Source of the DNA: Bacillota bacterium
Lineage (GTDB): Bacteria; Bacillota; Negativicutes; Sporomusales; Sporomusaceae
NCBI GenBank assembly: GCA_017889705.1
Contig: JAGGAB010000005.1
Span: 62,001 to 126,000 of the forward strand
DNA: 64,000 nt
Direction of reading: 5' to 3'
The notes under the pieces are model-generated. The model did no database searches. It saw nothing but the letters and a program-made list of their open reading frames with translations, and had not been told where the DNA came from. Positions 1 through 64,000 of this stretch are shown piece after piece. Within the stretch, counting starts at the first letter, position 1. Each line of letters opens with the position of its first letter. The translations under genes were made by a program, and so were the position numbers.

Positions 1-38
1 CCACCTTCAACAACCGGTCTAACCGGATTTTTCTGCAT
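1..38 (-). CDS. N-terminus of an unidentified protein, cut by the window edge
   Basis: An ATG at 38 preceded by GAGGTGAACT opens a frame reading MQKNPVRPVVEG before the window ends. It starts three bases after the stop of the MazG-like gene, so the two are probably co-transcribed. Position downstream of rpsF-ssb-rpsR and the N-terminus would suit a DUF2232/YybS-type membrane protein, but twelve residues are too few to identify it. Confidence 0.5.
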   Translation of the reverse strand, partial: MQKNPVRPVVEG

Positions 39-41
39 AGT

Positions 42-350
42 TCACCTCTTCTGGCGAAGATACCGGCGATATTCACTCATATCTCCAAACCATCGTTCTG
101 CTTCTGTTTCTTGTTTTATATTGTCTCCAAGCTTGGTATTTACAATCTCCTCCATTTCGGAATACTCAATACCCAGCCGCCTTCCAAGGACAAAGGCTGA
201 AATAATGAGCCCAGCCAGCGCGCTTCCTATAGCTTCCCGCCGATTATGAGCCATAGCCTGATAAAGGTCTCCCACTTCAGTCAACAAATCTGCTTTGAGT
301 CCTTCAATCAGTCTAAGTTTTCGCAAGATGTCAGATTCCTGGGCGAACAC
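42..350 (-). CDS. MazG-like family protein
   Basis: Small 102-residue, mostly helical protein. The pattern LRLIEGLKADLLTEVGDLYQ followed by a second helix pair resembles the MazG-like family (relatives of the all-alpha NTP pyrophosphohydrolases). The GTG start at 350 is set by an AAGGAGG box eight bases upstream. It follows the histidine kinase gene across two hairpins and overlaps nothing. An acidic metal-binding EExxE motif typical of active MazG is not obvious, so enzymatic activity is uncertain. Family assignment is from memory of sequence pattern only. Confidence 0.6.
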   Translation of the reverse strand: MFAQESDILRKLRLIEGLKADLLTEVGDLYQAMAHNRREAIGSALAGLIISAFVLGRRLGIEYSEMEEIVNTKLGDNIKQETEAERWFGDMSEYRRYLRQKR

Positions 351-423
351 ACAGACCGCCTCCTTATTCCACCTTGTTATATTCGAAAGAAAAGTGGTTA
401 TTTCCTGCTTTTCCTTTTAAGAA

Positions 424-447
424 AAGACTTGGCTTGTGCCAAGTCCT
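424..447 (-). terminator. Hairpin with T-rich tail between kinase and mazG-like gene
   Basis: GACTTGGC and GCCAAGTC (426-433, 438-445) form a perfect 8-bp stem with a four-base loop. On the minus strand it is followed by TTTTCTT, as in a rho-independent terminator. It would insulate the mazG-like gene from the kinase. Confidence 0.55.
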
Positions 448-574
448 TCAGGACGACCGAATTGCTATGCCATCCATGGCGCAATCGGCACTAGCGCCAT
501 CCAGGCGCGTCGCCGGCAGAAGCCTTAGTCGTTCTTATGTCAACAGAATTTTGTTGTAAATTCTGGTAGACTAA

Positions 575-604
575 ATAAAAGCCCCGGCGCATTACGGCCG
601 AGGC
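575..604 (-). terminator. Terminator of the PAS histidine kinase gene
   Basis: A GC-rich stem (581-588 with 597-604, one G-T pair) overlaps the kinase stop codon. On the minus strand it is followed by TTTTATTT. Confidence 0.75.
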
Positions 605-2100
605 AAACTGTTTTTTTCTGTTGCATTAAAGCGAATATAGAAAGCTGTGCCGTCTGCGCCGGTAGATACTTCAATCTTGCCCTTGTGCCGTTCAACAATG
701 CCATAACATACCGGCAATCCGAGGCCTGTGCCATTATGCTTGCTGGTTATAAACGGGGTACCCAGTTTAGCTAATACCTGGGGTGAAATGCCTGGTCCTT
801 CGTCCTGTACGACTAAAACAACCTGCCCATTTTCCTCATAGGTCCGAATGGTGACAACACCCGGGTGAGTCATGGCCTCAAAGCCATTGCGTACCAGATT
901 AAGCAAGAGCTGTCTAATTTCTTTTTCATTTAAGCATAATGACTTGATATTACCCAGCTGTAGTTCAATATCATTGCCGGCAATGACCGCATCTGTTGTC
1001 ATCAAGGGTTCTATGGCCTTGATAACTGCGTTTAGATCGGTTTCAACCTGACAAGCCGGCGTCGGCCTGGCTACCGACAAAAATTCGGAGAGGATGAGAT
1101 TCGCCCGGTCTAATTCACTGATCATAAGATCAAAATAATCCTGATAGGCCTTACACTCGTCCTTCTTGCTCAGCATCTGTAGAAAGCCGCGCACCGTAGT
1201 CATCGGGTTACGGACTTCATGGCTGATGCCTGCTGCCATTTGACCCACAAGATTTAGGCGATCAAGGCGCACCAGCTCACTTTTCATCACCCGGACATCA
1301 GTCACATCGGTAGCCATTCCCATGATGTGGCGTTTGCCTTCAATCATAATTTCTTCTGCCGAGAATATCGCAAAGCGATTCTGCCCGTCTTTGGTAGTAA
1401 ACGCAATCTCTTGATTACGAATATAGCCTTTTTTACAAAATTGACGGGCAAGCTGTTTGATTGTCTCAGGTGTACAGATGCCCAGCTCAAGTACAGTATG
1501 CCCAACTACCTCTTCTTTTTTCCAGCCGGTTCCTTTCAGGAAACTGCTGCTAAAATCAATAATCCGGCCTTGTCGGTCATGGATGCACATTAAATTTGGT
1601 GAAACATTAAAGGCCGTGTAAAACCGTTCATTGGCCCGGCGCAGTTCGGCCGTACGTTCAGCTACAAGTAACGATAACTGCTGCTGATAAGTTTCCAGCT
1701 CTTTTTGCAATTGAATATGCCGTGTTATATCTGCTACTGTCAGCAACAAGCCAATACAGACTTCATCCACTTCCAGCCGTTTAAGTGTCCATTCAATATG
1801 GCGCGAAGAATTCGGGGTCTTCCAGCTAGAAGCGGTATACACGCCGCCGGTTGCCAGAATGCGTTTGGCAATTGCCGTTAGATTTTCAGCCTCTACAGCC
1901 CCGATTTTTTCGCTTAAAACCGAAGTAACCGTGCGTCCGATTAGCTTGTATGAGGGGCTTGACACTATATCGGCAAAGAGATTATTAACTTGCGTAAATC
2001 TCATTCGCGTATCAATCAGCGCAAGACCGACCGGCGCCTGTTCCAGTATCGCCACAAGTGTATCCCAGTTTGACTTATGCGATATATCAGCACACTGCAC
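592..2100 (-). CDS. Soluble PAS-PAS sensor histidine kinase
   Basis: Two-component sensor kinase of 502 residues. In order: PAS 1 (about 13-125), a coiled linker (about 130-165), PAS 2 (about 160-270), a HisKA helix pair with GISHEVRNPM and likely phospho-acceptor His294, then an HATPase domain with N box NLVRNGFEAM, G1 box DEGPGI and G2 box GTGLGLP. No membrane segment is visible, so it should sense an intracellular signal through the PAS domains. The HEVRNP H box and soluble PAS layout resemble sporulation kinases that feed Spo0F/Spo0A; that role is inference. No response regulator is adjacent, so it is an orphan kinase. The GTG start has a GGGAGG box eight bases upstream. Confidence 0.9.
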   Translation of the reverse strand: MQCADISHKSNWDTLVAILEQAPVGLALIDTRMRFTQVNNLFADIVSSPSYKLIGRTVTSVLSEKIGAVEAENLTAIAKRILATGGVYTASSWKTPNSSRHIEWTLKRLEVDEVCIGLLLTVADITRHIQLQKELETYQQQLSLLVAERTAELRRANERFYTAFNVSPNLMCIHDRQGRIIDFSSSFLKGTGWKKEEVVGHTVLELGICTPETIKQLARQFCKKGYIRNQEIAFTTKDGQNRFAIFSAEEIMIEGKRHIMGMATDVTDVRVMKSELVRLDRLNLVGQMAAGISHEVRNPMTTVRGFLQMLSKKDECKAYQDYFDLMISELDRANLILSEFLSVARPTPACQVETDLNAVIKAIEPLMTTDAVIAGNDIELQLGNIKSLCLNEKEIRQLLLNLVRNGFEAMTHPGVVTIRTYEENGQVVLVVQDEGPGISPQVLAKLGTPFITSKHNGTGLGLPVCYGIVERHKGKIEVSTGADGTAFYIRFNATEKNSLPRP

Positions 2101-2348
2101 AGCTTTACCCTCCCGCTCACCAGGCAGCCTACCAGCCCGGGAGTCCAGTTTTCGATATCATTATATGCATTTCAATAAGATATTTTTCTATATATTTCCA
2201 TGTCGATTATACATTATCCTGTCAGAAAATTAAATATATATAATAAAACTTTCCCGCGAGAGCCGAAATCATGAAAACACGGCTTGCGCTGAGCTTTAGG
2301 ATGCGTGCAGCCGCAGTTGACCTTGGACAATGGAATAGAAAAAGGAAT

Positions 2349-2607
2349 GTACTTTTGCCATGCACAAGTACCAAAAAGTCTAGGCCTGAAGCCTCCACGC
2401 TAACCTGTTCCGGTAGAGATCTGCTTTCATAGCCATATGATATAGTCTCCACTTCAATGCGCGGACCTGAAAAGCCGGGCGATATTCCTAAAACCCGTAA
2501 ACTCGCTACGCTCAAACAGTACGGGTTTCTTAACGGAATACCGCCCGGCTTTTCTCCTGCGGGACGCTTTCTCCGGCAAAGGCCGGGTGGTTTCGGGAGT
2601 TATGAGG
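2349..2607 (+). repeat. Structured dispersed repeat, family 1, copy A
   Basis: This noncoding stretch between rpsR and the kinase matches 38671-38859 in inverted orientation. Shared parts in order: a small hairpin (GTACTT 2349-2354 with AAGTAC 2366-2371), the block TCTAGGCCTGAAGCCTC, and a long two-tier hairpin (outer arms 2470-2488 and 2535-2553, inner arms AAACCCGTA 2491-2499 and TACGGGTTT 2520-2528). A tail with CTCCGGCAAAGGCCGG then GGGAGTTA follows. Copy A carries about 60 extra bases after the GCCTC block. Several stem positions differ from copy B as complementary pairs. The rest of 2101-2758 is AT-rich upstream sequence of the kinase with no gene visible. Confidence 0.8.
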
Positions 2608-2704
2608 GGTACCGGGTGTAAACAGTACGGCCGCCTGTGCCGGGTTTTGTACTTGACACCTCTTGTTTTACAAGGCCTCCACAACTCCCAGAACTTATCT
2701 GATA

Positions 2705-2750
2705 CATTAAAAAAGGGCAAAAACCCTGAATCCAGGATTTTTGCCCTTCT
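2705..2750 (-). terminator. Terminator of the rpsF-ssb-rpsR operon
   Basis: Long stem AAGGGCAAAAATCCTG/CAGGGTTTTTGCCCTT with a GATT loop. It is followed by a T run on the minus strand, just past the rpsR stop. Confidence 0.9.
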
Positions 2751-2758
2751 TGGCATAT

Positions 2759-2995
2759 TTACTCTGCAGTAAATGGCAGCAAAGCGATATTGCGCGCCCG
2801 TTTTACAGCCAGCGTCAGTTGACGTTGATGTTTAGCGCAGTTGCCCGAAATGCGGCGCGGCAGGATTTTGCCACGCTCGGTAGTATACCGGCGCAATTTA
2901 GGAACATCTTTATAATCAATATCGGTTACTTTATCGACACAGAAACTACAAACTTTTTTCTTAGGTTTGCGGCCTCTTTCGCGTTTAATAGCCAT
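2759..2995 (-). CDS. rpsR: 30S ribosomal protein S18
   Basis: 78 residues, full length for S18, with the conserved [14 protein letters not shown] core that contacts S6 and 16S rRNA in the small-subunit platform. It keeps a zinc-type set of ligands (Cys16, Cys19, Cys53 and His56 in CSFC and CAKH), so this is the C+ form of S18. It is the last gene of the rpsF-ssb-rpsR operon and is followed by a strong terminator. Confidence 0.97.
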
Positions 2996-3010
2996 TAGTT
3001 TACCCCCCTT

Positions 3011-3415
3011 TTAAAATGGGATTTCCTCATCAGGGAAGACATCTTTGCCGAAGGAATTTACATCTATACTCCCGCCCTCGCCACCGGCAGATGCCTGTTT
3101 GCGTTCAAGGAATTCAATAGATTGCGCTACGACTTCGGCGACGCGGCGCTTTTGACCATCATTGGCTTCATAGGAGCGGATTTGCAGCCGGCCATCGACC
3201 AACACCCGCTGACCTTTTGTCAGGTTGTTGCCGCAAGTTTCGGCCAGTCGTTCCCACGCTACGATCGGAACAAAATCAGCGGTATTCTGACCTTGATTTT
3301 GACCGCCGCTAAAGCGGTTAACAGCCAGCGTAAAAGAAGCAACAGCCTTACCACTTTGCGTATATCGTACCTCTGGATCTTGTGCCAAGCGGCCGACAAG
3401 GATGACTTTATTCAT
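3011..3415 (-). CDS. ssb: Single-stranded DNA-binding protein
   Basis: 134-residue SSB: one OB fold (about 1-105, starting MNKVILVGRLAQDPEVRYT), a short linker rich in Gly and Ser, and the acidic C-terminal tail DEEIPF that recruits replication and repair partners. It coats single-stranded DNA during replication. It lies in the standard rpsF-ssb-rpsR order, 15 bases before rpsR and 27 after rpsF. The tail is shorter than in Bacillus SSB but the tip motif is intact. Confidence 0.97.
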   Translation of the reverse strand: MNKVILVGRLAQDPEVRYTQSGKAVASFTLAVNRFSGGQNQGQNTADFVPIVAWERLAETCGNNLTKGQRVLVDGRLQIRSYEANDGQKRRVAEVVAQSIEFLERKQASAGGEGGSIDVNSFGKDVFPDEEIPF

Positions 3416-3442
3416 ATATCCTCACTCCTCCTGGCTCAAGAA

Positions 3443-3727
3443 TTAGTCTTCCAATTTAATAACCATATGTTTCAAAACTTCATCGGTAATCTTAAGCACA
3501 CGCTCAAGCTCGAATACGGTAGCTGGTTCAGAAGTAAAGTGAATCAGGGTGTAGTACCCGTCCATAAAGTCTTTTACTTCATAGGCCAAACGCTTCTTGC
3601 CCCAACGGTCAACTTTGTCTACGTTGCCGCCAGTGTTCTTAATGATGTTTTCAAACTTGGTGATAGTAGCGTTAATAACTTCTTCTTCACCAGGCTTAGC
3701 AATAATTACGACTTCGTATTTTCTCAC
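3443..3727 (-). CDS. rpsF: 30S ribosomal protein S6
   Basis: 94 residues, normal length for S6, with the opening MRKYEVVIIAKPGEEE and the RRLAYEV-like strand (here KKRLAYEVKDFMDGYY). It binds S18 in the platform of the 30S subunit. The GTG start at 3727 has a strong GGAGGAGGTGAT box upstream. First gene of the rpsF-ssb-rpsR operon. Its leader holds a hairpin that may be the S6:S18 autoregulatory site. Confidence 0.97.
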   Translation of the reverse strand: MRKYEVVIIAKPGEEEVINATITKFENIIKNTGGNVDKVDRWGKKRLAYEVKDFMDGYYTLIHFTSEPATVFELERVLKITDEVLKHMVIKLED

Positions 3728-3745
3728 GAAATCACCTCCTCCTCT

Positions 3746-3850
3746 GGACTATTGGCCCCTAACAATAGGGGCAGGGAAGGTTTTGAATAACAAAACCAAG
3801 TCGCATATGTATACGACTAAATTATTATATCATTACTCGTCCAAGAAATG
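3746..3850 (-). promoter_or_regulatory. Promoter and leader of rpsF operon
   Basis: On the minus strand TTGCAT is followed, 18 bases later, by TATAAT (near 3822-3830). Downstream in the leader lies a perfect hairpin GCCCCTA/TAGGGGC with a four-base loop (3755-3772), just before the ribosome-binding site. Many bacteria autoregulate this operon through an S6:S18-binding leader hairpin. I cannot confirm the bulged CCG core of that element here. Confidence 0.5.
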
Positions 3851-3869
3851 CAAGGAAAAAGCATTGCTC

Positions 3870-5096
3870 TTAGTCAATTTTTACGTTTTCTGTAGAAACT
3901 CCCGGCAATTTTGCCGCTTTTCGCCCTGACTGCGGAATGCCAAAAGCCAAAATAACCGCACCAACTACAGAAAGTACAGTCCAGAGCAGTGCCGCTTCCA
4001 GACCAATATGATCGCCAAGTGCACCGGTAATGGCCGCACCTACTCCACCTAGCCCAAACGATAATCCCAGCATCATGCCTGAGGCCATTGCCGCATTGCC
4101 GGGAATAAGCTCCTGTGCCCATACCACCGAGGTGGGTGCCGTACTTTGCAACAGTGCCCCGCTGATTGCGAGCAACACATAACTAAACGGCGTAGGACTC
4201 ATATCAAGCAAAAATAAATAAGTTAGCGGCAGACAGACTGCCAACGAGCCAATAAATCCAGCCTTCCGCCCTACCCGGTCACCTATCCAGCCTCCCAGCA
4301 GCGATCCACAGGCAGCACTTAGCAAAAATACGGTGAGCATACTGGCGATTACCGCTGTCGACTGGCCTGCGTTCGTGAGCGCTACCGGCAAAAAAGTTGT
4401 TAGTGATACTTGCATCCACGATCTGAGTGCAACAACAACATTTAACAGCCATATACCCCGCGATTTGTACCAAGGCTCAGGTTCTACGATATTGCCTGCG
4501 TGATCGCAAACAGCAGCCGGACTGATATTTATCTTGTGCAAGCCTGCCTGGTATGATGCCCAGGTCACCAGTATTCCCGGAAGTATCAGCCAGAGCAGAG
4601 TATCAACACCGCCCAATTTTATACAGTACAAAATTACCGCTGGCGCGACAGCGCAACCAAAATTGCCGCCAAATACAAAAACCGCCATGGCTCTGCCTTT
4701 GGTTTCCCCGGTAACAATTTTCCCCATCAGGCTGGCGGCCAGCGGGTGAAAAATCGACGCTCCTAACCCGGCTATGCCGACAACCAAAAACAAAGCAACC
4801 TGGCTGCCCATCAGCCCTGCCGAACATATAAATACCGCACTTACCGGCGTAGTAACAAGAATAAGCCAGGCATATCCATATTTGTCAATCAAGTAACCAG
4901 CCACCGGCTGAAGTACACTGGAAATAACCGCATAAGCCATTACCAGCATACCACTTAACGTCAGTGACATGCCAAGTTTAGTCATAACCAGCGGCAATAA
5001 CGCCGGTAAAAAGTTTGCGTAAAAATCACTAAAAAAATGGCCGGCTCCTAGTAATGATATATTATATACCATTGACCGGCTAAACTTACTGTCCAC
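3870..5096 (-). CDS. MFS transporter, fosmidomycin-resistance-like family
   Basis: Predicted 408-residue inner-membrane transporter with about twelve hydrophobic segments. The opening HFFSDFYANFLPALLP, the first loop LIDKYGY and the segment ASIFHPLAASLMGKIV recall the Fsr (fosmidomycin resistance) branch of the major facilitator superfamily; the substrate is unknown. I chose the GTG at 5096 because GGGAGG lies eight bases upstream. A longer ATG frame from 5147 has no such site and runs into a large inverted repeat. The gene is monocistronic between ychF and rpsF. Confidence 0.8.
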   Translation of the reverse strand: MDSKFSRSMVYNISLLGAGHFFSDFYANFLPALLPLVMTKLGMSLTLSGMLVMAYAVISSVLQPVAGYLIDKYGYAWLILVTTPVSAVFICSAGLMGSQVALFLVVGIAGLGASIFHPLAASLMGKIVTGETKGRAMAVFVFGGNFGCAVAPAVILYCIKLGGVDTLLWLILPGILVTWASYQAGLHKINISPAAVCDHAGNIVEPEPWYKSRGIWLLNVVVALRSWMQVSLTTFLPVALTNAGQSTAVIASMLTVFLLSAACGSLLGGWIGDRVGRKAGFIGSLAVCLPLTYLFLLDMSPTPFSYVLLAISGALLQSTAPTSVVWAQELIPGNAAMASGMMLGLSFGLGGVGAAITGALGDHIGLEAALLWTVLSVVGAVILAFGIPQSGRKAAKLPGVSTENVKID

Positions 5097-5142
5097 TGCA
5101 CTAGCCTCCCACCATCTAACAACAACCAGACTGTAATGCCTA

Positions 5143-5215
5143 CTCATTTCCTCACTCTAACAGCAAGCAGTTTTTTCCTGTTAGAGTGAAGAAATGAGCG
5201 GTTTCTCAACCGCTC
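5143..5215 (-). repeat. Inverted repeat with 21-base arms plus a second hairpin, upstream of the MFS gene
   Basis: Arms 5143-5163 and 5178-5198 are reverse complements with a single mismatch, separated by 14 bases. An adjoining 8-bp hairpin GAGCGGTT/AACCGCTC (5196-5215) lies next to the ychF stop and may terminate ychF. The long repeat could be an operator or an attenuator for the transporter. Confidence 0.7.
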
Positions 5216-5230
5216 ACCATAATACCAGAA

Positions 5231-6340
5231 CTATACATTAAACCGGAAATAGGTAACATCGCCGTCCTGCATAATATACTCTTTACCTTCCAGGCGGACT
5301 AAGCCTTTTTCTTTAGCGGCGGCATGAGATCCATTGGCCATCAGGTCATCATAGGAGACAATCTCAGCCCGGATAAAGCCGCGTTCAATATCACTATGAA
5401 TTTTCCCGGCTGCCTGCGGCGCTTTGGTTCCGCGTACAATGGTCCAGGCCCGTACCTCCTGTTCGCCGGCGGTAAAGAAGGTCATTAGCCCCAGCAGCGA
5501 GAAGCTGGCGCGAATGAGTTTATCCAAGCCTGATTCGTCAAGACCTAAGTCTGCTAAAAACTCTTTGGCTTCCTCGTCAGACAGTTCGGCGATTTCGGAT
5601 TCGACCTTGGCTGATACGACAATAACCTCTGCCCCTTCATGTGCCGCATATTCACGCACTTTGGCCACATACGGGTTATTGCTGGCATCGGCAGCTTCCT
5701 CTTCGCTGACATTAGCAACAAACAAAGTAGGTTTTAGTGTCAGCAAAAACAAGTCTCTCACCAAGGCCGCAGTATCTTCATCATTCACAACCCGGCGGGC
5801 AGGCTGTCCATCACTAAGTGCCTGCTGCACCTCTTTAAGGACATCAAGCTCGGCCTGTACTTTTTTGTCGCCGCTTTTGAGCATTTTTTGCACTCTGTCA
5901 ATACGTTTCTCTACAGTCTCCAGATCGGCCAGACAAAGCTCGGTGTTAATAATCTCGATATCCCGAATGGGATCAAGGCTGCCGGCCACATGGGTAATAT
6001 TGTCGTCAGCAAAACAGCGCACTACCTGTGCCACTGCATCCACTTGTCTGATATGCGATAAAAATTTGTTGCCAAGCCCTTCGCCCTGGGCCGCGCCGGC
6101 AACCAAGCCAGCAATATCGACAAACCGCATGGCCGCAGGAATCGTCCGTTGCTTGGGTTTATACATTTCGGTCAGTTTCCACAAACGGTCATCAGGAACA
6201 TCAACAACACCCACATTGGGCTCAATCGTACAGAACGGATAATTTGCAGCTTCCGCCCCCGCCTTGGTTATCGCGTTAAACAGTGTGCTTTTGCCGACAT
6301 TAGGCAAACCCACAATACCTACTTCCAAATTCGTACTCAT
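5231..6340 (-). CDS. ychF: Ribosome-binding ATPase YchF
   Basis: Obg-family P-loop protein of 369 residues, the usual length. The N-terminal domain carries GLPNVGKSTLFNAIT and the switch region DIAGLVAGAAQGEGLGNKFL; a coiled-coil insertion follows (about 130-200). The C-terminal TGS domain ends in YIMQDGDVTYFRFNV. YchF family members bind ATP rather than GTP and interact with the ribosome; it is a near-universal housekeeping gene. Here it follows the DUF951 gene by about 110 bases. Confidence 0.96.
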   Translation of the reverse strand: MSTNLEVGIVGLPNVGKSTLFNAITKAGAEAANYPFCTIEPNVGVVDVPDDRLWKLTEMYKPKQRTIPAAMRFVDIAGLVAGAAQGEGLGNKFLSHIRQVDAVAQVVRCFADDNITHVAGSLDPIRDIEIINTELCLADLETVEKRIDRVQKMLKSGDKKVQAELDVLKEVQQALSDGQPARRVVNDEDTAALVRDLFLLTLKPTLFVANVSEEEAADASNNPYVAKVREYAAHEGAEVIVVSAKVESEIAELSDEEAKEFLADLGLDESGLDKLIRASFSLLGLMTFFTAGEQEVRAWTIVRGTKAPQAAGKIHSDIERGFIRAEIVSYDDLMANGSHAAAKEKGLVRLEGKEYIMQDGDVTYFRFNV

Positions 6341-6452
6341 GTAATGCTACTCCATCCTTTAAGGCTATGCAACACACAGCCTGATTATTCACTGTTAAGT
6401 ATTAACTTATATAGTTTAAAATAATGTCGGCTAAAATTCAACCTTTTCCCGA

Positions 6453-6665
6453 TTAAGAAATCTCAGGTTTTTGTTTAGCTGCAATAATCGTTTTAACGCC
6501 TTTTTCAAATTTGGGGCGCGGAATCATAACCTGCCGACCGCATTGCAGGCATTTAAGGCCAAAGTCAATGCCTGTCCGGGTTATCTCCCACTGATCGCCG
6601 CCACAAGGATGTTGTTTTTTCATTTTTACTATTTCGCCAATCTGGTAATTATGTTTTTGCTGCAT
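6453..6665 (-). CDS. DUF951 family small protein
   Basis: 70-residue protein typical of DUF951 (YyzM): YQIGEIVKMKKQHPCGGDQW, then GLKCLQCGRQVMIPR. Cysteines in HPCGG and CLQC could bind zinc, suggesting a small beta-barrel with a zinc ribbon. The function of the family is not established. It lies directly downstream of mscS (4 bases) and upstream of ychF, the same neighbourhood seen in many Bacillota near the origin. The SD GGAGG is nine bases before ATG. Confidence 0.85.
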   Translation of the reverse strand: MQQKHNYQIGEIVKMKKQHPCGGDQWEITRTGIDFGLKCLQCGRQVMIPRPKFEKGVKTIIAAKQKPEIS

Positions 6666-6669
6666 CTAT

Positions 6670-7521
6670 TTACCCTCCTGCTTTAGCGACTTTATTCTCA
6701 GGTAAAACCATAGTGCTAACCAGCTGCGGCTGGGAAATATTAGCCTCGGTAAACCGCTCTGTTATCAACCGGCGCAAGGCTGTTTCCACTTTCAGTTGTT
6801 GCAGTGGTACGGTTTTAGCAATAATCCGGATGACGATCTCGCCTGGTTTAAGATCAACTACACCTAACACGCTGGGGCCGTCGATGACCTCAGGCACGTT
6901 TTGCCTGACAGTAGCACATACCTCATCCAAAATCGTAAAAACCTGTTCGATATCGGCCTGGTAAGCAACCGGTACATTGACAGTGGCCTGCATATGCCCT
7001 CTGGTATAGTTACTGACTTTGGCAATTGAGCCATTGGGAATAATATGGAGAATGCCGTTGCCATCACGCAGTTTGGTAATCCGAAACCCGAGTTCCTCGA
7101 CAGTACCGGCCATATCGCCAATGGATATATAATCGCCAACTCCGTATTGGTCCTCTAAAATGATAAAAAACCCGGTAACAAAATCCTTGATAAGGCTTTG
7201 CGCGCCCACACCAAGTGCGAGTCCGATAATGCCGGCTCCGGCAACAAGCGAGGTAGTATCAATCTTAAACTCCTGCAACAGCATAACTACCACAATAAAA
7301 TAAATGGTATAGCGGATAATGCTGTGCATCAGGCTGCTTAACGTTCTGGCGCGTTTTTCATCAAGATACAGCGTTTTGCTTCCCGGTTTGGGAATGAAAA
7401 ATTGCTCCACCAATAGATTGGTAAATTTGAGCACAAGTGCTCCGCCAATGACAATGGCTGCCAAGCGAATAAGTGTAAGTGCCATTGTCAGCCAAAAATC
7501 AGTTGTCAGTAATTGTTCCAC
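6670..7521 (-). CDS. mscS: Small-conductance mechanosensitive channel (MscS family)
   Basis: 283-residue membrane channel that releases solutes on hypo-osmotic shock. Three hydrophobic helices are followed by the pore-lining segment GAGIIGLALGVGAQSLIKDFVTGF and the beta domain QYGVGDYISIGDMAGTVEELGFR. I start it at the GTG of VEQLLTTDF (7521), with GGGAGG five bases upstream. The longer frame to 7722 is an artefact, because that DNA encodes the DUF3343 protein in another frame. It overlaps the end of the DUF3343 gene by 23 bases. Confidence 0.9.
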   Translation of the reverse strand: MEQLLTTDFWLTMALTLIRLAAIVIGGALVLKFTNLLVEQFFIPKPGSKTLYLDEKRARTLSSLMHSIIRYTIYFIVVVMLLQEFKIDTTSLVAGAGIIGLALGVGAQSLIKDFVTGFFIILEDQYGVGDYISIGDMAGTVEELGFRITKLRDGNGILHIIPNGSIAKVSNYTRGHMQATVNVPVAYQADIEQVFTILDEVCATVRQNVPEVIDGPSVLGVVDLKPGEIVIRIIAKTVPLQQLKVETALRRLITERFTEANISQPQLVSTMVLPENKVAKAGG

Positions 7522-7804
7522 ATAAACCTCCCCATTCGGCAATCTTTTCGTAAATATAGCTCTGGCCTGCTGCTGTCCGGCTGAAAAGTTTTGACCAGCG
7601 CACTTTGTTTTCCGCAAACAGCGCGATAACGACCGCTTGCCGCCCAGCCACAAACAGCAGGCACTGCCCACAGCTAATATCAATTTCCCGGGGCGTCGGC
7701 AGAACATAACAGGCAATGCCATGTTGTTCGAAAAGTTTTTCGGCTTTTATGGCTTGTTGTACTGATTCAAAGGATATTAATCGGTCATACTCAGGATATA
7801 TAAT
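7499..7804 (-). CDS. DUF3343 putative Se/S carrier-like protein, non-canonical start
   Basis: A 101-codon frame reads IIYPEYDRLISFESVQQA, then AEKLFEQHGIACYVLPTPRE and ISCGQCLLF. This is the layout of DUF3343, annotated as Se/S carrier-like: LISF near the start, PTPRE, then a Cys-Gly-X-Cys site. It follows yedF in the same frame after a single TAA (7817-7819). No ATG, GTG or TTG lies before the conserved part. AGGTG is followed by ATT (7804) and ATA (7801), so an ATT start is the best guess. The selD-yedF-DUF3343 order supports a role in selenium handling. Confidence 0.75.
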   Translation of the reverse strand: MIYPEYDRLISFESVQQAIKAEKLFEQHGIACYVLPTPREIDISCGQCLLFVAGRQAVVIALFAENKVRWSKLFSRTAAGQSYIYEKIAEWGGLCGTITDN

Positions 7805-7816
7805 AAAATCACCTGC

Positions 7817-8413
7817 TTATAAAGTCACCGTTTTGTTTTGGGAAACGGTTTCGACAATGGTGTACATATTGGTTACTTCCCCTACGGCCAGCTCAGCTTT
7901 GCATTGGTAATAGTCAAGGCAGGTGCCGCAGGCCAGAATTGTCACACCCCGCCCGGCAAGGGTTGTCAATTGATCTAGCACCGGAGAACCTTTGACAGCA
8001 AGCTTAACTCCGGAATTAAGCATCAAGATGGCTGACGGCGCCGGCTTAACCTCCAGTAACGTTGTCATAAATGCCTTTATCAGCACTGCTCCCAGTTCAG
8101 GCGAGCCATGTCCCAGCGTATCCTGGGTAATTAAATAGGCCTGTCCGCTGTTAGCGGGATTAGCTGCAGTTGCCGTGGCACTAACTGCCTGGCCGGTTCC
8201 CTTAACAATAGTTACGTAATAGTGTCCGTCTTGATTTTCAACCGCCGAGCTCAGATTATTGGCAGCTGCAAATTTGGTAACATTGGTTTTAGCAACCTCG
8301 TTATCGACAATAATGGTAATTTTTCCGGACTCAGTTCCTTCTATAGCCTTTTTTGTGCTGATAACCGGTCCCGGGCAAGCCATGCCCCGGCAGTCAATTA
8401 TTTTATCTGACAT
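7817..8413 (-). CDS. yedF: Selenium-metabolism sulfurtransferase-like protein YedF
   Basis: 198 residues: an N-terminal TusA-like domain with the carrier-cysteine motif CRGMACPGPVI, a linker, and a C-terminal DsrE-like domain containing ILACGTCLDYYQC. This fusion is the YedF type that co-occurs with SelD and is thought to carry selenium or sulfur as a persulfide/perselenide; the exact role is unproven. The ATG at 8413 (MSDKII) overlaps the selD stop by 11 bases, with GGGAGCGG upstream. A longer start seven codons earlier is less likely. Translational coupling with selD is probable. Confidence 0.9.
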   Translation of the reverse strand: MSDKIIDCRGMACPGPVISTKKAIEGTESGKITIIVDNEVAKTNVTKFAAANNLSSAVENQDGHYYVTIVKGTGQAVSATATAANPANSGQAYLITQDTLGHGSPELGAVLIKAFMTTLLEVKPAPSAILMLNSGVKLAVKGSPVLDQLTTLAGRGVTILACGTCLDYYQCKAELAVGEVTNMYTIVETVSQNKTVTL

Positions 8414-9431
8414 AAATTTTTCCGCTCCCTTCATTAGTCACATACCCAATCCGCATGGCCGCTACAACGCCTGCAGCCTGTAGCTCCCGGACTAACTCAC
8501 CGGCCTGGTTTTCCGGTACTGCAAACAATAGTCCGCCTGAGGTTTGGGGATCAAAACTGATATCTCTAATAGGTTCCGGCACCGTCTCGGCAAAAGTCAC
8601 TGCTGTTAAATACTTGCGGTTGGCATAAGCTCCGCCAGGTACTAACCCCATCGCCGCAGCCTCAAGAGCTTCCGGCAGCAGCGGCAAAGCCGTACTGTCA
8701 ATGACAACAGAAACTTTACTACCTGCCGCCATCTCATAAACATGACCACAAAGTCCAAAACCAGTAATATCAGTACAAGCATGAATCGTAAAATCTGCAG
8801 CCACTTTCGCGGCCACGGCATTAAGGGTTGCCATGCCGGCGGTGGCAGCCGCTACCCCTTGTGCAAATAAGTCGGCACGCGCGGCCGAGGCCAAAATACC
8901 TGTTCCTAATGCTTTGGTAAGCACTAAAACATCGCCCGGTTGCGCCCCCGCATTTGTCCAAACCCGGTCAGGATGAACGGTGCCGGTAACTGCCAGTCCA
9001 TATTTGGGTTCATTATCGTCAATGGTGTGTCCGCCAATAATCACGGCTCCGGCTTCAGCCACTTTATCCTGTCCGCCTTTTAATATAGCCAACAGCACTT
9101 CCTGATGTAGTTTGCCATTGGGAAAAGCCACCAGGTTGAGTGCGGTCAGAGGCACTGCCCCCATGGCATAAATATCGCTAAGGCTGTTGGCAGCGGCAAT
9201 TTGACCAAACAGATATGGATCGTCGACAATAGGTGTAAAAAAATCCACCGTTTGTACCAGTGCTGTTGTTTCGTTTAACTTATACACCCCGGCATCATCA
9301 GAGGTGGTAATACCCACAAGCACATTGGAGTGCTGCATCACCGGCAGCTGACATAATACTCCGGCCAGGTCCCCTGGCCCAACTTTGGCAGCTCAACCGC
9401 CCTGCTTAGTATATTCTGTAAGTTTTACCAC
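8403..9431 (-). CDS. selD: Selenide, water dikinase, a selenoprotein (UGA-encoded Sec13)
   Basis: Makes selenophosphate from selenide and ATP for selenocysteine synthesis. From the GTG at 9431, behind AAAGGAGG, translation gives VVKLTEYTKQGG, a TGA, then AAKVGPGDLAGVL, joining the main frame with no other stop. The TGA (9393-9395) sits exactly where SelD has its catalytic Cys or Sec, so it is read as selenocysteine, residue 13. Automated callers would start at the internal ATG at 9341 and lose the catalytic residue and the glycine-rich loop. Full length is 342 residues. selA and selB are in this window. A candidate SECIS hairpin follows the UGA. Confidence 0.93.
9361..9395 (-). promoter_or_regulatory. 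Candidate bacterial SECIS hairpin in selD
   Basis: Thirteen bases after the UGA, GGCCAG (9379-9374) pairs with CTGGCC (9368-9363) around a G-rich loop GGGGAC. Position and loop guanines match bacterial SECIS elements bound by SelB. Confidence 0.7.
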
Positions 9432-9488
9432 AAGTAATGCACCTCCTTTGCTATTATCTCCTATATATTATACCCTAGATAACAAATA

Positions 9489-9532
9489 CCCTGCTGTTTT
9501 TTTATCGCAAACAGCAGGGTTGTTATTTTTTT
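9489..9532. terminator. Terminator between selD and the CDF gene
   Basis: ACCCTGCTGTTT and AAACAGCAGGGT form a 12-bp stem near 9490-9520, followed by TGTTATTTTTTT on the plus strand and a weaker T-rich tail on the minus strand. It ends the CDF transcript before selD. Confidence 0.75.
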
Positions 9533-10457
9533 ACTCCAGTTTGCAGTTTTCATTACACTCAGCCGGGCAGGCACCAAAGCCTTCGTGGTAATCGCACGGT
9601 TCCAAATGAATGATCACATCACAAGGGGCAAGCTGACTTTCAATGGCGGCTTCGATCTCATCACACACGGCATGAGCCTGAGCAAGATTCATATTCTTTT
9701 GCAACACCAAATGCATGTCAATTTGCCGGTTACAGCCTGATCTGCGGGTTCGCAGCTGGTGAAAAGCAATAACTTCCGGATGTCCGGCAACTATCTCTCT
9801 GATCATGGCTTCTTCTTCTGGCGGCAAACTGACATCTGTCAACTCATAGATGCTTTTCATCGTCATACTAAAGCCGGCTTTAAAGACAATAACCGCCACC
9901 ACGATGGCAATAACCGGATCAAGCCAGTTCATCCCTGTTAGTTTAATAATTCCGAGACCGGCAAACACGCCGGCACTTGTCCAGACATCGGCTCTAAGAT
10001 GCAGCGCATCGGCCTCTAAGGCATGTGAGCCAGTGCTTTTAGCTACGGCATATAGTCTGCTTGAAACCCATTGATTTACAATCACCGACAGCGCCATAAC
10101 CGCCAGGCCATACTCCAAAAACTCGGGCGCATGCGGCGATTTGATCTTGTCTACCGCTTCATACACAATCCATAAGGCAGCCACAACAATAAGCACGGCT
10201 TCAAAGGCGGCTGACAAATTTTCAATCTTGCCATGCCCGTAGGCATGCTGGCTATCTGGCGGCTGACTTGATTTCCTTACAGCAAAATAAGCTACGATAG
10301 CGGCAATTAAATCGACACCCGAATGGGCAGCTTCAGAAACAATACTGACAGCACCTGTATATAATCCGATTACCAATTTAAGCAGCACTAGTACCGTATT
10401 GGATATAACCGACAGACGTGCCGTTTGTTGCTTTAACTTATTGCTCTCAGCGTCCAA
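9531..10457 (-). CDS. Cation diffusion facilitator (Co/Ni/Zn/Fe exporter family)
   Basis: 308-residue CDF transporter with about six membrane helices. Metal-site motifs include SEAAHSGVDLIAA, AYGHGKIENLSA and a second membrane site DALHLRADVWTS; a cytoplasmic domain follows. A Cys-rich tail (CDYHEGFGACPAECNENC) could bind metal. It should export divalent metal by proton antiport. The TTG at 10457 is chosen because GGAGGG lies six bases upstream; the longer frame runs into the leader hairpin. The leader matches a NiCo riboswitch, so Co(II) or Ni(II) is the probable substrate. Confidence 0.92.
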   Translation of the reverse strand: MDAESNKLKQQTARLSVISNTVLVLLKLVIGLYTGAVSIVSEAAHSGVDLIAAIVAYFAVRKSSQPPDSQHAYGHGKIENLSAAFEAVLIVVAALWIVYEAVDKIKSPHAPEFLEYGLAVMALSVIVNQWVSSRLYAVAKSTGSHALEADALHLRADVWTSAGVFAGLGIIKLTGMNWLDPVIAIVVAVIVFKAGFSMTMKSIYELTDVSLPPEEEAMIREIVAGHPEVIAFHQLRTRRSGCNRQIDMHLVLQKNMNLAQAHAVCDEIEAAIESQLAPCDVIIHLEPCDYHEGFGACPAECNENCKLE

Positions 10458-10482
10458 ACTTTTCCCTCCAAATAAATATAAT

Positions 10483-10514
10483 AAGCCTGTGAGACCTATA
10501 GGTCCCACAGGCTT
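10483..10514 (-). terminator. Riboswitch expression-platform terminator of the CDF gene
   Basis: AAGCCTGTG and CACAGGCTT flank a second tier GACC/GGTC with a TATA loop. The tail on the minus strand is ATTATATTTATTT. Its 5' half is the CCTGTGGGACC segment needed by the upstream aptamer, so the two folds exclude each other. Confidence 0.7.
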
Positions 10515-10568
10515 AACCTGCTGCATGTTTGCCCGGCTACGCCGGTAATAACCGACCGCCTGATCCTC
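10497..10568 (-). ncRNA. NiCo (Ni/Co-sensing) riboswitch aptamer
   Basis: On the minus strand the leader of the CDF gene contains, in order, ATCAGGCGG, a hairpin, GTAGCCGGGC, GCAGCAGG and CCTGTGGGACC. This is the conserved string of the NiCo riboswitch (GCAGCCGGGC, then a CAG...CUGUGGGAC helix). The last segment is shared with a terminator, so metal binding would free transcription of the exporter. A TATAAT box lies near 10575-10582. The match is from memory of the consensus. Confidence 0.75.
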
Positions 10569-10622
10569 TTCTTATTATATTACCACAGCAAACAAAATGT
10601 GTAAAATTTTAAAGGTATTAGC

Positions 10623-11270
10623 TTAATTACCGATCTGAGCGGTATGGTGGACAGGATACCCCAGCGCGGCGAGCTTATCTGTCATCAGCTTGACATCTTT
10701 TATGTCGGCTCTGATGATGACTTCATATTGCCCGTCATCAGTCGGGTAGCAGACAAAGCTGCCCATACTGATACCTTGTTCTTTAAACACGCCGGAGATG
10801 TCATGCACAACACCAACTTTGTCGGGCACAAATATGCTCAGCCGGGTTTTGCCCTGCGGCAAGCCCATGGCGTCAACAAAAGCCTTAAAGATGTCGGTCT
10901 CAGTTAAAATACCGATAACCTGAAGGTTGTCATCAACAACAACCAAACCACCGATTTTGTTGTTATACATTACCAGCGCAGCTTCTTCCACGGTGGCATC
11001 AGCGCTAATGGTGAGCACCTTTTTGGTCATGATATCTTTGATTTGCATTTTAGCCAACAAATAATTGAGTTCAAACACCGACAGGGTTGTTGCCGGGGAA
11101 GCTGATACTTCCCGCAAATCTCTGTCAGTAACAATACCAACCAGCTTACCGCTATCGACTACCGGCAGCCGGCGAAACTTATTGTCACGCATAAGCTGCA
11201 AGGCATCAACAACTGTCGTGGTTGAGGTAACGGTCGTAGGATTGGCTGTCATTCGTTTTGATACGATCAT
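10623..11270 (-). CDS. CBS-pair and ACT domain protein (AcuB-like)
   Basis: 215 residues: two CBS motifs (about 1-60 and 75-135, with MTANPTTVTS and MTKKVLTISADATVEEAALVM), then an ACT domain (about 140-215, RLSIFVPDKVGVVHDISGVFKEQGI). CBS pairs bind adenosyl nucleotides and ACT domains bind amino acids, so this looks like a small-molecule sensor; the target is not known. The ATG at 11270 (MIVSKRM) has GGGGAG eight bases upstream. It lies downstream of livF, which suggests a link with branched-chain amino-acid supply. Confidence 0.85.
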   Translation of the reverse strand: MIVSKRMTANPTTVTSTTTVVDALQLMRDNKFRRLPVVDSGKLVGIVTDRDLREVSASPATTLSVFELNYLLAKMQIKDIMTKKVLTISADATVEEAALVMYNNKIGGLVVVDDNLQVIGILTETDIFKAFVDAMGLPQGKTRLSIFVPDKVGVVHDISGVFKEQGISMGSFVCYPTDDGQYEVIIRADIKDVKLMTDKLAALGYPVHHTAQIGN

Positions 11271-11322
11271 AGCATACACTCCCCTACTCACAAAATTTGT
11301 ACTGCTTTTGCTTTTAACTATA

Positions 11323-11354
11323 TGTATCTGGGCGGTTATTAACCACCCAGATAT
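11323..11354 (-). terminator. Weak terminator or attenuator at the end of livF
   Basis: ATCTGGG(T)GGTTA pairs with TAACC(G)CCCAGAT across the livF stop codon. Only a short AT-rich tail follows, so read-through into the CBS-ACT gene is likely. Confidence 0.45.
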
Positions 11355-12049
11355 GCTTTTCTGATCTCTTCGCTTGCCGCAAGCTCCTTGGCATCGCCAG
11401 ACAGTGTAACCCGTCCGGTCTCAAGCACATAGGCCTTATTGGCAATTGACAGTGCCATATGGGCATTTTGTTCGACTAACAAAATGGTAGTGCCGGTCTC
11501 ATTAATATCTTTAACAATCGAGAATATTTCCTTAACCAAAAGCGGTGCTAAGCCCATAGACGGCTCATCCAATAGCAGGATGCGCGGACGGCTCATAAGA
11601 GCCCGGCCCATAGCCAGCATCTGCTGCTCCCCGCCGGAAAGCGTACCGGCAAGCTGACTGCGGCGTTCTGCCAGCCGCGGAAAGCGGCTGAATACTTTAT
11701 CCATATCAGCCTTGATTTCTTTGCTGTCAGAACGCAGATAAGCACCTAAATCCAAGTTCTCAAGCACGGTCATATGGGCAAATACCCGCCGACCTTCAGG
11801 CACCTGGGAAATTCCCAGCTTAACAATGTTCTGCGCGGCTGTTCCGGCAATGTTTTGGCCTTCAAACAGAATTTGCCCTGTTTTAGGTTTTAACAACCCT
11901 GAGATCGTTCTCAGGGTTGTGCTTTTGCCTGCGCCATTAGCACCAATCAAGGTTACAATCTCCCCTTGATTTACTTCAACACTAATGCCTTTTAAGGCGT
12001 GAATAGCACCATAATATACGTTTATATTATCAACTTTTAACATTTCCAT
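11339..12049 (-). CDS. livF: Branched-chain amino-acid ABC transporter ATPase LivF
   Basis: 236-residue ABC ATPase with Walker A GANGAGKST, signature LSGGEQQMLAMGRAL, Walker B LLLDEPSMGLAP and the H-loop-like LLVEQNA. The SQVPEGRRVFAHMTV segment is typical of LivF. It pairs with LivG to energise import through LivH/LivM. Four bases separate it from livG. Last transporter gene in the livKHMGF order, a complete high-affinity Leu/Ile/Val or related amino-acid uptake system. Confidence 0.95.
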   Translation of the reverse strand: MEMLKVDNINVYYGAIHALKGISVEVNQGEIVTLIGANGAGKSTTLRTISGLLKPKTGQILFEGQNIAGTAAQNIVKLGISQVPEGRRVFAHMTVLENLDLGAYLRSDSKEIKADMDKVFSRFPRLAERRSQLAGTLSGGEQQMLAMGRALMSRPRILLLDEPSMGLAPLLVKEIFSIVKDINETGTTILLVEQNAHMALSIANKAYVLETGRVTLSGDAKELAASEEIRKAYLGG

Positions 12050-12052
12050 GAG

Positions 12053-12817
12053 CTAAACCTCCTCACCGAGGTAGGCCTCGATAACCCGCGGATTATTTTT
12101 AATCTCATTAGGCGTTCCCTGTGCAATAATACTGCCATAATCAAGCACATAAATACGCTCACATACACCCATAACCAGACTCATATCATGCTCAATCAAG
12201 AGAATGGTTAAATTAAATTTATCTTTAATCCAGCGAATCATTTCCATAAGCTGCTGGGTTTCTTGCGGATTCATACCAGCGGCCGGTTCGTCTAACAACA
12301 GCAGCTTGGGTTGTGCAGCCAGCGCCCTGGCAATTTCCAGGCGGCGTTGTTCACCATAAGGCAGATTTTTGGCGATTTCATCCTTTTTATCTGCCAACTG
12401 GAATATTTCCAAGAACTCAATCGCCTTTTGTTCGATTTCATCTTCTTCACTGTGATACCGGCCAATGCGGAACAAGGATTCCATCAGACCGTATTTAACG
12501 TGAAAATGGTAGGCAATCTTAACGTTATCAAGCACAGTAAGATCGGCGAACAGCCGGATGTTCTGGAAGGTACGCGCGATACCCCGCTGGGTTATCTGAT
12601 AGGGTTTCATTCCTACAATACTTTGGCCATCAAACTCAATTTGTCCTTCAGTAGGTTCATATACGCCGGTTAAGAGGTTAAATGCCGTTGTTTTGCCGGC
12701 ACCGTTCGGGCCAATTAAGCCAATCAGTTCGCCGGGAGCAATTTCAACATTAAAATTAGAGACCGCCCTCAGGCCGCCAAAAACTATGGATAGTTTAGTT
12801 GCCTTGAGTAGAGCCAT
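12053..12817 (-). CDS. livG: Branched-chain amino-acid ABC transporter ATPase LivG
   Basis: 254-residue ABC ATPase with Walker A GPNGAGKTT, the LivG-type RGIARTFQNIRLF, signature YGEQRRLEIARAL and Walker B LLLDEPAAGMNP. It ends NPRVIEAYLGEEV, the normal LivG tail. Its start overlaps the end of livM by 23 bases, which points to translational coupling. It forms a heterodimer with LivF at the cytoplasmic face. Confidence 0.96.
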   Translation of the reverse strand: MALLKATKLSIVFGGLRAVSNFNVEIAPGELIGLIGPNGAGKTTAFNLLTGVYEPTEGQIEFDGQSIVGMKPYQITQRGIARTFQNIRLFADLTVLDNVKIAYHFHVKYGLMESLFRIGRYHSEEDEIEQKAIEFLEIFQLADKKDEIAKNLPYGEQRRLEIARALAAQPKLLLLDEPAAGMNPQETQQLMEMIRWIKDKFNLTILLIEHDMSLVMGVCERIYVLDYGSIIAQGTPNEIKNNPRVIEAYLGEEV

Positions 12818-13763
12818 TGTTCTTACCTCCTGTCCAGCGGCTTAACATCTTCAGGCTTAATTCCTTATTGCCAAACAAGCCTTGGGGCCGATATAACATT
12901 AGAATTATGAGCATTACCGAATAGATAATCATCCGCCATTCCGGATAGCTGGCAAGTGCCGCCGAAACAAACGTCAATAATATAGCCGCAGTAATACTGC
13001 CGGTAATGCTGCCAAGACCGCCCAGTACAACCATGGTCAAAATATCAAAGGATTTCATGAAAGTAAACGATGCCGGGTGCGCAATATAGAAATAGTGAGA
13101 AAATAACGAACCGGCTACACCGGCAAAAGCCGCGCCAATAGTAAACGCCAGTACTTTATATCTTGTTGTATCAATCCCCATGGCTTCCGCTGCAATCTCA
13201 TTTTCACGGATTGATATACAGGCTCGCCCATGGGTTGAATCAATAAAGTTCTTAATAACGAAAACAGTAAACACGGTAAAAATAAACATCCAGGTAAAGT
13301 TCGTATACCGGGGAATTCCCATGAAACCAGATGCCCCGCCGACATAGGAAATGTTGAGAATACTAATACGGATGATCTCACCAAGACCTAAGGTTGCAAT
13401 GGCCAGATAGTCACCATTTAGGCGCAGCGTCGGCAAACCAATCGCAAAGCCTAATACCCCTGCACCAAGTGCGCCGCCGGCAATTGCCACCAGAAACGGC
13501 ATTTGAAACTTAACGCTAAGCACAGCACTTACATAAGCACCAACTGCCATAAAACCGGCATGACCGATGGAAAATTGTCCGGTAAAACCATTAATCAAGT
13601 TCAAGCTAACTACCAAAATAATATTAATCCCAATCAATACGATATTGAGCTGCCAGAACGGCCCAATGATATCTGCCAAAATCAAACCCTGGATAATCGC
13701 ATACACGACAGCGCAGGCAACTAATGCCATTAAATCTGTTTTAGTTTTTTGCAATAACTTCAT
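12795..13763 (-). CDS. livM: Branched-chain amino-acid ABC transporter permease LivM
   Basis: 322-residue inner-membrane permease with about eight to ten helices. The family segment GFTGQFSIGHAGFMAVGAYVSA is near residue 60, and the coupling motif ISIRENEIAAEAMGIDTTRYKVLAF contacts the ATPases. The C-terminus is polar and lysine-rich. It sits ten bases after livH and overlaps livG. With LivH it forms the translocation pore. Confidence 0.95.
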   Translation of the reverse strand: MKLLQKTKTDLMALVACAVVYAIIQGLILADIIGPFWQLNIVLIGINIILVVSLNLINGFTGQFSIGHAGFMAVGAYVSAVLSVKFQMPFLVAIAGGALGAGVLGFAIGLPTLRLNGDYLAIATLGLGEIIRISILNISYVGGASGFMGIPRYTNFTWMFIFTVFTVFVIKNFIDSTHGRACISIRENEIAAEAMGIDTTRYKVLAFTIGAAFAGVAGSLFSHYFYIAHPASFTFMKSFDILTMVVLGGLGSITGSITAAILLTFVSAALASYPEWRMIIYSVMLIILMLYRPQGLFGNKELSLKMLSRWTGGKNNGSTQGN

Positions 13764-13772
13764 GGCCTACAC

Positions 13773-14669
13773 CTACACTTTCTCCCGGATATTTTTACCC
13801 AAGAGGCCTGTCGGTTTCCACAACAAGATGATAATCAAGATGGCAAAAGCCGCCGCATCACGGAAAGTGGAAGACCAGAAGCCACTCACCAAAGCCTCAA
13901 TAATGCCCAAGATTGTACCGCCAAGCATAGCTCCGGGCAGACTGCCGATACCACCAAGAACGGCGGCAACGAAAGCTTTTAGACCTGGCATAATGCCCAT
14001 CAACGGATCAATCGAATTATAATAAACACCAACAAGCACGCCGGCGGCAGCAGCCAGAGCTGAGCCAATACCGAACGTAAAAGAGATTACTTTGTCAACA
14101 TCAATCCCCATAAGCTGAGCGGCTTCTGTATCAAAAGATACCGCCCGCATTGCCTTGCCCATCTTAGTTTTATTTACGACATAGGTCAGAGTGACCATCA
14201 GCAGCAGGGATACCACTAAAATAACAATTTGCTGACTATTAATTACCATGCCACCAACATTGTATACCTCGGCGTTAAACAGGACAGGAAACGTCCGCGG
14301 CTGTGGTGATACCAGCAGCATTCCGCCATATTCCAGGAATAACGATACCCCAATTGCCGTAATTAGTATGGCAATCTTGGGTGCATGTCTGAGCGGCCGG
14401 TAAGCAACCCTTTCAATGATTATGCCAACAAGACTGGCAAATGCCATTGAAAAGATCAGTGCGGGAATAAAAGAAAACTTAAATATGGTAGTGGCAAAAA
14501 AGCCTGCATACGCGCCCACCATGTAAATATCACCGTGGGCAAAGTTGATCAACCTGATTATACCGTAAATCATAGTATAACCTAGCGCAATGAGCGCATA
14601 AATGCTGCCCAGAGAAATACCGTTAATTAATTGTTGTCCAATTTGTATGATTATACTTGAGGAATCCAC
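13773..14669 (-). CDS. livH: Branched-chain amino-acid ABC transporter permease LivH
   Basis: 298-residue permease starting at a GTG with GGGGAG six bases upstream. The opening QQLINGISLGSIYALIALGYTMIYGIIRLINFAHGD is diagnostic for LivH, and AVSFDTEAAQLMGIDVDKV is the ATPase coupling loop. It is separated from livK by 237 bases containing a dispersed repeat and a strong hairpin, which may set the usual excess of binding protein over membrane parts. Confidence 0.95.
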   Translation of the reverse strand: MDSSSIIIQIGQQLINGISLGSIYALIALGYTMIYGIIRLINFAHGDIYMVGAYAGFFATTIFKFSFIPALIFSMAFASLVGIIIERVAYRPLRHAPKIAILITAIGVSLFLEYGGMLLVSPQPRTFPVLFNAEVYNVGGMVINSQQIVILVVSLLLMVTLTYVVNKTKMGKAMRAVSFDTEAAQLMGIDVDKVISFTFGIGSALAAAAGVLVGVYYNSIDPLMGIMPGLKAFVAAVLGGIGSLPGAMLGGTILGIIEALVSGFWSSTFRDAAAFAILIIILLWKPTGLLGKNIREKV

Positions 14670-14702
14670 TGTGCGCTCCCCTCTCCAGTTTCAAAAATAA
14701 TA

Positions 14703-14833
14703 TTTATCCGATGACTAACCCGTTCTAATACTCCCGCTCTCTGCAGGCGGGAGTAAAGAACGGCTAAGCCCCTGGATAATTCGATTAAGATTCCGGTGGG
14801 GTTAAAACCCCATCAGAATCAAGTCTCATTTAT
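14703..14833 (+). repeat. Structured dispersed repeat, family 2, copy 1
   Basis: Between livH and livK. It starts TTTATCCGATGACTA. Hairpin 1 has outer arms CCGTTCT/AGAACGG enclosing CTCCCGC/GCGGGAG. The spacer CCCCTGGATAATTCG follows, then hairpin 2 (GATTC...TGGGG/CCCCA...GAATC) and the end block CAAGTCTCATTTAT. It aligns along its length with the reverse complement of 52705-52847. Stem changes between the two copies are paired. Confidence 0.8.
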
Positions 14834-14857
14834 GTTGAAGGGCCGGTTGGTCCGGAT

Positions 14858-14882
14858 GGCCGAGACAGAAACTGTCTCGGCC
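14858..14882. other. Perfect 11-bp hairpin downstream of livK
   Basis: GGCCGAGACAG and CTGTCTCGGCC surround a three-base loop, 25 bases past the livK stop. No T run follows on either strand. It is more likely an mRNA 3'-end stabiliser or processing barrier for livK than a classical terminator. Confidence 0.6.
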
Positions 14883-14906
14883 ACAGAGGACACAACATAC
14901 CCTATG

Positions 14907-16085
14907 TTAGGGATTTACCTTTTCTTTAAAGGTTTGCTTGCCGTCTTTCATCTCAATAATTACAGCACTCTTAACAGGGTCATGGTTGGCATTAAAAGTA
15001 ATCAAGCCGGATACTGCCTGATATTCTTTGGTTTTAGCCAACTCATCCTTGATTTTAACAGGATCGGCGCTATTGGCTTTTTTCATGGCTTCAATTACCA
15101 TCATGGTAGCATCATAGGCTAATGCAGCAAAAGCATCTGGCGTTTGGCCATACTCTTTTTTATACGCTTCAACAAAGGTTTTTACTGCCGGACTGTTATC
15201 ATCAGGTGAATAGTGATTGCTGAAGAAAGTGTTGTTCAACGCTTGTGCACTGCCGATTTCCGGCAATTTAGCCGAATCCCAGCCGTCACCACCGAGGAAT
15301 GGAACGTTAAGTCCAAGTTCACGGGCTTGTTTAATAATCATGCCCACTTCCTGATAATAGCCAGGCACAAATACCACATCAGGATTTTGGGATTTAATTT
15401 TAGTTAAGGTTGCTTTAAAGTCGGTATCTTTTGCCAGATATGCTTCGTTAGCAACAATAGTACCGCCATTTTTTTCAAAGGTTTCTTTGAAATATTGGCC
15501 TAAGCCTTTGGCATAGTCACTGGAGTTTTCAATATATAAGGCAGCAGTTTTGGCTTTTAATGATTTTTGTGCAAAAGCAGCCATAACTGAACCTTGGAAC
15601 GGATCAATGAAAGCAGCTCTAAAGTTGAAATCACGAACTTTGCCGGTAGCAGGATCAACGGTTACTTTGGGGTTTGAGGCTGTTGGGCTGATAGCCAGTA
15701 CCTTATTATCGGCATTTACTTGAGCTGCTGCAATAACACTGGAGGAGGCTATTGGTGCAATAACGGCTACTACTTTATCCTGGGTAACCAGCTTTTGCAT
15801 CGCATTGGCGGCTTCGGCAGCTTCACTCTTATTATCCGCTACAACTAATGTAAGCTGTTTACCAAGAACACCGCCTTTGGCATTGACTTCCTTAATTGCA
15901 AGTTTGGCAGCATTGGTAGCCGACTGGCCGAAGGTAGCATTATTGCCTGTCATTTCCAGATTGGCGCCCAATTTGATTACATCTGCTTGTTGCCCGCCGC
16001 TTCCGCCGCAACCGGCAACTAGACCTGCCAGCATAAACATACTTACCATTACACTGACAAGCTTGGTAGTTCTTGTCTTTAACAT
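14907..16085 (-). CDS. livK: Branched-chain amino-acid-binding lipoprotein LivK
   Basis: 392-residue type I periplasmic-binding protein (Peripla_BP_6 family). A lipoprotein signal peptide ends in the lipobox LVAGC near residue 26, so it is anchored at the outer face of the cytoplasmic membrane. The mature part begins GANLEMTGNNATFGQSATNAAKLAI, typical of Leu/Ile/Val-binding proteins. The ATG at 16085 follows GGGAGG at six bases. First gene of livKHMGF, behind a consensus promoter and a leader of about 165 bases. The ligand could also be another amino acid or an amide. Confidence 0.94.
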   Translation of the reverse strand: MLKTRTTKLVSVMVSMFMLAGLVAGCGGSGGQQADVIKLGANLEMTGNNATFGQSATNAAKLAIKEVNAKGGVLGKQLTLVVADNKSEAAEAANAMQKLVTQDKVVAVIAPIASSSVIAAAQVNADNKVLAISPTASNPKVTVDPATGKVRDFNFRAAFIDPFQGSVMAAFAQKSLKAKTAALYIENSSDYAKGLGQYFKETFEKNGGTIVANEAYLAKDTDFKATLTKIKSQNPDVVFVPGYYQEVGMIIKQARELGLNVPFLGGDGWDSAKLPEIGSAQALNNTFFSNHYSPDDNSPAVKTFVEAYKKEYGQTPDAFAALAYDATMMVIEAMKKANSADPVKIKDELAKTKEYQAVSGLITFNANHDPVKSAVIIEMKDGKQTFKEKVNP

Positions 16086-16249
16086 GGTTTTCCCTCCCAA
16101 ATAGTTAACTCAAGGTATAAACAAATCCCGAATTAGTATGTACATTATCGCCCCCCATAATGCCGAAGACTTCCCTGTTAACCAACACGGCTTGTCTTCC
16201 CGCTGTTAGTACTCCGTGTCCACTAACAACACATAGGTGTATGCCATAC
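16086..16249 (-). promoter_or_regulatory. Long untranslated leader of livK
   Basis: About 165 bases lie between the promoter and the livK ATG. Two possible hairpins are visible: TGTTAGT/ACTAACA and GAAGAC/GTCTTC. I recognise no known riboswitch. A small frame here (16105-16296) has no convincing ribosome-binding site. Confidence 0.4.
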
Positions 16250-16255
16250 AGTGTA

Positions 16256-16284
16256 ATTATAGGGTGAGTGTCCATCTCTGTCAA
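16256..16284 (-). promoter_or_regulatory. Consensus sigma-A promoter of liv operon
   Basis: TTGACA (16284-16279) and TATAAT (16261-16256) are separated by exactly 17 bases on the minus strand, upstream of livK. Confidence 0.9.
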
Positions 16285-16400
16285 TACTCTCAGCATAGTA
16301 CATCACGGCATTTGTCCATATTCAGTAGACAAATATAGTTTTGTTCATGAAAAAGGATAGAGCCACAGCTCTATCCCTTTTACCTGTTGGTTTAGAATTA

Positions 16401-16461
16401 TTTATCCGCTGATTAAGATTCAGGTGAAGTTAGACCCCCAGCTGAATCCAGTCTCATTTAT
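16401..16461 (+). repeat. Structured dispersed repeat, family 2, copy 2 (short form)
   Basis: TTTATCCGCTGATTA leads directly into hairpin 2 (GATTCAG/CTGAATC) and the end block CCAGTCTCATTTAT; hairpin 1 is missing. The end block overlaps the last codons of the glutamate synthase gene, and the TGA stop of that gene (16454-16456) is inside the repeat. Just upstream at 16355-16380 is a hairpin GGATAGAG/CTCTATCC. Confidence 0.7.
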
Positions 16462-18763
16462 AGAATACGATAGGCTCGGCATTAGTCTCCATAGTCCATA
16501 CACCACAAGGGCAAATACCGGCACAAATGCCACAGCCGATACACTTGTCAGCATCAGAAGCGTACTCGGCCCCATTTGCGCCCACAGTCCGGGTAATGGC
16601 ATTTTCCGGACAGGATTTGAGACACATATGGCAGTCGCGGCAAGTACCGCAGCTAATGCAGCGGCTATAGTCGCTATTGGCCTCAGGCACATCGCAGCTG
16701 TGGCATTTTTTAAAATAGGCCGTGCTTAAGCGGTTTGCCGGGATAACAGTTTTCTCTGCCGGAGTAAATTCTACTTGGTTTAAATACGCATCTACAGACA
16801 AAGCTGCCTGGCGGCCGGCGCCGATGGCATCAACAAGCCTGCCTGGACGGATAGTATCACCGGCAGTAAAGATGCCGGGGGCAATGCTATTGTCGCCTGC
16901 CGGTTTCAAACAACCGCGGTCTAACGCAATACCGTCAGGCATGAAGGAGAGATCAGGTGATTCACCAATAGCAATGATTACGGTATCGCCGTTAATTAAC
17001 TGACCGTCTTGAGTAATAATCCCCTTATCGGTGACCTCCTTGGTAAATACCGGCCACAGAAGCTCGCCACCCAGTTTCTTGACATGGGCAATTTCCTGAT
17101 CAAAAGCCGCCGGCCGCTGCACATCAATACAGATGACCTGTTCAGCACCAAGACCATAAGCTCCCACTGCCACATCCATACCTGAGTTGCCGCAGCCAAT
17201 GACAATAACTTTCTTACCAATAGCAGGCTTTTCCCCTTGGTTAATGGCTTTTAAGAATTCCAGACCTTTAGCAATACGTTCATGTCCTTGCCAGGGGATG
17301 ACTTTGGTAACATGTGATCCGGTTGTAACTACAACAGCATCATGACTGTCTTTTATAGAAGCAAATTTTTCTTTATCCACATTAACGCCGGTTTTAAGGG
17401 TAACACCCATTTGGACAATCCGGTCAATCTCACGGCTTAATGTTTCCTGCGGCAAACGGGAACGGGGAATAACCTGCTCCATTTTTCCGCCAACCTTTTT
17501 ATCGGCTTCAAATACAGTTACGTCGTGCCCCAGGCGTGCCAACTGCCAGGCTGCTGTCAGACCTGCAGCACCACCGCCGATAACAGCTACATGCTTACCG
17601 GTTTTACCTGTTGGTTTGGGCAGATCAACCTCTTTGGAATACCGGCCCAATTTACCGATTTGCGCTGATATATCGATGGTTTTCCGGGTACAGTCATCCA
17701 TACACAGGTTAGGACAGACCGCGCCACATACCGATCCCGGGAATGGCGTGTATTCAAGTACCAGTTTATAGGCTTCATCAATTTTACCGTCGCGCAGCAA
17801 GTTAAACCGTTGTTGCGAAGGGATAGATGCTGTGCAATTAAACTCACAAGGAGCACTGTATTTGCCATTTTCCCAAACTGGTACACGCCGACGGTCTATG
17901 CCACTGGCAATAGCGCCGATAACACCAAAGTCATCATCACAGACATCGCCAAAAATACTGCCTGGCACCCATTCTTCACTCCGGAAAGAACGCATATCGG
18001 TGTTGGCTTTTTTGGGGCGTTCATCATAAGAAAGTGGCACAACCTTCTGCCACTGGCTCCAATTGGTCAGTTCGCCGCGCAGCTCGGAGCGGTCAATGGC
18101 TCCAAGGAAATCATCCATTTTCCCGTCAAGATAAGCAATGTCGTCAGCGCTCAGCGATAGTATTTTGGTATCTTTGCCAGAAATGCCGCTGGCTGAGCCG
18201 CGGAAATAAACAATACCGCCAACCATGCCGGTACAGGCGCGATCACCCAGCACCGATTCGAATTGGTCGCTGTCATAGCCGCAAACTACCGCAATACCGC
18301 CACCCATAAATTCGAAGGCAAAGCTGCCGACATTTTTTAATACCCAGAATTCCGGCGCTTCATAATACGGATCATGTTTCATCAAAGAACCTGACCGCGT
18401 TCCGGCCCGGCCCCCCACATAGATTGTGCCTGCCGCAGCGCAATGAGCGGTAGTGTCACCGCCGTCGCCTTTAACAACAATGCGGCCGCCGGCATTTAAC
18501 CAGCCGACATCGGCCGAAACCGAGCCTTCCACAACAATCTCGGTTCCCGGCAAACACATTGAGCCTACGCGCTGACCTGCATTTTTTACATGGAATTTTA
18601 ACGTTTTTCCTTCCGGATGCCACAGCGGTCCGCCAATATCATGCTGACCGGATGCTTCAATATCAAACTCAGTTTCTCCCTGTGCCAACGCTGCATTGAT
18701 TCTCTCTAAGAGGTCCTGCGTCGACATCCGATTATTACCGTCAATCGTATTTATTTTAAACAT
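16454..18763 (-). CDS. Glutamate synthase GXGXG domain fused to GltD-like oxidoreductase and ferredoxin
   Basis: 769 residues. About 15-235: GXGXG beta-helix equivalent to the C-terminal GltB domain (GGPLWHPEGKTLKFHVKNAG, GGxGGDTTAH). About 250-370: 4Fe-4S bundle with CEFNC and CGAVCPNLCMDDC. About 375-660: two-dinucleotide-binding FAD/NAD(P) domain (VIGGGAAGLTAAWQLARLG, VIGCGNSGMDVAVGA). C-terminus: two ferredoxin clusters (CISCGTCRDCHMCLKSCP, CIGCGICAGICPCG). It passes electrons from NAD(P)H or ferredoxin to the FMN subunit. Third gene of an archaeal-type split glutamate synthase, 12 bases after the FMN subunit. The fusion and extra clusters suggest ferredoxin coupling. Confidence 0.93.
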   Translation of the reverse strand: MFKINTIDGNNRMSTQDLLERINAALAQGETEFDIEASGQHDIGGPLWHPEGKTLKFHVKNAGQRVGSMCLPGTEIVVEGSVSADVGWLNAGGRIVVKGDGGDTTAHCAAAGTIYVGGRAGTRSGSLMKHDPYYEAPEFWVLKNVGSFAFEFMGGGIAVVCGYDSDQFESVLGDRACTGMVGGIVYFRGSASGISGKDTKILSLSADDIAYLDGKMDDFLGAIDRSELRGELTNWSQWQKVVPLSYDERPKKANTDMRSFRSEEWVPGSIFGDVCDDDFGVIGAIASGIDRRRVPVWENGKYSAPCEFNCTASIPSQQRFNLLRDGKIDEAYKLVLEYTPFPGSVCGAVCPNLCMDDCTRKTIDISAQIGKLGRYSKEVDLPKPTGKTGKHVAVIGGGAAGLTAAWQLARLGHDVTVFEADKKVGGKMEQVIPRSRLPQETLSREIDRIVQMGVTLKTGVNVDKEKFASIKDSHDAVVVTTGSHVTKVIPWQGHERIAKGLEFLKAINQGEKPAIGKKVIVIGCGNSGMDVAVGAYGLGAEQVICIDVQRPAAFDQEIAHVKKLGGELLWPVFTKEVTDKGIITQDGQLINGDTVIIAIGESPDLSFMPDGIALDRGCLKPAGDNSIAPGIFTAGDTIRPGRLVDAIGAGRQAALSVDAYLNQVEFTPAEKTVIPANRLSTAYFKKCHSCDVPEANSDYSRCISCGTCRDCHMCLKSCPENAITRTVGANGAEYASDADKCIGCGICAGICPCGVWTMETNAEPIVFYK

Positions 18764-18775
18764 GCGCAGTTCCCC

Positions 18776-20413
18776 CTAACATACATATTGGATGCCTAGT
18801 TTATCGGCAATCGCTTTATCTGTTGTCACCAATGCGTCAGAACGGCCAACCGGCAGTGAGCTGTTGCCCACCGGAGCCATGAGTTTTTTTAGTTCACTAT
18901 TTAATGCCAGTGTATATTCCACGATATTTTGTGCGGCTTTATCAATATCCAGACGCTTAACCAAACGCGGATTCTGCGTACAAATACCAGCCGGACAATT
19001 ACCAGTATTGCAGGCATTGCAACGGCCATGCTCGTTACCCACACAGCCACAGAGCTGAATGAGCAGCTTACCGATAAATACGCCATTAGCTCCCAAACAA
19101 ATTAATTTGAAAGCATCTGCAGCCGCATTGCCAGTTAAGCCAACACCGCCGCCGGCCCATAACGGAATCTGTCCCTGACGACCTTGCTTAACAGCCGCCA
19201 GATAGCATTCCCGGATTTTTGACAGTACCGGATGCCCGGTATGATCCAGCGAAACTTCATTGGCTGCGCCGGTACCGCCTTGAATACCGTCAATAAAGAA
19301 GCCGCCGCAGATTTTGTAAGGATCACGGATAAGGTTGTTATATACCGAAACCGAAGTGGCGGAAGCAGCACATTTTATAGCTACAGGCACCCGGAATTTA
19401 AAGGCGGCATTCATGGACAGAAACATCTTCTGTACCGATTCTTCAATAGAATACAAGCCCTGATGATTAGGTGGTGACAACAAGTCGGCTTTAGGCACGC
19501 CACGAATGGCCTGTACGGTTTTAGACACCTTGGCAGCCGGCAGCAAACCACCGTCACCTGGTTTTGCACCCTGACCGATTTTGATTAGAATACCGGCCGG
19601 ATCCACCTGCATATGGGGCATGGCCTGGATAATCCGGTTCCAGCCAAAATGGCCTGATGCAATTTGTAAAATCATATATTTGAGCTGTTCTGACTTCAGC
19701 AGCTTGATAGGCATGCCGCCTTCACCAGAACACATTCTTACCGGCAAATTGTGTTTTTCATTCAAGTAGGCAGTCGCGAGCGCAACAGCTTCCCACGCCC
19801 GAGTTGACAGTGCGCCAATTGACATATCACTGAAGATTACCGGGTAAATCCAGTTTACCGGCGGCGTTTTACCTGTTAATGTGAGTTCCTGTCCGTTAGA
19901 AGCCAGCGGCAGTTCATGGGGAAGCAGCACCCGCCCAAACGGCGCTAATATATCGAAGGTATGACGTTCTGAATCTAAAGCAGGGTCTGTCATCTGGGAG
20001 ATGCGGCCAACCATAATTTTATCTAGTGTCCGTTCATGTGAGAAGATGGCGTTACGGCCACCGCGTTTAACAGGAGCCCCTCCGCTGCGATTTAAATAGT
20101 TAACGCGGGAATCCAGATTGCGCACAGGTTTAATCGCATTATTGGGACATACTTTTTCACACATGCCGCAGCCAACACAGGCATTGGCTATCGAAGCGCA
20201 CTGTTTAATCACCGGCAAAGCTCTATGGCGTTGGCTAGGTTCAGGTTGATGCCCGGTAGAAATGGTCATTGAGCGACGCTCCATGGCAGCTTCAATAGCA
20301 TTAAAGCTGCAAGCAGACACACAACTGCCACACATGGTACAGCGGGCACTACTATATTCTATTTTCCACGGCAAATCATTTATACTAACATCTTGTGTTC
20401 TTATTGCTTCCAT
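18776..20413 (-). CDS. gltB: Glutamate synthase FMN-binding subunit, archaeal type, with N-terminal ferredoxin
   Basis: 545 residues. Two 4Fe-4S motifs lie at the N-terminus (CTMCGSCVSACSF near 25 and CVGCGMCEKVCPNN near 80). A TIM-barrel FMN/glutamate synthase domain follows (about 150-500), with GEGGMPIKLLKSEQLKYMILQIASG, GQGAKPGDGGLLPA and GGVGLTGNAAADAFKLICLGA, plus a Cys cluster CGCVGNEHGRCNACNTGNCPAGIC. It converts 2-oxoglutarate plus channelled ammonia to glutamate. Its start overlaps the amidase gene by 13 bases. This is the GltB2 module of a split enzyme. Confidence 0.94.
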   Translation of the reverse strand: MEAIRTQDVSINDLPWKIEYSSARCTMCGSCVSACSFNAIEAAMERRSMTISTGHQPEPSQRHRALPVIKQCASIANACVGCGMCEKVCPNNAIKPVRNLDSRVNYLNRSGGAPVKRGGRNAIFSHERTLDKIMVGRISQMTDPALDSERHTFDILAPFGRVLLPHELPLASNGQELTLTGKTPPVNWIYPVIFSDMSIGALSTRAWEAVALATAYLNEKHNLPVRMCSGEGGMPIKLLKSEQLKYMILQIASGHFGWNRIIQAMPHMQVDPAGILIKIGQGAKPGDGGLLPAAKVSKTVQAIRGVPKADLLSPPNHQGLYSIEESVQKMFLSMNAAFKFRVPVAIKCAASATSVSVYNNLIRDPYKICGGFFIDGIQGGTGAANEVSLDHTGHPVLSKIRECYLAAVKQGRQGQIPLWAGGGVGLTGNAAADAFKLICLGANGVFIGKLLIQLCGCVGNEHGRCNACNTGNCPAGICTQNPRLVKRLDIDKAAQNIVEYTLALNSELKKLMAPVGNSSLPVGRSDALVTTDKAIADKLGIQYVC

Positions 20414-21507
20414 CGTTCTACCTCCAATTCCGGGGTGATAACCACAACTTCCCGTTCATTTGGATAAATATCAAGTTCCTGGTTGCGGTTTGGCAGTATC
20501 TGATTAATACCGCAAACCTCGGACGATATGGCAATTGTTGTGCCATCACCACCGACAACTACCGGTCGTAGTTTTTTAGAATCGCAACAGGTTACCATAC
20601 TGCCGTTTGGCAGCATGCCAATAATGGTATTAGGGCCGTTTATTTCTAAGTGACCGAGTGACTGGCGGATAGCGGTTAATTCAGCATGATCGGAACGTTT
20701 GGCGATTTCTGCAAACGGCAACGGGGTAATAACATGCTTGTAATATTTTATTGGCCACTTGAGTACATTAAGAACATAGTGCAATGTATAAAGGAAGTTT
20801 TGTGAATCTGATTCAAAACCTACATAGCCGCGGTGCAATGATTTTTGATATTCTTTGTTTTTGGTATAAAACGTATTTTCACCGTTGGCACAGAGGGTAT
20901 AGCCCTGCAGGAAAAACGGATGGGCGGCATAACGAACAATATCATAGTTGGTATTTTGCCGGCACTGAACAACAACATTTTTGGCCATCAAATTGCCGTT
21001 GTTGTCCCAGAGCTTAAAATAAGTGGCAATATCACGCGGATCGCCAATTTCTTTTAAGGTCAACACATCCGGCCAGAAAGAATACACATATCCCTGCTCC
21101 TCTGCCTCCAATAACGCTCTGAGGGATAACCGAATATCTAATAACAGTTCGGCTTTGGCTTCCTCACTTGCATTACGGTAATATTCCGGATAGTCGTAGG
21201 CCCGGAAAATGTAGTAGGGCATGGCCTTAATATCAAGACCTGGTTGGCGAACGCCCCGTGGAATCCATTCATGCACAGGGGTAAAGTTGTTTGTTTCCAT
21301 GAAATGTTCCACCATTGCTGCACCTTTTTGTGTACAGGCTAGTGACAGTAGCGGTTTATCCTTACAGTCCGCAAAAGTCCCTTCCAAGTCCTGCATAACC
21401 ATCGCAAATCCCGAGTTGTCATGCCCCTCTTGTTGGGGCAGCATCAAATGCAATGCTGACGACGGATGAAATGCTATCTTACTTTTTATAGCCCCGATTC
21501 TACACAT
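20401..21507 (-). CDS. Glutamate synthase glutamine amidotransferase subunit (class II)
   Basis: 368 residues beginning MCRIGAIKSK: the Cys after the initiator Met is the class II (Ntn) amidotransferase nucleophile, and EGHDNSGFAMVM is the typical follow-on motif. It hydrolyses glutamine and supplies ammonia to the FMN subunit. In archaeal-type glutamate synthases this is the GltB1 piece. First gene of the three-gene operon, about 70 bases after the riboswitch terminator. Confidence 0.9.
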   Translation of the reverse strand: MCRIGAIKSKIAFHPSSALHLMLPQQEGHDNSGFAMVMQDLEGTFADCKDKPLLSLACTQKGAAMVEHFMETNNFTPVHEWIPRGVRQPGLDIKAMPYYIFRAYDYPEYYRNASEEAKAELLLDIRLSLRALLEAEEQGYVYSFWPDVLTLKEIGDPRDIATYFKLWDNNGNLMAKNVVVQCRQNTNYDIVRYAAHPFFLQGYTLCANGENTFYTKNKEYQKSLHRGYVGFESDSQNFLYTLHYVLNVLKWPIKYYKHVITPLPFAEIAKRSDHAELTAIRQSLGHLEINGPNTIIGMLPNGSMVTCCDSKKLRPVVVGGDGTTIAISSEVCGINQILPNRNQELDIYPNEREVVVITPELEVERWKQ

Positions 21508-21574
21508 CCTACTCTCCCACCCTCTCCATTAATTGTTTAAAGCGCAGTGTTACCTATGTTATCCTTTCACCAGG

Positions 21575-21612
21575 ACAAAAAAAAGGCCTAGCGTAAGAAC
21601 CCCTGGTGTTGG
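21575..21612 (-). terminator. Riboswitch terminator of glutamate synthase operon
   Basis: AAGGTC pairs with GGCCTT on the minus strand and is followed by eight T residues (the A run at 21577-21584). It is placed directly after the aptamer, as expected for transcription control. Confidence 0.65.
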
Positions 21613-21718
21613 GACCTTCCGCCGGGTCTTTTATACCCACGGTGTAGTGCTGTGCCACGCTGCACCTGTGTCGCTTGGTCCAGCCGCATTGCTGCGCGGA
21701 ACCCTAGACACACTCCCT
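21613..21718 (-). ncRNA. ykkC-family riboswitch, probably ppGpp type (subtype 2a)
   Basis: The minus strand reads TCTAGGGTTCCGC, a hairpin, CTGGACCAAGCGACACAGG, a variable arm, ACACCGTGGG and ATAAAAGACCCGG. These are the conserved blocks of the ykkC class. GACCAAGCGACACAGG is the subtype 2 form, unlike the GGUCCGAGAGA of guanidine-I. Subtype 2a (ppGpp) is known upstream of glutamate synthase and branched-chain amino-acid genes, so ppGpp is the likely ligand; PRPP is the alternative. About 25 bases separate it from the T run. Confidence 0.75.
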
Positions 21719-21781
21719 CAAAATTTAAACATTTGTACTTTGCAAAAACACACTGCTGTACACATGCCACGTTTGATTTTT

Positions 21782-21810
21782 ATTATAAAAACTTATGATC
21801 TTGTTGTCAA
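21782..21810 (-). promoter_or_regulatory. Consensus promoter of glutamate synthase operon
   Basis: TTGACA (21810-21805) and TATAAT (21787-21782) with 17 bases between, minus strand, about 65 bases upstream of the riboswitch aptamer. Confidence 0.9.
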
Positions 21811-21830
21811 TATGCATAATTAAAGTAAGT

Positions 21831-23711
21831 TTATTCTGACAAATTCAGTATTTTCAGGCTCGGTCGACGCAAGTCACCTTCTCTCAATGTATATTTATGC
21901 ATATCCATGTATTCTAATAAGGGTACTGCCATCTTGCGCGAAGTGTTCAATATGTCGCGTAACTCCGCCACTGTCAACGTCTGTTTCTCTTGAAAGTGTC
22001 TGTGAATAACCTGAACAATGTACTGCATTGTTTTGCTGTATACAAAAAAATCTCCGACCTTTATCAGTGCTCCGGCCCGGACAAGTAAATCATGGGCGGC
22101 CTTAGCTTTCTCTGGCGACAATGCCATTTTTTGCACCAACAACGCACTATCCACACTTACGAGTTCCTTATCATTAAGCACGGCTGAGGCCTTGTCTACC
22201 AACTGTTGTCGCCAGTCGCCATGCTGAGCAGCATGTGAAATTAAGGCAAGATTTCCGCCGCTGCTGACAAAAGTTCCCTGAGTCAGCCAGTTCGCCAGAA
22301 TAATTTCAAAACTTTTTTCATTAAGCCCCAATTTTTGCCGCACTACCTCCTGGGATAAGCCGCTTCTGTCAGGCTGTGCCTTATGAAAGCTACTAATAAT
22401 ATTTGTCGCCAATTTCGTCACTTTATCGAACATGGTGGCGGCAATATAGGTTTTGTCCCAATAATATAACTGCTTAGCTGTTGTCAGTTTGTCAACAGCC
22501 TGATTCACCGCCTTATCGGGAAGATAGCCGCTCTGCTGTCTGATTTCCGCTCTGGTCAACACCTGTTTGCTTTCGGCAAGGCGGTAAAAAATTGCGTTTA
22601 TTTCATCAGCCTGTACAGTAGCTTCGGCAAGTGCTGCCCGCTCTGCTGTTAATCGCCTACTATTGCGCCCAGGTGCTATTAAAATCACCCCACCCAGTAA
22701 GTGCTGCGGCGAATACAGCCTGATTATCCCTCTGTCACCGGCGCCAGCCGCCAGAGGGTCTTCTAAAATAAGTCGCATATATTGATTACCGGTATCTTTA
22801 AAGGAATAAATTCTCCCTAAAAATTCACCAGTTCCCAGATGTAGGCGAACTCTAAGCCCGCTTTCCACCTCTTGCTGCCACTTGGCTGCTATATCCCATA
22901 CAGAACTTACCTCGCCTCGTTCAACAGCGCTGAGCACCATACCTCGTGCTATTTCTTCTGCTTCTATCCCGGCCAGATTAATGGCTGCCCGCTGTCCGGC
23001 AAATACCTTATCGACTTTTTCACCATGCCACTCTAAGCCTCTAATTCGGGCAATGGTTTTTGCTGGATATAATTTGATACTGTCGCCAAGGTCGGCTTGA
23101 CCGCTTAATACGGAACCGGTAACAACCACGCCATGACCCTTTATCGTAAAAACTCTGTCAATCCACATCCGAAATGGCCCATTGTTGTTTCGCTCAGGCA
23201 CTTTGCCGACTAACTCAGCTAGTGTAGTTTTTAGTTCACCGAGTCCGGCGCCGCTTATGGCCGACACCCTACAGCAGGGTGCATCTTTTAAAAAGGTACT
23301 CTTTACATATTCGCGAATTTCGCTTTCTATGAGTTCCAGCCATTCCTCGTCAACTTTATCGATTTTGTTAATTACAATTAACCCCTGTTTAATTCCATAT
23401 AACTGGAGCATGGCTAAATGCTCTTTTGTCTGCGGCATAATTCCTTCGTCAGCAGCCACCACCAGCATGGCTACGTCAATGCCACCGGTGCCGGCCAGCA
23501 TGTTTTTCAAAAACCGCTCATGGCCGGGCACATCGACAATTCCGGCAATAATATTTTCACCAAGAGCTAAAGAGGCAAAACCTAAGTCAATCGAAATTCC
23601 CCGTAGTTTTTCCTCTTTTAACCGGTCTGTCTCCACACCGGTCAAGGCTTTAATGATTGCCGATTTGCCATGATCGACATGACCGGCAGTCCCGATAATA
23701 ATATGTTTCAT
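21831..23711 (-). CDS. selB: Selenocysteine-specific elongation factor SelB
   Basis: 626-residue translation GTPase. EF-Tu-like G domain with [27 protein letters not shown] and NKID; beta-barrel domains 2-4; then C-terminal winged-helix repeats (about 370-626) that bind SECIS RNA. It delivers Sec-tRNA(Sec) to UGA codons such as the one in selD here. It follows selA by about 50 bases on the same strand. The selC tRNA that often lies nearby was not found in this window. Confidence 0.96.
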
Positions 23712-23762
23712 ATGCTAGCCTCCATAGGTTGGATAGTCTGCGCCGCACCAACAGTATAGTTG

Positions 23763-25139
23763 TTAGGACACACCGACAAGAGCGTTGGCAATTTCTGCCA
23801 AATTTTCTTTCTCCAGGCAGCGCACATCAAAAATCACTTTATTGTCTTGGATGCGGGCAATAATGGGCGTACTTTGCTGCCGCAAATACGTTTCCAGGTT
23901 TTCCGCACTTATATTCTGGCAGCTTACTGCCACCCCATACCCTTTTAATACCGCGCCAGGTAAGGCGCCACCACCAGCCAGCGAAGTAAGTTCAATTACT
24001 TCGGCAAGAGCAGCACTGTACCTTGTTATCTCTTTATAAAGCTGTTTTGCCCTTTCTTCCAATATAGAAGGCTCACTATGCAGCATCCTTAACACCGGAA
24101 TATCCTGGACAGGATCGCCGGTTATATAGTCTAACAAGGTGCCTTCCAGCGCAGCCAGTGACAATTTATCAATCCGCACAGCCCGCAGGAGCGGGTGTTT
24201 TTTCATTTTGGCAATATATTGGCTCTTGCCGGCAATTATCCCGGCCTGACCGCCGCCTAACAGTTTATCACCGCTAAAAGTAACTACATCAAAACCCAGG
24301 CGCAGACGCTGGGCCGCTGTTGGTTCGGTTTGCCCGTCAACAGTCAAGGGCACAAGTGTCCCGCTTCCCAGGTCTTCAATCACCGGAATATCATGTTTGT
24401 GAGCCAATGCAGCCAATTCTTTGCCATCTGGCTGGGAAGCAAAACCTACAATACAATAATTGCTTGTATGCACTTTTAATATGGCCGCCGTATTCGGCCC
24501 AATAGCTTGTTCATAATCAGCAAGATGTGTTTTATTGGTTGCCCCAACCTCAACAAGGGTTGCCCCACTTTGCCGCAAAACATCGGGAATGCGGAAAGAA
24601 CCACCGATTTCAACAAGTTCCCCCCGGCTGACAATAACCTCCCGTCCTTTCGCCAACGCTGACAAAACCAATAACACGGCGGCTGCGTTATTATTGACAA
24701 CCAAAACATCTTCTGCCTCAGTCAACTCTCGCAGCGGTTTTACCACATGAGCATACCTGGTGCCCCGTTCGCCTGATTCTACATTATATTCAAGTGTGCT
24801 ATAGCCCTCCATAACGGCGCCAACACATTCTCTTGCCTGCCTGCTTAGCGGCGCCCGGCCCAGATTGGTATGCAGCACCACACCGGAAGCATTTATCACC
24901 CGCCGCAAACTGGCTTGCGTGCATTTTTCAAGTAGTATTTTTGCCTGATTGACAATTGCCTCCGGGCTGACGCTGCCGTTCTTCCCTGCTAGTAATGCTT
25001 CGCGCGTGTTGGCAACCGCCTGCCGCAGACAGGCAGTTACTAATTCATGGGGATATTGCATGATCTCTTGCTCATTCACCAATGCGGCTAACAGCTTATC
25101 TATTGAAGGCAACACTCTTAATTTTTCATTTGTCTCCAC
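23763..25139 (-). CDS. selA: L-seryl-tRNA(Sec) selenium transferase
   Basis: 458-residue PLP enzyme that converts seryl-tRNA(Sec) to selenocysteyl-tRNA using selenophosphate from SelD. Typical motifs: NASGVVLHTNLGRAPLS, YSTLEYNVESGERGTR and the PLP lysine region VTFSGDKLLGGGQAGIIAGK. Length is normal. The GTG start follows GGGAGG at eight bases. First gene of selA-selB, divergent from yyaC. Confidence 0.97.
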   Translation of the reverse strand: METNEKLRVLPSIDKLLAALVNEQEIMQYPHELVTACLRQAVANTREALLAGKNGSVSPEAIVNQAKILLEKCTQASLRRVINASGVVLHTNLGRAPLSRQARECVGAVMEGYSTLEYNVESGERGTRYAHVVKPLRELTEAEDVLVVNNNAAAVLLVLSALAKGREVIVSRGELVEIGGSFRIPDVLRQSGATLVEVGATNKTHLADYEQAIGPNTAAILKVHTSNYCIVGFASQPDGKELAALAHKHDIPVIEDLGSGTLVPLTVDGQTEPTAAQRLRLGFDVVTFSGDKLLGGGQAGIIAGKSQYIAKMKKHPLLRAVRIDKLSLAALEGTLLDYITGDPVQDIPVLRMLHSEPSILEERAKQLYKEITRYSAALAEVIELTSLAGGGALPGAVLKGYGVAVSCQNISAENLETYLRQQSTPIIARIQDNKVIFDVRCLEKENLAEIANALVGVS

Positions 25140-25337
25140 AGTCCAAGCCTCCCGTTCCTGCTCTCATCTATATTTCAGGGCAATCGCCCAAACCTTCTTC
25201 TTACAGTACATTACCATATATTTGGCATTCAGTTTGCTTTATTATTCCTGTTGGTGGCTAAAAAATCCTGCCATAGTGTATAGAACGTCATTTATTTACA
25301 CATAATGGTAACAGTGATTCTCTAATAGGAGTATAGT

Positions 25338-25958
25338 ATGTTAACTAACCTTTTTAATTTAACCAAAATAAACAAGCTTTCTTCGCCTACGCCTCAACCT
25401 CAAGTAGCAGGCACCCCTGAACTAAAATTTAATGTCAGTCAGCCCAATGTTATCTATGATTTAGCTGTTTCTATCCGCACAATAATCCACACTGCTAAAA
25501 ACACCGGTCATGAAATCGTGATCTTATGCATTGGCAGCGACCGCTCAACCGGTGATGCACTTGGCCCGTTAACAGGCACAAAATTAAAGGTACTTAATTT
25601 ATTTCCTCATATTTATGGAACACTTGACGATCCTGTTCATGCAACCAATCTCGAAAACAAACTATTTTCCATTAATAATTGTTTTGATCAACCCTATGTT
25701 ATTGCAGTTGATGCCTGTCTTGGAAGACTCGAAAATGTCGGTTGTGTTACCGTAGGCCACGGCTCAGTTAAACCAGGTGCCGCACTTCAAAAAAATCTAC
25801 CACCGGTAGGTAATGCGTATATTACCGGTATTGTTAATGTCGGTGGCTTCATGGAGCATATGGTTTTACAGAGTACCCGTTTAAATCTGGTAATGAAAAT
25901 GGCAGACACAATTGCCCATGGTATCTCGTTTGGCTTAGGTCGCAATCACCACGCATAA
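25338..25958 (+). CDS. yyaC: Sporulation protein YyaC (DUF1256)
   Basis: 206 residues. The core IVILCIGSDRSTGDALGPLTGTKL, a DDPVHATNL segment and AVDACLGR match YyaC, a relative of the germination protease GPR fold found in endospore formers; its exact function is unknown. ATG follows AGGAG at seven bases. It reads head-on to the replication fork and converges with bactofilin. In Bacillus yyaC also sits next to parB (spo0J). Its presence supports a spore-forming host. Confidence 0.92.
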   Translation: MLTNLFNLTKINKLSSPTPQPQVAGTPELKFNVSQPNVIYDLAVSIRTIIHTAKNTGHEIVILCIGSDRSTGDALGPLTGTKLKVLNLFPHIYGTLDDPVHATNLENKLFSINNCFDQPYVIAVDACLGRLENVGCVTVGHGSVKPGAALQKNLPPVGNAYITGIVNVGGFMEHMVLQSTRLNLVMKMADTIAHGISFGLGRNHHA

Positions 25959-25984
25959 CCTAACGCTTTTTACACATAATCATG

Positions 25985-26025
25985 TAAAAAACCAGGATAC
26001 AACAAACGTATCCTGGTTTTTCCAT
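25985..26025. terminator. Bidirectional terminator between yyaC and bactofilin
   Basis: ACCAGGATAC and GTATCCTGGT form a stem with an AACAAAC loop. T runs are present on both strands. Confidence 0.9.
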
Positions 26026-26052
26026 TCTCAAAAACACTATTGGGTTAACTGT

Positions 26053-26427
26053 TTAGTTATTATCTTCCGGCACTTCATTAACCATATTGCATGCGCCGCG
26101 GAATACGGCACCTTCGCCAATTGTCAGCGTGCCGATTTTGATATCTCCATATACTTTGGCAGTAGGCAACAACTCTAATTTATCAGAGACCTCCATATTG
26201 CCCTTAACCACCCCGGCAATTAAGGCATTGCGCGCCTTAACGAGGGCTTCCACAGTACCATTTTCGCCCACCACTAAATCTCCGGTGGTCATAATTTCCC
26301 CTGAATGCCGCCCGTCAATACGAATAGTACCTTGGGAAGCAATATTGCCGGTAAAGCTAGTTTCATTTCCTATAATTGTAGCCACTTGGTCACCAATAGG
26401 ACTAGATGCCTTCTTACTGCCAAACAT
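26053..26427 (-). CDS. Bactofilin (polymer-forming cytoskeletal protein)
   Basis: 124 residues of repeated short beta strands with glycines at turns (GNETSFTGNIASQGTIRIDGRHSGEI), the right-handed beta-helix of bactofilins, flanked by short polar ends. Bactofilins polymerise without nucleotide and position cell-wall enzymes. It lies 11 bases after a membrane-anchored M23 peptidase gene, a pairing known from cell-shape loci such as ccmA/csd1 of Helicobacter. A role in shape or sporulation is inferred. Confidence 0.92.
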   Translation of the reverse strand: MFGSKKASSPIGDQVATIIGNETSFTGNIASQGTIRIDGRHSGEIMTTGDLVVGENGTVEALVKARNALIAGVVKGNMEVSDKLELLPTAKVYGDIKIGTLTIGEGAVFRGACNMVNEVPEDNN

Positions 26428-26438
26428 TAGTTTACCTC

Positions 26439-27365
26439 CTACAGAAAACTAGCCGGGTTAACAGCAGTGCCGTTAACGCGAATTTCATAATGTACGTGTG
26501 GTCCAGTACTATAACCGGTACTGCCCATATAAGCAATGAGTTGTCCTTTTTTAACGGTTTGGCCTGCTGAAACCAGATTTTGCGAGTTATGACCATAGAT
26601 ACTCACAATGCCGTTGCCATGATTAATTTCTACCATATTGCCATAGCCGCCAAACCAGCTGCTGCTAGCAACTGTACCATCGGCTGTGGCATAAATAGGT
26701 GTGCCGGTATCATTGGCAATATCAATCCCCGGGTGCCAGTCTCCACCGCCACCCCAAGGTGAATTACGCCATCCAAAGCGGGAGGTCACTTCGCCGCCTG
26801 ATGGCCAAATTGACGGTGTAGCCGCCATTCGTTCCTGTTTTTCTGCCAGCGACTGTTTCAAATTGAGCAAACTTTCTTCACGCTCATTTGCTGCCGCTTT
26901 GAGTTCTTTCACCAAGTTTAACAATTCGGTAGTCTTGGGCTGAACCGTCGGACCACCTTGTCCATTAAAATTCGGTAATCTCGGAGGAGCCGAACGCGAT
27001 GTATCTGTGGTATCCTCATTGTTAACAATGCGCCTAAGATCACTATCTAGTTGATTGAGCCGCTTCATGTTTTGTTGAAGTTCTGCAGTAGTTTTAGCTA
27101 GTTCTTCCAACTGTCCCTGTTGCGTGTAGTTGACTTCTCGCAGTTGGTTGAGTTCATATTTGTCTTTTGTTGCTACATTAGCTTGATAGCGATAATTTAG
27201 CATTGTACCAGAAATTATTGTTAGGCAAACACCCAGCGCAATTGCTGTATATTTGACTGTTTTAATAGGTATGCGGATACTAAATACAGCTTTACCGTGA
27301 TGTGGCACAATCATCAGGGTATATTCACGTCTGTCAGGCTTTGGCGTACTTTGCTTCAATAACAT
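26439..27365 (-). CDS. Membrane-anchored M23 (LytM-type) peptidase
   Basis: About 308 residues: a short cytoplasmic part, one membrane helix (about 37-55), a coiled coil (about 65-110 and 150-185), and a C-terminal M23 domain with zinc ligands in HPGIDIAN and HVHYE. It should cut peptide crosslinks in the cell wall outside the membrane. Start is unsettled: ATG at 27365 is close to AGAAGG, while the TTG six bases on (27359) has ideal spacing. Co-encoded with bactofilin, which may localise it. Confidence 0.9.
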   Translation of the reverse strand: MLLKQSTPKPDRREYTLMIVPHHGKAVFSIRIPIKTVKYTAIALGVCLTIISGTMLNYRYQANVATKDKYELNQLREVNYTQQGQLEELAKTTAELQQNMKRLNQLDSDLRRIVNNEDTTDTSRSAPPRLPNFNGQGGPTVQPKTTELLNLVKELKAAANEREESLLNLKQSLAEKQERMAATPSIWPSGGEVTSRFGWRNSPWGGGGDWHPGIDIANDTGTPIYATADGTVASSSWFGGYGNMVEINHGNGIVSIYGHNSQNLVSAGQTVKKGQLIAYMGSTGYSTGPHVHYEIRVNGTAVNPASFL

Positions 27366-27443
27366 CACCTTCTTTGCTTACTGTAAGTTTGCATACGCCG
27401 AACTGTGTATTAATTCGCCATAATATCCTGAATTCCTGCCTGT

Positions 27444-27953
27444 TTATGAATTTTTTTCCAAAGCTTTCGCTAATGCCATTTTCTCTTCATTACTTAAGTG
27501 GTAGGTTGATTGGCCGTCTACAATGGGTTTTGCATAGATTCTAGACTCATTGCGTCCATATATACTTGCCAATACAACACCGTTTTTCTTTCTGTCAAGC
27601 AAGGCTAACGCAAAACTAAGATCACTACCGGTATCTTCAAATGCATTAAAGCGTACAATACCCACTCTTTGTATTGCGGTGTCGACAATACCATCAAGGC
27701 GACGGCATTCGCTATCTAATTCCTTAACTTTACTCACTGCCTGGCGAACTTCTTCAATATGTCCTAACAGCAAATGCTCAATATTTACATTTTCCATGCC
27801 GGCCATCATCTTACGATAGCGTTTATTAAGTTTGTTCATTTTTATATTAACACTGATAAATACAAGTAGTGCAATAAAGATCAATAAGGTTAACACCAGT
27901 AATATGTATGGTAAATTTGCAGTTATAAATAATGTATATTGTGACAAGTCCAT
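27444..27953 (-). CDS. DUF4446 family membrane protein
   Basis: 169 residues with one N-terminal membrane helix (about 13-35), a basic coiled region, and a C-terminal domain with DTAIQRVGIVRFNAFEDTGSDLSFALALLD, the DUF4446 signature. Function unknown; it is a regular member of the parAB-yyaC-bactofilin neighbourhood in anaerobic Bacillota. I place the start at the ATG at 27953 (MDLSQY); a start ten codons earlier is possible. Confidence 0.85.
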   Translation of the reverse strand: MDLSQYTLFITANLPYILLVLTLLIFIALLVFISVNIKMNKLNKRYRKMMAGMENVNIEHLLLGHIEEVRQAVSKVKELDSECRRLDGIVDTAIQRVGIVRFNAFEDTGSDLSFALALLDRKKNGVVLASIYGRNESRIYAKPIVDGQSTYHLSNEEKMALAKALEKNS

Positions 27954-27992
27954 TTTGGTCCTTGTACCACCTTTCTTTTTCACTGTATAGTA

Positions 27993-28685
27993 TTACATTG
28001 GCCAAAAATAAGCAATTACTGCCGCGGCCGGAATAGCAGGCAGCAAATTGGCCAGTTTAATATTTTTCAATTCCAGCATTAGTATGCTCACTCCAACAAT
28101 AAGAATCCCGCCTGTTGCCGTTAACTCTGTTACAACTTTGTCAGATAATACTGTACTAAAAAATCCAGCAAGCAATGTAATCGAGCCTTGATAAATTAGA
28201 ATACTGACACTGGAAAATGCGACTCCTATTCCCATGCTTGATGTAAAAACTATGGATATAATTCCATCCAGCAAGGATTTTGCATACAAAATACGGGTAT
28301 CTCCTGTCAGGCCGTCTTGGATTGAACCGACAACAGCCATAGCGCCAATGCAATATACCAAGCTTGCCGTCACAAAGCCGCGTCCAATATTACTTTTCCC
28401 GCTTTCGTCAGAATTACTTAGTTTATTGCCTAACCAGTTTCCCACTTTATTTAAACCGGCATCAATATTAAGCGCTTCACCAACAATGGCCCCTACTGCA
28501 ATTCCCAAAATCACAATAAGTACATTTTGGGTCTTAAGTGCCATTTGCAGACCAATAACGCCTACTGCCAATGCCATACCATGAATAAGAGTATTATGGT
28601 ATTTTTTCGGAATACCTTGTTTGAGAGCCAGACCCAATCCTGATCCTACTAGAACCGCAGCTGCATTTACTAATGTTCCTTTCAC
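27993..28685 (-). CDS. DUF554 family membrane protein
   Basis: 230 residues with about seven hydrophobic helices and the family opening KGTLVNAAAVLVGSGLGLALKQGIP. YqgA of E. coli is a relative; transport activity has been suggested but no substrate is known. The ATG overlaps the end of the cysteine desulfurase gene by four bases, so the two are translationally coupled. Confidence 0.88.
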   Translation of the reverse strand: MKGTLVNAAAVLVGSGLGLALKQGIPKKYHNTLIHGMALAVGVIGLQMALKTQNVLIVILGIAVGAIVGEALNIDAGLNKVGNWLGNKLSNSDESGKSNIGRGFVTASLVYCIGAMAVVGSIQDGLTGDTRILYAKSLLDGIISIVFTSSMGIGVAFSSVSILIYQGSITLLAGFFSTVLSDKVVTELTATGGILIVGVSILMLELKNIKLANLLPAIPAAAVIAYFWPM

Positions 28686-29833
28686 GCTAATCCCCCTTGG
28701 GCAGCTATCTTTTTTACAGCTGCAATGGCTGCTCCGATTTCTTCTTCGCTGTTAAAATATCCAGGGCTTAAGCGTACCGTACCTGTCTGTAATGTGCCAA
28801 TGGCAGTATGTGCCCAAGGCGCACAATGTAGCCCTGAGCGGCAGGCAATCCCATAATCCCTGTCTAAGAGATGGGCTATCTCCCCGCTGTCTCTACCTGC
28901 CAGTAAAAACGACACCACTGCAGTACGTTCGTGTGCTGTCTGTTTTCCATATATGATAGCACCTGGCACTTCTCTCAGGCCTGCTAACAGCAACTGGGTT
29001 AGCGCCATTTCTTTTTCCTGAATTTTGCTTCGCCCTGTTGCCAGGATAAATTCCACACCGGCTTTTAGACCCGCAATTCCCGGAGTATTGGGAGTTCCAC
29101 TCTCTAACCTGTCAGGCATGAATTCAGGCTGTGTATCTGATTCTGACAAACTGCCTGTGCCACCAACGCGCAACGGCCTTACTGCAATTGCTTCCTTAAC
29201 ATACAGCCCCCCTGTCCCTTGCGGCCCAAACAAACCTTTATGCCCGCTAAAAGCCAGAATGTCAACATGCATGTCCTGTACATGGATGACCTCAACACCG
29301 GCGGTCTGCGCGGCATCAACCAGCAGAATTACCCCATGTGCTTTTGTAAGTTTCCCCACTTCGGCTACCGGCATAACCGTACCAGTAACATTGGAAGCAT
29401 GTGTCATCATGACAAGCTTGGGGTTTTGTTTGATTGCTGTTTCCATAGCTTCCATATCAAGCTGCCCGTCAACTGAACAAGGTATTATTTTTATATAGGC
29501 ACCCTGTGTTTCGGCAACCCGTACGGCTCTTGCCACCGCATTATGTTCCATGGCCGTTGTTACGATGGTATCACCCGGTTTAATAAGGCCAAACACTGCC
29601 ATATTAATGGCATCAGTAGCATTATGGGTAAATACCAGTTGGTTAGCATCAGCAATTCCGAGCAATTCAGCCAGCAGCTCTCTTGTTTCATAAACCAGCA
29701 TGCTGGCTGATCTTGCCATGCTATGTCCGCCTCTTCCAGGGCTGGCGCCAACCGTTCTGAGACAACTGTCTACCGCTTGGTATACACTTTCCGGTTTTGG
29801 CCAGCTAGTCGCGGCATTATCAAGATAAATCAC
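28682..29833 (-). CDS. Cysteine desulfurase family protein (class V, EGH-2 clade)
   Basis: 383-residue PLP enzyme. YLDNAATSWPKPESV opens the fold, Lys199 in FSGHKGLFGPQG holds PLP, and Cys337 in SGLHCAPWAH is the likely persulfide cysteine. The HKG and LHCAP forms mark the EGH-2 subfamily, which tends to occur with selD and yedF and may feed selenium or sulfur to them; that link is inference here because the genes are about 20 kb apart. It lies 14 bases after hydF and overlaps the DUF554 gene. GTG start. Confidence 0.9.
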   Translation of the reverse strand: MIYLDNAATSWPKPESVYQAVDSCLRTVGASPGRGGHSMARSASMLVYETRELLAELLGIADANQLVFTHNATDAINMAVFGLIKPGDTIVTTAMEHNAVARAVRVAETQGAYIKIIPCSVDGQLDMEAMETAIKQNPKLVMMTHASNVTGTVMPVAEVGKLTKAHGVILLVDAAQTAGVEVIHVQDMHVDILAFSGHKGLFGPQGTGGLYVKEAIAVRPLRVGGTGSLSESDTQPEFMPDRLESGTPNTPGIAGLKAGVEFILATGRSKIQEKEMALTQLLLAGLREVPGAIIYGKQTAHERTAVVSFLLAGRDSGEIAHLLDRDYGIACRSGLHCAPWAHTAIGTLQTGTVRLSPGYFNSEEEIGAAIAAVKKIAAQGGLA

Positions 29834-29847
29834 CTTACGTTCGCTCC

Positions 29848-31071
29848 TTATTCTTCAAGAATCATCTGCGCCAAAGGAAACGGCGCCAATGCCCGGTATA
29901 AAATCCCGTGAACCTGCGCAATCATTAAGCCATAATTCACAATGGGAACACCGGCTTCTCTGGCCAAGGCCAGGCGGTATAACATTTCCCGGCGATTTAG
30001 CATACATGCACCACAATGAACAATTAATTTAAATTTTCCCAGGTCAGCAGGAAAACTTCCACCTGAAGCCCATTCAAAATCCAATTCACCACCTACGGCC
30101 TGGCGCAGCCAGCGGGGAATTTTTACCTTGCCGATATCATCAGCCTGCCGATGATGAGTACAACCTTCAGCAATTAATACCTTATCACCTGGTTGCAAAT
30201 GTTCAATAGCCTTTGCACCGGCAACCAGTGTTTCCAAATCGCCTTTATGGCGGGCTTGCAGGATAGAAAATGAGGTTAACATTACATCTGGCGGAGTGTC
30301 TGCGCCAACCTTCATAAATTCTTGTGAATCGGTAACAACTAAACGCGGTGGCTGCTTTAAATCTTCCAGCGCTTCCTTTAACTCACGTTCTTTGACAACC
30401 AAAGCTGCGGCATCATTATCTAAGATGTCACGAATAGTTTGTACCTGCGGCAAAATCAGCCGGCCTTTAGGCGCAGCCAGGTCAATAGGCACAACCAATA
30501 CCACAGTATCGCCTGGCGAGATTAAATCGCCGATCAGTTGGGGACCTTCCCAATTGTCAGGCGCCATTTTTATTATTAAGCGTTTTAATTCTTCAATCCC
30601 CTGCCCGGTTCGCGCACTAATTGTCAGCAGCGGCAAGTCCAAGGCAGCACTCCAGCTCTCAATCTTATCAGGCGATGCTACTGCAATATCACTTTTATTT
30701 ATTACACCGGCAATCGGAATGTTGCGCTTTCTTATTTCTGTAATTAATTCTTCTTCAAAGCTTGTTACTCCATCCTCAGGCTCAATAACAAGTACGGCCA
30801 AATCGGTTTTATTCAGCACTTGCATTGTCCGTTCAACACGCAATGCCCCCAAATCACCGACATCATCAATTCCGGCTGTATCGATAATCATAACCGGGCC
30901 AATCGGCAGTATTTCCATAGCCTTATATACCGGATCAGTTGTCGTGCCAGGAACACTTGAAACCAACGCAATATCCTGACTAGTCAACGCATTGATCAAA
31001 CTGGATTTACCGGCATTTCTCCGCCCAAATATCGCAATATGCAGGCGAGATCCTTTTGGTGTATCTTGCAT
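29848..31071 (-). CDS. hydF: [FeFe]-hydrogenase H-cluster maturation GTPase HydF
   Basis: 407 residues: an N-terminal Era-like GTPase (FGRRNAGKSSLINALTSQ, DTAGIDD, NKSD), a dimerisation domain, and a C-terminal cluster domain with CTHHRQ and HCGACML, the cysteines that hold the 4Fe-4S cluster. HydF is the scaffold on which HydE and HydG build the 2Fe part of the H cluster. hydE and hydG are not in this window. AAGGAGG precedes the ATG. Confidence 0.96.
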   Translation of the reverse strand: MQDTPKGSRLHIAIFGRRNAGKSSLINALTSQDIALVSSVPGTTTDPVYKAMEILPIGPVMIIDTAGIDDVGDLGALRVERTMQVLNKTDLAVLVIEPEDGVTSFEEELITEIRKRNIPIAGVINKSDIAVASPDKIESWSAALDLPLLTISARTGQGIEELKRLIIKMAPDNWEGPQLIGDLISPGDTVVLVVPIDLAAPKGRLILPQVQTIRDILDNDAAALVVKERELKEALEDLKQPPRLVVTDSQEFMKVGADTPPDVMLTSFSILQARHKGDLETLVAGAKAIEHLQPGDKVLIAEGCTHHRQADDIGKVKIPRWLRQAVGGELDFEWASGGSFPADLGKFKLIVHCGACMLNRREMLYRLALAREAGVPIVNYGLMIAQVHGILYRALAPFPLAQMILEE

Positions 31072-31084
31072 TCACACTTCCTCC

Positions 31085-32482
31085 TTACCTTGCCTTTCCG
31101 CCAATCCCCGGCCTAGTCATAACTCGCGGATCTAACGCCGCATCAATTTTATCTTCAGGCAGAACCCCCAATTGAAGTGCAGCCTGCCGGACAGTTATAT
31201 TTTCTTCCTGTGCCAGTCGGGCTACCTTTGATGCCAAATCATAACCAATATGCGGCACCAATGCAGTTACACTAACCTGGCTGTTTTGAAGCAAAGCATT
31301 GCAGCGTTCTACATTTGCCGTTATCCCCTGAATGCAAAATTGATTCAGGATGTTTACTGCATTTGTTAACATCGCCAGACTTTCCAGCAAATGATGTGTA
31401 ATCAAAGGCATAAATGCATTCAATTCTAATTGTCCTGACTGAGCAGCCATGGAAATCGCCATGTCAGAAGCCATTACATGATAAGCCACCTGGTTAACAG
31501 CCTCCGGGATGATTGGATTAACCTTGCCAGGCATAATTGAAGAACCCGCCTGACGCTCAGGCAGTTTAATCTCGCCCAGACCAGCTCGCGGCCCAGATGA
31601 CAGTAAGCGCAAATCATGCGCTATTTTTCCCAGATTAACGGCCAGCGCCTTTAATAGGCCAGAAACTTCCACAAATACATCGGCGTTTTGTATTACATCT
31701 ATCATATTTTCCGCTCTGGCCAAACCAATGCCGGCTTGTTGTCGCACTCTATCATTCACCATAAATATGTATTTTTTATCGGCATTCAGGCCTGTGCCGA
31801 CAGCAGTCCCGCCCAGAGCAGCCTGACGCAAACGTTCTTCCACTTTATACAACCGCCAGCGGTCACGGGCAATCGCCCCGGCATATGCACTAAATTCTTG
31901 TCCAAGCATAATAGGCACGGCATCTTGCATTTCTGTTCGTCCGACTTTAATTACACCGGCAAACTCCGCTTCTTTTTCCTGCAATGCCGTCTGCAGTAGT
32001 GCACAACTGTCACTCAAGGGCTTTAACAGCCAAATAGCGGCAATGCGCAGCGCTGTCGGGTAAACGTCATTTGTGGATTGATGCAGATTTACATGATTTA
32101 GAGGATGCACCAGGTCATAATTACCTAGTTTTCCTCCCAACAATTCAATTGCCCGATTAGCCAGTACCTCATTAACATTCATATTGGTCGATGTGCCTGC
32201 GCCGCCTTGCAGTGCATCCACCACAAACTGTTCCTGCCACTTACCATCCATTACCTCGTCTGCAGCACCTGCAATTGCCTGCGCCAACGCTGCAGGCAAA
32301 TAACCCAGTTCGGAATTTACCTCAGCCGCTGCTTTCTTAATTAATGCAATGGCCTTAATTAAGATTGGCGAAACCCGATAACCTGAAAGCGGAAAATTCT
32401 CCAAAGCACGCAAGGTATGAATACCATAATAAACTTCTTCCGGAACTTCGCGTTTCCCTAACAAGTCTTTTTCTTGTCGCAT
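31085..32482 (-). CDS. aspA: Aspartate ammonia-lyase
   Basis: 465 residues of the fumarase/aspartase superfamily with GTSTNMNVNEVLANRA and the signature GSSIMPGKVNP. Probably aspartate to fumarate plus ammonia. Such a lyase commonly accompanies hydF in anaerobes. I start it at the ATG at 32482 (MRQEKDLLG) behind AGAGGTG. An upstream extension to 32575 would run through a parS site and is rejected. It is 13 bases before hydF and probably co-transcribed. Fumarase-type specificity cannot be fully excluded. Confidence 0.88.
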   Translation of the reverse strand: MRQEKDLLGKREVPEEVYYGIHTLRALENFPLSGYRVSPILIKAIALIKKAAAEVNSELGYLPAALAQAIAGAADEVMDGKWQEQFVVDALQGGAGTSTNMNVNEVLANRAIELLGGKLGNYDLVHPLNHVNLHQSTNDVYPTALRIAAIWLLKPLSDSCALLQTALQEKEAEFAGVIKVGRTEMQDAVPIMLGQEFSAYAGAIARDRWRLYKVEERLRQAALGGTAVGTGLNADKKYIFMVNDRVRQQAGIGLARAENMIDVIQNADVFVEVSGLLKALAVNLGKIAHDLRLLSSGPRAGLGEIKLPERQAGSSIMPGKVNPIIPEAVNQVAYHVMASDMAISMAAQSGQLELNAFMPLITHHLLESLAMLTNAVNILNQFCIQGITANVERCNALLQNSQVSVTALVPHIGYDLASKVARLAQEENITVRQAALQLGVLPEDKIDAALDPRVMTRPGIGGKAR

Positions 32483-32509
32483 TTTTTCACCTCTGCCAGC
32501 CAGAGTTTT

Positions 32510-32537
32510 GCAAAATGTTTCACGTGAAACATTTTGC
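32510..32537. promoter_or_regulatory. parS centromere site (perfect)
   Basis: TGTTTCACGTGAAACA at 32516-32531 is the exact 16-bp parS consensus. Flanking GCAAAA/TTTTGC extend the palindrome to 28 bp. It lies between aspA and parB. ParB nucleates here to start origin segregation. Confidence 0.96.
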
Positions 32538-32632
32538 GGTTTGATCTTGTCACCGCGTACAGCGACGTAATTCAATTTAAATAGAAGCTCTCCGTGAACT
32601 CCTACGCTACCAGGTTTGTTGATAGTAATTCC

Positions 32633-32684
32633 TATATTGCTCTAAGACGCCTGCTTATTATAAGCAGGCGTCAAAAGCAATATA
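32633..32684. repeat. 52-base palindrome downstream of parB
   Basis: Inner arms GACGCCTGCTTA/TAAGCAGGCGTC and outer arms TATATTGCT/AGCAATATA form a two-tier hairpin. It probably serves as the parB terminator on the minus strand, but the following tail CTTAGAG is poor in T. Confidence 0.6.
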
Positions 32685-32689
32685 TTTAA

Positions 32690-33604
32690 CTACACTACCA
32701 GTTGCCCTGAAAATTTAGCTGCTGGTTCCTGGCGTTTTGACAACATGTCCATAATTCTTTCCAGATCTTCATTAGAATAATACTCTATTTCAATTTTACT
32801 TTTATTTTTCCCTGGTTTAATTTTTACTTGTGTACCCAATAATACTTTTAACCGATCTTCAAATTCATTCATGAAAAACTGACTTACTTCGTCAATCTCA
32901 TCTTGTTTAGGTTCTGGCTTCTTTGTCGGCCGTTTGGCAGCTGCCCGCCGAACCAACTCTTCTACATCCCGTGCCGACAAATCCTCTTCAATAATTTGGT
33001 TTGCCAACTCAACTTGAATTTCCGGCGATTCAATCGCCAGCAATGGCCTTGCCTGTCCCATTGTCAATGTTCCACGTGAAACAAAATCCTGAACTTCAGG
33101 TTGCAGGTTAAGCAAGCGAACAATATTAGCAATCATTGAGCGACTACGGCCAATTTTTTGAGCAACTTCCTCTTGTGTCAATCCAAACTCCTCAATCAAT
33201 CTACGGAAAGCAATGGCCTCTTCAATAACATTAAGGTTTTGCCGTTGCAAGTTTTCGACAAGAGCTATTTCCATCATTTCGGCATCAGTATATTCACGCA
33301 CAACAGCCGGTAATTGCTTTAATCCCACCAACTGGGATGCACGCCAGCGGCGTTCACCGGCAACCAACTCATACCCATTAAGCGTTTTGCGAACTACCAC
33401 CGGTTGAATAATTCCATGCTGCCTGATAGACTGCGCCAGCTCAGCTAATGCCTCTTCATCAAAATCCCGTCGTGGTTGATGCTTATTAGGCACTATTTCA
33501 CGAATAGCGATCTCAGCAACAGGTTCGTTACTCTCAATCTCTTTGCCTGCATTAGGAGGACCAAATAAAGCATCTAAGCCTCGTCCCAAACCGCGCTTAC
33601 TCAT
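32690..33604 (-). CDS. parB: Chromosome-partitioning protein ParB (Spo0J)
   Basis: 304 residues. N-terminal CTPase domain with VPNKHQPRRDFDEEALAELAQSI and the GERRWRAS box; central helix-turn-helix (about 125-190, LTQEEVAQKIGRSRSMIANIVRLL) that binds parS; C-terminal dimer domain. It loads onto DNA at parS as a CTP clamp and recruits SMC. Its ATG overlaps the parA stop. The coding sequence itself carries a second parS-like site at 33068. Confidence 0.97.
   Translation of the reverse strand: MSKRGLGRGLDALFGPPNAGKEIESNEPVAEIAIREIVPNKHQPRRDFDEEALAELAQSIRQHGIIQPVVVRKTLNGYELVAGERRWRASQLVGLKQLPAVVREYTDAEMMEIALVENLQRQNLNVIEEAIAFRRLIEEFGLTQEEVAQKIGRSRSMIANIVRLLNLQPEVQDFVSRGTLTMGQARPLLAIESPEIQVELANQIIEEDLSARDVEELVRRAAAKRPTKKPEPKQDEIDEVSQFFMNEFEDRLKVLLGTQVKIKPGKNKSKIEIEYYSNEDLERIMDMLSKRQEPAAKFSGQLVV
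33068..33083. promoter_or_regulatory. parS-like site inside parB
   Basis: TGTTCCACGTGAAACA matches parS at 15 of 16 positions. It lies within the parB coding region, about 540 bases from the perfect site. Confidence 0.85.
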
Positions 33605-34358
33605 CACCTATCACCTCACGTGCTAAATCAAAATATACTTCTGTTCCTTTAGACTTAGGATCATACAGAATAACTGGCTGTCCATGACTAGGCGCTTCAC
33701 TTAAGCGAACATTCCGAGGAATAATAGTCTGATAAACTTTATGCCGAAAATGACTTTTAACTTCATCTACTACCTGAATAGATAAATTGGTGCGTGCATC
33801 AAACATGGTTAATACCACACCTTCCAACGTAAGTACAGGGTTAAGGTTTCTCTGTACCAAATTAATAGTGTTCATAAGTTGTGTTAAGCCCTCAAGTGCA
33901 TAAAATTCACACTGGATTGGTACAAGCACCGAATTGGCAGCAGTTAAAGCGTTAATCGTCAGCAAGCCCAAAGAAGGTGGGCAATCAATCAAGACATAGT
34001 CATAATTGAATTTGGCTTTATCCAATGATCTCTTAAGTTTACCCTCGCGCGACATCATCGATACAAGTTCAATTTCTGCACCAGCTAACTGAATGGTAGC
34101 CGGCAACAGTTTTAAATTAGCAACTTCAGTCTGGACGACAAGCGATTCGACTGGAACATCATTAATCAATGCATCATACACACATTGCTGAATTGTACCC
34201 TTATTAAAACCCAACCCACTAGTAGAGTTACCTTGCGGGTCACTATCAACCAATAGTACTTTTTTTCCTAAGTCTGCCAAGCAAGCGGCCAGGTTAACTG
34301 CAGTAGTGGTCTTCCCTACGCCTCCCTTTTGATTGGCAATTGCAATCACTTTAACCAA
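33597..34358 (-). CDS. parA: Chromosome-partitioning ATPase ParA (Soj)
   Basis: 253 residues, a deviant Walker A ATPase (IANQKGGVGKTTTAVNLAA, DSDPQGNST, and LIDCPPSLG). ATP-dependent dimers bind DNA and work with ParB in origin separation and control of DnaA. A TTG start is chosen because GAGGTG lies eight bases upstream. Operon with parB (overlap). Unusually, noc is not directly upstream: a divergent metH module lies between. Confidence 0.97.
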   Translation of the reverse strand: MVKVIAIANQKGGVGKTTTAVNLAACLADLGKKVLLVDSDPQGNSTSGLGFNKGTIQQCVYDALINDVPVESLVVQTEVANLKLLPATIQLAGAEIELVSMMSREGKLKRSLDKAKFNYDYVLIDCPPSLGLLTINALTAANSVLVPIQCEFYALEGLTQLMNTINLVQRNLNPVLTLEGVVLTMFDARTNLSIQVVDEVKSHFRHKVYQTIIPRNVRLSEAPSHGQPVILYDPKSKGTEVYFDLAREVIGDE

Positions 34359-34504
34359 ACTGTTTTCACCTCAAAAAAAATTACTTCCATCATTCCATTC
34401 CACATATTTACGTGATTTCCTTCCCCAAATTAGATAAAAATCATTATGTTTACATAACCAGCAATAATAACTAAGATATTTTACTATTTCAGCCCTGTTC
34501 GGCT

Positions 34505-34532
34505 TTATCAAATTAGCAAAATATACTATAAT
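34505..34532 (+). promoter_or_regulatory. Probable promoter of metH module
   Basis: TTATCA and TATAAT are separated by 16 bases, about 90 bases before the first gene. No cobalamin or SAM riboswitch motif was seen in the leader. The rest of 34359-34621 is AT-rich divergent upstream sequence. Confidence 0.55.
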
Positions 34533-34621
34533 GCTAATAATAACTAAATTAAAAGTTATCTGACTGCCTAGGCTCTTACTCTTAGTCTAATCCTCTTTCA
34601 GTTAAGGAGGTTTCAACAGTA

Positions 34622-35305
34622 ATGCCTATCTACTGCCCTACATTAACCACAATTGACCTTAACGCCACCAAACGCCATATTAATAAGGTAAATCAGCCAG
34701 GTAGTTTTACAACAGACATGCTTACTGCAGCCTGCCTACAAGCTCAATTACTGTCTGTTCCCAAAGGAGTTTGGCAGGTATATGCTTACGACCAGGATGA
34801 ACATACCATTCTGGCTAACAAACCGCTCGCCTTAACAGCTGCCAATCTGATCCGCCAACTGACCGGTGCAGTCGAAATCGTTATAATGGCGGCAACTATT
34901 GGTTTGCCGTTAGAACTAGAGGTTTCAAATCTCTTTATGCAAAACCAAGCGTCATCAGGAATGCTGTTAGATGCAGCCGGAACAACCGCAATTACAGCTA
35001 CCAGCAATGCGGTATATAATGTAATATCACAACAGGCTGCTCAAGCCGGACTAACAGCCGGTAATCGTATTTGCCCGGGTTTTGGCGACTGTCCACTAGA
35101 TTTACAACCAGAAGTATTAAAATTATCGACAGGCAGTAGGATTGACCTTAGTCTTACCGACACCAAAATGTTAGTTCCCCGCAAATCAGTAACCGCCATA
35201 ATAGGCTTATATCCATACCAGAATACGCTTAGTTTTCCGCACCAACAGGAACTAAACTGCGACAAAAACGGCCACCCTGGCTGCCATGCACGAAAGGAGA
35301 AATAA
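34622..35305 (+). CDS. Methionine synthase activation-domain protein (stand-alone)
   Basis: 227 residues resembling the C-terminal activation domain of cobalamin-dependent MetH (a Thermotoga TM0269-type partner). Seen: RICPGFGDCPLDLQPEVLKLS near residue 150, matching the RxxPGYxxCPD block that binds AdoMet, and a Cys near the end (HPGC). It should re-methylate oxidised cob(II)alamin on the neighbouring MetH with AdoMet and a reductant. Three bases separate it from metH. SD AAGGAGG before ATG. Confidence 0.85.
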   Translation: MPIYCPTLTTIDLNATKRHINKVNQPGSFTTDMLTAACLQAQLLSVPKGVWQVYAYDQDEHTILANKPLALTAANLIRQLTGAVEIVIMAATIGLPLELEVSNLFMQNQASSGMLLDAAGTTAITATSNAVYNVISQQAAQAGLTAGNRICPGFGDCPLDLQPEVLKLSTGSRIDLSLTDTKMLVPRKSVTAIIGLYPYQNTLSFPHQQELNCDKNGHPGCHARKEK

Positions 35306-35308
35306 TAG

Positions 35309-37687
35309 ATGTTTTACATATTTGATGGTGCCATGGGCACAATGCTGCACCAAGCCGGTTTACAACCCGGCAAATGCCCGGAGTTATGGAATATTGAGGA
35401 ACCTGCAAAAATAACAGCTGTCCACAGCCAATATGTTGCTGCTGGTGCCAATATAATTGAAACAAACACGTTTGGCGCTAACCGCATAAAACTAAGCCAT
35501 TACGGTCTGGAAAACAAAGTAGCCGCCTTAAACACGGCCGCAGTCGCCGCCGCCCGTCAGGCTGCCGGTACCACTGCACAAGTAGCCGGTTCTGTTGGCC
35601 CAACAGGCAAATTTATCGAACCGCTAGGCGAACTTACTTTTGATGACGCATATGACGTTTTTTATGAACAAATTTCTGCTCTTGATCAAGCCGGAATTGA
35701 CTATATAATAATTGAAACCATTATTGATATCCAGGAAATGCGTGTTGCGCTGCTGGCTGCCAAAGCCGCCACGGACAAACCTATTATTTGTCAATTATCG
35801 TTTGATGCCGACGGCCGCACAGTCACGGGAACCGATCCTCGGACAGCCGCAATCACCTTAGAAGCAATGGGAGCAAGTATCATTGGTGCCAATTGCTCCT
35901 TAGGGCCAGCCCAGCTTTTGCCGGTCATCGAAATTCTATCCCAAAACTGCACACTACCAATTAGTGTGCAGCCCAATGCCGGTATGCCTCAATTGGTAAA
36001 CGGTCAAACTGTTTTTCCCATGTCTGCGGAGGAAATGGCTGAATGGGTGCCCAAGCTGGCTGCTGCCGGTGCCAGCTTTATTGGTGGCTGCTGCGGCACT
36101 ACTCCTGCCCATATTAAAGCAATCCGCCAAACTGTTGATAAACTTCCTTATAAAGAGCGTCAACTCCCTACACCATTTACCGCATTAACCAGCCGCACCA
36201 GAGCAGTAACCCTTGGTGCCCGCTTTGCTCCTGTCATTATTGGCGAACGCATCAATCCCACAGGCCGCAAAGCCCTTGCAGCTGATATTAAAGAAGGCAA
36301 TTTTATTACTGTAAAAAAAGACGCCCTGGCTCAAATCAAAGCCGGTGCTGCCATCTTAGATGTAAATATGGGCGTACCAGGCATAAACCAGGTCGCAACC
36401 ATGAAACAGGCCATTGAAGACTTATCCACTCTTGTTGATGCACCGCTAGCCATCGATACCACCGACCCGGCAACCCTGGAGGTCGCCTTAAAAGCCTATC
36501 CGGGCAGAGCACTTATTAACTCCATCACCGCCGAAACCGAACGGATGGAAGCCTTCTTTCCCCTTGCCAAAAAATTCGGTGCGGCCGTATTATGTCTGCC
36601 TATAGCCGATAGCGGCGTACCCATGACAGCGGTTGACCGGGTTGCGGTAGCTAAAAAATTAATCGCAACAGCCCAAGAATATGGATTAAACCGTGATGAC
36701 CTACTGCTTGATGCCTTGGTTATGACAGTAGCAACTGATGCCCAGGCAGCAGCCGAAACCCTGCAGACACTTAAATTATACCGCGAGCAACTTGGCTGCC
36801 CGTCGGTAATGGGTCTTAGCAATGTATCTTTTGGTCTGCCACGCCGTGACTTAATGAATGCGGCTTTTTGCGCCATGGCGTTAGATGCTGGCTTGGATGC
36901 ACCTATTCTCAATCCTTTTGATCCGCTAATGCAAGACATCTGGTCGGCAGCGGTAGCGTTAAGCGGCCGCAACCCGCAGGCGGTAATTGAATATAGCAAA
37001 AAATATGTAGCACTGCCGGCTGGCGCAGCGCCATCACTACCAGCTGAAACATCTGCTGATATCTTAACCCAAATCCGGCAATGCGTTATAAACGGCGAAA
37101 CCACCGGTGTTGCCCCCCTTGTACGGCAAGCTCTGGCGGAAAACCATACACCGCTGACCATAACCGAACAGGCACTAACTGCCGCCATGAATGAAGTCGG
37201 CCAAGCCTTTGGCAAAGGGCTCTGCTTCTTACCCCAAGTACTGCTATCTGCCGAAACCATGCGTACTGCTTTTAATACCATCAAAGAAGAATTACCGGCC
37301 CATCAAACCCAAAGCCTGGGAACAGTGCTTCTGGCTACAGTAAAAGGCGATATTCACGATTTAGGGAAAAATATTGTGGCAGCACTAATGGAAAACAACG
37401 GCTTTACAGTCATTGATTTAGGCAAAGATGTTGACGCCGAAACCATTGTAGCTGCCGCCAAACAGCATCACCCGCAAATTGTTGGCTTATGTGCATTAAT
37501 GACTACAACCCTGCCGCAAATTGATATCGCCATTGCCGCCCTCAAAGCAGACGGTTTCAGCGGTAAAACTATTGTCGGCGGTGCAGTGCTCACCGAAAAC
37601 TATGCGCGTCAGGCAGGCGCGGACGCCTATGCTGCTAATGGCATTGATGCCGTCAATATCGCTAAACAACTGCTTGCGACTCACTAG
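35309..37687 (+). CDS. metH: Cobalamin-dependent methionine synthase lacking the activation domain
   Basis: 792 residues in three modules. About 1-285: homocysteine-binding barrel with zinc cysteines in GANCSLGP and GGCCGTTP. About 300-560: pterin-binding methyltetrahydrofolate barrel (VIIGERINPTGRKAL, DVNMGVPG). About 575-792: cobalamin cap and Rossmann domains with the lower-ligand motif DIHDLGKNI near 680. The classical fourth (activation) domain is absent and supplied by the gene immediately upstream. It reads head-on to the fork and interrupts the usual noc-parA order. Confidence 0.95.
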   Translation: MFYIFDGAMGTMLHQAGLQPGKCPELWNIEEPAKITAVHSQYVAAGANIIETNTFGANRIKLSHYGLENKVAALNTAAVAAARQAAGTTAQVAGSVGPTGKFIEPLGELTFDDAYDVFYEQISALDQAGIDYIIIETIIDIQEMRVALLAAKAATDKPIICQLSFDADGRTVTGTDPRTAAITLEAMGASIIGANCSLGPAQLLPVIEILSQNCTLPISVQPNAGMPQLVNGQTVFPMSAEEMAEWVPKLAAAGASFIGGCCGTTPAHIKAIRQTVDKLPYKERQLPTPFTALTSRTRAVTLGARFAPVIIGERINPTGRKALAADIKEGNFITVKKDALAQIKAGAAILDVNMGVPGINQVATMKQAIEDLSTLVDAPLAIDTTDPATLEVALKAYPGRALINSITAETERMEAFFPLAKKFGAAVLCLPIADSGVPMTAVDRVAVAKKLIATAQEYGLNRDDLLLDALVMTVATDAQAAAETLQTLKLYREQLGCPSVMGLSNVSFGLPRRDLMNAAFCAMALDAGLDAPILNPFDPLMQDIWSAAVALSGRNPQAVIEYSKKYVALPAGAAPSLPAETSADILTQIRQCVINGETTGVAPLVRQALAENHTPLTITEQALTAAMNEVGQAFGKGLCFLPQVLLSAETMRTAFNTIKEELPAHQTQSLGTVLLATVKGDIHDLGKNIVAALMENNGFTVIDLGKDVDAETIVAAAKQHHPQIVGLCALMTTTLPQIDIAIAALKADGFSGKTIVGGAVLTENYARQAGADAYAANGIDAVNIAKQLLATH

Positions 37688-37702
37688 CAAGGGAGAACTC
37701 CC

Positions 37703-38632
37703 ATGAATCAGGAGCGATACCGTGGCGCCCTGCTCGGCCTGGCAATTGGTGATGCTTTAGGTATGCCAGTAGAGTTTAAAGAGCCAGGATCTTTTCCGCC
37801 GGTAACAACACTTATCGGCGGTGGCCGTCATAACTTAAAGCCAGGCTACTGGACAGACGATACCGCCATGGCACTGTGTCTTGCCGACAGCTTACTTAGC
37901 TGTCAGGGCTATGACGCCACAGACCAAATTGCCTGCTATCTGCGCTGGTACCAGGACGGTTACCTTAGCAGTACTGGACAGTGTTTTGATATTGGTAACA
38001 CGGTGCGTACAGCCCTTGAATCATATAGTAAAACCAACCAGCCGTATTCCGGTTCCACCCATCCCCGCTCAGCCGGCAACGGCTCAATTATGCGTTTAGC
38101 ACCAGTTGTCTTGGCTTTCGCCCTCAACCCCGGCCTGGCAATCAATCTAGCAGCCGACAGCTCTCGAACAACCCACGGCGCAACCGAAGCAATTAACAGC
38201 TGCTGCTATTTGGCGGCCCTACTGATTGGCGCTCTACAAGGCCAGCCCAAAGAAGCTCTAATTTCACCCCATTACTCCCCACTCCCTGCAGGCTGGCAAA
38301 CTCCGCTTACCCCAAAACTCGCAGCCATTGCCGCCGGTTCCTACCAGAAAAAAAATCCACCCGAGATCCGCGGAACCGGCTATGTCGTAGATAGTCTAGA
38401 AGCGGCACTCTGGGCTTTCTACCACAGCAACAATTTTGCCGAAGGTGCATTATTAGCCGTAAATCTAGGTGAAGATGCCGATACCACCGGCGCAGTCTAT
38501 GGTCAGCTGGCCGGGGCTTATTACGGAGTATCTGACATACCTGGCGACTGGCTTAGGGTGTTACAGCAAAGAGAATATATTCAAACGCAGGCTGACAAGC
38601 TGCTGGAACTTGCGCAAAGCCAAAAGCAATAA
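37703..38632 (+). CDS. ADP-ribosylglycohydrolase family protein
   Basis: 309 residues of the DraG/ARH fold: GLAIGDALGMPVEFKEPG, the metal-site YWTDDTAMALCLAD, and the C-terminal NLGEDADTTGAVYGQLAGAYYG, all with the acidic residues that bind two metal ions. It likely removes ADP-ribose from a protein, nucleic acid or small molecule; the target is unknown. It is 15 bases downstream of metH in what looks like one transcript. No ADP-ribosyltransferase partner was seen nearby. Confidence 0.88.
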   Translation: MNQERYRGALLGLAIGDALGMPVEFKEPGSFPPVTTLIGGGRHNLKPGYWTDDTAMALCLADSLLSCQGYDATDQIACYLRWYQDGYLSSTGQCFDIGNTVRTALESYSKTNQPYSGSTHPRSAGNGSIMRLAPVVLAFALNPGLAINLAADSSRTTHGATEAINSCCYLAALLIGALQGQPKEALISPHYSPLPAGWQTPLTPKLAAIAAGSYQKKNPPEIRGTGYVVDSLEAALWAFYHSNNFAEGALLAVNLGEDADTTGAVYGQLAGAYYGVSDIPGDWLRVLQQREYIQTQADKLLELAQSQKQ

Positions 38633-38670
38633 CTTAGTAGAATTATTCAGCGACTTAGCCCATCAACCTA

Positions 38671-38859
38671 CGTAACTCCCGTAACCCCTCGGCCTTTGCC
38701 GGAAAAAGCGTTCCGCAGGAGAAACGCCGGGTGGTATTCCGTTAAGAAATTCGTACTGTTTGAGCGAGTTTACGAATTTTAGGAATACTACCCGGCGTTT
38801 CAGCTTTTAGAGGCTTCAGGCCTAGAATTTTTGGTCCTTTTGTTTCATGACAAAAGGAC
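38671..38859 (-). repeat. Structured dispersed repeat, family 1, copy B
   Basis: Inverted relative to copy A. It keeps the tail (TAACTCCCG, then CGGCCTTTGCCGG), the long hairpin (outer arms 38722-38740 and 38782-38800; inner AAATTCGTA 38747-38755 and TACGAATTT 38771-38779), GAGGCTTCAGGCCTAGA, and the small hairpin GTCCTTTTG/CAAAAGGAC (38834-38842, 38851-38859). It lies between the ADP-ribosylglycohydrolase gene and noc. Confidence 0.8.
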
Positions 38860-38878
38860 ACCCCATCCACTTGTAGAC

Positions 38879-38924
38879 AGCTTAGGCGAAGTTGCCCCGA
38901 GCTGAATCAAGTCCAAATTATAAG
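38879..38924 (+). repeat. Structured dispersed repeat, family 2, copy 3 (degenerate)
   Basis: GGCGAAGTTGCCCC, then GAGCTGAATCAAGTCCAAATTAT, corresponds to hairpin 2 and the end block of family 2. It lies about 20 bases beyond the family 1 copy. Confidence 0.55.
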
Positions 38925-38961
38925 GCCTCCGCCCCTTAAACTATACACTCGAACATACTTA

Positions 38962-39006
38962 AAAAGGCTGTGAAAAACTTATTGCTAAGTTTTCCACAGC
39001 CTTTAT
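38962..39006 (-). terminator. Terminator of noc
   Basis: AAGGCTGTGGAAAACTTA pairs with TAAGTTTTTCACAGCCTT, with a GCAA loop and a following T run on the minus strand. Confidence 0.9.
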
Positions 39007-39024
39007 CTATGCTTTATTATCTTC

Positions 39025-39948
39025 TTACCCTTTGCGGCTATTTTTTACCTGAATATTGATGTTAACATATTCGCCATCAACATCCTGCTGAACTTTTATG
39101 TCCATGCCGCTTTTCTTCATTTGGCTAATTACGCTGTTAATGGTATTAATAAAAATCCGCACATCTTTAATAATTTTAACAACTGTCTGCTTGGGTGGAA
39201 CCACCTTTTCCCGGGAAATATTCGAAAAATTTTCAATTAAATCCTCGGTTTCCCGGACATTAAGCCTCTTATCCTTAACATTTTCCAATACTTCCATCTG
39301 GGTACGAGTATTATCAATTTTTAAAAGTGCACGCGCATGCCGTTCGGTCAAACTCTGGCCAACCAGAACCTGACGTACTTCAGGCGCTAATTTTAATAGT
39401 CGCAGTTTGTTAGCAATGGTAGATTGATTCTTACCTACCCGGCGAGCCAATTCTTCCTGAGTAAAACTAAAGCTTGCAATCAAATGTTGATAGCCTTCGG
39501 CCTCTTCTAAAAAGTGCAAATCCTCGCGCTGCAAATTCTCAATCATGGCCAGCTCAGCCATTTCTTTGTCATCAAGCTCACGAACAATTACCGGAACTTC
39601 CGCAAGTCCTGCCAGACGTGAAGCTCTTAGACGACGCTCACCGGCAATCAATTCATAGGTCTCACCTTGTCTTCTTACTAACAAGGGCTGAATAACCCCA
39701 AATTCCTGAATTGATGCAGCCAATTCCTGTAATGACTCATCATTGAAGGTCTTACGCGGCTGAAACGGGTTAGGAACAATGCTTGCCGGCGAAATACGGT
39801 GCACAGACTGCAATTCAATAGAGCCAGCATCTGTATCCTCAGGTGCAGCCATGACTGCATCATGCGATTCTACTTCCACGACAGGCTTAGTTTCCGGAAC
39901 AGTTGGCGCAGCCTCTCCCAGTCCAAATAGCTTTGCCAAATTTCTCAT
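39025..39948 (-). CDS. noc: Nucleoid occlusion protein Noc (ParB paralogue)
   Basis: 307 residues, ParB-like: IVPNPFQPRKTFNDESLQELAASI, the GERRLRASRLAGL box, and a helix-turn-helix (about 145-190, FTQEELARRVGKNQSTIANKLRLL). Called Noc rather than ParB because a separate parB is present and the gene sits just downstream of rsmG, as noc does in Bacillus. Noc spreads from NBS sites, binds membrane and blocks FtsZ over the nucleoid. An amphipathic start (MRNLAKLFGLG) fits membrane binding. A near-perfect NBS lies inside the gene. Confidence 0.92.
   Translation of the reverse strand: MRNLAKLFGLGEAAPTVPETKPVVEVESHDAVMAAPEDTDAGSIELQSVHRISPASIVPNPFQPRKTFNDESLQELAASIQEFGVIQPLLVRRQGETYELIAGERRLRASRLAGLAEVPVIVRELDDKEMAELAMIENLQREDLHFLEEAEGYQHLIASFSFTQEELARRVGKNQSTIANKLRLLKLAPEVRQVLVGQSLTERHARALLKIDNTRTQMEVLENVKDKRLNVRETEDLIENFSNISREKVVPPKQTVVKIIKDVRIFINTINSVISQMKKSGMDIKVQQDVDGEYVNINIQVKNSRKG
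39206..39219. promoter_or_regulatory. Noc-binding site (NBS) inside noc
   Basis: TTTTCCCGGGAAAT differs from the Bacillus NBS consensus ATTTCCCGGGAAAT at one terminal base. Confidence 0.7.
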
Positions 39949-40028
39949 GCTTCCACCACCTACAAAACAATTAGGCTATTTTACGCTAGAACTTTATATT
40001 CTGCAGCTAACGCCCTTTTTCCTTTAAA

Positions 40029-40748
40029 TCAGAGCGGCTTTTTTTCCGGTGTACCGGCTTTACGCGGATAAGCGGCAGGCGTATTGGCTATTTTACGAAT
40101 ATAAATTACCGCCCGTTTATCAGTAAGACCCGGCAACTTTACCGGCTTAATCTCCTCTATTTTACCGCCTAGCAATTTTACGGCCTTAGCGGCTTCTTTT
40201 ACTTCATCCTCATACTGCGCGCCTTTTAACGCAATAAAACAGCCCCCGACTTTAACAAATGGCAAACAGAGTTCGCATAATACATTAAGCCTGGCTACCG
40301 CTCGTGACACAGCTACTTGATACTGTTCGCGGTATTGCTTATTTTTACCGCCCTCTTCGGCGCGGGCATGCACGGTATTCACCTTGGTAAGCGCCAATGC
40401 AGCAATGACTTCGCGCAAAAAATTCAGCCGCTTATTTAACGAATCCATTAAGGTAAGTTCTATGTCCTGCTGAAATATTTTCAGCGGCAAACCGGGAAAC
40501 CCGGCACCTGTACCTACGTCAATTACACTGACCCCTGCCGTAAATAATGCGGGTTGATAACAAGATAACGAGTCCACCATATGTTTAATGGCAACTTCCT
40601 GTGGGTCAGTGATTGCCGTTAAATTTATTTTTTCATTCCATTCCACCAGCAGTTGATAATACCGATCCATAGCGATAAGCTGCTCGGTTGTCAGTGTTAA
40701 TCCATATTCAGTAGCTGCCTGTCCCAGGATATCCTGAAAATTTATCAT
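40029..40748 (-). CDS. rsmG: 16S rRNA (guanine527-N7)-methyltransferase RsmG
   Basis: 239 residues, class I methyltransferase with the AdoMet motif VIDVGTGAGFPGLPLKIF and the upstream KINLTAITDPQEVAIKHMVDSL typical of RsmG (GidB). It methylates G527 of 16S rRNA. A lysine-rich C-terminal tail of about 20 residues is a small extension. It lies 12 bases after mnmG. The ATG at 40748 gives better spacing to AGGGG than the adjacent ATG. Confidence 0.96.
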   Translation of the reverse strand: MINFQDILGQAATEYGLTLTTEQLIAMDRYYQLLVEWNEKINLTAITDPQEVAIKHMVDSLSCYQPALFTAGVSVIDVGTGAGFPGLPLKIFQQDIELTLMDSLNKRLNFLREVIAALALTKVNTVHARAEEGGKNKQYREQYQVAVSRAVARLNVLCELCLPFVKVGGCFIALKGAQYEDEVKEAAKAVKLLGGKIEEIKPVKLPGLTDKRAVIYIRKIANTPAAYPRKAGTPEKKPL

Positions 40749-40759
40749 CATAATCCCCT

Positions 40760-42634
40760 TTATTCCGGTCTGCCTCGCCGCTGCTCCAAATGCACCATCA
40801 ATATCGAAATATCAGCCGGTGTCACCCCGGAAATGCGGGCGGCCTGCCCTACTGACAGCGGCTGAATTTTAGCAAGCTTTTGCTTTGCCTCCAGCGCTAA
40901 GCCGTTAATCTGGCTGTAATCCAGGTCTTCCGGCAGCCGTTTGGCTTCGAGTTTTGCCGAGCGTTCGACTTGTTCAATTTGTTTTTGAATATAGCCTTCA
41001 TATTTAGCAGAAATTTCCACTTGTTCACGTACTAATGCCGGCAGTTCCGGTAAATCAAATTGCTGGCGCATAGCTTCATAGCCAATCTCGGTCCGCTTAA
41101 GTAAATCATATAATGTAATCCCAGTCCGCAGTTCAGCCGTTCCCAGGGCCGCCATCTTTTCCTGGGTCTCAGGCAGCGGTGTTATCTGCCAGCCTTTTAA
41201 CAGAGTGAGAGTCTCCTCTATTGCTGTTTTTTTCCGAGTAAAGCGCTCATAGCGTTCATCGCTGACAAGGCCAATCTCCCGTCCCTTTTCCGTAAGACGC
41301 AAATCGGCATTATCCTGCCGCAATATCAGCCGATATTCCGCTCTTGAGGTCATAATCCGGTAAGGCTCGCTTGTCCCCTTGGTTACCAGATCATCAATCA
41401 GTACACCAATATAGGCATCTGAACGGGATAAAATGAACGGCGGACGATTTTGGATAAGCAGCGCAGCGTTAATCCCGGCAATTAATCCTTGGGCAGCAGC
41501 TTCTTCATAGCCGGAAGTGCCGTTAGCCTGGCCGGCTGAAAACAATCCCCTCACCTTTTTGGTTTCCAGTGAAGGTTTAAGCTCGGTGGGATCAACACAG
41601 TCATATTCAATCGCATAACCGGGACGCATAATCTCAACCCGCTCCAGGCCCGGAATAGTGCGTAGAAATGCTAGCTGCACATCAACAGGCAGGCTGGTCG
41701 ACATGCCTTGAATATACATTTCTGTAGTACTGGTGCCTTCCGGTTCAACAAATACCTGGTGTGCCAATTTGTCAGCAAAACGTACCACCTTATCTTCAAT
41801 TGACGGACAATAACGCGGACCAGTTCCTTCAATAACGCCCATATATAAAGGCGAACGGTGCATGTTGCTGCGAATAATAGTATGGGTTTGCTCATTGGTA
41901 TATGTCAGCCAACAAGGAATTTGTTCACGAGTGGCAATATCACTTAGGAAAGAAAAATTATGCGCGGCATCGTCACCTGGCTGAATGGTCATTTTGCTGG
42001 TATCAACTGTCCGGGCATCAACCCTGGCTGGTGTGCCGGTTTTAAATCGCATCAACGTAATTCCCAATTCTTTAAGAGTGGTTGACAGTTTCTCGGCTGC
42101 CCGCTGCCCGGCCGGTCCACCCGGGTAATTAATTTCACCCAGGATAATTTTACCGCGCAAATATGTGCCTGTTGCGACAATAACACACTTTGCACTATAA
42201 ACCTCGCCAAGTTCGGTCACTACGCCGGTAATCCGCCCATCTTCCACCAAAATATTATCAATAAGCGCCTGTTTGACTGCCAGATTAGGCTCATTCTCCA
42301 GTGTCTGCTTCATAGTTGCCTGATAAAACTGCTTATCTGCCTGAGCCCGCAGTGCATGTACAGCCGGGCCTTTACCGGTATTAAGCATACGCATTTGTAT
42401 ACAGGTATTGTCGGTATTAATCCCCATTTGACCACCAAGAGCATCAAGCTCTCTTACCAAATGCCCTTTAGCCGGGCCGCCAACAGCCGGATTACAAGGC
42501 ATCATCGCAATATTATCCATATTAATAGTAGTAATTAGCGTCTTACAGCCCAGACGCGCCGCAGCTAACGCCGCTTCACAACCGGCATGGCCGGCACCGA
42601 TTACCACAACATCATAGTTATCTGTAATTAACAA
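40760..42634 (-). CDS. mnmG: tRNA uridine 5-carboxymethylaminomethyl modification enzyme MnmG
   Basis: About 624 residues, FAD protein with [41 protein letters not shown] and the GidA signature [13 protein letters not shown] region. With MnmE it modifies the wobble uridine of several tRNAs. I prefer the TTG at 42634 (AGAGGTG six bases upstream) over the GTG three codons earlier. It is 26 bases downstream of mnmE. Confidence 0.97.
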
Positions 42635-42660
42635 TTTGTTCACCTCTTCTTACTGCCACA

Positions 42661-44058
42661 CTACTTGCCAATACAAAACTGCGTAAAAATCTGGTCAATA
42701 ATATCTTCACCAACTGTATCACCGGTTATTTCCCCAAGCTTTTCCCAGGCAGCCCTAAGATCAACAACAATACAATCAGTAGGCATACCGGCCTCAATTG
42801 TTGCAGACGCCTCAGCAAGCCGCTGCTGCGCCTGCCGCAAAATATCAGCCTGGCGGACATTGCTGACAAAAGCCGCATCGCCCTGTTTAACCTCACCACT
42901 ATATACCCGCTCAACAATCAACTCTTCCAATTCGGCCAAACCCAGCCCCTGCGTTACCGAAATGCGCAGAACCTGCCGACCGTTTGTATATTTTTCTACT
43001 TCCTCAGCTTCCAGTTGTGCAGGCAAATCACTTTTATTTAACAAAACCACAGCTTCTTTACCAACCAGCATGGCTAAGACGGTTTTATCTTCTGCTGTTA
43101 GCGGTACCGATGCATCCAGCAACACTAGAATAAGATCGGCTTGACCTACCAGCTCCCGCGCGCGTTCAACCCCGATTTTTTCAACAACATCGGCGGTTTC
43201 GCGAATACCAGCGGTATCGATAATTTTCAGCGGTATACCGCGGATATTAACATATTCTTCGATAATATCGCGCGTTGTTCCGGGAATATCGGTAACAATC
43301 GCCCGTTTTTCCCGAAGCAGGGCATTAAGCAAACTAGATTTACCGACATTCGGCTTACCAATAATAACGGTGGCCAAACCCTCACGCAAAATTCTGCCGG
43401 TCTGCGCCGTTGCTAATAGTTCGGTAAGCTGCTTGTCGGCTTCATCAATTAATGCCGCAACATCTGCGGCTGCGGCCGCTTCAATATCTTCTTCCGGAAA
43501 ATCAATAGCGGCTTCTAACTGCGCAATCATCCGCAAAATACTGTGCCTTACTGTTTTGACCCGCTCTGACAGTTGCCCGCCTAAGTTACCTATTGCTGCT
43601 TTCAGCGAAACATCGGTCTTAGACCTAATGATATCAATTACGGCTTCAGCCTGTGACAAGTCTAACCGACCATTTAAAAAAGCTCGCTTGGTAAATTCTC
43701 CGGGTTCAGCCAGTCTTGCGCCAGCCGCAAGCGTAAGTGCCAATACCTGTTTTAGCGGTACCGGGCCTCCATGGCAGTGAAATTCCACCACATCTTCACA
43801 GGTATATGAGCGGGGAGCCCGCATAATAATGACCAGCGCCTCATCCACTTTAGTTTTAGTATCAGGATTAACAATATCACCATACATGACTTTATGCGAC
43901 AGGGCAGCACTTACCTGTTTCCCTGCCTTACTAACAAACAGCTTGTCCGCAATAGCCAGCGCCAACTTGCCACTCACCCGGACAATACCAATGCCACCTT
44001 CACCAACTGCGGTAGCAATTGCACTAATAGTATCGTCACCAGTCAGCCCAAACACCAA
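42661..44058 (-). CDS. mnmE: tRNA modification GTPase MnmE
   Basis: 465 residues: an N-terminal folate-binding domain (DTISAIATAVGEGGIGIVRVSG), a helical domain, an inserted G domain (GKPNVGKSSLLNALL, DTAGIRET, NKSD) and the C-terminal CIGK whose cysteine is conserved. Partner of MnmG in wobble-uridine modification. A TTG start at 44058 follows AAGGAG at seven bases; the next codon, GTG, is an alternative. First gene of mnmE-mnmG-rsmG-noc. jag is separated from it by about 3 kb containing three inserted genes. Confidence 0.97.
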   Translation of the reverse strand: MVFGLTGDDTISAIATAVGEGGIGIVRVSGKLALAIADKLFVSKAGKQVSAALSHKVMYGDIVNPDTKTKVDEALVIIMRAPRSYTCEDVVEFHCHGGPVPLKQVLALTLAAGARLAEPGEFTKRAFLNGRLDLSQAEAVIDIIRSKTDVSLKAAIGNLGGQLSERVKTVRHSILRMIAQLEAAIDFPEEDIEAAAAADVAALIDEADKQLTELLATAQTGRILREGLATVIIGKPNVGKSSLLNALLREKRAIVTDIPGTTRDIIEEYVNIRGIPLKIIDTAGIRETADVVEKIGVERARELVGQADLILVLLDASVPLTAEDKTVLAMLVGKEAVVLLNKSDLPAQLEAEEVEKYTNGRQVLRISVTQGLGLAELEELIVERVYSGEVKQGDAAFVSNVRQADILRQAQQRLAEASATIEAGMPTDCIVVDLRAAWEKLGEITGDTVGEDIIDQIFTQFCIGK

Positions 44059-44391
44059 ATGTCCACTCCTTATATCTTAAGCTATACATAAGCTATACAG
44101 CCCAGAAAATTATACCAATATGTAAATATATAAATATTCCCTGTGATTTTTCATGTTCCTGCTTATTATACCAATAATCCTCACTCCTCTTCCACTATAG
44201 CAATATTGGCAAACCTAACTAAAACTGCTGCTCCAGCAGGCAAATACTTATTATTTGCCGAAAAACATAAAAATAGTCATAAAATTATCATTAATTATCA
44301 ATTATATGCAGGTAAAAACAACTACCACCTAGAAATATTAATTACTGATGTTATCCTATTATACGTTATTGAAAAGAAAGAAGGGATGGCA

Positions 44392-45297
44392 ATGTCTGAA
44401 AAAAAGGGAATTTTGCTTGAAACAGGAACTAATGAGTTTGAAATAGTCGAGTTTTCTATTGGACCAGTAAGTTATGGTATCAATGTAGCAAAAGTAAGAG
44501 AAGTTATTAATCCCATGCCTGTCACTAAAATGCCTAATGTTCATACTTGGGTTGACGGCATCTTCACATTGCGCGGCAAAGTTATGCCGTTAGTTAATCT
44601 GCCCAGATGTCTGGGAGCCCAGTCTACTACCAATTCTCCGAAAGTAATTGTCAGCGAACTTAATAATTTTTATGTCGCTTTTTTGGTTGATGAAGTCTCC
44701 CGTATCCACCGTATTTCCTGGACAGCTATGGAGCCGCCTCCCAATATTGCCAACTCAGATATGGTTGTCGGCATCATAAAGATGGCAGAAAAAATGGTAG
44801 TTTTATTAGACTTTGAAAAAATCGTAGCCGATATTAATCCGGAAATGAACGAGAAGTTTAGTCAAATTTCGTCGGCCACTGGTAATATTCTGGATATCCG
44901 CAAAAACAAAACCATTCTGGTTGCCGAAGACTCCAAACTGCTGCGCGACCTGCTGCTAGGCACACTGCACACAGCCGGTTATCCTAATGTAATTCTAACC
45001 GAAAGCGGTCAGGATGCCTGGAATACTATTGAACGAATAATGAAGAGCAGCGATGGGCCGATTGAAAACAACATTCAACTGGTTATCACTGATATTGAAA
45101 TGCCTCAAATGGATGGTCACCATCTTACTAAGCGCATCAAAGAACACGAAAAACTTAAACATTTACCAGTTATTATTTTCTCCTCACTTATCAATGAAGA
45201 AATGCGCTTAAAGGGCATTTCCATCGGTGCTAACGGCCAAGTTTCCAAGCCCGAAATTGCCCAATTAATTGATCTTGTAGATAAGTTCATTCTTTAA
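44392..45297 (+). CDS. cheV: CheV-type chemotaxis coupling protein (CheW-receiver)
   Basis: 301 residues. A CheW-like domain (about 10-155, FEIVEFSIGPVSYGINVAKVREVI, ending LDFEKIVADI) couples receptors to CheA. A receiver domain (about 175-301) has acidic pocket VAEDS and phospho-acceptor VITDIEMPQMDG, and may set adaptation. Start at ATG 44392, seven bases after AAGAAGG; ATG two codons earlier is possible. The open frame upstream to 44143 looks noncoding. It lies inserted, head-on, between mnmE and jag. Confidence 0.92.
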   Translation: MSEKKGILLETGTNEFEIVEFSIGPVSYGINVAKVREVINPMPVTKMPNVHTWVDGIFTLRGKVMPLVNLPRCLGAQSTTNSPKVIVSELNNFYVAFLVDEVSRIHRISWTAMEPPPNIANSDMVVGIIKMAEKMVVLLDFEKIVADINPEMNEKFSQISSATGNILDIRKNKTILVAEDSKLLRDLLLGTLHTAGYPNVILTESGQDAWNTIERIMKSSDGPIENNIQLVITDIEMPQMDGHHLTKRIKEHEKLKHLPVIIFSSLINEEMRLKGISIGANGQVSKPEIAQLIDLVDKFIL

Positions 45298-45333
45298 AAA
45301 AAAGACTACCCTGCAGGGTAGTCTTTTTTTTGT
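45298..45333. terminator. Bidirectional terminator after cheV
   Basis: AGACTACCCTGCAGGGTAGTCT is a perfect palindrome flanked by an A run and a T run. Confidence 0.93.
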
Positions 45334-45378
45334 CTACCAGAATGTAGTTATACCAGCTGCCGTCATAAGCCAAGCCGC

Positions 45379-46146
45379 CTATTTCATTAATAAATCCCAA
45401 AACTGCTTACCAATTAACAAACTGGTAACTCCGATAAACAGCGGTCGCACATAGGCAACTCCGCTTTTTATGGCCAGCCGCGATCCGGCAAGTGCCCCGG
45501 CGATCATAGCCGCCCCCATAATAAGTCCATACTGAAAATTGACTGAATCAAGATAAATAAAGGTCAGCACAGCTCCGATATTGCTGGCAAAATTCAAGAC
45601 CTTAGCATTACCGGCCGCTATAACAAAATCAAAACCCAGCAATAAAAAAGAAAAAATAAAAAATGAACCTGCCCCAGGGCCAAAAAACCCGTCATAAAAG
45701 CCAATGCCAAAAGCAGCAATGCCAATTAAGCACCGGGTTTTGGCAGTCAAACCCACATAAGTTGACTCAGCTCCCCAATCCTTCTTAAATACAGTGTAAA
45801 TAGCGATGATTACCAGCAAAATAACCACCAGTGGTTTCAAAAATTCTGAAGGAATATGTCTTACAGTATAGGCTCCTAATACCGAGCCAATAAAAGATAA
45901 GGGAAATAAACACGCAGCCAGCTTACAATCAATTTTGCCTGAACGTAAAAAAGAAAGCGTGCTTGTTATCGAACACATAGTGCCGGCTACCTTATTTGTT
46001 CCCAATACTACATTAAGCGGTAACCCGGTAAGCATCATGGCCGGCAGAGATATCAACCCGCCCCCTCCCACTACCGAGTCAATAAAGGCCGCAACAAAAC
46101 CTGCAACAAGCAAAAAAACTATAATTTCAAAATTAATACTTTCCAC
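45379..46146 (-). CDS. TSUP family (TauE/SafE, YfcA-like) membrane permease
   Basis: 255 residues, about eight helices. The motif AAFIDSVVGGGGLISLPAMMLTGLPLNVVLGTNK at the N-terminus and GFYDGFFGPGAGSFF in the second half are the twin signatures of the sulfite/organosulfonate exporter family. Substrate unknown. The GTG at 46146 sits eight bases after AGGAG; a start three codons earlier is possible. Divergent from the zinc-ribbon gene. Confidence 0.88.
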   Translation of the reverse strand: MESINFEIIVFLLVAGFVAAFIDSVVGGGGLISLPAMMLTGLPLNVVLGTNKVAGTMCSITSTLSFLRSGKIDCKLAACLFPLSFIGSVLGAYTVRHIPSEFLKPLVVILLVIIAIYTVFKKDWGAESTYVGLTAKTRCLIGIAAFGIGFYDGFFGPGAGSFFIFSFLLLGFDFVIAAGNAKVLNFASNIGAVLTFIYLDSVNFQYGLIMGAAMIAGALAGSRLAIKSGVAYVRPLFIGVTSLLIGKQFWDLLMK

Positions 46147-46242
46147 CAAGACCACTCCTGTATGATGAGTTACACCAGCTTTTCTTTATTATTGTCAATC
46201 TTCTCCAGGCATTGTACAATAATAATGAAAGCGAGGTGCCGT

Positions 46243-46995
46243 ATGAGCAGTGAATACAACTATTACAGTATTATCTTAAAAAGTTGCTCTGAGCAGGGAA
46301 ACCTGGGTTCCAGGCTGGAAAAAACACTATTGCGCGGACGGATGGCCATAAAAATGGCGTTGGATAATATTCCGTCGATTATCATCTATAAAGGCAATGT
46401 AGACAATATTGTTTCCGTTTTTAACGCTTTTGCTGCCGAATACGCCGCCATAACCATCCTGCCTGATGGTGTTCCTCCCGCTTTGCCTATCGCCAAAAAA
46501 TACCGGGATTTCGTAAATATAGACCCAAAAATACAAACTCTGCTTGATCGTGTTCCCGAAAATCTCTGGCTGGGAGAAGCCATCCACCGCATTATTCCTG
46601 CCAGTTTTCTCGACGAAACCGGCGCCCTGATAATTACAAGTCACGCTGTCTATTTTATTGACAATCCTGCCGGCAATACCGAGTGCCGGTGGCTAATCAT
46701 ACCTTACAGCCAAATCCACGCTGACGTAGAAATAGACGAACAGCATTCTTATTTATCCATCCATTATCAAGACAAACTAGGTCAGCAAAACGATAGCTTT
46801 ACCCTGCCGCCAGCATCTCTTACTGCTGCCCGGCAAGCAATCGAACAAGCCAAAGAAGCCAAACGGTATACCATAAAGCTCAAAGCTTTTTGCCCTGGCT
46901 GTGATTACACTTCAGAAACGCAGCTTACACATGCGTCTGATGAAGCTCAATGCCCAAGCTGCGGTCAGCTTCTAAAACACACAATACTTTCATAA
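46243..46995 (+). CDS. Uncharacterised protein with C-terminal zinc ribbon
   Basis: I do not recognise this gene. 250 residues from the ATG at 46243, which follows GAGGTG at four bases. The N-terminus (SIILKSCSEQGNLGSRLEKTLL, then SIIIYKGNVDNIVSVFNAF) alternates strands and helices, vaguely like ribosomal L7/L12-type C-terminal folds. The middle part (LWLGEAIHRIIPASFLDETGALIITSHAVYFIDN) resembles a small PH-like or bacterial PH domain. The end has two CPxC knuckles, CPGCDYTSET and CPSCGQLL. No partner is evident; it stands alone and head-on to the fork. Confidence 0.75.
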   Translation: MSSEYNYYSIILKSCSEQGNLGSRLEKTLLRGRMAIKMALDNIPSIIIYKGNVDNIVSVFNAFAAEYAAITILPDGVPPALPIAKKYRDFVNIDPKIQTLLDRVPENLWLGEAIHRIIPASFLDETGALIITSHAVYFIDNPAGNTECRWLIIPYSQIHADVEIDEQHSYLSIHYQDKLGQQNDSFTLPPASLTAARQAIEQAKEAKRYTIKLKAFCPGCDYTSETQLTHASDEAQCPSCGQLLKHTILS

Positions 46996-47002
46996 ACAAT
47001 AG

Positions 47003-47027
47003 AAAGCCGGGGGAATATCCCCCGGTA
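47003..47027 (-). terminator. Terminator of the rpmH-jag block
   Basis: CCGGGGGATATTCCCCCGG is a perfect stem followed by CTTTCT on the minus strand, just past the jag stop. Confidence 0.8.
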
Positions 47028-47029
47028 TC

Positions 47030-47674
47030 TTATTTACTGTTATTCTTTAAGGCAATTACCACTTTGCGATAAGGCTCATCACCTTCACTATAGGTAACAA
47101 CTCGATAATCATTTTGTAAGGCCATGTGGATAATCTTGCGCTCTTGCGGGCTCATAGGCTCAAGTACAACCTTTTCACCACGGCGTTTCACCTTATCAGC
47201 CAGGCGCATTGCCAATCTTGATAAGGTCTCTGCCCGTCTTTTGCGATAATCCTCAACATCAAGCACAATACGGCTACGCTCAGCAGTGTCACGATTGGCT
47301 GCCAAGTTTGTCAGATACTGAAGCGCATCTAAGGTCTGGCCATGTTTGCCAATTAATACGCCCAAATCATCGCCGCGAAGATTAATAACCACATGATCGT
47401 CATGAGTCATCTTTTCTATAGCAACAGTAATATTCATAGCTTCAAATACTTTTGTTAAAAATGCTATTGCTTCCTCAACCGGATCAATAGCATTAACAGT
47501 GACTTTCACTCTGGCAAGCTTAGAACCAATAAACCCAAACAATCCCTTACTAGGAACTTCCAATACCTCATAATCAATACGATCCCGGGTTACGTCAAGT
47601 TCAGCTAGAGCCAGTTCAATTGCTTCATCAATGGTTTTTCCTGTTGTTTCTACAGTGTTAAGCTTACCACTCAT
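47030..47674 (-). CDS. jag: RNA-binding protein Jag (KhpB)
   Basis: 214 residues: Jag_N domain (TVETTGKTIDEAIELALAELDVTRDRIDYEVLEVPSKGLFGFIGSK), a KH domain (about 75-150, NLRGDDLGVLIGKHGQTLDALQYL) and an R3H domain (about 150-210, RRGEKVVLEPMSPQERKIIHMAL). KhpB-type proteins bind RNA and influence cell elongation and division. Two bases separate it from yidC, the normal arrangement. Confidence 0.96.
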   Translation of the reverse strand: MSGKLNTVETTGKTIDEAIELALAELDVTRDRIDYEVLEVPSKGLFGFIGSKLARVKVTVNAIDPVEEAIAFLTKVFEAMNITVAIEKMTHDDHVVINLRGDDLGVLIGKHGQTLDALQYLTNLAANRDTAERSRIVLDVEDYRKRRAETLSRLAMRLADKVKRRGEKVVLEPMSPQERKIIHMALQNDYRVVTYSEGDEPYRKVVIALKNNSK

Positions 47675-47676
47675 TA

Positions 47677-48327
47677 TTAACGAGCCTCCTCACCAGCAAC
47701 CGACGGTTTATTGCGATACATGAACCATTGTTGAAAGATCTGGAACAGATTGCTCACTACCCAGTAAAGCACTAAGCCGCCAGGGAAAGTTAAGCTAATG
47801 TATCCAATAAACAACGGCATAAATATCATCATCATTTTTGCTTGTTGAGTCATTTCCGAAGTTGTTTGCTTTTGTTGAATATAGGTTGTTACAGCAGATA
47901 AAATTGGCAATATGTATGTACCATCAGGCTGCGCCAAATCTGTCATCCACAAGAAACTTGGCGGTTGCTGTAAATAATTATAATCACGAATAGCAAAGAA
48001 AATTGCAATCAAGAACGGCATTTGCACAATTAAGGGCAAGCATCCGGCCAGCGGATTAACGCCTGCTTCCTTATAAAGTGTTGCTAATTCTTTATTTAAT
48101 TTTTCAGGGTTGCCTTTATACTTTTCCTGTATTTGCTTCATCTTGGGTTGAATATCTTGCATGGCTTTCATTGACTTTACCTGTTTAACAGTTAACGGAT
48201 ACAGTATTGCTTTAATCGCAATAGTGAGCAAAATTATCGCAATTCCATAATTCGCAAACCCCATACTCACTGTTAAATCATAAAAGAAAGTCAAAACACT
48301 CTGCATTATGTTACTTAAAAAATCCAA
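47677..48327 (-). CDS. yidC: Membrane protein insertase YidC (SpoIIIJ type)
   Basis: 216 residues with about five membrane helices. GIAIILLTIAIKAILYPLTVKQ and the cytoplasmic hairpin MKAMQDIQPKMKQIQEKYKG are typical; PLIVQMPFLIAIFFAIRDY follows. It inserts proteins such as ATP synthase subunit c into the membrane. No lipobox is seen, unlike Bacillus SpoIIIJ. A TTG start at 48327 is chosen because AGGAGG lies eight bases upstream; the frame opens six codons earlier without a site. Confidence 0.95.
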   Translation of the reverse strand: MDFLSNIMQSVLTFFYDLTVSMGFANYGIAIILLTIAIKAILYPLTVKQVKSMKAMQDIQPKMKQIQEKYKGNPEKLNKELATLYKEAGVNPLAGCLPLIVQMPFLIAIFFAIRDYNYLQQPPSFLWMTDLAQPDGTYILPILSAVTTYIQQKQTTSEMTQQAKMMMIFMPLFIGYISLTFPGGLVLYWVVSNLFQIFQQWFMYRNKPSVAGEEAR

Positions 48328-48361
48328 AAAAGTTCCCTCCTGCAAATGGTTGGTTTATATT

Positions 48362-48580
48362 TTAAACAGGATCATATCCTCCGGGATGGAATGGGTGACA
48401 GCGTAAAATACGCTTAACAGCCATTACCCCACCACGACAAACCCCATACTTTTCAATAGCCATAAGCGCATACTCCGAACAAGTAGGCACAAACCGGCAG
48501 CTAGGCGGTTTCAAGGGTGAAATAAACAAACGATAAAATTTAATACTACCTATAATAAGTAGCGAAATTATTTTTTTCAT
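48362..48580 (-). CDS. yidD: Membrane protein insertion efficiency factor YidD
   Basis: 72 residues with the family core [32 protein letters not shown] and end [11 protein letters not shown]. It helps YidC-dependent insertion and sits at the membrane through an amphipathic N-terminus. The ATG at 48580 (MKKIIS) follows the rnpA stop by two bases, so the longer frame, which overlaps rnpA, is rejected. Confidence 0.94.
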
Positions 48581-48582
48581 AA

Positions 48583-48951
48583 CTATTTTACCAAAATTTT
48601 GGCCTTGGCACAAATATCCAAAAACGCTTTTATTGCTTTGTCTACCCCTGCATCTAGCAATGGCTGGCGGGCAACCAGCACTAAATCAACACCTGTTATT
48701 ATTTTTTCCTGATGATGCCGGTAAGCTTCTCTTAATAACCGTTTTAAACGATTGCGCATTACCGCTGACCCTAAGCGTTTGCCTGCAGCAAAACCGACAC
48801 GACGCTTAACAGACTGATTAGGCAAGACATATACTACCAAATTTTTATTGGCATATGACTTGCCTGATTTATAAACAGCCTGAAAATTTTTATTTTGACA
48901 AAGCTTGCCCTTTTTGGGTAGAGTAAACCTTTTGACCATGTTGTTAATCAT
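48583..48951 (-). CDS. rnpA: Ribonuclease P protein component
   Basis: About 122 residues. [32 protein letters not shown] and the RNR box [14 protein letters not shown] identify RnpA, the protein subunit of RNase P that matures tRNA 5' ends. The ATG at 48951 has AAGAAG four bases before it; the next ATG (48939) is another option. Longer frames upstream are not supported. It follows rpmH as in most bacteria. Confidence 0.94.
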
Positions 48952-49053
48952 CCGGCTTCTTAAGTTTTTAACTACTCTAATTAATATAAGGAAAACATGA
49001 CAACAGTCATACTTTCTACTGGGATGGAAAAAATAGGCCACGAAAGCGGCCTA

Positions 49054-49188
49054 CTATGCTGATAATTTTTTTCTGCCTCTAGCGCGTCTTCTCTTAAGAA
49101 CAAGACGACCACCGATTGATGACATACGCTCGCGGAAACCATGGGTTCTTTTCTTCCACAAGGTATTTGGTTGATAGGTACGTTTCAT
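49054..49188 (-). CDS. rpmH: 50S ribosomal protein L34
   Basis: 44 residues, translated directly from the sequence: [20 protein letters not shown], then a highly basic tail ending GRKKLSA. Full length for L34. GAGGTGTAAT precedes the ATG at 49188. It is the first gene leftward from oriC, and its promoter must lie inside the origin region. Confidence 0.98.
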
Positions 49189-49299
49189 TAATTACACCTC
49201 CTCTATATAAAAGGGAAAAACTTTGAAATCTACAAAATTTCACTAGTATAGATTATAGACTAGCAAAAGGGCTCGTGTCAAGAATATCTGGCTGTAATA

Positions 49300-49610
49300 A
49301 ATAAGTATATCTGTGGATAAATCGCTGTATTTTTGTTTTTAGTTAAAATATCTTGTTGATAACTGTCACATGATTTGTTAATATAATTATATTGAGTTAT
49401 TAACATGTGGCTAAATAACCGTGTATAACATCCTAATTTTAATACTTATCCCCAATTTTTCACACTTATACACAGACTTATCCACAATGGTTATCATTTT
49501 GACAATACAGGCTTGCAGGATATTATGTTCTGCTGTTGTATTTTTTTTTCGCCTGAAATAGTATTCATACAAAAGATATTAACATTTGTTGATATCTTTG
49601 TGGATAACTT
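49300..49610. other. oriC: oriC, upstream part (DnaA-box cluster)
   Basis: AT-rich region between rpmH and dnaA. Perfect DnaA boxes (TTATCCACA or complement) lie at 49312-49320, 49478-49486 and 49599-49607. Near matches are TGTTGATAA at 49354, TTATCCCCA at 49446 and TTATACACA at 49466. Orientation is mixed. The region also carries the divergent rpmH and dnaA promoters. Confidence 0.93.
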
Positions 49611-49667
49611 ATGTTAATTACCATTACATCATGTGGAAAAATCATGATAGGAAGGACGGAACAATAC

Positions 49668-51284
49668 ATGAGCGCTGATACCGCTTATATGGCTAGTATT
49701 TGGCAACATGCCCTGGTACATATGAAAAAAGCTTTCATTAAACCGCTTTTTGAAACATGGATCAAGTCAACTATGCCATTATCTATTACCGATAATGTTA
49801 TTGAAATCGGAACCCCTAAACAATTTGTCAAAGAATGGCTGGAGAGCCGCTATGTACCTGTTATTAAAGATGCCTTAAAAGCTGCTTCAAACCGAGATTT
49901 TGAAGTTGTCTTTATAAATATGGACATGGATATTGACATTGAATTAGCAAATGTCGAAGAATCGGCCTTACTTGACATTGAATTAGCAGCTAAACAGACC
50001 GCTCCTGCCCCCCTGCCTGACCTAACAATCCAACAGCCGCGTATCCAGGCAGAAGTATCAGCTACTCTAGAAAAAACAACTGCTGATACCGAGAATTTGA
50101 ATAATGATTTTTTAAAATATCTTGATGATATCGGTGACATTCCTGAGGCTGCAGCAACAGTTTCATCAGGTACATCATCCCTAGATACTGTTATTGTTGA
50201 AAAACCTGCTGCACCCAAAGAAAAACGCGCCAATTCTTCTAATATCGTCTTGCCGCCGGAAGAATTTAATTTGAATCCCAAATATGTTTTCTCTACCTTT
50301 GTTATCGGTAATTCTAACCGTTTAGCGCATGCGGCCTCACTGGCCGTATCGGAAGCACCGGCACAGGTATATAATCCATTTTTTATTTATGGCGGTGTTG
50401 GTCTTGGGAAAACTCACCTTATGCATGCCATCGGCCATCGTATTAAAGAAAATAACCCAAATATAAAAGTTGTTTATATTTCTAGTGAAAAATTCACCAA
50501 CGAACTTATTAACTCTATTATTAGCGGTAACCCTGAAAGTTTCCGTCAACGTTACCGTAATATTGATGTTTTGTTAGTTGACGATATCCAGTTCCTTTCT
50601 AAAAAAGAACACACCCAAGAAGAATTTTTCCATACTTTTAATACTTTACATGATGCCAATAAACAGATTATTATCTCCAGTGATCGTCCGCCACGGGAAA
50701 TCCAGACACTGGAAGATAGGCTGCGTTCGCGGTTTGAATGGGGACTTATTACTGATATTCAACCGCCTGATTTAGAAACACGCATAGCGGTCTTACGGAA
50801 AAAAGCCATGATAGAAAGCCTCAATGTTCCCAATGAAGTAATTGTGTATATTGCCAGCAGAATTGAAAACAACATCCGCGAATTAGAAGGAGCATTAATT
50901 CGTGTAGTTGCCTATGCTTCGCTTAATAATCAGCCTATCGACATAGATTTGGCGACTGAAGCACTGAAAGACATCTTCCCTAACGGGCGTCCCAAGCAAA
51001 TTACCACAGACCTTATAAAAGATATTGTTGCCGCTCATTTTAAATTAAAATTAGAAGATCTTTCGGCTAAAAAACGTACCCGTAATGTTGCTTTCCCCCG
51101 ACAAATTGCTATGTATTTATGCCGGGAGCTAACCGAAACGTCTTTACCTAAAATAGGTGAAATTTTCGGCGGCCGTGATCATACTACGGTAATCCATGCT
51201 CATGACAAGATACACAAGGAACGTAATTCAGATGCCAAATTAAATAATACTGTCAAAGAACTGATTAAACGTATTGAGTCATAA
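49668..51284 (+). CDS. dnaA: Chromosomal replication initiator DnaA
   Basis: 538 residues. Domain I (about 1-85) ends in [13 protein letters not shown] long, poorly conserved linker follows (about 90-200, acidic and proline-rich, longer than in Bacillus). Domain III AAA+ (about 200-415) has Walker [17 protein letters not shown] and Walker [12 protein letters not shown]. Domain IV ends with the DnaA-box reading helix [15 protein letters not shown]. It opens oriC. ATG at 49668 with GGAAGGACGG upstream; a start nineteen codons earlier is unlikely. DnaA boxes flank it on both sides, so it is probably autoregulated. Confidence 0.97.
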
Positions 51285-51319
51285 GTGTATAACTCTGTTT
51301 ATAACTACGGTATTACTAT

Positions 51320-51530
51320 GTACACAAAATGTTGATAACTTTAATCACGGTTTTTTGTGTGAATATGTGGATAACTACTATATTACTTATCGACATATTA
51401 CTAACATGCTTTTTCTATGAATTGTAAGTCTTCGACATATTTATCAACATATCAACAGCCCCTACTACTATTACGGCTATTTTATTACTATATGTTTTAA
51501 ATAATAATAATATTCACGTCGTTTCTCCAA
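51320..51530. other. oriC: oriC, downstream part with probable unwinding element
   Basis: DnaA boxes TGTTGATAA (51330), TGTGGATAA (51366, perfect), TTATCGACA (51387) and TTATCAACA (51441) are followed by GCCC and then CTACTACTATTA (51462-51473). The complement of that last block is a run of GAT/AAT triplets, matching the DnaA-trio pattern. Very AT-rich DNA to 51530 fits the duplex unwinding element, as in the dnaA-dnaN interval of Bacillus. Confidence 0.85.
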
Positions 51531-51566
51531 AATTTCTAACGCCATACTTATAAGGGAGGTCCCTAT

Positions 51567-52691
51567 ATGAAAATAAGCTGTGCCAAAGATAAACTACAAC
51601 ACGCCGTCCAAATCGTCCAAAAAGCAGTGTCCTCTAAAGCAACTCTGCCAATCTTATCGGGAATATTCTTATCTGCTGAAAATAATAAACTGCAGCTGCA
51701 AGCCACCGACTACGAAATTGGCATCAGCTGCACACTAGATGCTCAAATTGATATTCCAGGAAAAATTGTTGTATCTGGTCGATATTTTCAGGAACTAGTA
51801 AAACGCTTGCCTGGCGAAATTGTTGAAATAGCTGCCTCTGACGAAGACCATACTATAAAAATTACAGCAGGCTCATCGCAATTTAATTTATTGAGCCTAC
51901 CTGCTATAGAATTCCCGGTACTAAAACCATTATTTGATAAACCTAATATTACAAATTCATTTATGATTAAAGATAATATTTTAAAGGATCTTATCAAAAA
52001 GACTACATTTGCCTGCTCAGCCGAAGAAAGCCGGCCTATATTCACCGGCGCTTTATTAGAACTCACTGAAGAAGATGTCCGCATGGTAGCAACCAATACG
52101 CATCGTCTGGCATTCAAAAAAAGTACAACAGAAAACATGAATGGCGGCAATTTAAAAATTATTATACCCTCTAAAATATTAAATGAATTATCCCGTCTAT
52201 TAACCTCTGAACTGCCTATAAATGTTTCTATTTGCTGGGAAAAGAGTAAAGTAGCCTTTAGCTTTGAAGATGTTTATCTGGAATCTCGCTTGATCGAAGG
52301 ACAATATCCTGACTATAACAGAGTAATACCACCAAAATTTGATACTAAGGCAACACTAAACACCGCCTTATTTATGGATGCAGTTGAACGTGTTTCGCTT
52401 ATGGCCAAAGATGGTGAATATAATGTAATTAAATTCCAATTCACTAATACTGAAGTAATTATTACCTCTAATAATCCTGATATTGGTAAAGCCTATGAAA
52501 CTATTCCTTCACAGATGGATGGCACAGAAATAATAATTGCATTTAATGCCAAATATGTAACTGATATTTTAAAGAATATCGGCTCTACCGAACTTTATTT
52601 TTCGCTAAATACACCGCTGAGTCCAGCCAGTGTAACTCCAACTAATGACGAAAGCTATACCTATATCATAACTCCAGTTCGTACCAGCTAA
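51567..52691 (+). CDS. dnaN: DNA polymerase III beta subunit (sliding clamp)
   Basis: 374 residues, three repeated clamp domains; opening MKISCAKDKLQHAVQIVQKAVSSKATLPILSGIFL and the C-terminal SPASVTPTNDESYTYIITPVR are typical. It forms the ring that tethers polymerase to DNA. Strong AAGGGAGG before ATG. It is followed by a family 2 repeat and a terminator rather than running straight into yaaA. Confidence 0.98.
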   Translation: MKISCAKDKLQHAVQIVQKAVSSKATLPILSGIFLSAENNKLQLQATDYEIGISCTLDAQIDIPGKIVVSGRYFQELVKRLPGEIVEIAASDEDHTIKITAGSSQFNLLSLPAIEFPVLKPLFDKPNITNSFMIKDNILKDLIKKTTFACSAEESRPIFTGALLELTEEDVRMVATNTHRLAFKKSTTENMNGGNLKIIIPSKILNELSRLLTSELPINVSICWEKSKVAFSFEDVYLESRLIEGQYPDYNRVIPPKFDTKATLNTALFMDAVERVSLMAKDGEYNVIKFQFTNTEVIITSNNPDIGKAYETIPSQMDGTEIIIAFNAKYVTDILKNIGSTELYFSLNTPLSPASVTPTNDESYTYIITPVRTS

Positions 52692-52704
52692 CGAATAGTT
52701 GAAA

Positions 52705-52847
52705 TAGTCATCGGATAAATGGAGACTTAATTCAGACAGCGTTTTATCGCTGACTGAATTTTAGTCGCAATTATCCAGGGACTTAGTCGCTCTTTTATCT
52801 CCGCTTACAAAAGCGGGAGTATTAGAGCGAATTAGTCATCGGATAAA
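52705..52847 (-). repeat. Structured dispersed repeat, family 2, copy 4 (complete)
   Basis: Bounded by direct repeats TAGTCATCGGATAAA at 52705-52719 and 52833-52847. Inside, read on the minus strand: hairpin 1 (TCGCTCT/AGAGCGA enclosing a CTCCCGC stem), spacer CCCTGGATAATT, hairpin 2 (AATTCAGTCAGCG/CGCTGTCTGAATT), then AAGTCTCCATTTAT. It lies just after the dnaN stop. Confidence 0.85.
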
Positions 52848-52900
52848 GAGTAAGATTGTATCATACACTAGGTGACAATCTTACTCTTTATTTAATTTTG
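52847..52900 (+). terminator. Terminator downstream of dnaN
   Basis: AGAGTAAGATTGT (52847-52859) pairs with ACAATCTTACTCT (52875-52887), followed by TTATTTAATTTT. It adjoins the family 2 repeat. Confidence 0.85.
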
Positions 52901-52920
52901 GCGGAAATGGAGGAAAAACC

Positions 52921-53142
52921 ATGCAAGAAATGGAAATATATACTGCGGAGATTAATATGGATCAGTTGCTGAAATGGGCAGGAATTATTGATACCGGTGC
53001 ACAAATTAAGCCTTTATTGGATGATAATCTGATAAAGTTAAATGGTACTATTGTTACTCAGCGTCGTAAAAAAGTAGTTGCCGGTGATATTGTTGATATT
53101 GAAGGAATTGGCTGCTGGAGAATTGTTATGGGTGAGTCATGA
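52921..53142 (+). CDS. yaaA: S4-domain RNA-binding protein YaaA
   Basis: 73 residues, a single S4 fold: INMDQLLKWAGIIDTGAQIKPLLDDNLIKLNGTIVTQRRKKVVAGDIVDI. The gene between dnaN and recF in Bacillota; linked to ribosome assembly in Bacillus, otherwise poorly known. GGAGG is seven bases before ATG. Its stop overlaps the recF ATG by four bases, so the pair is coupled. Confidence 0.92.
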   Translation: MQEMEIYTAEINMDQLLKWAGIIDTGAQIKPLLDDNLIKLNGTIVTQRRKKVVAGDIVDIEGIGCWRIVMGES

Positions 53143-54236
53143 GAGTAAATCAGCTTACTTTGCATAATTTCCGTAATTATATAGATATATGCTTACAGTT
53201 TACTGCAAACATCAATGTTTTTATTGGGCCTAATGCTCAAGGGAAAACCAATCTTCTAGAAGCATTATACCTGGCTGCGATGGGACGTTCACACCGAACT
53301 AGCACTGAACAGGAATTAATTCGCTGGGATCAGTCTGCTGCCCGTGTTGAAGTTAATTATTTTCGGCAGGATGTAGAAAATTCACTTACTTTCAAATTTA
53401 TCAACGGCCAGAATAAAGAAATAATAGCTAATAGTCATACTGTGGCCGTGAAAGAAATTATTGGTTCTCTTAATGCAATATTATTTTCACCAGAGGATCT
53501 ATTGCTGATAAAAGGAGCGCCGATTCTACGTCGGCGCTTTTTGGATAATGAAATATCACAGGCTAATCCTGTTTATTACAGGCAATTATTAAATTTTAAC
53601 CGTATATTAGGACAACGCAATAATTTGCTAAAAAAAATAAGGGAACGCCGGTCAAATATAGATTTGCTGTCTCCTTGGGATGAACAGCTAGCAAAGGCTG
53701 CTGCTATTATTACGCAAAAGCGCAGAGATTCAGTAAAAAAACTAACTATGCTGGCCAATCTTCATCACCGCAAGCTTACCGGCAGTAAGGAAAGTCTTAC
53801 GGTAAATTATTATATGAGCGGTGCTGATCAGGATAAAATAGACAACTTGCATAACTGGTATCAAGAACAGCTTGAACACCAGCGCCATCAGGATATACTA
53901 AACGGCAGTACAAGCATAGGCCCTCACCGGGACGATCTGATATTTTTGGTTAATGGTAAAAATTTAAGAAATTTTGGATCGCAGGGCCAGCAGCGAACCG
54001 GGGTGCTGGCTTTAAAGCTGGCTGAGCTGGAATTTATCAAATCTGAAACAGGTGAATATCCGATTTTGCTATTGGATGATGTTATGAGTGAACTTGACGC
54101 CGCACGTCGTTCTGAGTTACTCTTATTTATTAGAGAACGTGTCCAGACTTTTATCACTGCTGCTGATGAACAGTATTTTTCCCAAGTAAAGTTCGGGAAA
54201 TTTTATCACATAAAAGGTGGTATAGTAACGGAGTGA
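53139..54236 (+). CDS. recF: DNA replication and repair protein RecF
   Basis: 365 residues, SMC-like ATPase: Walker A FIGPNAQGKTNLLEALYL, RecF-type TSIGPHRDDL near 265, signature GSQGQQRTGVLALKLAELE and Walker B PILLLDDVMSELD. It loads RecA at gaps with RecO and RecR. Overlaps yaaA and is five bases from the next gene. Confidence 0.97.
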   Translation: MRVNQLTLHNFRNYIDICLQFTANINVFIGPNAQGKTNLLEALYLAAMGRSHRTSTEQELIRWDQSAARVEVNYFRQDVENSLTFKFINGQNKEIIANSHTVAVKEIIGSLNAILFSPEDLLLIKGAPILRRRFLDNEISQANPVYYRQLLNFNRILGQRNNLLKKIRERRSNIDLLSPWDEQLAKAAAIITQKRRDSVKKLTMLANLHHRKLTGSKESLTVNYYMSGADQDKIDNLHNWYQEQLEHQRHQDILNGSTSIGPHRDDLIFLVNGKNLRNFGSQGQQRTGVLALKLAELEFIKSETGEYPILLLDDVMSELDAARRSELLLFIRERVQTFITAADEQYFSQVKFGKFYHIKGGIVTE

Positions 54237-54240
54237 TACT

Positions 54241-55084
54241 ATGTTTCAGATAAAGGAAGTAATGACAGGCACGCTAAAATCGCTGGGCATTACTAAGCAA
54301 TATAACACGCAGTCCGCTATTGTTCACTGGCAGGAAATTGTTGGTGAGGAAATTGCCAGCCATGCGTGGCCTATTTCCATTCAGCGGGGTATTTTGCTGT
54401 TGGCTGTAAATAATTCGGTTTGGAGTCATCATTTGATGATGTTAAAACCAGGAATTATCAATAAAATTAATACTTTTCTTAATGAAAAAATGGTACTAGA
54501 TATAAGGTTTCAAGCAGGAGATTTAAAAAAATACCAGAATTATGAAGAAGGCGGGGAGAATATTACTGTATTGCAGCCAGCTAGGTTGGATTCTAAAGAA
54601 TTAGCGGCTGTATGGCAGGCAACAGAAGCTATAAAAGATGATAATTTAAGAAAAAAATGCTATTATGTTTTAATAAAGCAAACCGGTATTACTAAAACTA
54701 AAAAAGATGCCGGCTGGCACTCTTGCAAGAATTGCAGTGTTTTGGTACCACCGGCACAGAGTTATTGCACTGCCTGTAGTCTGGTTTACAAGCAGGAAAG
54801 CAGCCAGGCAATAAAAAAATTGCTAAGAGAAGCTCCATGGATTGCTTATCAGGAAATATGCAAATTTGTTCCTTGCAGCCCGCGTGAATTTCACACATGT
54901 AAAAAGCAATTAGTCCACAGACTTATTCGTGATTTGTTCGAACCTGGTTGGGACAAGCTTAATGAGGCCACATTAGTTATGTTAATGACAGGTGTTAAGC
55001 CGGACAAAATTAATGAAACAATGGTTAATCATGTGATTAGCAAGATAAAAGGGCGGCTAGCGGAGAAATACAGGAGGAAAAGCT

Positions 55085-55107
<23 letters not shown>
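54241..55107 (+). CDS. DUF721 (DciA-like) protein with zinc-ribbon extension
   Basis: 288 residues. About 5-95 is a DUF721/DciA domain (LGITKQYNTQSAIVHWQEIVGEEIASHAWPISIQRGILLLAVNNSVWSH); DciA proteins load the replicative helicase in bacteria lacking DnaC, but the C-terminal parts differ. Around 160-182 lies a zinc-ribbon-like CKNC...CTAC motif, and the last 100 residues (REAPWIAYQEICKFVPCSPREFHTCKKQLVHRLIRDL) are helical and unrecognised. Position between recF and gyrB supports a replication or RNA role. It overlaps remB by 23 bases. Confidence 0.85.
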
Positions 55108-57270
<2,163 letters not shown>

Positions 57271-57299
57271 TTTTATTATTAATAATAATGGTACTTAAC

Positions 57300-57336
57300 G
57301 AAAAAATGACTGACGAATTGGCGTCAGTCATTTTTA
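57300..57336. terminator. Bidirectional terminator between gyrB and the FUSC-like gene
   Basis: AAAAATGACTGACG and CGTCAGTCATTTTT surround an AATTGG loop; A and T runs serve both strands. Confidence 0.93.
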
Positions 57337-57341
57337 CTATG

Positions 57342-58442
57342 TTATTCATCAGATATATTACTTGTATTAGCATCAAGCGTGCATTCAGCGAGCAATTTTT
57401 TCGCCTGGCGGGACGCCCATTTGATTTCATTTGCTGTTACGGCTGCATCTAGTAAGGCATGAAGGTTATAGCGGCCGGAATGAATTAACTGCCATTTTTC
57501 AATTGACTGCATGAGATTATCCCAATATTCTTCGCGAATTTCTTCAGGTTCAACCTCCGTACCTTCAATTATGAATGCACGAAGTTTACTATTGACTCGT
57601 GCTATAGTTGTGCAGCCATTTGCCAAAATATCCAAAATATCTTTAAATTCCTGACTGATAGTTGGAAAACTTGCCTGAAACCGCCTGTCAAAGCGATCAG
57701 GTAAAAGTTCATAAATACGATCGGCTTTTCCGATTAGCGACTGGTTATAGTCTATTAATTTTTCGGCAGCCATAATTTTGTTAGTCTGCTGGGAGGATGC
57801 AGCGGTTACTAAATCCCCTTCATTTTTTATAAATTGTAAGAGTGAGCGTGATTCTTTATTTAATTTGTGAACAAGTTTCTTTTGGGTATGGTGGCTGGGA
57901 GGCGGCTCGGTATCAAGTTGAACATAATCTTGAATGGCCTGGCAAAAGTAAATAACAGCCTGTTGGTTACTCTCGCCTAGTTTTTCTTCAAATTGCTTTT
58001 TAAAGCGGGGCGGCCATAGAAGAATATTAACAATCATGGCAACTATGAGACCTGTAAATATTACTAATGTTCTAGCAAGAGCGTGCGGCAGGAACTGTTC
58101 CTCACTAGAGCTTAAAATAAATAAAGCGGCGATAATACCCATGGTTATATTGCTTTTAAATTCAAATTTTATATGTAGTGATATAAGCAGAATGGTTATA
58201 ATCCCCATAACAAGAGGGCTACTACCAAACAGATAACCAAAGACAAGGCCGGTTGCCACTCCTAAAATATGAACAAGTATTTGATCTTTAGCTGTTTTTA
58301 TTGTTAAAAAAATCGATGGCTGCATGTTAATAACTGCTGAGACTGCACCAAAAAAGGCAGGTTCAAAATTAAATAATTTACAGATAAACATAGTAATTGT
58401 TACGGCGATACCTGTTTTTATAATGCGTGCACCTAGTTTAAT
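57342..58442 (-). CDS. Aromatic-acid exporter-like (FUSC/DUF939) membrane protein, ATT start proposed
   Basis: About 366 residues: four to five membrane helices in the first 140 residues (FFGAVSAVINMQPSIFLTIKTAKDQILVHILGVATGLVFGYLFG) and a helical cytoplasmic C-terminal domain. Matches the ArAE_1/DUF939 family; substrate unknown. The first ATG (58391) lies inside the first helix. The frame continues upstream through KLGARIIKTGIAVTITM, the usual family start, to an ATT at 58442 with AAGGGGG eight bases before it. No ATG, GTG or TTG fits. Head-on to the fork. Confidence 0.82.
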   Translation of the reverse strand: MKLGARIIKTGIAVTITMFICKLFNFEPAFFGAVSAVINMQPSIFLTIKTAKDQILVHILGVATGLVFGYLFGSSPLVMGIITILLISLHIKFEFKSNITMGIIAALFILSSSEEQFLPHALARTLVIFTGLIVAMIVNILLWPPRFKKQFEEKLGESNQQAVIYFCQAIQDYVQLDTEPPPSHHTQKKLVHKLNKESRSLLQFIKNEGDLVTAASSQQTNKIMAAEKLIDYNQSLIGKADRIYELLPDRFDRRFQASFPTISQEFKDILDILANGCTTIARVNSKLRAFIIEGTEVEPEEIREEYWDNLMQSIEKWQLIHSGRYNLHALLDAAVTANEIKWASRQAKKLLAECTLDANTSNISDE

Positions 58443-58610
58443 TTTATTTACCCCCTTTATTTTTATGTTTTTTTAGTATAAAATGAGTCATCAGATTTGT
58501 ACATATTTTAAGTTATATTTGTTTGTATTATTTTTGACTGGTATATGAAATAATAATGGGATTGATAATAAGAAGAAAACAACTGTAATATCTTATAAGG
58601 AGGACACAGA

Positions 58611-59603
58611 GTGGGCGAAATAAGTGTAGGTATTTTAGGAATAGGATCATATGTTCCTGAAAAAATTGTGACCAATTTAGAATTAGAACAAAAGATTGAT
58701 ACAACAGATAAATGGATTGTTGAACGCACTGGCATTAGGGAAAGGCGAGTTATAAACCAAGGTCAGGCAACTTCGGATTTGGCAACTAAGGCTGCGGAAA
58801 AGGCGCTTAAGGATGCCAGAGTAACAGCTGAAGAAATAGATTTGATTATTGTAGGGACAGTTACTCCTGATATGATATTTCCGTCGGTAGCTTGTTTAGT
58901 GCAGCAAAATATTAAAGCTGTCAATGCCGCGGCCTTTGACCTTACCGCAGTGTGTTCAGGTTTTATTTATGGAATTGCCACTGCCAATGCGTTTATAAAA
59001 GCAGGAACATATAAAAAGATATTGGTTATTGGGGCAGAGGCATTATCGACAATTACTAATTGGGAAGACCGGAATACGGCGATATTATTTGGTGATGGTG
59101 CCGGCGCCGTTGTTTTGGGTGAAGTGAGTCCTGGATATGGAATTATCGGGCTGGATTTAGGAGCAGAAGGTAGTGGTGGTCATCTGCTTAATGTACCAGG
59201 AGGCGGCTCGCGCATGCCAGTAACAACGGAATCTATCTCACAAGGGCTGCATTTTATTCATATGGATGGCAATGAAGTATTCAAGTTTGCTATTAAAATA
59301 ATGGGCGAAACAGTAAATAAAGCCCTTGCTAATGCCAAACTTTCACAAGAAGATATTAATTGTTTGGTACCTCACCAGGCCAATCTTAGAATTATTCAAT
59401 CAGCAGCTAAACGCTTAGGTTTGCCATTGGAAAAAGTGGTCATTAATCTTGATAAATATGGTAATACTTCGGCGGCTTCTATCCCGCTTGCTCTTGATGA
59501 AGGGGTAAAAAGCGGCAGAATAAAAAACGGCGATGTTATTGCGATAGTAGGTTTCGGCGGTGGTTTGACCTGGGGAGCAGGCATCATTCGCTGGGGTAAG
59601 TAA
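58611..59603 (+). CDS. fabH: 3-oxoacyl-ACP synthase III (FabH)
   Basis: 330 residues. Starts GEISVGILGIGSYVPEK; catalytic Cys in FDLTAVCSGFIYG, His in PHQANLRII and Asn in GNTSAASIP complete the FabH triad. It condenses an acyl-CoA with malonyl-ACP to begin fatty-acid synthesis. Here it is alone, not in a fab operon, so it may be a second copy. GTG start with AAGGAGG eight bases upstream. Terminator directly follows. Confidence 0.95.
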   Translation: MGEISVGILGIGSYVPEKIVTNLELEQKIDTTDKWIVERTGIRERRVINQGQATSDLATKAAEKALKDARVTAEEIDLIIVGTVTPDMIFPSVACLVQQNIKAVNAAAFDLTAVCSGFIYGIATANAFIKAGTYKKILVIGAEALSTITNWEDRNTAILFGDGAGAVVLGEVSPGYGIIGLDLGAEGSGGHLLNVPGGGSRMPVTTESISQGLHFIHMDGNEVFKFAIKIMGETVNKALANAKLSQEDINCLVPHQANLRIIQSAAKRLGLPLEKVVINLDKYGNTSAASIPLALDEGVKSGRIKNGDVIAIVGFGGGLTWGAGIIRWGK

Positions 59604-59624
59604 AAGATATATCAAACAGCAACT

Positions 59625-59660
59625 GTATATAAAAATCCCGCTAGTTATACTAGTGGGATT
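59625..59660 (+). terminator. Terminator of fabH
   Basis: AAAATCCC(G)CTAGT pairs with ACTAG(T)GGGATTTT around a short loop; a T-rich tail follows. It may work in both directions. Confidence 0.85.
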
Positions 59661-59691
59661 TTATTCGTATATTTTAAAGAAACCGCCGCTA

Positions 59692-60171
59692 TTATTTTAC
59701 ACTGATGATTTTGCCCTGGGTAATAGCGGCTAGCTGATCAGGTGTAAGTCTAAATACATCAAAAGGTGTGCCGGCTGCGGCCCAGACTTCCTGGTACTCA
59801 AACAGATCTTCATCAATAAAACAAGTCAGTTTGCTAATATGGCCAATAGGTGGAATACCGCCAATGGCAAAACCGGTTACCGTCTGGACAAAATCAGCAT
59901 CAGGCCTTGATACCGCTTCTCCCAGGTATTCCTTCATCTTTTTTTCATTGATGCGATTATTGCCGCTGGCCACAATAAGTATAGGCATACCTGTATTTTT
60001 ACCGCGAAAAATCATAGATTTTACAATTTGTCCAACTTCACAGCCAATGGTATTGGCCGCTTCTACGCAAGTGCGGGTGGAAGAGTTCATGGTAACCACC
60101 TTGAGCTCTAAACCGTATTTATTAAGTTCATCCTGTATTTTGGCCGCGCTTTTTCCTAATATTTCTGCCAT
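59692..60171 (-). CDS. YbaK/EbsC family aminoacyl-tRNA deacylase
   Basis: 159 residues with the YbaK fold: CEVGQIVKSMIFRGKNTGMPILIVASGNNRINEKKMKEYLGE and FAIGGIPPIGH. These proteins hydrolyse mischarged tRNAs such as Cys- or Ala-tRNA(Pro) in trans. I start at the ATG at 60171 (MAEILGKSA), nine bases after GGAGG; the upstream hydrophobic extension is not supported. Single gene, head-on to the fork. Confidence 0.9.
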   Translation of the reverse strand: MAEILGKSAAKIQDELNKYGLELKVVTMNSSTRTCVEAANTIGCEVGQIVKSMIFRGKNTGMPILIVASGNNRINEKKMKEYLGEAVSRPDADFVQTVTGFAIGGIPPIGHISKLTCFIDEDLFEYQEVWAAAGTPFDVFRLTPDQLAAITQGKIISVK

Positions 60172-60342
60172 AAGAGTGTCCTCCATGAGAATAATTACAA
60201 ATATTATACAACTTATTCTAAAAATAATAAAGTGCGCATGCTTTAGTAAAGTAGCCAACTATACGATATATAATAAGGAATAATAGTGTATTTGACTTTT
60301 TGGAAAGGTCTAGCGCAATAGGACTTTTATCCTAAAAATTTC

Positions 60343-60371
60343 TTGACTAAAAAATGTACTAGTGATAATAT
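60343..60371 (+). promoter_or_regulatory. Promoter of the c-di-GMP riboswitch transcript
   Basis: TTGACT, 17 bases, TAATAT. It lies about 30 bases before the aptamer. Confidence 0.8.
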
Positions 60372-60397
60372 AGTACAGCAATATAAACAGATACATA

Positions 60398-60476
60398 TTT
60401 TGGCAAACTTATTGAAAAATGAGGACGCAAAGCTATGGGTCTAAGGGTTTTTACCTATGACTGCCAGGTTGCCATC
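60398..60476 (+). ncRNA. Cyclic di-GMP-I (GEMM-I) riboswitch aptamer
   Basis: TGGCAAAC, then GAGGACGCAAAGC and GACTGCCAGGTTGCCA are the conserved GEMM-I blocks. The closing helix pairs TGGCAA (60401-60406) with TTGCCA (60469-60474). GGTCT at 60438-60442 could pair with AGACC (60485-60489) in the terminator arm, offering an antiterminator in the ligand-free fold; if so c-di-GMP would switch the gene off. Confidence 0.93.
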
Positions 60477-60481
60477 GCGTG

Positions 60482-60516
60482 ATAAGACCAGGCTTTGGCT
60501 GGGTCTTATTTTATTT
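60482..60516 (+). terminator. Riboswitch terminator
   Basis: ATAAGACC pairs with GGGTCTTAT, with an inner AG/CT tier, then TTTTATTT. A second terminator-like hairpin AGCTCGGCGCGAGCT with tail GTGTTTTCTTT lies at 60583-60608, still before the coding start. Confidence 0.85.
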
Positions 60517-60625
60517 CCCTAATAGAAAGTATAACTTTCTTAAGAAAAGGATAAGAGCAACATCGACTTGCGCTTACGCTAAAGCTCGGCGCGAGCTGTG
60601 TTTTCTTTATGAGGTGAGAAAAGAA

Positions 60626-62296
60626 TTGCTTAGGACACGCAAACTTGGCGATTTGCATTATAGTTTCAAGAATAAAGAAAACAATACACCAAAAAACGAT
60701 GTAGATAGTGTTTTATCAGCATATGAACTATTAGTGCACAGAGTGAGTGATATTATTTTAGTAATGCAATCCAATGGCGACATATTGGATGCTAACGATG
60801 TGGCTGTAGAGAAGTATGGTTATTCGCGCCCAGAATTATTAGCAATGAATATTGCTGAATTAACAACGGACAGAGCTGATTTTAAAACTCATCTGGGTAA
60901 AGGTTACATTTATGAAACTACTCATCGTAAAAAAGATGGAAATTTACTTAATGTACAAGTAAATTCACAATGTGTAGCCATTAATAACCAAGAAGTAAAT
61001 TTTAGCATTATCAGAGATATTACCGCTCAAAAAATAATGGAAACTCAATTGTATTATGTCGCAAGACATGATTATTTAACCGGGTTAGCCAATCAGTATG
61101 GTATGATTGAATATATTTGTCAGATAAGCGGAAGACCAGGCTTAAAACTTGGCTCACTTATTTTGATAAATATTGATAATTTTAAAATCGCAAATGATAT
61201 CTATGGTTATAGTGCCGGTAATTCAATACTGAAAAAAATCGCTAAGTGCTTTCAATCACAGCTCAGAGCTACCGATTTTTTTGCCCGTCTGGGAAAAGAT
61301 GAATTTGCGATTATCTTGACTGATATTAATAAAGAAGAAGTCAAAGTACTGGCAAATAAATTGCTGTATGCATTAAAACAAGAAAGCTTTATTTTAGGTG
61401 AAAGTATTATAAAAATTAGTGCAAGCATTGGAATAGCAATTACTGAGGCCATACAGGATATTGACAGTGCGTTTTCGTATGCTGATGCTGCTATGCGTGC
61501 TGCCAAGGAAGAAGGGAAAAACAGGGTAGTCATCATTCAAAAAGTAGAAGATAGAATGAAGGTCATGGAAAATAACCGGATTTTAAGTCTGCTGAATGAT
61601 GCTGTCAAAAAAAACAACTTTAAACTATTTTTACAGCCTATATGCAGAAATGAAAACGATGTTTTACATTATGAAGCTTTAATCAGAATGATTGACGAAA
61701 ATGGGGATATACTCGAACCGGCAACTTTTATTTCGCTAGCAGAGAGATATGGGTTAATGACGCAAATTGACCAGTGGGTAATAAAAACGGCAATTGAGCT
61801 GTTAGAAAACCGGCAGGATTTAAATCTCTTCGTCAATATTTCGGGTGAAAGTCTGGGAGATGATTTGCTGCTAAGATGGATAGAAAGCCGTATTAATAAC
61901 AGTACTATAAATCCGAGTAGAATTGGCTTTGAAATTACGGAAACAACAGCAATCAAAAATATTGCCAAAGCCGAGCAGTGGATTAATCGGCTAAAAGCGT
62001 TGGGTTGTGATTTTGCGCTTGATGATTTTGGTGTGGGATTTTCATCATTTTCTCATTTGCATACATTGCCAATCGATTATTTAAAAATTGATGGCTCGTT
62101 TATCAGGGATTTGGATTCTGATAATACCAAGAGAGCGCTAGTTAAAGCAATGATTGGCGTGGCACATATCTTGGGTAAAAAGACAATTGCCGAATTTGTT
62201 GAGAATGAAAACATTTGGCACATTCTTAATGAAATGCAGGTTGATTATGGTCAGGGTTATTATTTAGGGCGTCCCCATCCGATTTGTAACGTGTAA
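60626..62296 (+). CDS. PAS-GGDEF-EAL protein, probable c-di-GMP phosphodiesterase
   Basis: About 556 residues. PAS (about 40-150, ILVMQSNGDILDANDVAVEKYGYSRPELL), GGDEF-like domain (about 165-325) with GKDEF in place of GGDEF but an intact inhibitory RATD (RxxD) five residues before it, and EAL (about 335-555) with YEALIRM, NISG, EITET, LDDFG, KIDGSF, AEFVEN and GQGYYLGRP all present. Likely a phosphodiesterase whose GGDEF part only binds nucleotide. TTG start at 60626, nine bases after GAGGTG; the GTG inside that box is the alternative. Controlled by its own c-di-GMP riboswitch. No membrane segment. Confidence 0.92.
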   Translation: MLRTRKLGDLHYSFKNKENNTPKNDVDSVLSAYELLVHRVSDIILVMQSNGDILDANDVAVEKYGYSRPELLAMNIAELTTDRADFKTHLGKGYIYETTHRKKDGNLLNVQVNSQCVAINNQEVNFSIIRDITAQKIMETQLYYVARHDYLTGLANQYGMIEYICQISGRPGLKLGSLILINIDNFKIANDIYGYSAGNSILKKIAKCFQSQLRATDFFARLGKDEFAIILTDINKEEVKVLANKLLYALKQESFILGESIIKISASIGIAITEAIQDIDSAFSYADAAMRAAKEEGKNRVVIIQKVEDRMKVMENNRILSLLNDAVKKNNFKLFLQPICRNENDVLHYEALIRMIDENGDILEPATFISLAERYGLMTQIDQWVIKTAIELLENRQDLNLFVNISGESLGDDLLLRWIESRINNSTINPSRIGFEITETTAIKNIAKAEQWINRLKALGCDFALDDFGVGFSSFSHLHTLPIDYLKIDGSFIRDLDSDNTKRALVKAMIGVAHILGKKTIAEFVENENIWHILNEMQVDYGQGYYLGRPHPICNV

Positions 62297-62356
62297 AGAC
62301 AGCACAAATCTTCTTATGATGCAGTACAAATAAAACCAGTATACGGAGGAATTATT

Positions 62357-64000
62357 TTGAAAACAAATGTAGCAACACCGGCAATAAAATTAACATTTGG
62401 TATTAAAATTATTATTGCGTTTTGCTTGATAGTCGCATCATTTGCTGGCTTAAGTATCTATACCAGCTGGCAAACTGATAATATTCAAAAAGAATATGAA
62501 AATCTTGTAACAAGAAGTGCTCCTTTGGTTTTTGAGGTTAAAGATTTAAATTTCGAACTAAAAAATCAGGGATATTTGGTACGGGGCTATTTACTGACAG
62601 GCAATAATAAATTTATTCAAGATTACCAGGATTCGTGTAAGCGAATGGATAAACTGTTAGAAAGTCTTGACCAGAAGCTATTAACCGGTGAGGGCAAACA
62701 AAAATCTGCTGAAGTAAAGAGTTCAATTGCTGCTTACCATGAGGTTACTAATAAGACTATCGGAATTTATAAAACAAATGGTTTGCAGGAAGCCATAAAA
62801 TACGTAAGCTCTGCCGGAGCAATCAGCCAAGAGGCCGAACAAAAAGTTAGCGGGTTTGTAACCTTTCTGACTGAGCGTATGGATTTGAGAGTGGTAGAGA
62901 GCCGTAAGGTTTCAGATAGTATTGATACCAAAACAACAATAATAACCATAGTTATCTCAATTCTTGCCCTGGTATTGGGAATCTGGTTTGCGCGCCTTAT
63001 TTCGCGTCCGCTGGAAGCCTTGGTATCTTCGGCAAAAGCAATTAGTAATGGTGATTTAACCGTTCAAAAAATACAGTATCAGGGCAAAGACGAGATTAGA
63101 GAACTAATAGATGCATTTGCTCTTATGGCTCAGAATTTGCGTCAGTTAATATCTAATGTAGCCGATGCCTCACAGCAAGTTGCCGCTTCATCAGAGCAAC
63201 TTACCGCAAGTGCTGAGCAATCAGCGCAGGCTGCAAATCAAGTGGCTATAGCTATTACCGATGTTGCGCAAGGCACCGAAAAACAGTTAAAATCGATTGA
63301 CGAAGCCACTCAGGAAGTAAAGCAGATGTCATCAGGTATTCAACAGGTTTCGGAAAATGCCAATGTTGTTGCTGCTACTTCTGAAAAGACGGCTGATGCA
63401 GCCAATAATGGTGAAGCTGCTATTAATAAGGCTATCAACCAAATGAGTATGATTGAGAAAACCGTAATGGATTCGGCAGAAGTGGTAACTGATTTGGGTG
63501 AGCGTTCCAAGGAAATTGGTCAGATTGTATCTACTATTTCCGGGATTGCCGGACAGACCAATTTGTTGGCGTTAAACGCAGCTATTGAGGCAGCGCGTGC
63601 CGGTGAACAAGGGCGCGGCTTTGCGGTTGTAGCCGAAGAAGTTAGAAAACTTGCCGAACAATCGCAGGAAGCTGCTAAACAGATTGAACAATTGATCAGC
63701 GATATACAGCTTAAAACCGATAAAGCCGTAGTTGCTATGAACCAAGGCACTAAAGAAGTTGAACTTGGTACAGGAGTGGTAAATGATGCCGGTCAAGCAT
63801 TTGCTCAAATAACCGAGCTGGTTAAGGCTATGTCCAGTCAAACTCAAGGAATTTCAGGGGCGATTAAGCAAATGGCGGAAGGCAGCCAGCGAATCGTGTA
63901 TACCTTTAATGAGATTGAAAGTGCCAGTAAGGAAGCGGCCGGTCATGCGCAGAGTGTGTCGGCGGCTACTGAGGAACAGTCTGCTTCGATGGAAGAAATC
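62357..64000 (+). CDS. Methyl-accepting chemotaxis protein, cut by the window end
   Basis: 548 codons are visible and the frame is open at 64000. TTG start at 62357, seven bases after GGAGG. Membrane helix 1 (about 15-35), an extracytoplasmic helical sensor domain (about 36-190, with [20 protein letters not shown], like four-helix-bundle or CHASE3 sensors), helix 2 (about 193-213), HAMP (about 214-265), then the signalling domain with tip [41 protein letters not shown]. It signals to CheA through CheW or CheV. It directly follows the c-di-GMP protein gene by about 60 bases and may be co-transcribed. Confidence 0.95.

Follow-up and report, generated by a model that had tools for sequence, protein, structure and literature searches.

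Two copies of an intergenic repeat in the window

The window, a stretch of 64,000 nt from a Sporomusa genome, was found to contain two copies of an intergenic repeat, at the places and in the opposite orientations that a first-pass annotation had reported. Copy A (2349-2602) lies between a histidine kinase gene (592-2100, minus strand) and rpsR, and copy B (38671-38860) is flanked by genes encoding an ADP-ribosylglycohydrolase and a parB-like protein; a self-BLAST of the window aligned the two at E ~1e-40. The annotation drew the element in the direction that is plus at copy A and minus at copy B, and the strands given below for its parts are those of the putative RNA, which probably has the opposite polarity.

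The core of copy A (minus) is in the long form and comprises the small hairpin H1 (2349-2371), which would be the 3' hairpin of the putative RNA, a linker (2372-2386), an optional insert of 70 nt (2397-2466), and the two-tier hairpin H2 (2474-2549, with its apical tier at 2492-2527). In most relatives, the linker is complementary to part of the H1 loop, whereas the loop of copy A is shortened. An outer module on the putative RNA 5' side (2603-2707, minus; right limit set by eye against relatives) extends to the edge of the rpsR terminator, the adjoining terminator-like hairpin at 2709-2751. Copy B (plus) has the compact form, composed of H2 (38726-38796, apical tier 38748-38778), the linker (38819-38833, CAAAAATTCTAGGCC on the minus strand), and H1 (38834-38859). 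A terminator-like hairpin with A and T runs (38961-39004), similar to hairpins present in Sporomusa sp. KB1 (G001), S. ovata (G007), and Sporomusa genome G008, is situated in the gap that separates copy B from the parB-like gene; the limits given here for copy B are those of its core.

The paired differences between the two copies noted in the annotation are real, namely AACCCG/CGGGTT versus AATTCG/CGAATT in the inner stem, C-G versus T-A at one outer pair, and A-T versus C-G at one H1 pair. The insert, which had been put at about 60 bases and attributed to copy A, is present there but measures 70 bases and is shared with 18 other copies in the same genome: in the alignment, the block was seen in 19 of 41 own-genome core copies (22 being compact), and 18 of the 19 block-bearing copies fit the sequence pattern used for the insert. 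No match listed by Rfam 15 overlapped the element, either in the window at gathering thresholds or in sets of 9 and 6 loci at E up to 10 and 5. Elsewhere in the window, a c-di-GMP-I riboswitch (60392-60476, plus) and a NiCo riboswitch (10498-10577, minus) reached the Rfam gathering score.

Fold, covariation, and coding potential

In the drawn direction, the core of approximately 190 nt is composed of H1, the motif CAAAAA, the linker N'TC(A/T)AGGCC, the closing helices, the two-tier H2 with its conserved tip CTCGCTNCGCTCA, a small hairpin, and a terminal GGCC that pairs back onto the linker. Changes on both sides were observed in 26 of 46 pairs among 33 Negativicutes sequences, and in 45 of 46 pairs in an alignment of 98 model matches, which take in other phyla and some partial matches. 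In the latter set, 91.3% of cells were paired, compared with 36.2-54.9% when the partners were slid, and none of 500 shuffles reached any covariation measure; since alignments A3 and A6 were fitted to models, such counts lean towards the fold. The structure of the opposite strand likewise showed changes on both sides in 48 of 57 pairs, with 90.3% of cells paired against 35-49% with slid partners. Compensatory change is thus beyond chance in several helices, and every helix of the fitted alignment shows it. The annotation had proposed from two copies that the fold was selected or otherwise maintained, a view that is strongly supported, the pairing lying far beyond chance by slid-partner and shuffle controls; Infernal models recovered many more copies, and pair counts, used in place of R-scape, retained the covariation.

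A contact between the H1 loop and the linker adds to this architecture. Among the matches listed, the loop was complementary to the linker at 6 of 6 positions in 86 of 115 extracted elements, and in those elements that fit the counting pattern the varying loop base matched its linker base in 103 of 104 and 54 of 55 cases (157 of 159 together), with three pair types in each of the two element sets. The motif used for the scan fixed part of the linker and the tip, but neither the varying base nor the H1 loop. The apical stems were also nearly fully complementary although their sequence varies freely: with arms chosen for best pairing, 110 distinct elements gave 1001 Watson-Crick, 6 GT, 43 AC, and 12 other cells on the drawn strand. 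Stems of this kind could be palindromes that templated repair (quasipalindrome correction) keeps perfect, with no selection acting on the fold, but closing helices 3 to 5 and the loop-linker contact covary outside the main palindrome arms, and the hairpin tip is conserved in sequence, so that we regard this explanation as highly improbable.

In 20 of 41 loci the core is traversed by open reading frames of at least 80 aa, and in alignment A2 two frames stay open across it in 19 and 17 of 32 rows. No codon-position bias was found in the 27 Sporomusa rows, in which variation was even (0.26, 0.23, and 0.26 bits); core lengths are spread over the three residue classes modulo three, and only 25 of 115 motif-scan and viral elements among the matches listed had the best frame open. 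A coding gene in the core is not supported on these grounds, and the open frames are read as a probable effect of shared ancestry.

Distribution of the family

The source genome contains at least 41 matches to the core or its H2 half, and two further places in it were matched with copy A as the query. The family was held by 13 of the 41 genomes searched, our own included. In a sample drawn evenly across the phylum and searched under stricter filters, 7 of 149 genomes (again including our own) matched at E <= 1e-6, four of them solely in the hairpin part. Another Bacillota genome (G066; loci L243 and L250) showed seven matches to the hairpin part alone, at model positions ~63-146, which suggests a hairpin-only relative of the family.

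A two-piece motif scan of named genomes detected at least 113 stretches. Among the matches listed, most belonged to Bacteroidota, including Flavobacterium, Parabacteroides, Flammeovirga, Bacteroides luti, Dysgonomonas, Chitinophaga, Pedobacter, and others; the remainder comprised at least five Negativicutes records, at least two from one Bacillota MAG, and at least one each from an Ignavibacteriales MAG and a MAG labelled Thalassovita. Model R2, trained on 33 Negativicutes sequences only and searched against 58 of these loci, recovered the same architecture outside Negativicutes in 61 rows at E <= 1e-5; the loci having been retrieved by the two-piece motif, only the remainder of the fold is independent. 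Four viral contigs matched. Queried with copy B and two Bacteroidota copies, 72,556 plasmid records yielded partial matches (23-35% of the query covered) in three, of which one belongs to Sporomusa termitida; 50,697 phage records queried with copy B and one Bacteroidota copy yielded none. Phages and plasmids were consequently rejected as carriers for the queries tried. Among the papers listed for Sporomusa repeats, MITEs, structured RNAs, and SINE-like elements, no title or abstract opening describes the family, and papers containing the motif letters were judged, from title and abstract opening, to do so by chance.

Insertion sites and genomic context

Comparison with relatives revealed filled and empty alleles at four loci. 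At the site of copy A, the matched flanks are 595 bp apart in our genome versus 165 bp in KB1 and 172 bp in G008, and in all eight relatives read at this site a hairpin with A and T runs precedes rpsR, with the element present in none. At the site of copy B, 405 bp here correspond to 139 bp in S. acidovorans (G004), and 486 bp to 241 bp in G005. In the corresponding region, KB1 has a copy in the other orientation on the parB side, where S. ovata and G008 have none; a different gene lies on the far side, and the KB1 copy is presumably an independent insertion. This insert of 352 bp is situated between ATAACTAT and CAAAAAGGGGCTGTGG, the terminator beside it is kept, and TAT is possibly duplicated, a 3-bp repeat seen at this one site only. 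At locus L047, a 532-bp unit occupies the place where KB1 and G004 carry a terminator hairpin and ~40 further bases, and at L055, a 365-bp unit together with another repeat of 113 bp stands where G008 has a bidirectional terminator. The mobile unit is longer than the annotated interval, at 352, 365, and 532 bp in three sister-species copies whose limits were set by eye. Of the five insertions read, those of copy A, KB1, L047, and L055 are at an intrinsic terminator or replace one, the replacements being the latter two, and the unit ends are AAGAAA/TTTCTT-like. Judged from these alleles, the family has moved recently in Sporomusa.

Other repeats accompany some copies. The 113-bp repeat (L055:1287-1399; ~89-99% identity), directly beside one element copy, occurs at dozens of places in G001, G007, and G008. 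A similar hairpin, GGGGCTGTCGC..GCGACAGCCCC, was located ~60-150 bp before the core in many own-genome copies (e.g., L010, L016, and L065) and could represent an outer module common to them or a repeat of its own.

Regarding gene context, a simple ORF rule resolved both neighbours of 30 of the 41 own-genome copies (the other 11 being left out), of which 16 lie between convergent genes, 13 between tandem genes (7 and 6 in the two orientations), and one between divergent genes. Among the matches listed, 99 resolved motif-scan copies, mostly from Bacteroidota and excluding 24 elements, were distributed as 29 convergent, 53 tandem (28 and 25), and 17 divergent, compared with 45, 149, and 59, respectively, in 253 background gaps of at least 150 bases from the same loci. 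The absence of an orientation preference with respect to genes argues against a cis-acting mRNA element.

These sites bear on the proposal that the element is a portable terminator or mRNA 3'-end module, selected at each site and propagated by terminator-to-terminator recombination instead of transposition. Consistent with it, the filled L047 and L055 alleles lack the terminator hairpin that the empty alleles have, the A and T runs of the L055 empty-allele terminator resemble the ends of the unit, and own-genome copies are frequent between convergent genes and nearly absent between divergent ones. The KB1 insertion, however, is clean and has kept its terminator, the 99 two-sided motif-scan copies listed have no orientation to genes, and a 190-nt multi-branch fold with loop-linker pairing is needless for a terminator. 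The proposal is, in our opinion, very unlikely.

Strand of the putative RNA

The polarity of the element was assessed through wobble pairs. RNAalifold gave 57 pairs at -58.2 kcal/mol with 170 GU and 19 AC cells for the opposite strand, and 46 pairs at -39.3 kcal/mol with 18 GU and 12 AC cells for the drawn strand; after these counts, our first reading, in which the RNA was the drawn strand, was dropped. As a control, a cobalamin riboswitch of the same genus, represented by 29 distinct sequences, was treated alike; its true strand showed 180 GU and 3 AC cells, and the wrong strand 23 and 28. Three nearly invariant columns contain 94 of the 170 GU cells of the element, and the pairs 54-113 and 66-105 are among those that toggle between GC, GU, and AU. 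A strand-neutral count, which drops pairs with under half Watson-Crick cells, favoured the opposite strand by 39 to 23 (53 to 20 without two divergent G040 rows), with 52 to 13 for the riboswitch. In the variable helices of the R2 structure, non-Negativicutes rows among the matches listed gave 102 versus 23 for the opposite strand, seven pairs being left out. With the R1 structure (82 of 98 rows kept, one pair left out), both groups together had 68 AC and 55 GU cells on the drawn strand, a slight, near-equal lean in the same direction. Additionally, two Sporomusa units carry a T-run hairpin on the putative RNA strand, at its presumptive 3' end; a scan for an end-terminator consensus found three against 0.8 expected in L055 and one against 1.0 in L047, and no consistent promoter or terminator motif was detected around the motif-scan copies among the matches listed. 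The opposite strand, minus at copy A and plus at copy B, is thus the more likely RNA strand, so that the direction drawn in the annotation is probably reversed; its suggestion of an RNA gains support from the direction of wobble and less from the one GU/AC count that is near-equal.

The main rival to an RNA-level explanation is a MITE- or REP-like repeat acting as DNA, whose single-stranded or cruciform fold would be seen by a transposase without any RNA. IS200/IS605 and RAYT systems serve as models for such recognition. The near-equal GU and AC counts with the R1 structure would be in keeping with this rival, as would wobble rarer than in the riboswitch (9.1% versus 13.9% over all pairs, 2.2% versus 3.5% under the strand-neutral filter) and the lack of orientation to genes. 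The GU excess on one strand, the loop-linker pairing, and the multi-branch stems speak against it, as do the few plasmid matches and the absence of phage matches for the queries tried.

Candidate mobilizing functions

Genes for candidate mobilizing enzymes were sought in the genomes searched. Y1_Tnp was present in all 13 family-holding genomes and in 18 of 28 others, a distribution that favours the DNA-level rival, and RVT_1 in 12 of 13 and 14 of 28, the exception among holders being G040, in which no RVT_1 was found, a point against the RNA-level explanation; both associations are weak and may follow genome size. The locus of the only full Y1 gene of our genome (RAYT-like; L069, G000:C106) did not match the core. 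Its flanks carry GGGACA...CTGTCCC repeats at 1096-1124 and 1916-1948, which constitute a separate REP-like family. A RAYT partner was rejected on this sole locus, which also counts against the DNA-level rival; weighing both sides, we consider that rival unlikely, with a real chance of being right. For the same reason the label REP-type in the RAYT sense, offered in the annotation, is unsupported, while its label MITE-like was borne out insofar as the repeat is short, mobile, and devoid of genes.

Several copies in G008 are broken at the apical loop, for which reason an autonomous version with a gene in that loop was considered. It was rejected, the break being the end of another repeated element: all eight matches to one repeated end join the core half at the apical loop (loci L286-L291 and L295-L298; the sequences of five such ends were read), and a search for this end in our own genome (G000), G001, and G007 gave no match. 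We read it as a probable insertion-sequence end for which the hairpin tip would be a landing site, since all the joins fall at the apical loop, and it does not supply the mobilizer. Such an insertion resembles those of REP-targeting insertion sequences, IS1397, ISKpn1, and IS621 being reported to insert in REP sequences (PMC1525189).

Proposed mechanism and relation to known elements

Taken together, the element belongs to a real and widespread repeat family that has moved recently and whose fold covaries strongly. The explanation we prefer, with a probability of about 0.58, is that of a mobile repeat, non-autonomous and lacking a protein gene, whose core is conserved for the fold of its putative RNA. 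The core of ~190 nt would be kept because of the RNA fold of the strand opposite to the first drawing; an RNA would be made from the element, and a putative trans-acting enzyme, supplied by the host or by another element, would recognize the folded RNA and copy it to new terminator-flanked sites, after which most copies would be passengers at gene 3' ends. A more specific version, which we hold to be quite unlikely, treats the element as the bacterial equivalent of a SINE: its non-coding RNA, comprising the closing helices, the hairpin with its tip, and a pseudoknot at the 3' end, would share one conserved fold in Bacteroidota and Negativicutes, and a reverse transcriptase of the host would retropose it in trans into intrinsic terminator edges. 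Eukaryotic SINEs are non-coding, dispersed, and thought to be mobilized by an enzyme encoded elsewhere. The element is likewise non-coding and dispersed, its reverse transcriptase partner being hypothetical.

Several known systems share individual features with the family. REP/BIME repeats with RAYT are similar in being interspersed, palindromic, intergenic, present in tens of copies with mosaic neighbours, and hit in the hairpin by an insertion sequence; the element differs from them in its far greater length (190-nt core), its multiple branches, its loop-linker pairing, the occurrence of one architecture in two phyla, and the different repeat carried by the full Y1 gene of our genome. The reported criterion for REP/RAYT is a short palindrome with a GTAG/GGAG tag at its foot (PMC3733652). 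Bacterial MITEs resemble the element in being short, gene-free, mobile, and multicopy, with filled and empty sites, but the element shows no clear terminal inverted repeats with target duplication, and its fold covaries. Group IIC introns target terminators; like them, the element inserts beside or into intrinsic terminators and would be RNA-based, but it encodes no protein, and no Rfam intron family matched in the loci scanned. BOX elements of streptococci are modular repeats with an optional inner block, as is our element, but they probably differ from it in sequence and fold, and the family described here spans Negativicutes and Bacteroidota.

Most interspersed repeats described from bacteria are short DNA palindromes, whereas here one multi-branch fold with a loop-linker contact, its stems freely changing yet matched, recurs in two phyla. 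Should selection act on the RNA, the family would represent a tractable bacterial mobile non-coding RNA, whose naturally filled and empty alleles could test the effect of the element on transcription ends and whose covariance model could serve in hunting the mobilizing enzyme.
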